Source: Candidatus Halobeggiatoa sp. HSG11 (GTDB taxonomy: Bacteria > Pseudomonadota > Gammaproteobacteria > Beggiatoales > Beggiatoaceae). Taken from it: a DNA stretch of 43,425 nucleotides. Under the pieces are notes generated by a model. It worked only from the letters and a program-made list of their open reading frames with translations. It was not told the origin of the DNA and searched no databases. The stretch is from the NCBI GenBank assembly GCA_030378105.1, contig JAUCGL010000021.1, positions 1 to 43,425 of the forward strand, given 5' to 3'. The position numbers and the translations under genes were made by a program. Below, in pieces: positions 1 through 43,425 of this stretch (position 1 is its first letter; each line of letters starts with the position of its first letter).

Positions 1-285
1 TCCAAAATAAGCCCATTCTATTTGATTGCCTTTGTCATCATATTCATTTTTTAAAATGTGATAACCATCTTTAACAATAGGCTGTCCATCTATTCCAAAA
101 TAAGCCCATTCTATTTGATTGCCTTTGTCATCATATTCATTTTTTAAAATGTGATAACCATCTTTAAGTATAATAGGCTGTCCATCTATTCCAAAATAAG
201 CCCATTCTATTTGATTACCTTTGTCATCATATTTAGCTGTAGTAATGTGATAACTATCTTGAAATAAAACGGGCTGTTTACCTAC
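1..285 (-). repeat. Tandem in-frame 93/96-bp coding repeats
   Basis: Three nearly identical units lie at 1-93, 94-189 and 190-285, giving 31, 32 and 32 residues. More diverged units follow to about 480. The 3-bp length difference keeps the frame. Near-identity at the DNA level points to recent expansion by unequal recombination. The array continues beyond the left edge. Confidence 0.9.
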
Positions 286-2235
286 TCCAAAGAAGGTCCA
301 TTTTGTTTGATTACCATTATCGTTATATTTAAATTTAGAAATGTGATAACCAGTATTGCCCAAAACAGGTTTATCATTTAAATCTAACAAAATATTTTCT
401 ACAACATTACCCATTTCATCATATTCTCCAACATTTATACAATTTCCATCTTCATCATTCATTGGTTTTCCATCAGCATCAATAGAAGTATTCCTTATTA
501 ACAAACCTCTTGCATCATATTCTTTAAGCAAACCATAAGAACCATACAACCCTGTTTGTGGTTTCTGTTCTCTATCCAAATAACGTACTTTGACTTCATC
601 GCCTGTATCTGAATAGGTAAACTCAACAAACTCTGCTTTAGATTTAGCACGAGATTGTGGAAATCCATTCTCTCCAACATAATGAGCTAATGCTGTTGGT
701 TGTCCTTCAATTGATGGCGAATAAACCATTCCCCATACTAACTTACCCTGTTTATTATAAGATTTTTCATATGCAATTTTACCTTTTTCATCTAATACAA
801 ATTCCCACTGACATTCTTTTTCTAACAAATTTTTGTGTAATGTCCAATCACCACGCTCAAAATAAGTACCAACATTATGTTTAGGAGTACATTGTTCCCG
901 ATTGATATTGTCCACTATCATTACTTTGTGTACTGGATTATACCTTCCTTTACGAATGAACTTATAAGAAATTGAGCGTTGTTTAACCCGTTTTAAACTT
1001 AATTTGCCAACTCCCTCCATAATGCCAAAACGTTTCGCATAAGTATTATAATATTCAACATGTTTCCACACATAACCATCAAAATACCAATAAACACCAC
1101 CACCAATTAAAGCAATAACCATAGTCGCAGCAATACTAGCCCGAATCAAACCACGCCTAAACGCAGACCTCTGCCGCCGCTTCTCCGCATCCGGCATATT
1201 CCCACCAATCCAAGCTCTATCAAACACCCGAGAATAAATCCGATTCCGTACCAGCAAACAATTATCCTTAACATGTACCAAACCAGCCAACCGCAAAGTA
1301 TTAATCAAATCATTCGTATCATCATCCCGCACCCTCTTCCCACCACGAATCCGCCGATACAAATCCAACACCGCTGCCACATCCTTCCTCTCATCCAAAA
1401 CCTGACTACGAACATGCTGCAAATTATTCTCAGAATCCCGTGACCGACTTGAGAAAAACACCTCCTCACACAGCTTATCCACCACCACCTCATCATCAAC
1501 CACCAACTGACAAAGCTTCTGAGTTAAATAAGGATGTCCATTAGTCCAATATAATATCCGCTTCAATAACTTATCATCACGCAACCCCTGCCCAAACTTA
1601 GCAGCTTCTTCTTCAGAAAAATCAGCCAAATCAATCCGCTTACCAATATTAAACGGCGTAATCCGAGAATCTGCAATCAAATCAGACGGCGTAGCCACCC
1701 CAATCAAACAAAAAGTCAAACGCTGTAAATCCGAATCCTGAATCCGATTGTTATAACACTCACGAATCCCAGCAAAAAACTCATCAGTCGAAAACGGTAA
1801 ACTGAGAACAACATCAATCTCATCCAAACAAATTACCACCGATTGTTGAGAATCAGTCAAAACAACAGAACGAATCGCCTGCATCCAACGTTGCAAAGGC
1901 CCAAGCTCCTTGTTTTCTTCCCAAAATTTGCGTAATTGTCGGTTTAACCCCAAATTTCTACCAATCTTACTTAATAAACCGTTATACCACTGCTCAACAT
2001 TTAAATTAGTACCGATACCAGTCATTTCCAATACAACTACTGCCGTTCCATCAAGGCGTAATCGTTCTGCTACTCGCACCATAAGAGAACTTTTACCCAT
2101 CTGGCGACTTGTCAACACATAGCAAAACTCACCTTGTTTCAATGCCTCATACAAATCACCATCGGCCTGACGCTGAATATAAGAAGGAGCATCTTCAGGT
2201 AAAGTTCCACCTTTAGCAAAATAAAAATCTTTCAT
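1..2235 (-). CDS. AAA-like ATPase with TM segment and C-terminal 32-residue repeats (3' end outside window)
   Basis: The frame stays open from the ATG at 2235 to the left edge: 745 codons with no stop, C-terminus missing. Residues 1-160 look like the AAA_35 / STAND-like family: an N-terminal [10 protein letters not shown]...DAPSYI signature, Walker [10 protein letters not shown] (42-50) and Walker [10 protein letters not shown] (133-141). A basic stretch leads into one hydrophobic segment at about 361-381. The rest is predicted on the other side of the membrane and ends in repeats built on [14 protein letters not shown] and IDGQPI, reminiscent of RHS/YD repeats. Family role is inferred: signalling or conflict ATPase with a repeat sensor. 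It lies 69 bp after the RHH antitoxin gene, with a strong palindrome between. Codons in about 1130-1900 end mostly in G or T, unlike neighbouring genes. Substrate and partner are unknown. Confidence 0.85.
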
Positions 2236-2257
2236 ATTGGTAATTTATCCTGTTTTT

Positions 2258-2290
2258 AGACCTTCCAGGTTTCCAAAACCTGGAAGGTCT
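2258..2290. repeat. Dispersed palindrome, 15-bp perfect stem
   Basis: Arm AGACCTTCCAGGTTT (2258-2272), loop CCA, and the exact reverse-complement arm at 2276-2290. The design and loop match the palindrome at 32248-32276, and related halves occur near 5150 and 26135. It sits between the antitoxin stop and the next gene's start, so as RNA it could act as a terminator or attenuator. That role is inference; membership of a repeat family is seen. Confidence 0.85.
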
Positions 2291-2304
2291 GGTTTTTAAC
2301 TTAA

Positions 2305-2562
2305 TTACAAAATTTCATCCCATTTTGGTACTTTATTACATTCTTTGACCTTTCCCATCACAGAATCAAATCCTTCGAATATTTCCTCCTTATTGTAACC
2401 TTCCCAATATTCTGAAATCTTATTACCTGCTTCAAATAAAGAAACTTCTCTAGCAAACATATACATTGCCAACTGATTGATAGAAACACCCTGTTCTTTT
2501 GCCACTATCTCAATACGGTGTTTTAAATCTGCTGGCAATCTCACAGTCATAACACTAGCCAT
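2305..2562 (-). CDS. Ribbon-helix-helix antitoxin of a PIN toxin pair
   Basis: An 85-residue protein. The N-terminus MASVMTVRLPADLKHRIE, followed by a helix with GVSINQL, is the beta-strand/helix/helix pattern of RHH DNA-binding antitoxins (MetJ/Arc-type, as in many HicB- or CopG-like antitoxins). The acidic, aromatic C-terminal half (about 45-85) is the usual toxin-wrapping part. Its start overlaps the 3' end of the PIN toxin gene by 8 bp, so the two are probably translationally coupled. The toxin comes first, the reverse of the commonest order. Expected role: neutralise the toxin and autoregulate the operon. Confidence 0.8.
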   Translation of the reverse strand: MASVMTVRLPADLKHRIEIVAKEQGVSINQLAMYMFAREVSLFEAGNKISEYWEGYNKEEIFEGFDSVMGKVKECNKVPKWDEIL

Positions 2563-2983
2563 TTAACTGCCTCCATAAGAACTTTGATGGTGTTATTAAT
2601 TCAAAATTATCAAAAATTAATTCACCTGAAACAAAATCCTTTATATTATTAGTGATAAGGAATTTACTTTGACTGACAATAGCCAATTCAACAAACATAT
2701 TGTCATTTTCATCTTTTAAATTAGGTCTAAACAAAAATTTGGGATCATATTTTTCACTTATATAAGCAATATAGCGTAAAATATTTTTCACATCGCTTTG
2801 TTTTAAATCAAAATATTTAAGAGAATTTGGTCTTGTTAAAACATCTACATATTCAGAAAAAACAGGTTGTGAGATCGCTAATTTAAAATCACCTTTTCTA
2901 ACGAGCTGTAAAATCCGAAATGAAGCTCCAAGATTACTACTCAAAGCTTGATATAAAATATTAGTATCAATTGTTATTACCAT
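2555..2983 (-). CDS. PIN-domain toxin (COG1569-like putative RNase)
   Basis: A 142-residue single-domain protein. The N-terminal strand MVITIDTNIL carries the first PIN acidic residue (D6). E44 (SEYVDVL) and D94 (DENDNMFVE) fit the next two metal ligands. The last site reads ITNNIKDF (111-117) where many PIN proteins have GD or ND, so N112/N113 and D116 occupy the position. PIN toxins of TA pairs are Mg-dependent RNases, often cutting tRNA or rRNA; the target here is unknown. It is encoded directly before the RHH antitoxin (8-bp overlap) and 39 bp after the protease-ATPase gene, inside a minus-strand run of four genes. Confidence 0.82.
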   Translation of the reverse strand: MVITIDTNILYQALSSNLGASFRILQLVRKGDFKLAISQPVFSEYVDVLTRPNSLKYFDLKQSDVKNILRYIAYISEKYDPKFLFRPNLKDENDNMFVELAIVSQSKFLITNNIKDFVSGELIFDNFELITPSKFLWRQLNG

Positions 2984-3022
2984 ACTGTTATGATAGCATA
3001 TGTACTATCACAATTTAATACC

Positions 3023-4738
3023 TTAAAACAAATGCTTCCTTAAATAAAACTCATAAATCTTACAGCGTAAACTAACCTTATCCTTTGAATTACCTCGTAA
3101 AATACCAGCACTCCGCAACCGATAAAAAGAATTATAATCCAAACAAGATTGGTCTCGTAATACATTTTGCATGGCCAGCAATAATTGTTCATCATCCTCA
3201 ATCAATTTAACAATTCTTCGCAAATGTTCACCATAAGCTCCATTATCACGAGTAGCTTTATTAATAAATTCAGGCAAGCTCATTTTATAACTCACTAAAT
3301 CATTTAAACCACACCGCACCAAATATGGTTGCCCACCGGTCAATTGATGAAACTGGTGGATTTCTTTATCATTTTTTAGCGGTATAGCATAGCGTTGATT
3401 AAGCATAGCCAGTTGCTTAAGGCTAAAATCCTCCAAGAATAATTTAGTTCCAACATTAAATGGCGATTGATTTTGATCTTTGATAAACAAATAGGTTTCC
3501 GTTGCATAAGCGATTGTCAAAGTTAGTTTATTACAAGGACTATTTGGAGTTAAAGCTCGATCATTGTGCCAAGTACGGAATAACGCAAAAATTTCATTAC
3601 TAAAAGGACAGTCAAATAGAATATCGGCTTCATCAATTCCCCATAATACTGGTTTTTCAGTTGTTTCCAATATATTATCAATGAAATAGTTTTCAAAATT
3701 AATATTAGCTGGATAATCAGCTTGCCAGACATCTTGGGGTAAAACACGCAAACGCAGTTGTCGTGCAAACATCTGTCCAATCGCAATAAAGAACGTCTCC
3801 AAACTTTGCAATTGACTATCAATCAATTTCTGAAAATCAGTCAACAATACAATGACTCCAGCTTCACGAGCTTGCTGCAAACCACGAGCTAATAAAGAAG
3901 TTTTACCAACTTGTCGAGGTCCTTTTAACAACACAATACTATCTCGCCGCTTAATCGCAGTTTGAAACTCATTATCTACTTGTCGCTCCACATAAAATTT
4001 GGAATTCAATGACATAGCACCTCCACATGGTTCTATTGGTGGTGGTTCAGGTAATGATTTAATTGGAGGTTTTTTGGGAGACGGTTTTATTGGTGGTTTT
4101 AATAATTGCCTATCCCAATTTTCAGCCACAGCTTGATTAATTGCTTCCAACTCACGCCATTTTTTAAATAAAGGTTCAAACCGAGTTGCCAAACCAGTAT
4201 TCAGCATAATTTCAGACTTATAACCAGCAATTACCAACCCAACTACTCGTTGAGTCTCATAATGATACACCAGCCCACCACTATGGCCTTGACCTTTCAT
4301 TGCATCATTTTCAATTTTGTTACTCCGAAATTTAGAAATATTTCCAAAATAAATCCCAATTTCCTGATTATCTGCAAGACTTCCAGCCGGATAACCAACT
4401 GAAACCAGCTCATCAGTTTTGTGTTCATCGGTAACAAAACCTAATGGTAAATAATGGTTTGGCTCATATTCAATTTTTAATACTGCGATGTCGTAGTTTA
4501 AATCTCGTAACGATTTTGCATCATCAAGCAATGCTGGAAATTTGCCATCAAATTGAGTTTCAACGAAAATATCGTTTGGAGACCACTCAATACAATGATA
4601 AGCTGTTAATAAGTAACCGTCAGGAGTGATAAAAAAACCAGTGCCACGAAACTCGTAATTTCCCCCTACTTTTTCGAAAATTTTGACACTGGTATCGGTT
4701 AATTCACAGTGAATTTGTTGTTTTAATTGTTTTGTCAT
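3023..4738 (-). CDS. Trypsin-like serine protease fused to AAA/STAND ATPase
   Basis: Taken as 571 residues from the ATG at 4738. A GTG start at 4774 is possible, but those 12 codons lie in a dispersed repeat (a GGTGGAT...TTCGCTTCTAT palindrome). Residues 10-190 form a trypsin-fold protease with a full catalytic triad: H48 (TAYHC), D83 (NYDIAVLK) and S153 (GQGHSGG). A proline/lysine-rich linker follows at 213-240. Residues 245-571 are an AAA_35-type ATPase with Walker A GPRQVGKTS (273-281) and Walker B PVLWGIDEAD (363-372). No signal peptide is visible, so it is probably cytoplasmic. Protease-STAND fusions are used in bacterial conflict and antiviral sensing, where the ATPase senses and the protease executes. 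That role is inferred for this protein. The PIN/RHH pair follows 39 bp downstream. Confidence 0.85.
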   Translation of the reverse strand: MTKQLKQQIHCELTDTSVKIFEKVGGNYEFRGTGFFITPDGYLLTAYHCIEWSPNDIFVETQFDGKFPALLDDAKSLRDLNYDIAVLKIEYEPNHYLPLGFVTDEHKTDELVSVGYPAGSLADNQEIGIYFGNISKFRSNKIENDAMKGQGHSGGLVYHYETQRVVGLVIAGYKSEIMLNTGLATRFEPLFKKWRELEAINQAVAENWDRQLLKPPIKPSPKKPPIKSLPEPPPIEPCGGAMSLNSKFYVERQVDNEFQTAIKRRDSIVLLKGPRQVGKTSLLARGLQQAREAGVIVLLTDFQKLIDSQLQSLETFFIAIGQMFARQLRLRVLPQDVWQADYPANINFENYFIDNILETTEKPVLWGIDEADILFDCPFSNEIFALFRTWHNDRALTPNSPCNKLTLTIAYATETYLFIKDQNQSPFNVGTKLFLEDFSLKQLAMLNQRYAIPLKNDKEIHQFHQLTGGQPYLVRCGLNDLVSYKMSLPEFINKATRDNGAYGEHLRRIVKLIEDDEQLLLAMQNVLRDQSCLDYNSFYRLRSAGILRGNSKDKVSLRCKIYEFYLRKHLF

Positions 4739-4784
4739 GATATGGATTAATGGTGGATTTTCGCTTCTATTCACCCTAAAATTT

Positions 4785-4913
4785 TTATGAATTAGGACAT
4801 AATTTATCTAAATAACCATCAACGACTAGAATTGCATCTACTATAATCACATTGGTAGTAGGTAATGATAAATCAACAGCCAATAAGCTCCGCTTCGTCG
4901 TTAACAATGACAT
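4785..4913 (-). CDS. Small hypothetical ORF, 42 residues
   Basis: ATG at 4913 with a GAGGTAA-like purine stretch a few bases upstream and a stop at 4785. It begins MSLLTTKRSLLAVDLSL and has a hydrophobic middle (NVIIVDAILVVDGYL). It matches no family I recognise. It could be a leader peptide for the protease-ATPase gene 46 bp downstream, the worn end of an older gene, or chance. Low confidence. Confidence 0.2.
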   Translation of the reverse strand: MSLLTTKRSLLAVDLSLPTTNVIIVDAILVVDGYLDKLCPNS

Positions 4914-5014
4914 ATCTTACCTCAATTCAAAGCAGAGCTATAAACGGCATTGTGTTCCCAAACAGGAGTTCTCATCGTTATACACAAATATTTAAGTACT
5001 TGATTTTATTGTAG

Positions 5015-5041
5015 GGTGTATAAGCGGTAGCGTCATACACC
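5015..5041. repeat. Short REP-like hairpin (GGTGTAT / ATACACC)
   Basis: A 7-bp perfect stem around a GC-richer loop containing GCGGTAGCG, in otherwise AT-rich DNA. It has the same layout as the GGTGGAT/ATCCACC hairpin at 35497-35525. Such small extragenic palindromes are common in bacteria. Confidence 0.6.
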
Positions 5042-5294
5042 AAACCACATATAACAGGTGGATGACTGATATTTTTATAGATTTTAATTAATAATTAAGC
5101 ATTCATAATTAAGAATTGTTATAGACCAATCCACCCTTGTGAAGAACCTAGTTTAAAACCTGTCAGGTCTCAAATAAAATTTATCTGGATATCTGTTCCT
5201 ATACCTATAAGATATTGATTTAATAAGAACTGTATTGGTTTGTAGGAACTACCCTATTCTTGAAACAGTTTTGTAATAGGTTTAAAATACATTG

Positions 5295-5399
5295 TATAGC
5301 ATTTCCCGATTAAATAGATTACAGTAATACAAAATAAATAATTGATATTTTTGTAGAATTTAATTAATAATTAACCATTCATAATTAATAGTTGCTATA
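5295..5399 (-). mobile_element. 105-bp MITE-like element, copy 1
   Basis: Ends TATAGCA / TGCTATA, 105 bp, no coding capacity. It is in inverted orientation relative to copies 2-4 and nearly identical to them across its whole length. The TA at each outer edge would fit TA-target insertion, as used by IS630/Tc1-type transposases; that link is inference. Confidence 0.85.
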
Positions 5400-5427
5400 T
5401 TAAGATAAATCATCTGAGTTAAGACAA

Positions 5428-7095
5428 ATGAAAATATTTGATGTTTGTATTGTTGGTAGTGGTGCTGGTGCTGGCCCGGTTGCTTATACCCTATCAAAAG
5501 CTGGTTATAAAGTGTTGATTTTAGAAAAAGGCAAATGGCATAAAGATTTTTATAAAGATGAAATGGCTTGTTGTATTCATGAAACTTTTACACCAAATTT
5601 AAAACAGCAACAACATGTTATAGAAACACGCAAAGGAGATGGTTGGAAAGTACGAAAAACTTCTGAATCAGGTTGGAACTTGTGGAATGGTAATCTTGTT
5701 GGAGGTTCAAGCAATTTCATGAGTGGTTTTTTTCACCGTCTTAAACCCATTGATTTCAAATTAAAATCTACCTTTGGAGAAATCGAAGGAGCAAACATTG
5801 TTGATTGGCCTATCAGTTACGATGAACTTGAACCATATTATGATAAAGTTGAAAAAACTGTTGGTATTTCAGGTAAAATTATTAAACACAAACATCAAGA
5901 ACCTCGTAGTAGCAAAGATTTTCCTTATCCTCCAACTATTGAACATCCTTTAGCAGCAAAAATTGACCAAGCTTGCGAACAACTAGATATGACTGCTGTT
6001 CCTATGCCACGAGCAATTTTATCTCAATCAGCTTTAGGTAGAAATGGTTGTAGTTATAACGGTTATTGTGGAGCATTTGGTTGTGCAACTGGAGCTAAAG
6101 GTAGTTCCCGTGCAGCTCTATTGGATAAAGCGGTTGCTACTGGAAATTGTGAAATCCGTCCAGAAAGCCAAGTGACTAAAATTGTTAGTAATAATGCTGG
6201 TAAAATAACCGGGCTTGAATATTATAATAATGATGATGAAAAACAATTTGTTAGTGGAAAAATATATGTGATTGCTTGTCAGGCAGTTGAAACTTCACGA
6301 TTATTATTAAATTCTAATGGAGAAAAATTTAAACAAGGATTAGCAAATAACAATGGTTTAGTTGGTAAAAATCTCTTATTTGCTGGTGGTGGTGCTGCTT
6401 CAGGGCGAATTAATTATGCTGATTTTAAACAAGAAACAACTTTACGAGACAATGGCCCATTTATTAACCGCAGTATTTATGATTTTTATGTCATAGATGA
6501 CCCTGAATTTGCTGATAAACCAATGAAAGGTGGTACGATTGATTTTGTCCATGCCCATCCTAATCCTATTGCCCGTGCAACTCGACAAATTCGTGGTGAA
6601 AATGGTATATTATGGGGAAAAACACTTAAGCGTAGAATGGAAAATTACTTTCAGAATGGCCGTTATATTAAGGTTGAAGCGTTTTGTGATTGGCTGCCTA
6701 ACGATGATAGTTTCGTGACTATTGAACCTGAAGTTAAGGATAAATGGGGTAAGCCAGTTGCTAAGGTTCGATTTGGCTTTCATTTTCATAACTTGAGAGT
6801 TGGTTATTATCTAGCGGAAAAATCGGCTCAAGTTTTAAAAAAGCTTGGAGCAACTGATGTTATTCACTTTGCCTCCGGAGCTCCGCCAGTTAATTTGCAA
6901 GCTGGTGGTTGTCGTTTTGGCAATGACCCTAAAACTTCGGTGCTGGATAAGAATTGTCAGGCTCATGAGGTTGAAAATTTGTATATAACTGATGCCAGTT
7001 TTATGCCTAATGCTGGTAGTGCTCCATTCACTTGGACTATCTATGCCAATGCGTTTCGTGTAGCTGATAAAATTGTAGAAAAACTTAAAGGATAA
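5428..7095 (+). CDS. GMC-family FAD-dependent oxidoreductase
   Basis: 555 residues. The N-terminal Rossmann motif VGSGAGAG (9-16), followed by LILEKG, binds FAD. The C-terminal GMC domain has GGCRFGNDP and NLYITDASFMPNAGSAPFTWTI. C208, C214 and C219 (GCSYNGYCGAFGC) form a cysteine cluster like that in the GMC subgroup with an Fe-S cluster (gluconate or glucose dehydrogenase large subunits). Binding of a cluster here is inferred. The usual catalytic His-His/Asn pair near the C-terminus is not obvious in the FTWTIYAN stretch. No signal peptide. It likely oxidises a sugar or polyol alcohol group. It is followed after 27 bp by a polyphosphate glucokinase, suggesting a shared role in glucose use. 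Exact substrate unknown. Confidence 0.85.
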   Translation: MKIFDVCIVGSGAGAGPVAYTLSKAGYKVLILEKGKWHKDFYKDEMACCIHETFTPNLKQQQHVIETRKGDGWKVRKTSESGWNLWNGNLVGGSSNFMSGFFHRLKPIDFKLKSTFGEIEGANIVDWPISYDELEPYYDKVEKTVGISGKIIKHKHQEPRSSKDFPYPPTIEHPLAAKIDQACEQLDMTAVPMPRAILSQSALGRNGCSYNGYCGAFGCATGAKGSSRAALLDKAVATGNCEIRPESQVTKIVSNNAGKITGLEYYNNDDEKQFVSGKIYVIACQAVETSRLLLNSNGEKFKQGLANNNGLVGKNLLFAGGGAASGRINYADFKQETTLRDNGPFINRSIYDFYVIDDPEFADKPMKGGTIDFVHAHPNPIARATRQIRGENGILWGKTLKRRMENYFQNGRYIKVEAFCDWLPNDDSFVTIEPEVKDKWGKPVAKVRFGFHFHNLRVGYYLAEKSAQVLKKLGATDVIHFASGAPPVNLQAGGCRFGNDPKTSVLDKNCQAHEVENLYITDASFMPNAGSAPFTWTIYANAFRVADKIVEKLKG

Positions 7096-7122
7096 TTGGA
7101 GTTTTAAAGAGGTTAAACCGTT

Positions 7123-7866
7123 ATGGAAATTTTAGGAATTGATATAGGTGGTTCAGGTATTAAAGGAGCTCCGGTTAATATTGAAACTGCTGAACTAACT
7201 ACAGATCGGCATCGCATCCCAACTCCAGAAATATCAACACCAGATGCAGTATCTGAAGTAATACTTGAACTTATACAACATTTTGCATGGCAAGGCCCAA
7301 TCGGATGTACTTTTCCAGCAGTTATTAAACAGGGAGTGGTTAAAACTGCTGCTAATATTGATAATTCTTGGATTGGAGTCAATGGAGAAGAATTAATTCA
7401 TGCCAAAACTGGCTGTAAAACTTTGTTATTAAATGATGCTGATGCTGCTGGAATTGCTGAAATGGAGTTTGGGGCTGGCAAGGGCAATTCAGGTGTTGTG
7501 ATTATACATACGTTTGGTACTGGGATTGGTAGTGCTATTTTTGTTAATGGTCAGTTAGTTCCTAATACTGAATTTGGGCGATTAGAAATCCGTTGTAAAG
7601 AAGCGGAACAGCGTGCTTCGGCTCGTAATCGTACTGAAGAGGATTTAAAATGGAAGGCTTGGACTTGGCGAGTTAATGAATTTTTGGAGCGGATGGAAAC
7701 TTTATTTTGGCCGGACTTATTAATAATAGGTGGCGGAGTTAGCAGAAAACACAATAAATTTTTACATTTACTTAAAGCTCGTGCTGAAATTGTCCCAGCT
7801 CAAATGTTAAACCAAGCCGGCATAATTGGTGCTGCTATAGCGGCTGGTAAACGTTTTGATATATAG
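7123..7866 (+). CDS. ppgK: Polyphosphate glucokinase (ROK family)
   Basis: 247 residues, typical for PPGK. The phosphate-binding motif LGIDIGGSGIKGA (4-16), the DNSWIG stretch, LLNDADAAG with the catalytic aspartate, FGTGIGSA and the C-terminal IIGGGVS are all present. The enzyme phosphorylates glucose using polyphosphate (and often ATP) in the cytoplasm. It is 27 bp downstream of the GMC oxidoreductase on the same strand, with AGAGG about 13 bases before the ATG, so the two are probably cotranscribed. Polyphosphate stores would make this a cheap entry of glucose into metabolism. The 3' end abuts an intron-like relic and a dispersed repeat. Confidence 0.9.
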   Translation: MEILGIDIGGSGIKGAPVNIETAELTTDRHRIPTPEISTPDAVSEVILELIQHFAWQGPIGCTFPAVIKQGVVKTAANIDNSWIGVNGEELIHAKTGCKTLLLNDADAAGIAEMEFGAGKGNSGVVIIHTFGTGIGSAIFVNGQLVPNTEFGRLEIRCKEAEQRASARNRTEEDLKWKAWTWRVNEFLERMETLFWPDLLIIGGGVSRKHNKFLHLLKARAEIVPAQMLNQAGIIGAAIAAGKRFDI

Positions 7867-7892
7867 TGTGTGTTATTAAAAATAATGAGAGA

Positions 7893-7926
7893 GAACCCGT
7901 GTGTGGGAAAACTGCACACATGGTTC
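7893..7926 (+). ncRNA. Group II intron domain V-like hairpin, probable relic
   Basis: Exactly 34 nt, the length of group II intron domain V. GAACC pairs with GGTTC, an asymmetric interior region follows, and the tip is GGAAAAC in the place of the GAAA loop. It aligns position by position with canonical domain V. The catalytic AGC triad reads AAC here, and no reverse transcriptase or domain VI accompanies it, so I read it as a dead fragment. It starts 27 bp after the ppgK stop. Confidence 0.4.
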
Positions 7927-7932
7927 GGACAC

Positions 7933-8036
7933 TGCCATTAAGTTATGCAAGGCTAACACATAGGTTAGCCACTACCATATTGAAATATATCGTGTTTTAT
8001 AGGGGCAGACCTGTGTGTCTGCCCTTAATGAAGGTC
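7933..8036 (-). repeat. Double-hairpin repeat (GGGCAGAC family), copy 1
   Basis: Begins TGCCATTAAG and carries a GGCTAAC...GTTAGCC hairpin, then the shared spacer CATATTGAAATATAT, then the GGGGCAGACC...GTCTGCCC hairpin. It aligns with the copies at 22907 and 33544. Here the first hairpin has drifted and the right end is worn. It lies between convergent genes and may double as a terminator for both. Confidence 0.75.
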
Positions 8037-8040
8037 AGAT

Positions 8041-9078
8041 TTAAAAAAAATGTTTATAACGTTGTATCTTTTTTAAACTTATTTCCTGCCAATTATTCTT
8101 ACTTTCTTCAAGTCTTGCTTTGCAAAATATCTGTAGTAAGATAGGCCATCTATATTGGCATTGATCTAAAATCCATTTGCTATCTTTAGAAGGCACATGT
8201 GCAAGTTTCAAAAATTTTTGTGCTTCTGTTTTTGTAAATGGTTGTAATTCAAGTTCGTTAGCAAAAATATTTACTAACGGTGAAGGTTTTCCTATTTTCT
8301 CAGACAATTCTTCTAATTCAAGCAAAGAAAGCCTTGAAGAAACACAATAGCCAAGTTGTCCAATATGTTCACCGAGAGAACGTAAGTATCCCCAAAACAG
8401 TTCGTCTAATTTTGGTAATTTTAACCCATACTCAATGTTGTCCATCAACAAAATTGTTGGTTTATTAAGACTGTCATTTAATGTTTCAGCCAACTCAGTT
8501 AAATCACCACTGGTATCGCAAGATGGATTTAAGTTTTTTAGCAAATAACGCATAAAACTTTCTGGATTGTGCATTTGGACATTTTTAAAATCTATAAATA
8601 TCCATTGATATTGGTCTGTTTGTTGCGTATTAGACAATGTATTAAATTGAGTTTGATGGATATAATTTAATAGCGAAGTTTTACCACTTTGTTTGGGGCC
8701 AATTATGGCTATATGTTCTAGTGGTAGAGATTTCCAAGTATTAAAAACCCTTGCTAATAAATCTTCATGCCCAAAAAATGGATGCAAATTAGCTGCTGAT
8801 ACTGTTTTGATATTAACATCAGATTTAAATGTTTGTAAAGTACTGGGATTTGGACAACCAGCCGCAATAAGAAATTCATTACGTTCTATTGGATTTAAAG
8901 CAAAAACCTTAGCAGATATCTCTACCTTACTGCATGTAGGTGATTTGATTGTCCCCTTTCGCCAGCGAAAAACTGTTTCTCGTTTAATATCCAGTTTTTC
9001 TGCTAAAGTACTATCGCTCATGTTTGCACGTTTCATATATTTGTGCATTAATTCCGTAAACTTTGTCAAAGTTGCCAA
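8041..9078 (-). CDS. XRE-type HTH protein with AAA/STAND ATPase domain
   Basis: 345 residues. Residues 8-60 form a Cro/CI-type helix-turn-helix (MSDSTLAEKLDIKRETVFRWRKG). After a linker, an AAA_35-like ATPase has Walker A GPKQSGKTS (127-135) and Walker B ILLMDNIE (209-216). Family knowledge suggests an ATP-dependent regulator or STAND sensor that contacts DNA; the target is not known. There is no C-terminal sensor repeat array, so it may respond through its ATPase domain or a partner. It is a single minus-strand gene, convergent with ppgK across a hairpin repeat. This is the third AAA_35-type protein in the first 9 kb. Confidence 0.8.
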   Translation of the reverse strand: MATLTKFTELMHKYMKRANMSDSTLAEKLDIKRETVFRWRKGTIKSPTCSKVEISAKVFALNPIERNEFLIAAGCPNPSTLQTFKSDVNIKTVSAANLHPFFGHEDLLARVFNTWKSLPLEHIAIIGPKQSGKTSLLNYIHQTQFNTLSNTQQTDQYQWIFIDFKNVQMHNPESFMRYLLKNLNPSCDTSGDLTELAETLNDSLNKPTILLMDNIEYGLKLPKLDELFWGYLRSLGEHIGQLGYCVSSRLSLLELEELSEKIGKPSPLVNIFANELELQPFTKTEAQKFLKLAHVPSKDSKWILDQCQYRWPILLQIFCKARLEESKNNWQEISLKKIQRYKHFF

Positions 9079-9523
9079 TTTAATTAATCCTTAATTGTTA
9101 GTTTAAAGATATCAGATATTGATTATTAAAAAAAAATAATTTCTTAAATATCAATTAGATAAAATCATATAAAATGTTTGTAAAGTGAGTTTATAATGTT
9201 GGTGTTAAATAAAGATATGCTTTACTACTAATTAAGCCCACCACACATATTTTTAATTAGGAATGTGCATGAAATAATATACGCTTTTTAAGAATTTCGG
9301 AGTACAAGGTTCCCTTGTTTCAAACTTGCAAGAAGACCTTGCAACTCCTACAAGTTTATGAAGTTATTTCATGACCGTTCCTTAGTAGTGTTTAATATCC
9401 CAAAGGTAATTTCTCATACCTTGTAGGTAAAAGCAAAATTTAAATATTATTTCAAGGTATTATCATTTATTATAAACTTGATTCATTCGTTAAAGAGAAG
9501 CTACAGAAATTGAAGTTTATAGC
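9079..9523. other. Intergenic region with one MITE-like repeat
   Basis: AT-rich, no gene seen. Its one defined element is the 128-bp repeat at 9257-9384. The promoter of the XRE-AAA gene (minus) would be in the first 150 bp. The 3' end of the bactofilin operon borders the right side. Confidence 0.6.
9257..9384 (+). mobile_element. 128-bp MITE-like element (GGAATG family), copy 1
   Basis: Imperfect terminal inverted repeats of about 22 bp (TTAGGAATG...CATGAAATAA at the left, with its counterpart ending ...CCTTA at the right) flank a core with GGAGTACAAGGTTCCCTTG and GCAAGAAGACCTTGC hairpins. It is homologous along its length to 11706-11835; half a copy is at 42076-42133. Confidence 0.8.
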
Positions 9524-9928
9524 CTAATCCTTATTATGTTCTAAAGGTAAAACTGGTTGTTGATCCATATCTACACTATGGATTAAACTACCATTAACTT
9601 CAGCACCCATTGCCATTTCAATCAAATTATAATAGACATTACCAATAATACGAGCATTTAATGCCAATTCGGTATGCTCTTCTGCATATACATTACCATG
9701 CACAGTACCATTGATAATCACGTTTGGAACTCGTATATCTCCTTTAATTGTTCCTTGTTCACTCAATGTTAATACTGAACTTTCTTGCTCTTTATTGGCT
9801 GTTATGTTGCCTTCAATTATTCCATCAACGTGCAAACCACCACTAAAAGAAATTTCACCTTTAATTTTAGTGTATTGTCCTATTAAAGAATCAATTCTAG
9901 TAACTTTTCTTTTACGATTTCCCCACAT
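9524..9928 (-). CDS. Bactofilin (polymer-forming cytoskeletal protein)
   Basis: 134 residues. The whole middle is a beta-helix of short repeats with glycine turns (GLHVDGIIEGNITA, GTIKGDIRVPNVIING, ARIIGNVYYN), the bactofilin/CcmA signature (DUF583). Bactofilins polymerise without nucleotide into filaments under the membrane and act in cell shape, stalks or envelope assembly. It is 3 bp downstream of the DUF6776-like gene and in the argC operon, a neighbourhood familiar from gammaproteobacteria. The short charged N-terminus (MWGNRKRKVTRIDSLIG) may be the membrane-contact part. Confidence 0.9.
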   Translation of the reverse strand: MWGNRKRKVTRIDSLIGQYTKIKGEISFSGGLHVDGIIEGNITANKEQESSVLTLSEQGTIKGDIRVPNVIINGTVHGNVYAEEHTELALNARIIGNVYYNLIEMAMGAEVNGSLIHSVDMDQQPVLPLEHNKD

Positions 9929-9931
9929 GAT

Positions 9932-10660
9932 TTATTCCTTTGGCTGTAATTCTTCCCATTTAAAGTTAATTTTTTCGACGATTTTGTTATTTTCAGTTGC
10001 TAGACGAATAATAAGGTGTTCCGGCATAAAAGATTCTGGTAGGTTAATTTCACCAGTTAAACGTTGAAAATAGTTGATTTCATAATTAATAGCCGATATG
10101 GAATCTTTGGTTATAGCAGCCATATCTAGTTGTTTAACTTTACCATTTATCTTGCCAGTTAAACTTATTTGTATTGTACCAATAGTGACTTTAGAATTAT
10201 TTTGAGTTAGTACTAGCTTATAAATATAACTTTTCGCAGCTTTATATAATGCAAAACTACTTACCATTACTTCTGTCGAAACTTGTTTAGAAGTGACTAA
10301 ACTTTTATAAAAATTAAGCTCTTCAGTCAAATCAAGTCGTTGTTCCTGCAAATCATTTACAGATTTAGTTAAATTTTCAGCAGTAGAAACTACTGTTTCA
10401 AATTTTGATTGTAGCTCTTTAGTTTCTAAATTAGCTAGTGGAGCTGAGTTTTCTTGTAAATATCGCTCTATAAAATTTTGTTTATTTTGACGCAACGATT
10501 TAACACTGGTATTCCACAAGTATAAACCACCAACTATCACTGTTATTATAGTTATAAATAACACAGTCGGACATAACCAAGGACGATGTTGTTTAACTGC
10601 CATAACAGTTGGAACTGGCTTTCTTTTATGAGGAGCTGGATGATGATAAAAAATCTTCAT
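9932..10660 (-). CDS. DUF6776-like membrane-anchored coiled-coil protein
   Basis: 242 residues. A basic, histidine-rich N-terminus precedes one TM segment (about 30-49, PTVLFITIITVIVGGLYLW). A coiled coil follows (about 55-115), then a beta-rich domain (about 120-240) that would be periplasmic. The layout and position between argC and a bactofilin match the uncharacterised DUF6776 family of gammaproteobacteria. By association it may link the bactofilin filament to the envelope, but no function is established. Only 1 bp separates it from argC and 3 bp from the bactofilin gene. Confidence 0.75.
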   Translation of the reverse strand: MKIFYHHPAPHKRKPVPTVMAVKQHRPWLCPTVLFITIITVIVGGLYLWNTSVKSLRQNKQNFIERYLQENSAPLANLETKELQSKFETVVSTAENLTKSVNDLQEQRLDLTEELNFYKSLVTSKQVSTEVMVSSFALYKAAKSYIYKLVLTQNNSKVTIGTIQISLTGKINGKVKQLDMAAITKDSISAINYEINYFQRLTGEINLPESFMPEHLIIRLATENNKIVEKINFKWEELQPKE

Positions 10661-10661
10661 A

Positions 10662-11693
10662 TTAAGGTGCTAGTGCCACATTAGTTAATCCAGTTGTTTC
10701 CGGCAAGCCACTTATAATATTCATATTTTGTATAGCTTGGCCAGCAGCCCCTTTTACTAAATTATCAATAACCGACAATATAACCAATTTATTATTAGAC
10801 TTATGTACGGCTAATTGACAGATATTCACGCCACGTACATTACGAGTTTCTGGATGCGAATTTAATGGTAACACATCCACAAATGGTTCATTTTGATAAC
10901 GTTGAATAAACAAATTTTGAATTTCATCTAACTCAATTGACTGTTTAGTTTTACTATACAATGTAGCTTCAATACCACGAATCATCGGCAATAAATGTGG
11001 TACAAAAGTTAAATCCACTTCTGTTCCAGCACTGGCATTTAAACTTTGGCAAATTTCTGGCCAATGTCTATGACCAGCAACATTGTAAGCTTTAAAACTT
11101 TCCCCAGTTTCACTCATTAAAGTGGGAATATTAGCCTTACGTCCAGCTCCACTTACTCCAGATTTGGCATCTGCTATTAAGTTATCTAAATCAATTATAC
11201 CAGCTTCGATTAATGGTAAAAAACCTAATAATACTGCGGTTGGATAACAACCCGGATTAGCAATTAAACGAGCTTTGGCAATTTTGGAGCGATTTAATTC
11301 AGGTAAACCATACACAGCTTCTTCAATAAGTTCTGGGCAGTTATGAGTCATACCATACCATTTTTCCCATGTTGCTACATCTTTAATTCTAAAATCGGCT
11401 GCTAAGTCAATTACTTTAACTCCGGCTTTTAATAAGGCCGGGGTATCTTGCATCGCAATACCATTGGGAGTAGCAAAAAATACTACATTACTGGCAATTA
11501 AATTTTCCTGAGTTGGTTCAGTAAATTTTAAGTCTAAATGCCCTCGTAAACTTGGAAATAAATCAGTCACATTTTTACCGGCTTCAGTACGAGATGTGAT
11601 GGTTTGTATCTGTACTTGTGGATGTTTAATTAATAAACGTAATAATTCAACTCCGGTATAACCAGTTCCGCCAACAATTGCTACTTTCATCAT
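10662..11693 (-). CDS. argC: N-acetyl-gamma-glutamyl-phosphate reductase
   Basis: 343 residues, the usual length. The NAD(P)-binding motif [15 protein letters not shown] (7-21) and the active-site IANPGCYPT with catalytic C149 are intact; GHRHWPEI carries the conserved histidine. It catalyses the NADPH-dependent reduction in arginine biosynthesis. Two ATGs are in tandem (11693 and 11690); the start is uncertain by one codon. First gene of a tight operon with the DUF6776-like and bactofilin genes. A MITE-like repeat begins 13 bp upstream, at 11706, so promoter and repeat are in close contact. Confidence 0.95.
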
Positions 11694-11705
11694 AATTTAA
11701 ATTAA

Positions 11706-11835
11706 TTAGGAATGTGCATAAAATAATATACGTTTTCTTATAAATTTTGGAGTACAAGGTTCCCTTGTTTCAACTTGCAAGAAGACCTTGCAACTCCTAA
11801 TTTAAGTCGACTAAGTTATTTTATACACGTTCCTT
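11706..11835 (+). mobile_element. 130-bp MITE-like element (GGAATG family), copy 2
   Basis: Same termini and core as 9257-9384. Both arms here carry ATAAAATAA where copy 1 carries ATGAAATAA in both arms, so the arms have changed together. Confidence 0.8.
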
Positions 11836-12062
11836 AAGTTATGGATTTAAGCTAATTACTTAGTTGAAACATTTTAACATACAAATGCCTAGAATTTATT
11901 ATTGGTTAATTCTCATTCCCATGTTATGTATTCAATGTCATTTATGTTGAGAAAAATTTATTGGAGTCCAAAGCGAAGCTTTGATATTATTGATTTATAA
12001 ATTAAATCTTAACAAAGTTAATGCTTTGAACTCCGAAAATCTTATTCTCTTAATTTATTTGT

Positions 12063-12150
12063 TAGTCCTGAATAAAGTAGTGATAACCCCAAAAAATCTA
12101 TTAGGTATCAAATACCTAGCAGGATTAACGCTATATATTGTAGGACTACC
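12063..12150 (+). repeat. AGTCC/GGACT repeat, copy 1
   Basis: Begins TAGTCCTGAATAAAGTAGTG and ends CTATATATTGTAGGACTA, giving short terminal inverted repeats. Related copies are at 13818-13890 and, diverged and in opposite orientation, at about 22722-22796. Confidence 0.65.
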
Positions 12151-12187
12151 ATTTATTTTTATTGGGAACTACTATTAAATATTGATA

Positions 12188-13351
12188 TTACAACCCAATT
12201 TTATGAGCTCTAGCTGTAAAAAATATACCACTTGGTTTATCGACTGGTAAAGTTGCAACTTCCGCAAAGGTTTCTGTGTTATAAACAATAACCTTATCTT
12301 CATCACGGACGGACAACCATACTTCTTCACCGCGTGGAGTAAATTCCATATGTAACACTCCCTTACCCGGTTTAAGAACTTTAATAATGTCCATCGTCAT
12401 AACATCAATTATTTGTACAGTATCATTATGCGGCATAGCAAAATTAACCCATACATGTCGCCCATCAGGTCGAGCCATAACAAAAACCGGCTGTCCATGT
12501 ACTGGAATGGCTTTAACTTGTTGCCAATTTTTCATAACTAATACTTCATGCTGGCCAATAGCAGGTACAAAAGTATATTCACCAGCCATAGCCCATCCTT
12601 CCAAATGTGGCATTTTATAAACTGGTAATTTTGGTCTGTTCTTACCATAATCGGGTAAAACACGCTTAACACCACCATAAATATCCCATAGGTCTAACAA
12701 AGCAAAACCATTATCACCAAATAAACCTGCAATATAATAACGTCCATCAGGAGAAATTAAAGCATCATAGGGTTGCCTACCAATATCTTGAAATTTAAGA
12801 ATTCTAGGTGCTTTCGGGGTATGCATATCGGCTAACCAAATTTCGCCAGCATCAAATAAACTAAAAGCAAAATGCTGATTAGGAACATCAACTAACCCAA
12901 TCACTTTTGAAAGCTGGTCATTTTCACCAAATTTAGCAGGAATATCGGCCACTTGCTCCAATGTTGCTGCATCAAATATTTTGACACCACCCGGCTTATA
13001 ATTGGATACTGCAATCAAACGACCATCTTGTGATATTGCTCCACCAATACTATTACCTGATTGAATAATTCGATGGGTAATTTTCTTACGTAAAATATCT
13101 AGCCTAGTTAATCCACCATCTCGACCAAATATATAAGCATATCGCTGATCACGAGAATAAACTATAGAAGCGTGGGACAAGTCTCCTAAACCTTTAACTC
13201 TACCTAAACTTTTATGTACAGTAGTATCAACAACTAACACGCTGCCTTTAGCCCGCTCAATTATTACACCTAAATCACCACTACCACGTAATTTAGCAGC
13301 TTGAGTTATTATTGGTAGTAGGAATATTAATAAATATAACCAAATTTTCAT
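12188..13351 (-). CDS. nirF: NirF, heme d1 biosynthesis protein
   Basis: 387 residues. A signal peptide (MKIWLYLLIFLLPIITQAA) is followed by a beta-propeller of the cytochrome cd1 C-terminal type, with the NirF signatures GDLGVIIERA, GLGDLSHASIV (H60, matching the functionally important histidine of this family) and GRDGGL. NirF acts in the periplasm in late steps of heme d1 synthesis for the cd1 nitrite reductase NirS; it is described as converting dihydro-heme d1. No other nir gene is in the window, although nirF normally sits in a nir cluster. NirN-like proteins share the propeller, but they carry a cytochrome c domain that is absent here. Confidence 0.85.
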   Translation of the reverse strand: MKIWLYLLIFLLPIITQAAKLRGSGDLGVIIERAKGSVLVVDTTVHKSLGRVKGLGDLSHASIVYSRDQRYAYIFGRDGGLTRLDILRKKITHRIIQSGNSIGGAISQDGRLIAVSNYKPGGVKIFDAATLEQVADIPAKFGENDQLSKVIGLVDVPNQHFAFSLFDAGEIWLADMHTPKAPRILKFQDIGRQPYDALISPDGRYYIAGLFGDNGFALLDLWDIYGGVKRVLPDYGKNRPKLPVYKMPHLEGWAMAGEYTFVPAIGQHEVLVMKNWQQVKAIPVHGQPVFVMARPDGRHVWVNFAMPHNDTVQIIDVMTMDIIKVLKPGKGVLHMEFTPRGEEVWLSVRDEDKVIVYNTETFAEVATLPVDKPSGIFFTARAHKIGL

Positions 13352-13690
13352 AAGTTTTTAAGTAATTATTTTATTTGTTAATGGATTATTTGTAGTTAAA
13401 TATATGTTAACTTAAGTATTATCAATGTGTATTAAAGTTTGTTAATAATTTTGACTATAATGGATTCTGTATGATAAATAGGATAGTATGTAGGTAAAAG
13501 TTACTGATAAAATATGGGATAATAAATAATGATATTTTTATTTCATGTCAAAAAATAACTTTAAATAGTATAACAGATAAACTAAATAAAGGGTATCAAT
13601 CGAAAAAGTTACGCCCGGCTACTCCAATTAAAAAGGCTAACAGCATTAAACTGGCAAATACAAATGCTATTTACTATAGTTATTAGGACT

Positions 13691-13795
13691 TATAGCAATT
13701 ATTAATTATGAATGGTTAATTATTAATTAAATTCTACAAAAATATCAATTATTTATTTTGTATTACTGTAATCTATTTAATCGGGAAATGCTATA
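13691..13795 (+). mobile_element. 105-bp MITE-like element, copy 2
   Basis: Same 105-bp sequence as the element at 5295-5399, in the opposite orientation, ending TATAGCA and TGCTATA. Confidence 0.85.
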
Positions 13796-13817
13796 CGCAT
13801 TAACAAAACAAACATTG

Positions 13818-13890
13818 GTAGTCCCAAACAAAGTAGTGATAGCTTCAAAAAAACCTACTAGGTTTAACACCACATATTGCAGGACTACCC
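13818..13890 (+). repeat. AGTCC/GGACT repeat, copy 2
   Basis: Starts GTAGTCCCAAACAAAGTAGTG and ends CATATTGCAGGACTAC. It is shorter and diverged relative to 12063-12150. Confidence 0.6.
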
Positions 13891-13991
13891 AAACATTTAA
13901 TCAATACCATCGCCAATGTCAGAATTTGTTATTATTGTACAAAACCATACGTAGCAACAAGGCACGCCTTGTCTCTACAGTGGAAACTATT

Positions 13992-14024
13992 TTTCGGGAA
14001 ATACACTTTGCTCCATTCCCGAAA
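13992..14024. repeat. 33-bp TTTCGGGAA palindromic repeat, single arm
   Basis: TTTCGGGAAA at one end and TTCCCGAAA at the other, with TCCATTCCC inside. It is the same unit that appears twice, as an inverted pair, in the element upstream of hsdR (41771-41917). Confidence 0.65.
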
Positions 14025-14066
14025 CATCTATCTATTTGGCGAAAGTATTTTTACTAAAAAAATTAC

Positions 14067-15038
14067 ATGAAAAAAATTATTTTACTCATATTCTATATTT
14101 TTCTGATACTTGCTCCAGTTCAAGCAGAGGAAAATTTGACAAAAAAACTTGCCTATATTGTCTCAGATACTCGTATTCCTTTTTGGGATATTATGAAACG
14201 AGGCATTCAAAATGAGGCTATGACTAATGGATATAATATATCTGTTTACAGTGCAAAAAATGATCGCAAAAATGAACTTATTTTTACTGCTAAAGTACTA
14301 AAAGAAAAGGTTGATGGAATAATTATCTCTCCCACCAGTTCATCTGCTTGTACCACCATTATTAAACTTGCTAATAAAGCTGGCATTCCAGTTGTTATTG
14401 CAGATATTGGTACAGATGGAGGTAAATACGTATCCTATATTTCTTCAAATAACTTGGATGGTGCTTATAAAATAGGACAAGTACTTGGTAAAAAAATGGA
14501 CTCTCTTGGTTGGAAAAATGGTTCAGTGGGAATTGTGGCCATTCCTCAAAAAAGACTTAATGGACAAGCAAGAACGGCTGGATTTATGAAAGCTATGGAT
14601 GAAGCTGGTATCAAAGGTGCTGGTATAAAACAGCAATCAACATGGACAGAAGAAGAAACTTACACGTTTTCCATGGAAATGATACAGAAAAATAGTGATT
14701 TGCGAGCAATCTGGTTACAAGGTTCTGATAGATACAATGGAGCTTTACGAGCAATTGCAGACAGCAACAAAACTGGCGATATATTATTATTAACTTTTGA
14801 TGCCGAGCCGGAATTTATTGAGATGATACAAAATGAAGTGATTCTTGGTTCTGCAATGCAACAGCCATACCTCATGGGGCAAGAAGCTGTCCGAGTTCTT
14901 GATGAACATTTAAAAGGTGAAAAAGTTCCCAATAGTATTGTGATTCCAATTATGGCAATCTCGAAGGAAAATATCTCTGAAAAACTGCCAATAATTAGAA
15001 AGAACGTTCTTGGTATGGAAGATAAAAAAGTGAAATAA
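14067..15038 (+). CDS. Periplasmic sugar-type binding protein of a sensor module
   Basis: 323 residues. A signal peptide (MKKIILLIFYIFLILAPVQA) precedes a periplasmic binding protein of the RbsB/LacI-like type 1 fold: KLAYIVSDTRIPFWDIMKRG at the N-terminus, DGIIISPTSS, IPVVIADIG, and the second lobe with LTFDAEPEFIEMI. No ABC permease or ATPase is nearby. Instead a membrane histidine kinase starts 1 bp after the stop, as in TorT-TorS or LuxP-LuxQ pairs, where the binding protein presents its ligand to the kinase. The ligand is probably a sugar or similar small molecule; this cannot be fixed from sequence. Confidence 0.85.
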   Translation: MKKIILLIFYIFLILAPVQAEENLTKKLAYIVSDTRIPFWDIMKRGIQNEAMTNGYNISVYSAKNDRKNELIFTAKVLKEKVDGIIISPTSSSACTTIIKLANKAGIPVVIADIGTDGGKYVSYISSNNLDGAYKIGQVLGKKMDSLGWKNGSVGIVAIPQKRLNGQARTAGFMKAMDEAGIKGAGIKQQSTWTEEETYTFSMEMIQKNSDLRAIWLQGSDRYNGALRAIADSNKTGDILLLTFDAEPEFIEMIQNEVILGSAMQQPYLMGQEAVRVLDEHLKGEKVPNSIVIPIMAISKENISEKLPIIRKNVLGMEDKKVK

Positions 15039-15039
15039 A

Positions 15040-17262
15040 ATGCTGAAAAAACACCTAAGTAATTTATCTCTCAATACTTTATTAATTATAATGGTCATAA
15101 CAACAGTTGTTGTGGCTATTACTATATACACAGTTTTTACCTATAATACCACTAAAGAGAAAAGGTTTACAGAAATAAAAAAGCATTCTCAACTACTTAT
15201 AGATGTTACCAACCAAGTCATAGGACAACTAATTGCCTCTTATAATGTAAATGAATATGAACAAATTCTTATTGGTGAGATGGGAAGCAATGATATTTTA
15301 GCAATTATTATTAATGATAACAATATGGGAAAAATTCTTGGGCAAGAAACTTTTGTTAATGGTAAAATACGCAATGATAAATGGGAAATTATTGATTTTG
15401 ATTATCAAAGTGAACTTCATAAAGAATTATTGAAGAAAAATTGCTATGTTGTAAAAAGTGATATTATCTACAATGGAAGTTTTCTTGGGACTGTAGAAAT
15501 ATATGGTGCTGATCGTTTTATGAATATTGAGCTAAATAAAATTATACAACTATCCATAATACATGGAATAATTCTGTCTTTTTTTCTCATTACAACTTTA
15601 CTTATCAGTATTCGCTTTATTGTGATTAATCCTCTCAACAAAATAATTCATGCTATTTCAAATGCAGATAAAGATGGAATTCCCCTTAATAATATACCTA
15701 TTTCAGGTTCTTCAGAAATGAGTTCTTTTTCTGTTACTATGAATAATATGATTGACATGATAAGACAATCAAGAGTTAAGCTACAGACACATCAAGAAAA
15801 TTTAGAAAAAGTCGTAACAATAAGAACTCAAGAACTGGTAAAAGAGAAACAAAATGCTGATAGAGCGAACCAAGCCAAAAGTATTTTTTTAACCAGCATG
15901 AGCCATGAATTGCGTACTCCTCTCAATGGAATCTTAGGATTTGCTCAAATATTACAGCGTGATTCTTCTATAACTACTAAGCAACAGCATGGTTTGAATA
16001 TTATTAAACAAAGTGGCAATCATCTGTTGTCTCTTATTAATGATGTGCTTGATTTAGCTAAAGTAGAAGCAGGTAAAATAGAACTATATGAGATAGATTT
16101 TAATTTACCTTTGTTGCTAAATAATGTCAGTGAACTTATCAAAGTTAAGACTAAGGACAAGGGGGTTGATTTTTATCTGAAAACTATGGCTGAATTACCT
16201 AAAGCTGTGTATGGTGATGAACGGCGATTGCGACAAATTTTATTGAATTTATTGGGAAATGCTATTAAATTTACCGATGAAGGCAGTGTTACTTTGGAAG
16301 TGAAAAGTGAAAAGTTAATAGTGGAAAATGAAAAATCACAATGTTTGCTTTATTTTTCAATTCAGGATACTGGAGTTGGTATTTCTCCCGAAAATCTTAA
16401 AAATATTTTTAAACCTTTTAAACAAGTTGGGGAACAAGAACGTCAAGCAAAAGGAACTGGTTTGGGATTAGCTATCAGTGAAAATCTGGTCAAATTGATG
16501 GACGGACAATTGAAAGTTAGCAGTCAAATAAACACAGGTACTCAATTTTGGTTTGAATTAACTTTGCCAATCGTAGATTATAATGTCGCTAAAATATCCA
16601 ACAAACAACCAATTATTGGAATCAAAGGTGAGTCACCTAAAGTATTAATTGTGGATGATAATTTAGAAAACAGACTTGTAGTATTTGACTTACTTGCTCA
16701 GTTGGGTTTTAATGTTGAATCAGCTAATGATGGATGTGAAGGATTAGAAAAAGCTATAAATTGGCAGCCGGATGTTATTATTACTGACTTAGTCATGCCG
16801 AAAATGGATGGCTTTGAATTAATTCGTCAATTGCGGCAATCCAAAGAGTTAAAAGAAAAAGTTATCATTGCTAGTTCAGCCAGTGCGTATGATGAGGATA
16901 AAAACCGAAGTTTGGCTATTGGCTGCAATGCTTTTTTGTCGAAACCTATACAGGTCAAAACGTTGCTTGAGCAATTACAGCAATATCTTAATTTAACTTG
17001 GATATATGAAAATACAAATAAAGAGATTGCTAATGAAAATCATGATGTTAAAATAATATTACCTCCACTTGCTGAACTAGACAAGTTATATAATTTGTCT
17101 CGAAGTGGCAATATTCATGAACTTGAAAAACAGGCAGCAATTCTATTAAAGTCTGATACCAAATTAAAACCTTTTATCACCGAAGTACAAGCCTTTCTTG
17201 AAAAATATCAACTTGGTAAATTGAAAAAATGGCTTGAAGAGAAAATGGCCAATGAAAAATAA
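15040..17262 (+). CDS. Hybrid sensor histidine kinase
   Basis: 740 residues. TM1 about 12-35, periplasmic domain about 36-167, TM2 about 168-197, a HAMP-like linker and coiled coil (198-280). The HisKA domain has SMSHELRTPLNG with H289. The HATPase domain has an N box (LLNLLGNAIKF, 401-411), DTGVGI and GTGLGLAI. The receiver domain at 532-650 has phosphoacceptor D583 (ITDLVMPKMDG). A helical tail of about 85 residues follows; it lacks an obvious Hpt histidine motif. It autophosphorylates in response to the binding protein encoded 1 bp upstream (inferred). The gene ends inside the start of the next kinase gene (11-bp overlap), so the three genes form an operon. Confidence 0.92.
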   Translation: MLKKHLSNLSLNTLLIIMVITTVVVAITIYTVFTYNTTKEKRFTEIKKHSQLLIDVTNQVIGQLIASYNVNEYEQILIGEMGSNDILAIIINDNNMGKILGQETFVNGKIRNDKWEIIDFDYQSELHKELLKKNCYVVKSDIIYNGSFLGTVEIYGADRFMNIELNKIIQLSIIHGIILSFFLITTLLISIRFIVINPLNKIIHAISNADKDGIPLNNIPISGSSEMSSFSVTMNNMIDMIRQSRVKLQTHQENLEKVVTIRTQELVKEKQNADRANQAKSIFLTSMSHELRTPLNGILGFAQILQRDSSITTKQQHGLNIIKQSGNHLLSLINDVLDLAKVEAGKIELYEIDFNLPLLLNNVSELIKVKTKDKGVDFYLKTMAELPKAVYGDERRLRQILLNLLGNAIKFTDEGSVTLEVKSEKLIVENEKSQCLLYFSIQDTGVGISPENLKNIFKPFKQVGEQERQAKGTGLGLAISENLVKLMDGQLKVSSQINTGTQFWFELTLPIVDYNVAKISNKQPIIGIKGESPKVLIVDDNLENRLVVFDLLAQLGFNVESANDGCEGLEKAINWQPDVIITDLVMPKMDGFELIRQLRQSKELKEKVIIASSASAYDEDKNRSLAIGCNAFLSKPIQVKTLLEQLQQYLNLTWIYENTNKEIANENHDVKIILPPLAELDKLYNLSRSGNIHELEKQAAILLKSDTKLKPFITEVQAFLEKYQLGKLKKWLEEKMANEK

Positions 17263-19252
17263 AATTTTAATTGTAGATGATCAAGCAAGCAATTTAAGTG
17301 TATTGCATAATTGTTTACAAGATGCCAATTTTGAAGTGCTGGTAGCAGAAGATGAAGCAACGGCTCTTGAACAAGTTAATTATACCATGCCAGACCTTAT
17401 TTTGTTAGATGTGTTGATGCCGGGAATAGGTGGTTTTGAAACTTGTCGGCGTTTGAAACAGAATGAAGCTACACAAGATATTCCTATTATTTTTATAAGT
17501 GCTAAAACAGATTCAGTTAATAAAATTAAAGGGCTTGAAATTGGAGCCGTTGATTACATTTCCAAACCATTTCAAGCTGATGAAGTAGTTGCACGAGTCA
17601 ATAAACATTTGACTATCAATAATTTACAAAAACAATTGGAAGCAAAAAATCAAGAATTGCTACAGGCTAAAGAAAAAGCTGAAGCTACCAATCAAACCTT
17701 GCGACTTGCAAAGAATGAATTACAACAATATCAAGAACATTTGGAAAAATTGGTGGAAGAACGTACTGTTGAGTTAGTACAAGCGAAGGAAGAAGCAGAA
17801 TCTGCTAATCGCCTCAAAAATGAATTTCTTGCTAATACAGGCCATGAAATCCGCACTCCCTTAAATTTAATAATTGGTTCTAGTTATCTATTAGATCAGC
17901 AATTAACTGATAAAGAACATAAAAATTATCTTTGCTCCATTCAAACAGCCAGTGAAAAGCTTTTAACTTTAATCAATAATATACTTGATTTATCCAAAAT
18001 TGAGGTTGAACGTTTAAAACTTCACTACAAATCAGTGAACCTTCGCTTTTTTTTCATTGAATTACAACAATTTTTAAAATTCGATATAACAAAAAAGAAT
18101 ATTGATTTTATTGTGGAAATTCCTGAAAAATTACCATTAGCTTTAGTTTTAGATAAATCTCGTTTAAAACAAGTATTGTCAAATTTAGTTAACAATGCAA
18201 TTAAATTTACTAAGAGTGGTTATATCAAGCTTTGTGCTAAAACAGTTAGGATAAATAATAAACAGGTAGACTTAATCATTGCGGTGGAAGATAGTGGTAT
18301 TGGAATTCCGATTGACCAACAATCTGTAATTTTTGAATCATTTCGACAGCTGGATGGACGAAGTACTCGCAGATATGGCGGAACTGGGCTTGGTCTAACT
18401 ATCACCAAGCATTTAGTTGAAATAATGAATGGTCATATCACAGTTACAAGTTTTCCCGGCAAAGGTAGTCGTTTTGAAATTACTTTACGGAAAGTTGAGA
18501 TAACTACTGCTGAATCAATAGTTAAGTCAGATAATATACTTGAATTTAATGATATTACATTTACAAAAGTTGAAATATTGGTAATAGATGATAACAAATA
18601 TAATCATGAATTGATTGAAGAATATTTATCTCAAGTCAATTTAAAAGGTATCTATGCTGAAAATAGCCGGCTAGGATTAATGTTTGCAGAAAAATATAAG
18701 CCAGCTTTGATTTTAGTAGATTTAAAAATGCCAAAAATGGATGGTTATGAAGTTATTAGGTACTTAAAAGATAATCCTGATATTGTCGATATTCCTGTCA
18801 TTGCTTTAACTGATAACATAACAACAATTGTAAAAACTAAGATTAAGCAATATGGTTTTGATGATTATGTAACTAAACCAATTAATATTTTAGAATTATT
18901 CGAAAAACTATCCAACCATCTTGAACATAGTAAGGAGACTATCGTTGCTACCTCTCAAGAAGTTGCGGAAGTTGATATTGCAGTGAATCCGGCTGAAATA
19001 AGCAATTTGCTGGAATTAAAAAAACGGCTTGAACAAGAGGTTATGCCAATTTGGGAGGATGTAAGTGCTGTTATACAAGTGGATTCTATTATTAAATTAG
19101 CTAACAAAATGATGGAATTGGGTAAGGAATATAATGTCCCAGCTTTTATTAAGTATGGTGAATCACTATTAGAAATTATTGAAAGTTTTGATATAGTCAA
19201 GACTGAAAATATACTTAAACAACTGCCAATTTTGCTTGACAAAATAGATTAA
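17252..19252 (+). CDS. Soluble REC-HisKA-HATPase-REC hybrid histidine kinase
   Basis: 666 residues from the ATG at 17252; a TTG at 17234 in frame is less likely, because MKNKILIVDD is a normal receiver start. REC1 has D53 (LLDVLMPG). A coiled coil covers about 120-185. The HisKA domain has ANTGHEIRTPLN with H198. The HATPase domain follows (VNNAIKF, EDSGIGIP, GGTGLGLTI). REC2 has LVDLKMPKMDG and is followed by a helical tail. No TM segments, so it is cytoplasmic. REC1 is a likely acceptor of phosphate from the membrane kinase upstream (11-bp overlap), giving a phosphorelay; this is inference. A diguanylate cyclase gene follows 261 bp downstream. Confidence 0.92.
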   Translation: MKNKILIVDDQASNLSVLHNCLQDANFEVLVAEDEATALEQVNYTMPDLILLDVLMPGIGGFETCRRLKQNEATQDIPIIFISAKTDSVNKIKGLEIGAVDYISKPFQADEVVARVNKHLTINNLQKQLEAKNQELLQAKEKAEATNQTLRLAKNELQQYQEHLEKLVEERTVELVQAKEEAESANRLKNEFLANTGHEIRTPLNLIIGSSYLLDQQLTDKEHKNYLCSIQTASEKLLTLINNILDLSKIEVERLKLHYKSVNLRFFFIELQQFLKFDITKKNIDFIVEIPEKLPLALVLDKSRLKQVLSNLVNNAIKFTKSGYIKLCAKTVRINNKQVDLIIAVEDSGIGIPIDQQSVIFESFRQLDGRSTRRYGGTGLGLTITKHLVEIMNGHITVTSFPGKGSRFEITLRKVEITTAESIVKSDNILEFNDITFTKVEILVIDDNKYNHELIEEYLSQVNLKGIYAENSRLGLMFAEKYKPALILVDLKMPKMDGYEVIRYLKDNPDIVDIPVIALTDNITTIVKTKIKQYGFDDYVTKPINILELFEKLSNHLEHSKETIVATSQEVAEVDIAVNPAEISNLLELKKRLEQEVMPIWEDVSAVIQVDSIIKLANKMMELGKEYNVPAFIKYGESLLEIIESFDIVKTENILKQLPILLDKID

Positions 19253-19267
19253 TTGGTTTGATTGTGT
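19246..19267 (+). repeat. 22-bp direct repeat, left copy
   Basis: AGATTAATTGGTTTGATTGT plus GT, identical to 20499-20520. It overlaps the stop codon of the second histidine kinase. Just after it the DNA can fold as TTTGATT...AATCAAA, which may help termination. The two copies bracket the diguanylate cyclase gene. Confidence 0.75.
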
Positions 19268-19513
19268 GACAAATCAAACTTTAAATTAATGATTAGCTAC
19301 AATAAAACATAGCCATAAGCAAAATGGGATTTATTTATTGAGAAAGAGATAGGTAGGTATATCAATTGCTTAAATAGTGGCCAAAATAAGCATCATTGAT
19401 TGGGATAAGTTTTCTTTGGAATCCAAACGTTGGTTTAATCTCAAGAATGAATCTTGGACTCCATTTTTTATAAATTCGCCACTTTCCAATAACTTCTATC
19501 GGTACAGAATCTT

Positions 19514-20404
19514 ATGAAAAATATACTTAGTTACAACGAACTACATTTAATTTCAGAGCAATTAGATGGAATGCTTCTTAAACATATCGACTGGCTTTCT
19601 TCACTACACAAAGTAATTATTTGCAAGTTATCATCAGGTTCTTTGAAAATGCATCATAGCAATTGTGATTTTGGCAAATGGTATTATTCTGTAGATAATC
19701 CGTTTCTCAATCAAAATCCAGACTTTCTCAGGCTTGATGTTGCACATAATAATTTACATGCGATAGCCAATCAGCTGATAGATCAATATGAAAATAATAA
19801 GACTCCATCAAAAGAAAATTATGAGTTATTTATTGACTCAGAAAAAACGTTTTTTCAATTACTTCATAATTTCATAGACAGTGTACTTGCCACAAAAAAT
19901 CAATTTGATTATTTAACAAATATTCCTAATAGAAGTCTGATTACTTTGATGCTTAAAAATGAATATTCCAAATTTTTAAGAAACATGGACAGTGAATATG
20001 TTATCGCTTTTGCTGATATTGATAATTTTAAACATGTTAATGATACCTATGGACACGCAACTGGAGATAGTATTTTAGAGAAGGTGTCCACATTGTTCAG
20101 CAATAAAATAAGAACTTCTGATATTGTTGGTAGGTATGGCGGAGAAGAGTTTATTTTTTGTTTCTCTCAAACAAGCATTAATGACGCTGTTAATATATTA
20201 GAAAGAATCCGAAGTGAGTTACAGGCATCACCAATGAGCATTGATAATTCCAAAAATATTAAAGTAACTTGCTCCTTTGGGGTATCGACATTTCAGGCTA
20301 ATATATCTTTGGATGAGTCAATCAAACAGGCGGATGATGCTTTGTATATAGCAAAAAAGAATGGGCGGAATAGAATAATTCATAAGCCGTATATATTTGA
20401 TTAA
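19514..20404 (+). CDS. dgcZ: Diguanylate cyclase with zinc-binding CZB domain (DgcZ-like)
   Basis: 296 residues, the same length and order as E. coli DgcZ. The N-terminal CZB domain (about 15-125) has candidate zinc ligands H24, C51 (NCDFGKWY), H78 and H82 (HNNLH). The GGDEF domain (about 130-296) has FADIDNFKHVND, the active-site RYGGEEF (207-213) and an RxxD inhibition site (RTSD, 200-203) five residues before it. It makes cyclic di-GMP from GTP. In DgcZ zinc binding inhibits the enzyme; the same control is likely here. It follows the sensor operon on the same strand after 261 bp and is bracketed by 22-bp direct repeats, so it may have arrived separately. Confidence 0.88.
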   Translation: MKNILSYNELHLISEQLDGMLLKHIDWLSSLHKVIICKLSSGSLKMHHSNCDFGKWYYSVDNPFLNQNPDFLRLDVAHNNLHAIANQLIDQYENNKTPSKENYELFIDSEKTFFQLLHNFIDSVLATKNQFDYLTNIPNRSLITLMLKNEYSKFLRNMDSEYVIAFADIDNFKHVNDTYGHATGDSILEKVSTLFSNKIRTSDIVGRYGGEEFIFCFSQTSINDAVNILERIRSELQASPMSIDNSKNIKVTCSFGVSTFQANISLDESIKQADDALYIAKKNGRNRIIHKPYIFD

Positions 20405-20498
20405 TAATTAAGCATTGCGATAATCTATCATTTTGATAGAGTTAGTTAGAGTTAGTATTGAAGCTATGAAAATTTAAATAAATCATTAAAATTAAAAG

Positions 20499-20520
20499 AG
20501 ATTAATTGGTTTGATTGTGT
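20499..20520 (+). repeat. 22-bp direct repeat, right copy
   Basis: Identical to 19246-19267. It lies 31 bp from the 3' end of the convergent unpaired hsdS gene. A weaker version (TTATTGTGTGACAAAATTAA) occurs just upstream of that hsdS start near 21790. Confidence 0.7.
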
Positions 20521-20551
20521 TACTAAATCAAAATAAACCTTGTTTTATTAG

Positions 20552-21775
20552 CTATCCACAAAACATTCGTTGCAATAGTCCTTTTTTCCACAGTTCAGTT
20601 TTTTTAATTTGGCTGTCAACTGTGTTTATTTTTTCGTCAAGTTTGGTTAGGAAATTGGCTATTTTAGTTTGTTCTTCTATTGGCGGAAGTGAAATTTTAA
20701 GTTTTTCAAATTGTGCTTGTCCAAGTGTTTTATTCCTACCAGCACCACCCGGTGAAGCTAATTCAAGATAAAGTTTACCTCTTGGTGTTAAAAATAAATA
20801 AAGAATAAAATCTAAATTGAGCAAACCGATTGCAGGTTCATACATTGGAAATCTATGTGAAGCTATCATTCCAATTTCATTCTTGGTTGTTTTTGATATT
20901 GCTCTTTCCCAAGCAAAAACAATATTTAGAATTAGTCTGTTTTCTTTTATCCAAAAAACTCTTTTATTTCCCAATGATAACCCTGAAACAGGTTCTTTGT
21001 AAAAAATTCCTTTACCATGTGACCTAATTCCAATTTGACTATAATGTTTATCAGGTTCAACTTTTACTGGGTTTGAATATTTATTTAGAATTTTTTTAAC
21101 AGGATATAATTTCCACTCCGCAAAATCCTCCCCATTCTCATCTTTAAACCTAATTTTCTGAGAGAATATTTTTTGCATCATGCCTTTTTTATACTCTTTC
21201 AAAAGTGCTTTCTTTTGTTTAAGTTGGGATATTTTTTTGTCAACTACTGTTAGGAAATTGGCTATTTTGGTTTGTTCGGGTAAGGAAGGAATAGTTAGAT
21301 TAATTCCAAAAAAATCATTTACCACTATATTCAATAATCCATGATTTCTCGCACCTTCTTGTGCTACTTTATAAATTTCTTTGTCTTGCTTTCCTGATGC
21401 AAAACAGTGTTCCGCAAATTCATTACTAAAACAAGGTTTGTTTCTGAAACAAATATATAGAGTTGAAACCACCCCCTTTTCATATAATGTTAAACGCTTA
21501 AAAGCTCCCATTGGATAACCATTTGAATAACTTTTGTTATATGCAAAATCATTTTTACTCAAAACATAGTATCCAGTTAAATCTTTAGCAGAAACAGACT
21601 TATTGAAAAAATTTAATTGATTAATCAAACCATATTGTGCTGATATTGTAAGAACATTTTTATTATTTTCTTTATTTTTAGTGGTAATCCTTTCAGCAAC
21701 CTCCCCCAACTTCTTACTTTCCCATTCCCCATCAAATTCTGGAAATCTCAACTCAGGTATATTTTTCTTATTCAT
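20552..21775 (-). CDS. hsdS: Unpaired type I restriction specificity subunit (HsdS)
   Basis: 407 residues with two target-recognition domains and two conserved helical regions. The conserved regions carry the repeat LPEQTKIANFLTVVDKKI (about 165-182) and its counterpart PIEEQTKIANFLTKLDEKI (about 365-383), the EcoR124-like layout that sets the spacing between half-sites. No hsdM or hsdR is adjacent; the complete hsd locus is 14 kb away and its own HsdS is quite different in sequence. It may be an alternative specificity subunit, the leftover of a lost system, or a blocker of foreign systems. The reading frame is intact. Confidence 0.88.
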   Translation of the reverse strand: MNKKNIPELRFPEFDGEWESKKLGEVAERITTKNKENNKNVLTISAQYGLINQLNFFNKSVSAKDLTGYYVLSKNDFAYNKSYSNGYPMGAFKRLTLYEKGVVSTLYICFRNKPCFSNEFAEHCFASGKQDKEIYKVAQEGARNHGLLNIVVNDFFGINLTIPSLPEQTKIANFLTVVDKKISQLKQKKALLKEYKKGMMQKIFSQKIRFKDENGEDFAEWKLYPVKKILNKYSNPVKVEPDKHYSQIGIRSHGKGIFYKEPVSGLSLGNKRVFWIKENRLILNIVFAWERAISKTTKNEIGMIASHRFPMYEPAIGLLNLDFILYLFLTPRGKLYLELASPGGAGRNKTLGQAQFEKLKISLPPIEEQTKIANFLTKLDEKINTVDSQIKKTELWKKGLLQRMFCG

Positions 21776-21898
21776 TTTTCTTATTGTTTTTTATTGTGTG
21801 ACAAAATTAAAAAGTTGTCTGCTTTTCAATCCATCAAAAATACTTTTTCCCTTTCAAAATCTATTTATACTTAATTTTAAAAAGGAATGGGCAATTAT

Positions 21899-22672
21899 CT
21901 ATTTTTTTAATTCCCTGAACAAAAATAAAATTGTTAATAAAACGATGGAAGCCCCAATGAACATACCAATAAATAGTGAATAATCAAAATAATAATTATC
22001 CGTATTTGGATCATAAGTAGTACAGAAAAAACGAACTTTACTAATTAAATCTTCTAAAAAAGGTTGATTAGGTTTAGATTGACCTAGTATTAATTGTTTG
22101 AGTGGCTCTACCAATAACGGAGTATCAAACACCTCACCGTATACTTGACGATAAACCTTACCATTTTCAGCAACTACAGTGGCTTGTACAATATGGTCAT
22201 AACCACGTGGTGAAGGATAGAAAATAAATCCCAAGTCTTTAATAAGAGCATTAATAGTTTTTTCATCAGCACTTAAATAATACCAATCACTTATATTCTC
22301 AATTCCCTGTTGAGTCGCAAAATAACGCATAGTTTTTGGAGTATCAAATTTAGTATCAAAACCTATTGTTATAACATCAAAACTATCATTCCCAAGAGCT
22401 TCTCTGGCAATCTTAACCACTTTGGCCAAATTGCGAGTGGTCATAGGACATGTATGATAACAACTGGTATAAACTAAACTAAGCACAAATGGTTTATTAC
22501 GTTTTAACACAAATGGTTGCTCATAACTATCCACAAAAGTATAGTCACCAATAGTATTATTAATGGCAGCTTGACTATATTTTAACGAAGTTTTGTAATC
22601 AAAATCTGTTGGAGAAGGTTCTGACGCTGATACATTAATGGTAATAAAAAAAATAACTAATAATTGTCGCAT
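21899..22672 (-). CDS. Sco1/SenC-family copper chaperone
   Basis: 257 residues. Signal peptide (MRQLLVIFFITINVSA), then the thioredoxin-like Sco domain with copper ligands C71 and C75 (TSCYHTCPMT) and H160 (GYDHIVQATV). A second hydrophobic segment (about 230-252) anchors the C-terminus, which is unusual: classical Sco proteins carry the anchor at the N-terminus. Such C-anchored SenC-like forms exist. The role is delivery of Cu to the CuA site of cytochrome c oxidase or a related reductase in the periplasm. No oxidase gene is next to it. Confidence 0.85.
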   Translation of the reverse strand: MRQLLVIFFITINVSASEPSPTDFDYKTSLKYSQAAINNTIGDYTFVDSYEQPFVLKRNKPFVLSLVYTSCYHTCPMTTRNLAKVVKIAREALGNDSFDVITIGFDTKFDTPKTMRYFATQQGIENISDWYYLSADEKTINALIKDLGFIFYPSPRGYDHIVQATVVAENGKVYRQVYGEVFDTPLLVEPLKQLILGQSKPNQPFLEDLISKVRFFCTTYDPNTDNYYFDYSLFIGMFIGASIVLLTILFLFRELKK

Positions 22673-22721
22673 ATATTTAAATAATTGAATTGGCTAAAGT
22701 GAAATTTGTTGTTGGTTTTAA

Positions 22722-22796
22722 ATCCTGCAATATATAGTGTTAAATTTACTGTTTTTTGGGAACATCACTACTTTATTCAGAACTATCAAATAATCA
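22722..22796 (-). repeat. AGTCC/GGACT repeat, diverged copy 3
   Basis: Reads TCCTGCAATATATAGTGTTA and later ATCACTACTTTATTCAGAAC, the reverse orientation of 12063-12150, with several substitutions and a short internal deletion. Confidence 0.5.
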
Positions 22797-22906
22797 ATAC
22801 TCATTATATATCTTGCTGCAAATATTATTTTAACAATACTGTCAGACAGTTTTTGAAAACTAAGTCTAGTTAAAATTATAAACTATTGAAATTTAAATGT
22901 TTTTAT

Positions 22907-23012
22907 TGCCCACTAAAGTTAAGGGCAGACACGCAGGTCTGCCCCTACAAAATACAATATATTTCAATATGGTAGGGGCAATCCTTTATGGTTGCCCTTA
23001 ACGCAAATGGCA
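22907..23012 (+). repeat. Double-hairpin repeat (GGGCAGAC family), copy 2
   Basis: Two hairpins, GGGCAGAC...GTCTGCCC and GGGGCAATCC...GGTTGCCC, are separated by the same spacer (ACAATATATTTCAATATGG) as in the copy at 33544. Ends are TGCC and ATGGCA. Confidence 0.8.
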
Positions 23013-23020
23013 GTAATTAT

Positions 23021-23130
23021 GTAGGGTGGGTAGTAACAAAGTGGAAACCCACCGAATCTTCAAAATGGTGGATTTCATTTCATTCTATCCCCCCTACATT
23101 TATTGCTTGGGACTTATGTATAACGATGAG
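23021..23130 (+). repeat. 110-bp repeat (CACCGAA / GGTGGATT family), copy 1
   Basis: Aligns along its length with 33762-33870: GTAGGGTGG start, ACCCACCGAATCTTCAAAAT, GGTGGATTTCATTTCATT and TTGCTTGGGACTTATGTATA. It begins 9 bp after a double-hairpin repeat; the second copy begins just after a 105-bp element, so families cluster. Confidence 0.7.
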
Positions 23131-23225
23131 AACAAGAGTTTGGGAACGATATTTAGATATTTAAACAGTTTCATTAAATATTTATCTTGTCAATGCGTTA
23201 AGTCCTAGCATTTTAAATAACTACA

Positions 23226-24575
23226 TTATTTTCTCAATTCAGCTTGTAAATAACGTTGAATAATTTTTAACTGTTTATCTAAACTGGTTTTATCTAAATA
23301 AACTGGTAGATTTTGTAATAATTGTACCGCTCGAAAATTACCTCCTAACATTTGATATATCCTTAATATTTGAGGAAACTCATAAGGCAAATTCAAATAA
23401 TGAACATAACGAGAAAAATCATGAAAATAAGGTTTGTTGAGTTGGTAAGTATAAAAATATGATAGTGTAGGTATTTTATATCTGGAAGTCAGTATAACTC
23501 TATAGTTTTGTTCTAAGTTTTCCACGTCATTGGTCAACACATGATAACCATCTTGTAACAAATTTATTGCTAACTGTTCGGCCAAAGCTGTTTTACCTAT
23601 CCCGCCAGTACCTACGATAAGCAAGCGTTTTTCAATCTGTAATTTTTTAATTAAAACTTGTAATTCTTGTTGACGACCAATAAATATTTTGGTTTTTGGT
23701 ATAGAATAAGATTTATGTGGTTTAAAATTCCAATTTATTAAAACTGGATCGCTACTAAATAATATTGGCAAACTCCATTGTATAAAAACTGATTGATCTG
23801 CCTTATGCCAAATTTCATCAGGAGACAATAAATCCGTCATTGCACAGCGACTGATTTGCACGGCCTCATCAACATTTTTTTGTTGGGCTAAATTTATACA
23901 CAATGTTTGAATGAATATTCTAGCCGCCCTATCTATCAATGATTCACGCATTCCTATTATATTAGGAATTCCAATTTGAACTAGTGGCTCAATTAAATTA
24001 TGTTTAACCAATTGCCCAGATTTACAAGTTGCCAACACAACACAACGCGCTTTTTTAAAAATTTTAGCTAAATCATAGCCAGTAATTAATTTTTTATTAC
24101 CATTAACATCTGTGAACACTAAATATGTTTGGTTGTTTTTCAACAATCCATGACCACTGATTATAACTAAATGCCAATCTTGATTTTTTAATAGTTGTGT
24201 TAAAGTACTTAAATAACCATCAACTGGAGCATAAAATTTAACCCAACCAGCATTTATAAAATTTTTAAGAGCTGAACGAATTTGTTGAGCCTCTATATCA
24301 ATATCCAAATGGATTTGTCGTTGTGTAGTCTGTTGAATAGTAAATAATAATATTTTGAGTGGTCCAGTTGGAATTGAACTTTTAGCAGCATATATACGGC
24401 GATATAAAGTATAATCAGTATGTTTAGCGATAAAACCCAACTCAGGATGATATAAACATTCCCATGGCACGTTATCGGTAGCATTATATTTAATTGTTGT
24501 TGGTATTGTGTTTAAGCCCTGCCACAATGATAAGCCAATATCTTTAAGATTTTTGACATTATTTAAATTAGTCAT
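23226..24575 (-). CDS. CHAT caspase-like protease with shortened NB-ARC domain
   Basis: 449 residues. A CHAT domain covers about 60-275 with the caspase-type dyad H142 (IISGHG) and C184 (VLATCKSG). Then a STAND/NB-ARC segment with FIGRQQELQVLI (298-309) and Walker A VGTGGIGKT (321-329). Soon after the P-loop helix the chain passes directly to RVILTSRYKIP (359-369), the motif that normally follows Walker B about 80 residues later. The Walker B region therefore appears deleted in frame. The tail has no WD or TPR repeats. CHAT-STAND proteins act in bacterial cell suicide and antiviral systems. Whether this shortened form can switch is uncertain. It is a single gene, divergent from the lipoprotein pair. 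Confidence 0.85.
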   Translation of the reverse strand: MTNLNNVKNLKDIGLSLWQGLNTIPTTIKYNATDNVPWECLYHPELGFIAKHTDYTLYRRIYAAKSSIPTGPLKILLFTIQQTTQRQIHLDIDIEAQQIRSALKNFINAGWVKFYAPVDGYLSTLTQLLKNQDWHLVIISGHGLLKNNQTYLVFTDVNGNKKLITGYDLAKIFKKARCVVLATCKSGQLVKHNLIEPLVQIGIPNIIGMRESLIDRAARIFIQTLCINLAQQKNVDEAVQISRCAMTDLLSPDEIWHKADQSVFIQWSLPILFSSDPVLINWNFKPHKSYSIPKTKIFIGRQQELQVLIKKLQIEKRLLIVGTGGIGKTALAEQLAINLLQDGYHVLTNDVENLEQNYRVILTSRYKIPTLSYFYTYQLNKPYFHDFSRYVHYLNLPYEFPQILRIYQMLGGNFRAVQLLQNLPVYLDKTSLDKQLKIIQRYLQAELRK

Positions 24576-24780
24576 TTTCTGGATATTTATCTCACTTTAC
24601 ATTATAATTTAGAAATTACTTTAAGATTCGACTGTTAGTTATTACAAACTATATAGTTTTTATTTAATTCTTAATGCTATAATTCTTAATTTTTAATTAA
24701 AGTCAAAACTTTAACATTTTTTAAGATTTTGATTAACCAATTAAGCTATTAAGCATTCATAATTAATTGTGGAATTTATT

Positions 24781-25467
24781 ATGAAAAGATACATTTTAAT
24801 TGCAATACTTGGCTTATTAGTAGCAAGTTGTTCACATAGACCCATACCAGTAGCTAAATCTTACCCAATCACTGGGCAACAAAAAATGCAAGCTGCTCAT
24901 CATTGGGATGTACTGGCAACTGATGTTGCTAATCGTCTGAAAAAGACAATGGAACTTACTTTTCCCAATGCTGAAACTCTACCATCAGTATTTGTTAAAA
25001 TAAATAATGAACAAGAGGAAATCCCTTTTGGTAAAGCTTTTTATAATTTACTTAATACCAAGCTTATTCAACAAAGTTTAGTTGTTTTAACCAATGATGC
25101 TGGATTCGGTAGCGATACTTTAATAGTTAATTATGATATGCAAGTTGTTCAGCATAAAGATAGACGTTTAACCTATGCTCCACCCGGCAGTTATACAACA
25201 CTGGCCGGTGGAGTATGGATGGTTGTTAACGCTATTGATAATTGGGCATATCCTGGTTTAGCTATATTTCCATTTACTTTAGTAGCAGATACAGATGCTT
25301 TACTTGATTACTATTTGCCAGGTGAAACTAATACTGAAGTTATTATCACCACATCAGTCACAATGAGTCAACAATATGTATTTGGAGATTCAAGGATATA
25401 CTATATAAATACTGGTGATTATGACCATTATGAAGACATTGCTAAAACTTATCAGGTGGTTAATTAA
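24781..25467 (+). CDS. Lipoprotein of unknown function, partner of FlgO-like gene
   Basis: 228 residues from the ATG at 24781; a GTG at 24769 in frame is less likely because MKRYILIAILGLLVASC starts a clean lipoprotein signal with lipobox LVAS-C17. The mature part is mixed alpha/beta (TDVANRLKKTMEL, ...IPFGKAFYNLLNTKLIQQSLVVLTND...), resembling the small domain of outer-membrane lipoproteins that travel with FlgO. A hydrophobic stretch at about 145-175 (LAGGVWMVVNAIDNWAYPG) is notable. I do not recognise a named family. The FlgO-like gene starts 2 bp after the stop, so they are an operon. Confidence 0.75.
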   Translation: MKRYILIAILGLLVASCSHRPIPVAKSYPITGQQKMQAAHHWDVLATDVANRLKKTMELTFPNAETLPSVFVKINNEQEEIPFGKAFYNLLNTKLIQQSLVVLTNDAGFGSDTLIVNYDMQVVQHKDRRLTYAPPGSYTTLAGGVWMVVNAIDNWAYPGLAIFPFTLVADTDALLDYYLPGETNTEVIITTSVTMSQQYVFGDSRIYYINTGDYDHYEDIAKTYQVVN

Positions 25468-25469
25468 CG

Positions 25470-26015
25470 ATGAAGCGAATACTTACCTCATTTTTAATAG
25501 TTTTTTTTATAGCTGGATGTTCAATATTCTCTAAAGATTATAATCTTATTTCTACTAGCTACAAAGCTACTGATAAGTTATTAAAAGGAGTTAGAGATAT
25601 TCATCAATTAACACCACGTCATGATGGAGTTTATACCAAACAACCAATTTTGGTAACTAGTTTTGTTAATGTGGATAATGTCCAACAATCTTCAACCTTT
25701 GGGCGAGTTATTGGTGAACAAATTGGCTCTCGTCTTGCACAACGTAATTATAAAATTATTGAGATGAAAATGCGTACTTCCAACGTTTTTGTCCAAGAAC
25801 GGACTGGAGAATTATTGTTATCTCGAGAATTACGTGAAATAAGTCTTCAACATGATGCTTATGCAGTTGTTGTTGGTACTTATGGAGTTGGTAAAGAATC
25901 TGTCTATGTAACAGCTAAACTTGTTCGTGCTAAAGATAGTGTTATTTTAAGTTCTTATGACTATAATTTGCCAATGGGACCTAATACTAAACGTATGTTG
26001 CAAAAAAAGCGTTAA
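25470..26015 (+). CDS. FlgO-family outer-membrane lipoprotein
   Basis: 181 residues. Lipoprotein signal with lipobox FIAG-C17. The FlgO domain covers about 27-175: SYKATDKLL, ILVTSFVNVDN, SSTFGRVIGEQIGSRLAQRNYKIIE, GELLLSRELREIS and DAYAVVVGTYGVG. In Vibrio, FlgO and FlgP are outer-membrane proteins needed for flagellar stability, but FlgO-domain proteins also occur in bacteria without flagella genes nearby, and none are seen here. It follows the preceding lipoprotein by 2 bp. A 12-bp-stem hairpin 6 bp after the stop probably ends the operon. Confidence 0.85.
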   Translation: MKRILTSFLIVFFIAGCSIFSKDYNLISTSYKATDKLLKGVRDIHQLTPRHDGVYTKQPILVTSFVNVDNVQQSSTFGRVIGEQIGSRLAQRNYKIIEMKMRTSNVFVQERTGELLLSRELREISLQHDAYAVVVGTYGVGKESVYVTAKLVRAKDSVILSSYDYNLPMGPNTKRMLQKKR

Positions 26016-26021
26016 AAAATT

Positions 26022-26059
26022 ATGCACTAGCATTTTGATTTAATTTCATGCTAGTGCAT
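26022..26059 (+). terminator. Hairpin terminator after the lipoprotein operon
   Basis: Perfect 12-bp stem ATGCACTAGCAT / ATGCTAGTGCAT with a 14-nt AT-rich loop, 6 bp after the FlgO-like stop. No long T-run follows, so intrinsic termination would be imperfect. Confidence 0.6.
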
Positions 26060-26134
26060 TGTTTAAGATATGCTATAATCTATGCTTGAGCTTATATAGT
26101 TTTTCAGATAAATAATTTCACTTACAAACTCTAC

Positions 26135-26151
26135 GAGGTTTTCAAAACCTC
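26135..26151. repeat. Short palindrome of the AACCT family
   Basis: GAGGTTTT-C-AAAACCTC, a perfect 8-bp stem around one base, followed by ACAGGTTT. It looks like a decayed relative of the palindromes at 2258 and 32248. Confidence 0.5.
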
Positions 26152-26340
26152 ACAGGTTTCACACGAATGTATTTTTATGAATGTCTATAAATATGACTGA
26201 TATTTATCAGTAGATATCCTTATAAATAAAACTAGTAAGGAAATATTTAATTAGCTAAAAATAGTTAACATTATCAATAAATCAAATTTTAAGATTAAAT
26301 TATTCTAATTATATTTCCAGTGTTTAATTACCTCAAATCT

Positions 26341-26366
26341 TATAATGATTTATTAATTTCAAGGAA
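26341..26366 (+). promoter_or_regulatory. Probable -10 box and ribosome binding site of the AAA-min operon
   Basis: A consensus TATAAT at 26341-26346 lies 26 bp before the start codon, and AAGGAA at 26361-26366 is 6 bases before the ATG. No good -35 is visible at 17 bp spacing, so the promoter call is tentative. The ribosome binding site is convincing. Confidence 0.4.
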
Positions 26367-26372
26367 ATAAAA

Positions 26373-27125
26373 ATGCCGGCTTTACGTCCATTATTTACCA
26401 CTAATATTATTAAAACTTTACAACGAGGAATTTCTGTTAACTTAATTGCTCAAGATGGGCAAGGAAGACGACGATTATTGGAAGATATAAAATATGCTGG
26501 TTTAAAAAATACCAGAGTTGTTATTTTGAATATGACTAACTACCGTGAAACATATGAAAAATTTATTGAAATACTATGGAACAACTGTGCAATTCACGGC
26601 GTGATTCCCAAAACTTTAGGTGAGTTACTTAAAGAAGTAGAAAATACTATTGATTATAATATTGTATTGATATTACATCATTTTGATGAGTTACTAAATA
26701 ATTTGAATACTGACTTCAACGCTGACTTTTTTGATCAACTTAATGATATTAAAAATTATAAAAAAATATCTTTATTATGTGTAACAACTGAATCACATGA
26801 TCAATCAGTGGTGTGTGCAAAAAATCAAGTAAACCGATATTCATGGTTAGATTTAGATAAAAAAAGATTGCCGAAATTGACTTATGACGAAATAATGGTT
26901 GAATTGAAATATCGTGATTTACCTTTATCTGCTGAAGAAATTTCTCAAGTAAGCCGCATGACATCTAGTCATGTTAAACCTTATAGTTTATTAAATTTTT
27001 TTGTTAACAAAATAAATATTATTCAAATGGATAAGGATACTCTTTTTCATGAAAAATTAAAAATATTAACCGAACAATTCCATTTGGAAACAAAACAAGC
27101 CAATCATAAATCTTATATAATTTAA
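26373..27125 (+). CDS. AAA-like protein with degenerate P-loop, upstream of minCDE
   Basis: 250 residues. The fold order is that of a small STAND/AAA ATPase: LRPLFTTNIIKTLQRG, then AQDGQGRRR (26-34) where a P-loop with GKS/T should be, then a strand and helix, then a Walker B-like IVLILHHFDEL (97-107) and a sensor-like KISLLCVTTE. The P-loop lysine and Ser/Thr are replaced by arginines, so nucleotide binding or hydrolysis may be lost. No TM or signal peptide. It has its own ribosome binding site and ends 10 bp before minC, so it is probably the first gene of the min operon. A role in placing the division site is a guess from position. Confidence 0.7.
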   Translation: MPALRPLFTTNIIKTLQRGISVNLIAQDGQGRRRLLEDIKYAGLKNTRVVILNMTNYRETYEKFIEILWNNCAIHGVIPKTLGELLKEVENTIDYNIVLILHHFDELLNNLNTDFNADFFDQLNDIKNYKKISLLCVTTESHDQSVVCAKNQVNRYSWLDLDKKRLPKLTYDEIMVELKYRDLPLSAEEISQVSRMTSSHVKPYSLLNFFVNKINIIQMDKDTLFHEKLKILTEQFHLETKQANHKSYII

Positions 27126-27135
27126 AAACTCTCGT

Positions 27136-27834
27136 ATGTCTTATAGCCCAGCAATAGAATTTAAAGGTAGCCTCCTAACATTAATGATTCTCCATGTATT
27201 AGAGGATGATAGTGAAAAAATTGCAGAACAAATAATTGAAAAAGTTTCTAAAGTCCCAGATTTTTTTCAACAAGCTCCAGTAATTATTGATTTAACAGTA
27301 GTACAAGATGCAGAGAATGAGGTTTTATCTAGTTTAATCAAAGTATTACGTGAGCAAGGTTTAGTTCCAGTGGCAGTTAGAAGTGGTAATGCTGAACAAA
27401 ATGATATAGCTATTAGCAATAACTTAGGGATTTTAAAAGAAACACAATCAGTCCGTCCTCAGCAACAAACTATTGATGAATCTATTGGAAGTGAAGAATT
27501 ATTACATGATAGAACAAAAGTTATAACTCAACCAATTCGTTCTGGTCAACAAATAGTTGCACCAGAAGGTGATTTAATAATATTATCTACTGTCAGTCAT
27601 GGGTCTGAAATTTTAGCTCATCAGAATATTCATGTATATGGTGTTTTGCGTGGGCGTGCTTTGGCTGGATTTAATGGAAATGTGAATGCACGTATTTTTT
27701 GTCAAAATTTTCATGCAGAATTGGTTTCAATTGCAGGACAGTATCAAGTAAATGAAGATTTACCAGATAATTTGCGTGGCAAACCTGTTCAAATTTATTT
27801 AGAAGATAACGTATTAAAGATTGAACCGCTTTAA
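27136..27834 (+). CDS. minC: Septum site-determining protein MinC
   Basis: 232 residues, normal length. N-terminal MinC domain (about 1-105; EFKGSLLTLMILHVLEDD) and C-terminal beta-helix domain (about 130-230) with the conserved RSGQQIVAPEGDLIIL, GSEILAHQNIHVYGVLRGRALAGFNG pattern and NARIFCQNFHAELVSIAG. It inhibits FtsZ polymerisation away from midcell and is recruited to the membrane by MinD. It follows the AAA-like gene by 10 bp and precedes minD by 26 bp. Confidence 0.95.
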   Translation: MSYSPAIEFKGSLLTLMILHVLEDDSEKIAEQIIEKVSKVPDFFQQAPVIIDLTVVQDAENEVLSSLIKVLREQGLVPVAVRSGNAEQNDIAISNNLGILKETQSVRPQQQTIDESIGSEELLHDRTKVITQPIRSGQQIVAPEGDLIILSTVSHGSEILAHQNIHVYGVLRGRALAGFNGNVNARIFCQNFHAELVSIAGQYQVNEDLPDNLRGKPVQIYLEDNVLKIEPL

Positions 27835-27860
27835 ATAATCAATTAATTATATTTTAAAAA

Positions 27861-28658
27861 ATGGCTAAAATAATTGTAGTGACATCTGGTAAAGGCGGAG
27901 TTGGTAAAACAACTACTAGTGCTGCTTTTGCAACTGGATTGGCTTTACGTGGCTCTCAAACTGTAGTCATTGATTTTGATGTTGGATTACGAAATCTAGA
28001 TTTAGTTATGGGTTGTGAACGTAGAGTTGTCTATGATTTTGTTAATGTTATTAATGGAGAAGGTAATTTAAACCAAGCTCTAATTAAGGATAAACGAGTA
28101 GAAAATTTGTTTATTCTACCGGCTTCACAAACTCGTGATAAAGATGCTCTAACTCTGAAAGGAGTGGCTAAAGTGTTAGAGACATTAAAAAAACGTTTTG
28201 AATTCATTATTTGTGATTCACCGGCTGGTATTGAACATGGTGCTATCATGGCGATGTATTTTGCTGATGAAGCAATAGTCGTTACTAATCCTGAAGTATC
28301 ATCAGTCCGTGATTCGGATCGAATAATTGGCATGTTATCAAGTAAAACAAGACGTGCAGTACAAAACTTACCAGCGATTAAAGAACATTTATTAATAACC
28401 CGTTATGCTCCAAAACGAGTTAATAGTGGTGATATGTTAAGTGTTGAGGATGTACAAGAAATTTTGGCAATTCCTTTTTTAGGAGTTATTCCAGAATCAC
28501 AATCTGTATTGCAAGCGTCTAATTCTGGTGTTCCAGTTACCCTTGATAAAAAAAGTGATGCTGGCCAAGCTTACTTAGATGTTGTAGCTCGTTTTCTTGG
28601 AGAAGAACCTCCAGTTAGAGAAAAGAAAGGCTTTTTGACTCGTTTATTTAAAAATTAA
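27861..28658 (+). CDS. minD: Septum site-determining ATPase MinD
   Basis: 265 residues. Deviant Walker A SGKGGVGKTT (9-18), switch I with DFDVGLRNLD, switch II ICDSPAGIE, and the C-terminal amphipathic membrane-targeting helix (KKGFLTRLFKN). ATP-bound MinD dimerises on the membrane, recruits MinC, and is released by MinE, giving pole-to-pole or travelling waves. All key residues are intact. The stop is 1 bp before the minE start. Confidence 0.97.
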   Translation: MAKIIVVTSGKGGVGKTTTSAAFATGLALRGSQTVVIDFDVGLRNLDLVMGCERRVVYDFVNVINGEGNLNQALIKDKRVENLFILPASQTRDKDALTLKGVAKVLETLKKRFEFIICDSPAGIEHGAIMAMYFADEAIVVTNPEVSSVRDSDRIIGMLSSKTRRAVQNLPAIKEHLLITRYAPKRVNSGDMLSVEDVQEILAIPFLGVIPESQSVLQASNSGVPVTLDKKSDAGQAYLDVVARFLGEEPPVREKKGFLTRLFKN

Positions 28659-28659
28659 C

Positions 28660-28926
28660 ATGAGTATTCTCAAATATTTTCATACTTTAAGACCCAAAAA
28701 AACCGCAGCAGTTGCCAAAGAACGCTTACAAATTATAGTTGCTCATGAACGTAATTTACGTGATTCGCCAGTAATTGAATATCTACCAGAATTGCAACAA
28801 GAATTATTGGCAGTTGTTAGAAAATATACTGCTATTCAAGATGAAGATATTAAAATTAATATAGAAAAAGATGGAGAATGTGAAATATTAGAATTAAACA
28901 TTACTTTATCTGATGAAAATCAATAA
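28660..28926 (+). CDS. minE: Cell division topological specificity factor MinE
   Basis: 88 residues. The N-terminal membrane-binding and anti-MinCD region contains KERLQIIVAHER, the conserved contact helix; the C-terminal dimerisation domain includes ELLAVVRKYT. It stimulates MinD ATPase and confines MinCD to the poles. Last gene of the operon, convergent with the RND pump gene 220 bp away. Confidence 0.96.
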   Translation: MSILKYFHTLRPKKTAAVAKERLQIIVAHERNLRDSPVIEYLPELQQELLAVVRKYTAIQDEDIKINIEKDGECEILELNITLSDENQ

Positions 28927-29146
28927 CCTGCCATATTAAATATGTATCAGTTATCCATCTATGTTTTTTTTCACCGACATCATAAAACAAAATTGAATAG
29001 TTTACAGTATAATCCAACAATCATCGTTCAAATGTTTTGCTTTAATCTGACATTAAGTACATCTTAAACCAAATTTTTTAGACATCTATTACAATTTGAT
29101 GTGCAGAATGTCAGTTTTGGCCAATTATTTTGGAACATACCTTAAA

Positions 29147-32100
29147 TCAATGTCTAACAAACAACCTAAACAACAACGGAATAATGTAAAGAGTCAACAA
29201 GGTAGAAAAACCCAATCCCCAAACTATAGCCGTAGCCACTGGGCCCCACATTAAAGACTCTCCAGCTAAACCGGTTGCTAGTGAAAACAGGCTTGCCATA
29301 GTGGTCAGAGAAGTGATCAAAATAGGAATAACTCGCCGGCGAGCTGCATAAACAGTTGCATGGTTGATACTCATACCAAGCTTCAAACGGTCTCTGGCAG
29401 CAGCCATCAAAACTATAGCTGCATTAACCGCAATTCCAGTTAAAGCCACTACTCCATATAAAGTATATAAACTCAATGGGTTCTGACTGACAATAAGCCC
29501 AATAATCACTCCAATAAATGCCAATGGAACTACAGTCAACAATATCATCAAAGGTTGGAAATAGCTACGAAATTGAGCCCCTAATATCATATACATTATG
29601 CCAATTCCCATTAAAAATAAAGTCAACATTGCGTCCAAACTTTCTTGAATATCATCTAGTTCCCCAGAAAAATCTAAATTAACCTCTGGATAGACAGCTT
29701 GCAATTTCTCCTTCCATTGCCGTTGAATCATTTTATTAGCATCCACCGTATTCATTTTGGTTTTATCCAATTCTGCTTCTACTTGAATAGTGCGGCGTAA
29801 ATTATAATGACGAATTTCTGACCTAGCTCGATTGATTTTAATATGAAATAGCTCTCGCAACGGCACTGCTTGTCCATTTGGTAAGAAAAATAAATTATCC
29901 AAAAATTCATCTACTTGTTGATATTCACGTTTTGCAGCCCTAACTCTTAATTCAACCTTTTCGTTGCTATCTCTTATTTCCGTTATTAATTCACCATCAG
30001 CCATAATTGCTATAGTGCGTAACAATTCATTTGGAGAGATATTAAGTTCTTGAATCCGTTGTTGATTAAGTTTTATACTAAGTTGCATCCGACCTTGAAT
30101 ATCAGTATCACTTATGTCACTAACTCCCGGCATGGTTGCCAGCAATGCTTCCAAATCATCAGTAGCAGCTCGCAAAGTAGTAAAATCATTGCCACGCACT
30201 TTCAAGCTTATCGGTCTACCTGCTGGTGGCCCATCTTTCAACAACAAAATACTGATATTAACTGCTCCCGGAATAGCTTCAATATCAGACCGCATAGCTG
30301 CAATTATTTCTTCTCCGCTACGGCGTTGATTTTTATCGGGATTAAGACTAACTAGAACTTGTCCCCAATGGTCGCCAAATAAAACTTCCATTTCAGTAAA
30401 AGCCTGTCCTGCATAACTGGCAGTGTTGCGTAATTCAATAGGTTTTATATGAGTCAAAATACGTTGTTCTACCTGTGTGGTGAGAGCTAAAGTTTCTTTC
30501 ATATCAGCATCCGGCGACATTTCCACTGTGACATAAAAAAGCGGTAAGCTGTCCATAGCGAAGAAATTTACCTTAACCCATTTAGCTTGAAAAGCATATC
30601 CAACTCCACCTACCAGCACTACGATTAAAATAACTGCCAAATATGGATAACGTAGCATTTTTAATAAGGATTTACTGTACATATGCTGTAATTTGCTAGT
30701 GAAAGCCAAGCGTAATTTTTGGGCTTTAGATTTTTTGGTGAACTTAACATTGGCCGCTATAACGTGGGCTGGCAACATCCAATAAGCTTCAACTAAACTG
30801 ATGGCAAGAGCGGTAACTACCACAACCGGCACAACTAACATGAATTTACCGACAATTCCCGGCATCAGCATCAATGGTAAAAAGGAAGCCATAGTTGTTA
30901 AAACGGCAGTTGTTACCGGCCAAAATACCTCTCGAAGTGAACCTATTGCAGCTTCAAGGGCATCCATACCACGCACAATCCGATAATACATTGATTCTAT
31001 AACCACAACCGCATCATCCACCAACATTCCCAAACTGATAACAATACCCAGTAACACATTATTATTTAGGGTAAATCCCAGATTTGTGATAAACCAGAAA
31101 GTACCGCCGATAATAAATGGAATACCGATACAGGTCAGCAAAGACATACGCCAACCCAAAAATAGCCAAGTTATAATCAACACCATAACCAGACCTATCA
31201 AAGCGTTAGTTTGCATAATTGTTATAGCCTGCCGAGTAGAACCAGTTTGATCATCTAAAAGTTCTAATTCCAACCCAATTGGTTGCAGTAAAATATTGCG
31301 TTGTTCGATGAATTGATTAAGTTTTTCTACCAAGTCAATTGTATTAGCAGAAGCTTTCTTCATCACGGAAAAAATAACTCCCGGTTTTTGGTGAAATTTA
31401 ACCATAGTTTCTGGCTTTTCCCAACTTTGCTGGACTTGGGCTAACTGGTCTAATTGCAATTGTCCCGAAGCTGTCAAAACAATAAATTGACCCAACTTAT
31501 CTGCTTCTGTTTCAGAACCTAATAAACGCAGTAACCATTGTTGTTTGCCTATATCCAAATTACCGGCCGCTACATCACTATATAAAATTCGTATACTATC
31601 CGCTACTTGAGTTGGATTTAAACCATAATTTTGTAGTTCTTCCAATAGCAATTCAACTTGTAATTGTGGTTTATATAAACCAATTGAATCAGCTTTATGT
31701 ACAGCTCTTATCTGTTCTAAATCCTTTTTAATAAGATAGGCTTGTCGCCGTAATACTTCATCTTCTCCATTACCATTCAAAGCCAACATAGCAGTTGGAA
31801 AAGCATTGGCAGTAGTTATTTCTAATAGCAAAGGATTTTCAACTTCATCAGGAAATTCTTGGGCTGCTTTATTCTGTATTTCACGGCGTAAGTCATTTAA
31901 ACGTTTATCATATTGGCGTTCTGGAATGTCTTCAAAACGGACTAGGATAGTTGAAATACTTTCTCGACTGGAACTAGAAATAAATTTTATATCTTCAACC
32001 CGATCTATCACTTCTTCCAATACATTGGTTATTTTGCGTTCAACATCTTTGGCACTGGCTCCGGGTAATACGGTTATTACCTGTATCCAATTGAAATTTA

Positions 32101-32221
32101 TTTCGGGGTCTTTCTCTCTGGGTAGGTTCAAGTAAGAGGTTGTACCCATCACCAGTATAAGTATGAAAGCCAAATTGGCAAGTACATGATTAGATAATAA
32201 AGCTGTCAGGATTTTATTCAT
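29147..32221 (-). CDS. RND-family efflux permease (AcrB/MdtB-like)
   Basis: 1024 residues, full length for the family. N-terminal TM, large periplasmic porter domain with PGASAKDVERKITNVLE, TM bundle with the proton-relay GMLVDDAVVVIE (paired aspartates near residue 401), second porter domain, and a second TM bundle ending IPLLFRLF. Sequence style (LPREKDPEINF near the start) is that of the metal/cation or broad drug RND transporters of the CusA/MexF-like branch; the substrate is not clear. Its start overlaps the stop of the membrane-fusion gene by 1 bp (TAATG), so the two are translationally coupled. No outer-membrane TolC-type gene is beside them. Confidence 0.93.
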   Translation of the reverse strand: MNKILTALLSNHVLANLAFILILVMGTTSYLNLPREKDPEINFNWIQVITVLPGASAKDVERKITNVLEEVIDRVEDIKFISSSSRESISTILVRFEDIPERQYDKRLNDLRREIQNKAAQEFPDEVENPLLLEITTANAFPTAMLALNGNGEDEVLRRQAYLIKKDLEQIRAVHKADSIGLYKPQLQVELLLEELQNYGLNPTQVADSIRILYSDVAAGNLDIGKQQWLLRLLGSETEADKLGQFIVLTASGQLQLDQLAQVQQSWEKPETMVKFHQKPGVIFSVMKKASANTIDLVEKLNQFIEQRNILLQPIGLELELLDDQTGSTRQAITIMQTNALIGLVMVLIITWLFLGWRMSLLTCIGIPFIIGGTFWFITNLGFTLNNNVLLGIVISLGMLVDDAVVVIESMYYRIVRGMDALEAAIGSLREVFWPVTTAVLTTMASFLPLMLMPGIVGKFMLVVPVVVVTALAISLVEAYWMLPAHVIAANVKFTKKSKAQKLRLAFTSKLQHMYSKSLLKMLRYPYLAVILIVVLVGGVGYAFQAKWVKVNFFAMDSLPLFYVTVEMSPDADMKETLALTTQVEQRILTHIKPIELRNTASYAGQAFTEMEVLFGDHWGQVLVSLNPDKNQRRSGEEIIAAMRSDIEAIPGAVNISILLLKDGPPAGRPISLKVRGNDFTTLRAATDDLEALLATMPGVSDISDTDIQGRMQLSIKLNQQRIQELNISPNELLRTIAIMADGELITEIRDSNEKVELRVRAAKREYQQVDEFLDNLFFLPNGQAVPLRELFHIKINRARSEIRHYNLRRTIQVEAELDKTKMNTVDANKMIQRQWKEKLQAVYPEVNLDFSGELDDIQESLDAMLTLFLMGIGIMYMILGAQFRSYFQPLMILLTVVPLAFIGVIIGLIVSQNPLSLYTLYGVVALTGIAVNAAIVLMAAARDRLKLGMSINHATVYAARRRVIPILITSLTTMASLFSLATGLAGESLMWGPVATAIVWGLGFSTLLTLYIIPLLFRLFVRH

Positions 32222-33315
32222 TAATTGTTAAGACCTGCTAGATTAATACCTGTCAGGTTTCCAAAACCTGACAGGTCTCGGCCGGAATTAACATTACTAC
32301 AACCTTTATTTTTAACTAAATCACCAGTTTTTAATTGTCTAAAACCAGTTGTTATAACCAGTGTTTTTGCTGGTAAATCAACTACTATCGAACGTCCCGG
32401 CAAAGCTTCAGGTAATTTATGAAATTGAGCTTTATTATCCACTAATAACATCAAACCATAACTTTCATTAACTTTAAGTGAATAACGGAAAGGTATTTTT
32501 TTAGTCGTTGTTTGCCAACGTAATTGTCCTTGACTGCCGGGTAAAGGAATTTTTCCGGTTGGTTTAAGAATAATAGGTTGTAAATTTTTGTCCGCATCTA
32601 ACATAGGCAATAAAGTTTGTCGTTTAACTGGAAAAACTTGTTTATTAATATGGAGTTTTAATCTAGTTTTGGTGGTTAAATTGGCAAGCTGTTGGGCATC
32701 AAGGAAAGCCTTAATTTCTACTTTAGTTGGATTTAATAAGCTGGCAACTGGTTGGCCCGGATCAACCCATTCACCTAAATTAACCTCTCTTTGTATAATC
32801 ACACCACTGAAAGGAGCTGTTATTTTAGTTTTGCTAAGAGTGAGTTGAAGTTGTTGTTTTTGAAAATTTTGTGATTCTAATTCGGCAGTCAAACTAGCAA
32901 CTTCAGTTTTATGTTGATGCAATAATTCTTCAGATACATTGCCCCCACGATGCAATTTAGTTCTTTGTTTTAATTGATAATTTGCTAATTTAAGCCGGGC
33001 TTTAATACCTTTTATATCGGCATCCAATTGTTTAAGTTGTAATTGCCATTGACGATCATCTAATTTAAATAATACATCTCCTTTGGTTATTTTATCACCA
33101 ACTTCAATTGTTATATCAATAACTTTACCTGATATTTCGGCAGTTAGGTTAGCTAATTGCTGTGGTTTAACTTCAGCATAAGCTTGTGAATTTGCTACTG
33201 TTAGTAATGAATCTAATTGGCAAGCTTGGATTATTTTTGGAGTGGTTGCAGAAATGCTGTATTTAGGAATAAATAATAGTATTAATGCTAAATATATGTT
33301 GGTATTAAATTTCAT
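32221..33315 (-). CDS. RND membrane-fusion (HlyD-type) periplasmic adaptor
   Basis: 364 residues. Signal peptide (MKFNTNIYLALILLFIPKYSISA), barrel-sandwich hybrid halves (AEISGKVIDITIEVGDKITKGDVLFKLD and TKITAPFSGVIIQREVNLGEWV), a coiled-coil hairpin between them (about 90-145), then beta-barrel and membrane-proximal domains. It joins the inner-membrane pump to an outer-membrane channel. The C-terminus is odd: residues 347-356 (DLSGFGNLTG) are encoded by a dispersed palindrome at 32248-32276, so the natural end was probably a few residues earlier and the present tail is repeat-derived. Confidence 0.92.
   Translation of the reverse strand: MKFNTNIYLALILLFIPKYSISATTPKIIQACQLDSLLTVANSQAYAEVKPQQLANLTAEISGKVIDITIEVGDKITKGDVLFKLDDRQWQLQLKQLDADIKGIKARLKLANYQLKQRTKLHRGGNVSEELLHQHKTEVASLTAELESQNFQKQQLQLTLSKTKITAPFSGVIIQREVNLGEWVDPGQPVASLLNPTKVEIKAFLDAQQLANLTTKTRLKLHINKQVFPVKRQTLLPMLDADKNLQPIILKPTGKIPLPGSQGQLRWQTTTKKIPFRYSLKVNESYGLMLLVDNKAQFHKLPEALPGRSIVVDLPAKTLVITTGFRQLKTGDLVKNKGCSNVNSGRDLSGFGNLTGINLAGLNN
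32248..32276. repeat. Dispersed palindrome inside the 3' end of the adaptor gene
   Basis: ACCTGTCAGGTTT / AAACCTGACAGGT, a 13-bp perfect stem with loop CCA, the same loop and arm design as 2258-2290. It is in frame and translated near the protein's C-terminus. Confidence 0.85.
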
Positions 33316-33543
33316 TAAGTTAAGTAAATTAATAGAAATGATTAGATAATATAATAAGACATTTAAATTTGCAAGGAAAAATAACGGAAAAACAGAAAGA
33401 AACTATAATCAGGCTATTGGTTAATAATCCAAAATAACCTATTCCAAGAAATAGGATTTCCGCTTTGCTCCTATCCATTTTACTTGATTTAACGGTGATT
33501 TGGCCGTTCATAAGCATTCATCGTTATACACAAGTAGGGTTAT

Positions 33544-33650
33544 TGCCATTTGCGTTAAGGGCAGACACGCAGGTCTGCCCCTACAAAATACAATATATTT
33601 CAATATGGTAGGGGCGAACCTATGTGTTCGCCCTGCTTAACTTAATGGCA
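33544..33650 (+). repeat. Double-hairpin repeat (GGGCAGAC family), copy 3
   Basis: The best-preserved copy, 107 bp, with ends TGCCATT...AATGGCA and two hairpins, GGGCAGAC...GTCTGCCC and GGGGCGAACC...GTTCGCCC. Confidence 0.85.
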
Positions 33651-33655
33651 GTGAT

Positions 33656-33760
33656 TATAGCAATTATTAATTATGAATGGTTAATTATTAATTAAATTCT
33701 ACAAAAATATCAATTATTTATTTTGTATTACTGTAGTCTATTTAATTGGGAAATGCTATA
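33656..33760 (+). mobile_element. 105-bp MITE-like element, copy 3
   Basis: Same length and sequence as the other three full copies except for a few substitutions (ATTGGG for ATCGGG near the right end). It is inserted between two other repeats. Confidence 0.85.
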
Positions 33761-33761
33761 T

Positions 33762-33870
33762 ATAGGGTGGTTAGGAACGAAGTGGCAATTCACCGAACTT
33801 TCAAAATGGTGGATTCATTTCATTTTACATTTGTTGCTTGGGACTTAATGTATAATTATGAGTCATAAGC
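33762..33870 (+). repeat. 110-bp repeat (CACCGAA / GGTGGATT family), copy 2
   Basis: Homologous to 23021-23130: GGGTGGTTAGGAACGAAGTG, TTCACCGAACTTTCAAAATG, GGTGGATTCATTTCATTTTA and TTGCTTGGGACTTAATGTAT. Confidence 0.7.
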
Positions 33871-33898
33871 ATAGGTAAAAAAGCTAGTTCGTAGATAC

Positions 33899-35326
33899 TC
33901 AAAAATTTGATATATGTATTTTAGATTTATGAATACCATGATTAAGCAATATGGCTTCTAGCTCATCATTACCAGACAAATAAAATTCTGTTGAATCGGA
34001 TGCTGTTGGTAAAAATTGGCTTAATTGCTGTTCTAATTCTGTTAATTTAGTTAATGGAGTATAAACAAAATTATCTAATGCATCTTCCCATGATCTGCAT
34101 AATTTATCAAAATATTGCTCTCCCAACCAATATAAATATAAAGTTTCCGGCGTATCAGTAGAAATAGCATGTTCGATCAAACTTTTAATTGGTGCAAAAG
34201 CTTCATCTTGAGCAATAAATACAATTGGATTGTTATAACTTGATAAAACAAAATCTCCATAAGGCCCAGTAAATAAAACTGTTTGTCCTATCTGCAAGTC
34301 ATCAAACATTTTCTTGCTTAAATCAGTAGCTGTCTTTTTGACCTGAATTTGTAAATAACGTCCATCACAAGGACAACTTATGATAGGATAATCAACAGTT
34401 TCTGATTCCAATTCAAGTCTAATATTTTGACCAGCCATAAACCGTAAAGTTTTAGTTTGCGAAGTTTGTAAATGTAAAATCATCAAACTATCAGTTAATA
34501 ATTCTTTCTTTTTGACTATCGCTCGCAATTCTTGAATTGGAAGATCAGTCGGGTGTTTAGCCTCTTTAGCTTCTATAACTAAGTCAGTAATAGCAGTGTT
34601 GGAACACATTAATATGTAACCCATTTGCTTTTCATACTCACTTAATACATAGTCATGCTCACAAGTTTTTTTGACATCTCCAGAAACCAATCTAGCCTTA
34701 CAGGAGCCACAATTACCACTACTACAACCATAATTTGGTTTGAGGCCAACTCGAATTGCTGATTCTAACAATGAATCTGAACCTTCTACAAAAAATTCAT
34801 GACCACTTGGAACAAATTTTACTTGAGCTGCTACAAATCTTAAAAAAGTATCTTTAACAAATAACTTAGCTTTATTATCTGCTGAATTATTATTTTGCAA
34901 TTGCTCATTTTGCTCTAATAACCATTGATAAAAATTATTTATCTCAGTTTCTAAATTATCAGATTGTTGTAAAACTTCAACCTGTTGAATAATTGCTTTA
35001 AATAAATTATCATGCTGGTTTAATTGAAATTTTAGAGTTATTAATAGTTCACTAAATTCCTTTAAACGTGACATTAATACAGTAGAACTAGGTAAGGCAG
35101 TATCAATTTTGCCTTTATTTTTAACTGCATCCAATTTTATTTTTTTAACCTTTTCCAACATTGGATTACTATCCATATCAATAACTGGATATAAACGTAA
35201 TAAATTACTGACAGTTATCTTGCCTTCAAAAGTTTCTAATTCACCGTCATGAATATGACGTTGTAATTCGCTTCTGGAAACTCCGGCCAGACGTGCTGCA
35301 CGAGTTATGGTTAGTAATTCCTGCAT
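33899..35326 (-). CDS. HTH domain fused to 2Fe-2S ferredoxin and flavin reductase
   Basis: 475 residues. Residues 1-45 read like a MerR/excisionase-type winged helix (LTITRAARLAGVSRSELQRHIHDGEL). A helical, coiled-coil-like linker spans about 55-150. A plant-type ferredoxin domain follows with C201, C206, C209 and C241 (CSSGNCGSC...MC), a complete 2Fe-2S set. Then an FNR-like flavin domain and NAD domain (FTGPYGDF; C-terminal EFYLSGNDELEAILL). The usual RxYS/T flavin motif is replaced by DYPIIS, so FAD binding may be changed. Enzyme halves of this type reduce oxygenases; the DNA-binding end suggests a redox-sensing regulator. No partner oxygenase is nearby. The function is inferred, the architecture is seen. 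Confidence 0.82.
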   Translation of the reverse strand: MQELLTITRAARLAGVSRSELQRHIHDGELETFEGKITVSNLLRLYPVIDMDSNPMLEKVKKIKLDAVKNKGKIDTALPSSTVLMSRLKEFSELLITLKFQLNQHDNLFKAIIQQVEVLQQSDNLETEINNFYQWLLEQNEQLQNNNSADNKAKLFVKDTFLRFVAAQVKFVPSGHEFFVEGSDSLLESAIRVGLKPNYGCSSGNCGSCKARLVSGDVKKTCEHDYVLSEYEKQMGYILMCSNTAITDLVIEAKEAKHPTDLPIQELRAIVKKKELLTDSLMILHLQTSQTKTLRFMAGQNIRLELESETVDYPIISCPCDGRYLQIQVKKTATDLSKKMFDDLQIGQTVLFTGPYGDFVLSSYNNPIVFIAQDEAFAPIKSLIEHAISTDTPETLYLYWLGEQYFDKLCRSWEDALDNFVYTPLTKLTELEQQLSQFLPTASDSTEFYLSGNDELEAILLNHGIHKSKIHISNF

Positions 35327-35432
35327 ATAGTTCTCCTATAAATATTTGGAATTTATGATTGATAATTAAAATATTATAGCAAAGTTTAATAACTTATCAT
35401 TATTCACATATTGATTTAAACGTTAACTTTTT

Positions 35433-35494
35433 ATCTCGTTCCCAACGTCCTCGTTGGGAATGCCTACTATACCGCTCCTGCGGTATTCATTTTG
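35433..35494 (+). repeat. TTCCCAACG double-hairpin repeat, copy 1
   Basis: Hairpin TTCCCAACG-TCCT-CGTTGGGAA, the spacer TGCCTACTAT, hairpin ACCGC-TCCT-GCGGT, then ATTCATTTTGG. Repeated at 37247-37306; a damaged start is at 41937-41957. Confidence 0.75.
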
Positions 35495-35496
35495 GC

Positions 35497-35525
35497 GGTG
35501 GATTTACGCTTCGCTTCTATCCACC
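35497..35525. repeat. GGTGGAT / ATCCACC hairpin
   Basis: A 7-bp stem around TTACGCTTCGCTTCT. A variant (GGTGGATTTTCGCTTCTATT) covers the apparent N-terminal extension of the protease-ATPase gene near 4751-4777. Confidence 0.6.
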
Positions 35526-35640
35526 CTACATAATCAATGCCATTAAATTAAGAATTAGGAGTTTAAAATTTATTTTGTAGGTGTTTGGTTTATAAATCTA
35601 ATTACACTAAAATTTAATTTATTAACAGTTCTTTCTTAAC

Positions 35641-37161
35641 TTAATGGCAGTGGTTCAAAGTTACCATTATTTCTTTAAAACTATTAAGTCCAGATTCCAA
35701 ATTTTCAATAATTTCTCCGGCTAATACATCAGGTTCAGGTAGGTTATCCAAATCGGTTAAGCTTTTGTCTTTGAGCCAGAATATATCTAAATTGGTTTTA
35801 TCTCTCGCCAGTATTTCTTCATAGGTGAATTTACGCCATCTACCTTCAGGTTTTTTTTCAGTCCATGTTGCTTTTCTTTTATTTCGATTTTGGGGATTGT
35901 AGCATTTAACAAATTCTGCTAAATCCTCTGTTTTCATGGGATTTTTCTTTAGGGTGTGATGAATATTGGTTCTGTAATCGTATATCCAAACTTTTTTGGT
36001 ATGTGCTGTTTTGCTGGCTGATTTGTTGTTGAAAAATAGCACGTTTGCTTTAACTCCTTGGGCATAAAAAACTCCGGTGGGAAGTCTAAGAATGGTATGG
36101 AGTTCAGTAGTTTTCATTAATTGTTTGCGTACTTCTTCCCCAGCACCTCCTTCAAATAGCACGTTGTCGGGTAATACTACAGCAGCTTCACCAGTAATTT
36201 TTAGTTGGGTTTTAATGTGTTGTAAAAAGTTGAGCTGTTTATTGGAAGTGGTTTCCCAAAAATCCTGACGGTTATAGCTTAAATTTTCTGTTTCGATTTC
36301 ACCTTCTTGATTGGTGATGGTCATACTGCTTTTTTTGCCAAAGGGCGGATTGGCTAAGACATAATCATAACGTTCACCATCATCTGAAATTAAGGCATCA
36401 TTGGGAGATAGAAAGCTTTCGCTGTCAATTTCACCAATGTTATGCAAGTACATATTCATCAGGCACATTCGCCGGGTATTGGCTACGATTTCATTGCCGT
36501 GAAAGGTGGAATTTTTTAGGAATTCTTTTTCTTCTCGGTCTAAGCTGTTATTTTCTATAATGTAATCGTAGGCAGCTAGGAAAAATCCACCGGTGCCACA
36601 AGCTGGGTCGGCAATTTTTTTCATTGGTTTGGGCTGAACGCAAGCTACCATAGTTTTGATTAATGCACGGGGGGTAAAGTATTGGCCAGCACCGCTTTTG
36701 GTATCTTCGGCATTTTTTTCTAAAAGTCCTTCGTAAATTTTTCCCTTAACGTCTGCTCCCATCATTGTCCATTGTTCGTTATTGATGAGGTTGATCACTC
36801 TTAGTAGTTTGGATGGGTCTTGAATTTTGTTTTGACTTTTAGTGAAGATTTGTCCAAGCATTCCTTTTTCAGTGGAGAGGCTGCGTAGTAATTGGACGTA
36901 GAATGATTCTAATTCTGCCCCGGTTTTGCTGGATAAGTTTTCCCAGTTGCAAATTTCACCGTTTTTAATTTGTTTGCCTTCTACATCTTTAATTTGAGGG
37001 AATTTTAAGCCTTTGTTATATGGTGGTTTATTGAGTTCGTCTGCCATTTTTAAAAATAGCAAATAGGTGATTTGTTCTAGGTAGTCGCCATAGCCGACAC
37101 CATCATCACGTAGGACATGGGCTAAATTCCAGATTTTTGATACAATTGTAGAGTCGTTCAT
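35641..37161 (-). CDS. hsdM: Type I restriction-modification DNA methyltransferase subunit
   Basis: 506 residues. Helical HsdM N-terminal domain (1-130), then the N6-adenine methyltransferase with SAM motif ADPACGTGGFF (184-194) and catalytic NPPFG (271-275), preceded by GQYFTPRAL. With HsdS it methylates the recognition site; with HsdR it cuts unmodified DNA. It lies downstream of hsdS on the same strand but 538 bp away, the gap filled with repeats. The last codons (NHCH, stop) match the CACTGCCATTAA terminus of the double-hairpin repeat family, so the C-terminus may have been altered by a repeat. Confidence 0.95.
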   Translation of the reverse strand: MNDSTIVSKIWNLAHVLRDDGVGYGDYLEQITYLLFLKMADELNKPPYNKGLKFPQIKDVEGKQIKNGEICNWENLSSKTGAELESFYVQLLRSLSTEKGMLGQIFTKSQNKIQDPSKLLRVINLINNEQWTMMGADVKGKIYEGLLEKNAEDTKSGAGQYFTPRALIKTMVACVQPKPMKKIADPACGTGGFFLAAYDYIIENNSLDREEKEFLKNSTFHGNEIVANTRRMCLMNMYLHNIGEIDSESFLSPNDALISDDGERYDYVLANPPFGKKSSMTITNQEGEIETENLSYNRQDFWETTSNKQLNFLQHIKTQLKITGEAAVVLPDNVLFEGGAGEEVRKQLMKTTELHTILRLPTGVFYAQGVKANVLFFNNKSASKTAHTKKVWIYDYRTNIHHTLKKNPMKTEDLAEFVKCYNPQNRNKRKATWTEKKPEGRWRKFTYEEILARDKTNLDIFWLKDKSLTDLDNLPEPDVLAGEIIENLESGLNSFKEIMVTLNHCH

Positions 37162-37192
37162 TTTTTTATCTCATTCCTAACGTCTTGTTGTA

Positions 37193-37230
37193 TTACCATT
37201 AAGGGCAACCATAAAGGATTGCCCCTACAT
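37193..37230 (+). repeat. Half of a double-hairpin repeat
   Basis: ACCATTAAGGGCAACC...GGATTGCCCCTAC, one of the two hairpins of the family seen at 22907 and 33544; the other half is missing. Confidence 0.65.
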
Positions 37231-37246
37231 GACATGATGATTTGTT

Positions 37247-37306
37247 CTCGTTCCCAACGTCTCGTTGGGAATGCCTACTATACCGCTCTGCGGTATTCAT
37301 TTTGGT
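37247..37306 (+). repeat. TTCCCAACG double-hairpin repeat, copy 2
   Basis: Same as 35433-35494 with one base shorter loops (CGTTGGGAA and ACCGCTCTGCGGT). Confidence 0.75.
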
Positions 37307-37362
37307 TTAATTCGTGGCAGAGCCATTTAAATTAGGTATTGAAGGTAGAACCTTGATACCAG

Positions 37363-37668
37363 AAAAAATAAATAATGTTAATCATTAATTTAGAATGTAG
37401 GTCGGGTTAGATTATTGAGCGAAGCGAGATAACGTAACCCGACTAAATTTACAATGATTGATGTTGGGTTACGCTTCGCTAACCCAACCTACATTATTTT
37501 GATAATAATTGTTTCTCGTTAAAAAATAAATAATGTTAATCATTAATTTAGAATGTAGGTCGGGTTAGATTATTGAGCAAAGCGAGATAACGTAACCCGA
37601 CTAAATTTACAATGATTAGTGTTGGGTTACGCTTCGCTAACCCAACCTACATTATTTTGATAATAATT
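37363..37668 (+). repeat. Two tandem copies of a 158-bp palindromic repeat unit
   Basis: Units at 37363-37520 and 37521-37668. Each begins AAAAAATAAATAATGTTAAT and holds AATGTAGGTCGGGTTAG and, inverted, CTAACCCAACCTACATT, plus hairpins around GCGAAGCGAG and GGGTTACGCTTCGCTAACCC. The copies differ at only a few bases, so the duplication is recent. Confidence 0.9.
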
Positions 37669-37699
37669 ATAAAGTTTCTTAATGCAAATGACAGTAACT

Positions 37700-38947
37700 C
37701 TACTGGGTTGCTTTTATTTTTTTGAGTAGTTCGGAGGCTGGTTCATAATCTTTATCCTGTTTACATTTTTCTAATTCGGTTTTGTTGAGTAATTTTCCTT
37801 CAAAGGCTTTTTTAAGGATGCTTTGACGAAAGGAGTTTGATTTTTCAAGGCTTTCTGTGATGGTTTGTTCAAGTTTATTGCATACGGATAGGCGAGTTTC
37901 TATTTCTTTAATTATTTGATGTTGTTCTTTTAAAGATGGTAATGGAATAATTTGAGAAAAAATATCATTGTTTCTAACAGCAGGATAAGAAGTTCCTCTT
38001 TGTAATTTACTTAAAGGCTCTAAAAAACCTTGATAAATTGTAATGAAAAATATATATTTTGGATTTAATAAATCTTTTTTTCCCCTTATTACTGTGAATC
38101 CAGATGATGCAATTTCACCATCGTATATAGGATTTAAAACTTGAGCAATATTTTTTAAATATGTTCTTACGGTTGAAAATAATATATCTCCAACTTGTAC
38201 AATTTGCTGTGCTCTTGATGGAGCATCTTGCCAAGTGTATTCTTTATGACTAATAATTTTATTGGCTTTATTATCAATTCCTCCTATGTCTAAATAGAGT
38301 AAAGGTTTATTTAAAGCCATTTCTTTTCTTTTTATCTTTATTGCTCTTTCACAAACATCGCCTAGTTCAACTTTTTTAAACTCACCATCAAAAGCTTTTT
38401 TAAGCACTGCTTGCCGATAGATTTTTAATTGTTCTTGAGCAGTTTTCAGGTCAGCAATTCCCTTGTCTAAATCACTGAATAAGGTTTCTATTTTGGCAAC
38501 AATGGCTCGTTGTTCTGGGAGGGAAGCTAATTTAAGCGGAATCTGTTTTAACTTGCCTTGTGTTAATTTTAAGCGAGTTGTCCCAGATACATAGTTCTTA
38601 TAATTAAAACAATTTAAGTAGTATAATAGAAAATCGTTGTTAAACTTTGATTTTAATATATGAGCATGGTTATTTACCCAAGTTTTGCCAGATATTTTAT
38701 ATGCAACATCTTTACTGTGATCCAAAAATGGAGCTGCATCCTCACCAATTAAAATAAACTCACCATCAGTTAAATACTCATCTATATATCCTACCTGTCC
38801 AGTAGCTCCATAATACGGAAATAATTTTTCTTTAGAAATTCCACTTATTCTATTATTTCTTTCTCTTGAATTTATTGGCTTTCGTAAATTATCTAAAATT
38901 TTACAACCAATCTCAAGCTCGCATTCAACCCAATCATCTCTCATCAC
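37700..38947 (-). CDS. hsdS: Type I restriction specificity subunit
   Basis: 415 residues. Two target-recognition domains (about 8-135 and 195-345), each followed by a conserved helical spacer: LASLPEQRAIVAKIETLFSDLD (about 140-161) and PLPSLKEQHQIIKEIETRL (about 345-363). It sets the DNA sequence recognised by the methylase and nuclease complexes. The start overlaps the end of hsdR by 4 bp (ATGA), so it is translated with it. The stop is beside a repeat terminus. Its conserved regions differ clearly from those of the unpaired HsdS at 20552. Confidence 0.93.
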   Translation of the reverse strand: MMRDDWVECELEIGCKILDNLRKPINSRERNNRISGISKEKLFPYYGATGQVGYIDEYLTDGEFILIGEDAAPFLDHSKDVAYKISGKTWVNNHAHILKSKFNNDFLLYYLNCFNYKNYVSGTTRLKLTQGKLKQIPLKLASLPEQRAIVAKIETLFSDLDKGIADLKTAQEQLKIYRQAVLKKAFDGEFKKVELGDVCERAIKIKRKEMALNKPLLYLDIGGIDNKANKIISHKEYTWQDAPSRAQQIVQVGDILFSTVRTYLKNIAQVLNPIYDGEIASSGFTVIRGKKDLLNPKYIFFITIYQGFLEPLSKLQRGTSYPAVRNNDIFSQIIPLPSLKEQHQIIKEIETRLSVCNKLEQTITESLEKSNSFRQSILKKAFEGKLLNKTELEKCKQDKDYEPASELLKKIKATQ

Positions 38948-41742
38948 GCCGCCAACACCTCATTTAATTCATCAATAATTCCATTCATATCATCGCCAAA
39001 CAACTGAAACATCTTACCCCGTCCACCTTGAGCATCAAAAGGCGTATAATCCAAATCATCAACCTCAATATGATAACTACTCACCACATGATCCTTTATC
39101 AACCTCAACCAATCCAACTGCTCAGAAGAAAAACGATTATGATCCCCAGAATGCTGCCTAAACACCCAATTCTGAAAATTCCTATCAACTACCTTATCAT
39201 AAGACTTCAAATCCTTATCAATACCACAAACCAACCGAATCAAAGAAACCAAAGCCGTCAACTCATCCTTAGGAGCCTCAGACTGCACATCATCAATAGC
39301 AACATAAGCCTGCCACACATTATAAGGCATTAACAAAGGTCGCTCAAGCTTTAGCTTCTCAAAAACCTCCTTTATCATCTTAAAAGTAACATCCCTACGA
39401 CTATTCGGCTGATTATAAAAAATACTCAAAGCCCTAATTTCATCCTTATTAACCTCCAAATACTCCGTAAAATCCTTCACAATCGCATTAGCCTTATCCA
39501 AAGAAGTTTTATCCCACTCAGACTTAATCACCTCATCAATATTAACACTATCAATAATTTGCTCATACTCCTTCCGCACATTCTCCAAATAATCATTCAC
39601 CTTACCATTAAAACAACTCGCAGCCTCTGAAATCAACAGCTTTTTAGCCTCATCCCTAACCTGCTCAACCTTCTCAGGCGTTTTCTCATCCGAAGGAATA
39701 ACTTTTAAAACCTCCTCCGATTTCCTATCTATCTCATCCGGATCAAAAGCAGAAATTAACTGTTTAGTCATTTGTTTAAGACTTTTACCACCAGTTTTAA
39801 CTAACAAATTATCCTTTTCCTGCTCTGTAATTTGATTATCTAACCTAATCAACCTATTAGCCAACGACAAAAACAAATCCTCATCTTCAACGCCCACTGT
39901 AACAGCACCCAGCAAATCCTTTAACGGTACTGAATGCTTACGCTCCAAAGGCCGACTATCAGTTTTTTTCGACTTCATAGCCCCAACCGCATCAACCATC
40001 ACAAAATGGGTTTTACTCCGTGCAGTTTTAGTCACAAGTTGCAAAGAATCCTCAGAAATAGTCCGAGTACCACGCCCTTTCATCTGCTCAAAATAATTAA
40101 TACTTTTCACATCCCGCATAAACAACAAAACTTCCAAAGGCTTAACATCCGTTCCGGTAGCAATCATATCAACTGTCACCACAATCCGAGGCTCATAAGA
40201 ATTCCGAAAACGATTCAACACCGATTTAGGGTCTTCATCAATTTTATAAGTCATCTTTTTACAAAACTCATTGCCCTCATCAAACTCTTCCCGAATAATA
40301 TTAATAATATCATCAGCATGACTATCAGTTTTAGCAAATACCAAAGTTTTAGGCACTTCATATTCACCCTTTTCATCAATTCGATTAGGGAAAATCTCAA
40401 TTTTTAAAGCTCGTTTATATTCCCGAATGATATTCCGAATCTGACTGAGATTAACCACCTTTTTATCCAAATCATTTTTAACATATTTAGTATCTTCATC
40501 CTCCTGTTGCCAACGCTTGGCACGAGTCAATTTATCTCGCCTATCAACATACCAACCCGCTTTAACAGTATCCCCCTGTTGTGAAATCCTCGTTTCAATA
40601 GTGTACACATCATAAGGCACATTAACCCCATCCGTTACCGATTCCTCATAAGTATACTGACCCACCACATTTTCATTAAAAAACCCAAAAGTGCGTTTAT
40701 CTGGAGTCGCTGTTAAACCAATCAAAAAGGCATCAAAATAATCCAAAACCTGTTTCCACAGATTATAAATAGAACGATGGCACTCATCAATCACAATAAA
40801 ATCAAACTGTTCAATAGGAACTTTGCCATTATATTCCACTGGAACAGCCTTTTTATTACCTTGCTGTTGCATCCAAGTATTTTCCGCCGGATTTTCCTGT
40901 TCAGCATTTTCATCCAAATCCTCACCTTTTAATATGGAATAAAGCCGTTGAATGGTGGAAATACAAACCTGACTATCAGAAGATATATAACTGGAAGCGA
41001 GCCTTTGAACATTATACAATTCAGTAAATTTACGATTATCATCAGTTGGTTGATAAGTCATAAATGCTTGTTCAGCCTGTTCACCAAGATTTTTAGTGTC
41101 AACCAAAAACAAAATCCGTTTTGCCCCAGCATATTTTAACAAACGATAAATAAAAGTAGCTGCCGTGAAAGTTTTACCAGCACCGGTCGCCATTTGGATT
41201 AAAGCACGGGGTCTGTTCTTTTTAAAGGATTTTTCCAGATTTTCGATAGCAACTATCTGAGCAGGTCTTAAACCAGTTTGGTCTAAATGAGGAATATCTA
41301 AAAACCGTTCCCTTAAACTTTTGGGACTTTTTAACCAATTGGCCAAAGTTGTTGGTTTATGAAAACTGAAAACAGCACGAGACCTAGCTTTATTATCCCT
41401 ATAATCAGTAAATTTAGTCACCGTACCAGTGCTTTCATAAACAAAAGGCAGGGGATCGTTATCAAGGTATTTTAATTTTGCACTAGCATATTTAGCCGAC
41501 TGCTCTTCAACAGCATTTAATTTATAGCCATCATCTGCTTTTTTTGCCTCAATGATGCCCACTGGTTTTTTGTCGACAAAAAGTACATAATCAGCCGGCC
41601 CAGCATTGGTTTGATATTCTCTAACCGCCACACCTTTATTGGCAGTTAAATCAATATCCTGTTTAGACTGAACGAGCCATTCGGCTGCAACCAGCATCTT
41701 ATCAATATTATCACGAGCTATTTGTTCGGGAGTTTTATTCAT
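38944..41742 (-). CDS. hsdR: Type I restriction endonuclease motor subunit
   Basis: 932 residues from the ATG at 41742, which has AGGA 6 bases upstream. The frame also opens at 41814, but those codons lie in a palindromic element. PD-(D/E)xK nuclease with D51, E65 and K67 (GPADYVLF...IIEAKK); SF2 motor with Walker A ATGAGKT (185-191), a DECH box (319-322) and GLTATPDKR; helical C-terminal domain like EcoEI R. It translocates and cuts unmethylated DNA with HsdM/HsdS. First gene of hsdR-S-M. The 3' half, about 38950-40000, uses mostly G- or T-ending codons, unlike hsdM. Confidence 0.95.
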   Translation of the reverse strand: MNKTPEQIARDNIDKMLVAAEWLVQSKQDIDLTANKGVAVREYQTNAGPADYVLFVDKKPVGIIEAKKADDGYKLNAVEEQSAKYASAKLKYLDNDPLPFVYESTGTVTKFTDYRDNKARSRAVFSFHKPTTLANWLKSPKSLRERFLDIPHLDQTGLRPAQIVAIENLEKSFKKNRPRALIQMATGAGKTFTAATFIYRLLKYAGAKRILFLVDTKNLGEQAEQAFMTYQPTDDNRKFTELYNVQRLASSYISSDSQVCISTIQRLYSILKGEDLDENAEQENPAENTWMQQQGNKKAVPVEYNGKVPIEQFDFIVIDECHRSIYNLWKQVLDYFDAFLIGLTATPDKRTFGFFNENVVGQYTYEESVTDGVNVPYDVYTIETRISQQGDTVKAGWYVDRRDKLTRAKRWQQEDEDTKYVKNDLDKKVVNLSQIRNIIREYKRALKIEIFPNRIDEKGEYEVPKTLVFAKTDSHADDIINIIREEFDEGNEFCKKMTYKIDEDPKSVLNRFRNSYEPRIVVTVDMIATGTDVKPLEVLLFMRDVKSINYFEQMKGRGTRTISEDSLQLVTKTARSKTHFVMVDAVGAMKSKKTDSRPLERKHSVPLKDLLGAVTVGVEDEDLFLSLANRLIRLDNQITEQEKDNLLVKTGGKSLKQMTKQLISAFDPDEIDRKSEEVLKVIPSDEKTPEKVEQVRDEAKKLLISEAASCFNGKVNDYLENVRKEYEQIIDSVNIDEVIKSEWDKTSLDKANAIVKDFTEYLEVNKDEIRALSIFYNQPNSRRDVTFKMIKEVFEKLKLERPLLMPYNVWQAYVAIDDVQSEAPKDELTALVSLIRLVCGIDKDLKSYDKVVDRNFQNWVFRQHSGDHNRFSSEQLDWLRLIKDHVVSSYHIEVDDLDYTPFDAQGGRGKMFQLFGDDMNGIIDELNEVLAA

Positions 41743-41770
41743 GTTGTGTCCTAAAAAATAAGAGTTAATG

Positions 41771-41917
41771 GCATCCTTCAAAAGCGGTTGACAGTTGTTT
41801 CGGGAATGGAACAAAGTGGATTTCCCGAAATGATTGCTAGATATGGGTTTCGGGAAATCCGTTTCACTCCATTCCCGAAATAACTGTTCACTACTTTTGC
41901 GTTAATATGAAGGATGC
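41771..41917. mobile_element. 147-bp palindromic element upstream of hsdR
   Basis: Ends GCATCCTTCA (41771-41780) and TGAAGGATGC (41908-41917) are exact inverted repeats. Inside is an inverted pair of 33-bp arms (41798-41830 and 41848-41880), each itself bounded by TTTCGGGAA and TTCCCGAAA, with a 17-bp loop; 28 of 33 positions pair. It covers the likely hsdR leader or promoter, so the RNA would start with or near a long hairpin. Confidence 0.8.
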
Positions 41918-41966
41918 TGAGTTAATTTAAATTTTTATCTCGTTTCCAACGTCCTTGTCTCATCAT

Positions 41967-42071
41967 TATAGCAATTATTAATTATGAATGGTTAATTATT
42001 AATTAAATTTTACAAAAATATCAATTATTTATTTTGTATTACTATAATCTATTTAATCGGAAAATGCTATA
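41967..42071 (+). mobile_element. 105-bp MITE-like element, copy 4
   Basis: Full-length copy with a few substitutions, for example TTTTACAAAA for TTCTACAAAA. Its right end is 4 bp from a truncated GGAATG-family element. Confidence 0.85.
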
Positions 42072-42075
42072 TACA

Positions 42076-42133
42076 TTTTGAAACAAGGGAACCTTGTACT
42101 CCGAAATTCATATTATTTTATGTACGTTCCTTA
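42076..42133 (-). repeat. Half of a GGAATG-family MITE-like element
   Basis: TTTTGAAACAAGGGAACC...TTATGTACGTTCCTTA is the reverse complement of one arm and part of the core of 11706-11835. The other half is missing, next to the 105-bp element. Confidence 0.7.
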
Positions 42134-42302
42134 CTCAAATTATGAACCCAATTGGGGTTGTTTAATATACTGAAAGGATTGAATGTGAATAGCCACCGAT
42201 GAAATAGGTGGAATATAAAAGCTTTCTGTAACCTCAGTTAAATAAGTATTATACTTATTTAGGAAAGATGTCTATTAAATTTGACAAAATAGAACTTAAG
42301 AA

Positions 42303-43070
42303 TCATTGTTTAAAACGATAAATAATCATAATTTTTTGCCAGATTTTATTAGACAGCCCGGTTGTTAAATCTTCTAATTCATTAACTGCTGTTAAAACAA
42401 TAGTATCATCAAAAGTTTGGGTATATAAAGATGCTACTTTGCTAACCAGAGATAACATTTCAGTACAATAGTCAAGATAACGAGTTAGCTCGAAAGCATT
42501 CATAGTTTGCTTAGGTGATGAAAAAGTACGTTGCTCGTAAGAAAAAGCTCGTTCTGGGTCTTTAGTTAATTGGTGCATATCGATCACATGAGCTAAAGCT
42601 CGAAGTTGATGAATAACAGCCATTGCCCTAGCTCGTTTTTTACGTACCTCAAAAGTTACTAAAAATAATAAACTTGCCCCAACTAATACAACTGTATTCA
42701 TTCCTGCATCCAAAACCTGAAAAAAATCCGCAAATTCAATCTCATGGATAGCAGAAAAATCTACTGTTGAACTTATACCTAATAATAAAATTAAGATTAA
42801 CATGACAATAACCATCCCTACCCCAACACGCAACATAATATGAGGTTTTTTAATCCATTCACAATGAACTTGTGATTCTTGAGCAATTGTATGTAATTCA
42901 ACACAAACAAAGCTTAAACCAGATTTAGGGAAACGTTCACTTATACGTTTGTATAACAAATTGGTTGTATCAATAATTTTGTTTGCATCTAACTTATGAG
43001 TTGAACCTATGATTTTTTTCGTATCCAAATCATTGTTTAAACGGATAATATCATTATCATTTTGTTTCAT
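42303..43070 (-). CDS. Two-TM protein of unknown function
   Basis: 255 residues. A charged, soluble N-terminus (1-75), two TM segments (about 80-101 and 124-143), and a helical C-terminal domain (about 145-255) rich in leucine and charged residues, probably cytoplasmic. The start is well supported: AAGGAG lies 8 bases before the ATG. I recognise no family. No coupling to neighbours: the hsdR gene is 560 bp downstream beyond a repeat block, and the right edge follows upstream. Single-gene unit as far as can be seen. Confidence 0.7.
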   Translation of the reverse strand: MKQNDNDIIRLNNDLDTKKIIGSTHKLDANKIIDTTNLLYKRISERFPKSGLSFVCVELHTIAQESQVHCEWIKKPHIMLRVGVGMVIVMLILILLLGISSTVDFSAIHEIEFADFFQVLDAGMNTVVLVGASLLFLVTFEVRKKRARAMAVIHQLRALAHVIDMHQLTKDPERAFSYEQRTFSSPKQTMNAFELTRYLDYCTEMLSLVSKVASLYTQTFDDTIVLTAVNELEDLTTGLSNKIWQKIMIIYRFKQ

Positions 43071-43425
43071 TAAATATCTCCTTACTAAGTTCTACTGATT
43101 ATATTGGCTTGTATTAATATGAAAACCATGAAATACTCATGGCAGGTTTGCTTTAATTAAAATAAAAATCCTTTAAAGTTATTAATAAAATTAAAAATAG
43201 TATAGCATTTCCCGATTAAATAGATAGGACTTAACGCATTGGCAAAATGTTCATTTTATGAATTTATTAAAATACAAATAGTTATAAAAAATCACATTCG
43301 CTGCGAGACATGGAGAGGCGAAGCCGAAGTCGAGTAGTCCGCGACTTGCGTGAGAGTTCTTAAATTTGAAGAAATAGTTAAGCGGGAGCGCATTTCTTGA
43401 AATTTTGAACAAGCTCACCGTTAAG
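43071..43425. other. Right-edge region with repeat fragments
   Basis: The promoter of the two-TM gene should be in the first 100 bp. At 43201-43225 is the first 25 bp of a 105-bp element, joined directly to TAGGACTTAACGCATTG, the end of another repeat seen near 23213. After 43290 base composition rises (GCTGCGAGACATGGAGAGGC, AGTCGAGTAGTCCGCGAC), unlike the rest of the window. Confidence 0.6.
43378..43425 (-). CDS. Possible C-terminal end of a gene entering from the right
   Basis: An open minus-strand frame of 15 codons runs from the edge to a TAA at 43378, ending LNGELVQNFKKCAPA. The polar, basic ending and the more GC-rich DNA around it could belong to a transposase end, but so short a piece proves nothing. 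Confidence 0.15.
   Translation of the reverse strand, partial: LNGELVQNFKKCAPA

Follow-up and report, generated by a model that had tools for sequence, protein, structure and literature searches.

In the window, a stretch of 43,425 nucleotides from Candidatus Halobeggiatoa sp. HSG11 (contig JAUCGL010000021.1), we found a gene encoding a predicted winged helix-turn-helix (HTH), a coiled coil, a plant-type [2Fe-2S] ferredoxin and an FNR-like reductase in one chain (Table 1). This protein is widely conserved in sulfur-oxidising bacteria and apparently undescribed; its architecture was not described in the open papers searched. We lean towards reading it as a redox-responsive regulator of the DNA-binding type in the sulfur-oxidation network of the reverse dissimilatory sulfite reductase (Dsr). 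The domain order, the conservation of the parts, the loss of the NAD(P)H motif, the history of the gene tree and the link to dsr genes were computed.

Pfam searches with the 475-aa protein placed Fer2 at residues 173-241 (E 9e-9) and FAD_binding_6 at residues 270-359 (E 6e-8). An AlphaFold2 model of the whole protein, built from 26 family members, showed the HTH, a linker helix, the long helices and the ferredoxin and FNR-like folds with a mean pLDDT of 85.6. In Foldseek the C-terminal half resembled T4moF, BenC and the carbazole dioxygenase reductase, and the matches of T4moF and BenC to this second half had E-values of 1e-22 to 1e-25. The original prediction of an HTH, a coiled linker, a complete ferredoxin and an FNR-like reductase in a single chain was borne out.

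Table 1. Features of the fusion gene, with positions in the window.
Feature	Position	Strand	Basis
Whole gene, HTH / coiled coil / [2Fe-2S] ferredoxin / FNR-like fusion	33899..35326	(-)	ORF, 475 aa, ATG start; Pfam; AlphaFold2
Winged HTH (predicted), residues 4-48	35183..35317	(-)	Pfam, conservation, AlphaFold2, Foldseek
Predicted recognition helix, residues 18-26	35249..35275	(-)	Module-only model and family alignment
Coiled-coil helices (predicted), residues 81-145	34892..35086	(-)	AlphaFold2 models and 3.5-residue periodicity
Plant-type [2Fe-2S] ferredoxin domain, residues 165-258, C201-x4-C206-x2-C209-x31-C241	34553..34834	(-)	Pfam, alignment
FAD-binding-type barrel, residues 264-360, RxYS eroded to V-D-Y-P	34247..34537	(-)	Pfam, Foldseek, motif comparison
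Cys-Pro-Cys, residues 318-320	34367..34375	(-)	Alignment and pattern search
NAD-domain-like C-terminus, residues 365-475	33902..34234	(-)	Pfam, AlphaFold2, Foldseek
NAD(P)H glycine motif position, Q-D-E-A-F-A-P replacing GGxGxxP	34190..34210	(-)	Motif comparison
Family-specific motif Y..(N)LCR[SA]W.DA	34079..34114	(-)	Alignment

The same fusion had been proposed for a search in other sulfur bacteria, and we found 112 homologous fusions in the sampled loci, distributed over purple sulfur bacteria, relatives of Beggiatoa and Betaproteobacteria. Relatives of some kind were present in 201 of 369 sampled genomes of the class, several dozen of them full-length fusions. A scan of contigs with the single protein as query gave no match; the scan with an alignment succeeded and identified holders in Allochromatium, Thiocapsa, Thiohalocapsa, Halochromatium, Thiomargarita, Thioploca and Marithrix, and further in Sedimenticola, Gallionellaceae and Burkholderiales. 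The fusion is not due to chance. The HTH was the best-conserved part of the family with a mean of 3.08 bits per column, followed by the ferredoxin (Fer2) with 2.95, the FAD and NAD parts with 2.4 and the linker with 1.9.

All four cluster cysteines (C201, C206, C209 and C241) were invariant among 26 aligned fusions and form the plant-type motif CX4CX2CX(about 30)C. The flavin motif RxYS, already predicted to be replaced, does read V-D-Y-P in the window protein, where it is followed by I-I-S-C-P-C, and its Arg was gone in 78 of 106 fusions. None of 110 fusions showed GGxG at the NAD(P)H motif; GGTG was mostly retained in the sister group of ordinary reductases. A Cys-Pro-Cys (C318-P319-C320) was also invariant in the 26 aligned fusions. 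By pattern search it occurred in 106 of 110 fused proteins, in all 8 split ones and in 29 of 36 unfused ones; these 36 include six of a GGTG/TGTG-type outgroup. Lying just past the position of the flavin motif, Cys-Pro-Cys marks the whole clade of Dsr-linked reductases and is missing from relatives of the GGTG type. A redox-active or metal-binding role is possible. A further family-specific motif of the LCRSW type contained the invariant residues Y405, R411, W413 and A416, with C410 conserved in at least 90%. The original prediction overlooked both the lost NAD(P)H motif and the invariant Cys-Pro-Cys, and its claim that the protein carries its own electron chain was weakened, with the NAD(P)H motif gone in 110/110 fusions and RxYS in most. 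This chain looks disabled, and electrons probably come from a partner protein. Judged by its motifs, the protein would not be a functional reductase of the BenC type.

An HTH fold at the N-terminus was likewise predicted from the structure models. A module-only AlphaFold2 model (126 members) gave the elements of a winged HTH, namely beta4-6, H7-14, H18-26, beta36-38 and H39-45, with a pLDDT of 88-97 in the HTH blocks. The closest folds to residues 1-55 in Foldseek were Xis (probability 1.00), BldC (0.99) and RacA (0.93); NmlR and SoxR matched over longer stretches but with lower probability. Most matches of the head were DNA binders, and their E-values were modest (0.03 and up) because the HTH domain is small. 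HTH_17 was found at residues 4-33 of the window protein with an E-value of 0.0014 and a score of 19.3-21.4 bits, under Pfam's own cut-off of 27, and matched 37 of 126 family members at E <= 0.01. The recognition helix was basic throughout the family alignment (median net charge +3), with R18 conserved in 96% and Q22 in 97% of members, and with K or R at positions 23, 24 and 26 in 62-78%. The window protein carries R, H and H at these positions, and its helix (R-S-E-L-Q-R-H-I-H) is less basic than that of the family. The wing reads T-F-E-G, with E or D at position 34 in 98% of the family, and the Arg-rich basic wing of the MerR type is missing. The fold and the basic recognition helix suggest that the head may bind DNA; the missing basic wing residues also make binding of a partner in place of DNA possible. 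The protein is a candidate rather than a proven member of the MerR family. Its predicted fold is that of a winged HTH; the basic wing is missing, and the score stays under the Pfam cut-off.

Behind the head, AlphaFold2 predicted two long helices at residues 81-121 (41 residues) and 125-145. A clean hydrophobic repeat of 3.5 residues ran along the long helix in the whole aligned family, a periodicity that identifies this predicted helix as a coiled coil.

The head and coil also occurred as a gene of their own. Stand-alone HTH-coil genes of about 145 aa were found in 31 sampled loci of about 30 genomes. Since these genes exist, we rejected the idea that the head is a mere structural cap, which the original prediction had named as the finding that would speak against it. 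In eight loci an unfused reductase followed directly after the HTH-coil gene in the same direction, the gaps measuring anything between a few bases and some tens. Eight genomes encoded an HTH-coil without a reductase of the Cys-Pro-Cys (CPC) type at the threshold used. A small conserved gene resembling antitoxins of the Xre/MbcA/ParS type, a relative of which gave a weak Pfam score, lay just before the stand-alone HTH-coil gene in loci L166, L167, L168, L172 and L174. The same lineages had a second small gene nearby without a family match. Such small genes beside module loci were local to some lineages.

In a quick tree with SH-aLRT support only, calculated with the window sequence left out, the CPC family formed one clade against ordinary reductases (support 100). 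The fusions were essentially one group inside this clade, requiring two changes, with split and unfused forms adjoining. The fusion seems to have arisen about once, with one main fused clade nested among split and unfused forms.

A link to sulfur oxidation was apparent from gene content. We scored dsrB in 340 genomes, counting matches above the curated cut-off as well as four fragments. It was present in 57/62 genomes with the HTH module vs 54/278 others (Fisher p 1e-27, ancestry ignored). The module-bearing genomes spanned 33 families, all but one of which contained a dsrB-positive genome. In a later phylum-wide sample all four strong new module matches came from genomes with dsrB, one of them from another class. 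Five fusion genomes had an absent or weak dsrB match; four of these were 72-86% complete. Unfused relatives ended the dsr operon (dsrABEFHCMKLJOPNRS) in four genomes (G015, G042, G088 and G183), 17-48 bp past the presumed dsrS, which has no family model and was named by its position following dsrR, an IscA-like gene. Another unfused relative lay near the presumed dsrS in G247. In G596 the fused gene itself was found 12 bp after a TauD-like gene divergent from dsrAB. A TauD/TfdA-like dioxygenase gene was a recurring divergent neighbour of dsrA (e.g. L213:1-907, L214:18572-19001 and L321:6466-8532). In one further locus (L070 of G034), inspected by eye, an unfused CPC-type reductase followed a DsrC/TusE-like gene and genes resembling those of nitrate reductase, which adds a further sulfur-relay setting away from dsr.

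No oxygenase partner was predicted near the gene, and this held. By eye, HsdM-, HsdS- and HsdR-like genes of a type I restriction-modification set lay directly upstream of the fusion gene (window 35641-41814), and genes for an RND-type efflux pump and a membrane-fusion protein lay downstream (window 29147-33315). Across the 112 loci the fused gene had no conserved neighbour, the top recurrence being 13/112, and no oxygenase genes were found. This lack of conserved neighbours fits a trans-acting factor. A search for operators in 122 upstream regions of module genes found no dyad or k-mer enriched over shuffles. Most of the dsr-bearing genomes examined from this class shared a conserved 16-bp palindrome (TATCCC-N4-GGGATA) that precedes the start codon of dsrA by about 130-360 bp, with 0-2 mismatches in 65/86 loci (e.g. 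L228, L229, L234, L236, L257 and L286), compared to a best of about 4 in shuffled sequence. Genomes that have dsr but no HTH module carried it just as often, and it was missing in the bacterial family to which the window belongs. We rejected it as operator of the fusion protein for these reasons; it is probably the operator of another dsr regulator.

The closest precedent was found in ThnY of Sphingopyxis granuli TFA, a co-activator of tetralin degradation in which a ferredoxin with an FNR-like reductase has turned regulator (PMC3771892, PMC6563040). In ThnY the first two glycines of GGxGxxP are replaced by Asn and the Pro by Ser; ThnA3, a ferredoxin, reduces the protein whereas NAD(P)H does not, and ThnY acts via the LysR protein ThnR (PMC3771892, PMC6563040). 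In ThnY as in the fusion, the glycine motif for NAD(P)H is eroded and the [2Fe-2S] ligands are intact (PMC3771892), and each protein is kin to reductases from the kind of pathway that it controls or, for the fusion, would control. They differ in that ThnY has no HTH, keeps RxYS and serves a catabolic dioxygenase pathway, whereas the fusion has its own HTH, an eroded RxYS and a link to sulfur oxidation. Reductases of the BenC, T4moF and carbazole type, the best sequence and fold matches of the fusion, have the same order of ferredoxin, FAD barrel and NAD domain but, opposite to the fusion, intact RxYS and GGxGxxP motifs and no HTH-coil. Regulators of the SoxR/MerR type resemble it in their order of winged HTH, coiled-coil helix and sensor for redox state or a ligand. 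SoxR uses a [2Fe-2S] cluster held in a short C-terminal cysteine motif, unlike the fusion with its cluster in a ferredoxin domain and its missing MerR basic wing. Xis/HTH_17 proteins and BldC are closest to the head in fold; they are short, bind DNA and lack a sensor, and the head differs in its score under the Pfam cut-off and its T-F-E-G wing. The fusion might represent a ferredoxin-reductase-derived regulator in a new form, with its own HTH.

CbpM holds CbpA by a MerR-like fold. By analogy, the fusion could be a Dsr-linked electron-transfer protein that uses its HTH-coil for docking to, or dimerisation with, another protein and not to bind DNA. The position of unfused relatives in the dsr operon after the presumed dsrS, the wing without basic residues and the presence of the CbpM-CbpA complex (3ucs) among the Foldseek matches of the head are in line with this, and the split pairs are equally compatible with a two-subunit complex. 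We nevertheless think it unlikely, given the eight genomes with an HTH-coil but no CPC-type reductase, the conserved and basic recognition helix, the predominance of DNA binders among the fold matches and the lack of a conserved partner gene.

A self-sufficient redox switch as originally proposed, passing NAD(P)H electrons through its own flavin and cluster, would agree with the three reductase-type domains and the well-predicted barrel and NAD-like fold. It is quite improbable against the loss of GGxGxxP in all fusions and the erosion of RxYS in most, as in ThnY the loss of the same motif accompanies absent reduction by NAD(P)H (PMC6563040). Alternatively, the protein might regulate something unrelated, with the link to dsr reflecting shared ancestry or the lifestyle of autotrophic sulfur or iron oxidisers. 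The fused gene was indeed away from dsr in the genome of the window and most others, the dsrA palindrome was rejected as its operator, and RuBisCO was also present in 9/12 genomes checked. The dsr linkage of the fused gene in G596 and of unfused relatives in several families argues against this, as does the tracking of dsrB by the module across many families, and we regard it as improbable.

A redox switch for transcription remained the best reading in view of the strongly conserved HTH, the HTH-coil genes that stand alone, the dsr link and the example of ThnY, even though the claim of an electron chain of its own was weakened. Cluster cysteines retained alongside eroded RxYS and GGxG would follow the ThnY pattern, and we counted this for a regulator. 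Counted against it were the wing without MerR basic residues and the less basic recognition helix of the window protein, the lack of a shared upstream motif, the rejection of the dsrA palindrome as its operator, and a dsrB co-occurrence that ignores ancestry and includes the five exceptional fusion genomes. In this regulator the coiled coil would dimerise the HTH, and the [2Fe-2S] cluster, perhaps with flavin, would draw its electrons from a ferredoxin or a carrier linked to Dsr instead of from NAD(P)H. Reduction might then alter the hold of the dimer on DNA or a partner, and expression would track the electron load of sulfur oxidation. The protein seems to have originated from a Dsr-linked reductase that was at first paired with a neighbouring HTH-coil gene and later fused to it about once. 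More tentatively, the protein could be a one-component regulator, in which an HTH joined to a former Dsr electron-transfer protein senses how far Dsr-linked carriers are reduced and tunes sulfur-oxidation genes directly.

To our knowledge, the control of Dsr-dependent oxidative sulfur metabolism and the sensing of its electron load are poorly understood. A study of dsr transcription exists for Allochromatium (Grimm et al. 2010, cited in PMC3368242), and the open papers searched held no account of a comparable regulator. On the more tentative reading, purple sulfur bacteria, Beggiatoa relatives and Betaproteobacteria would share a regulator built from the redox hardware of the pathway itself. 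The family would also add a second and independent example of a ferredoxin reductase that became a regulator, this one equipped with an HTH. The family represents a defined regulator candidate that is found in many isolates, including Allochromatium, Thiocapsa and Sedimenticola.
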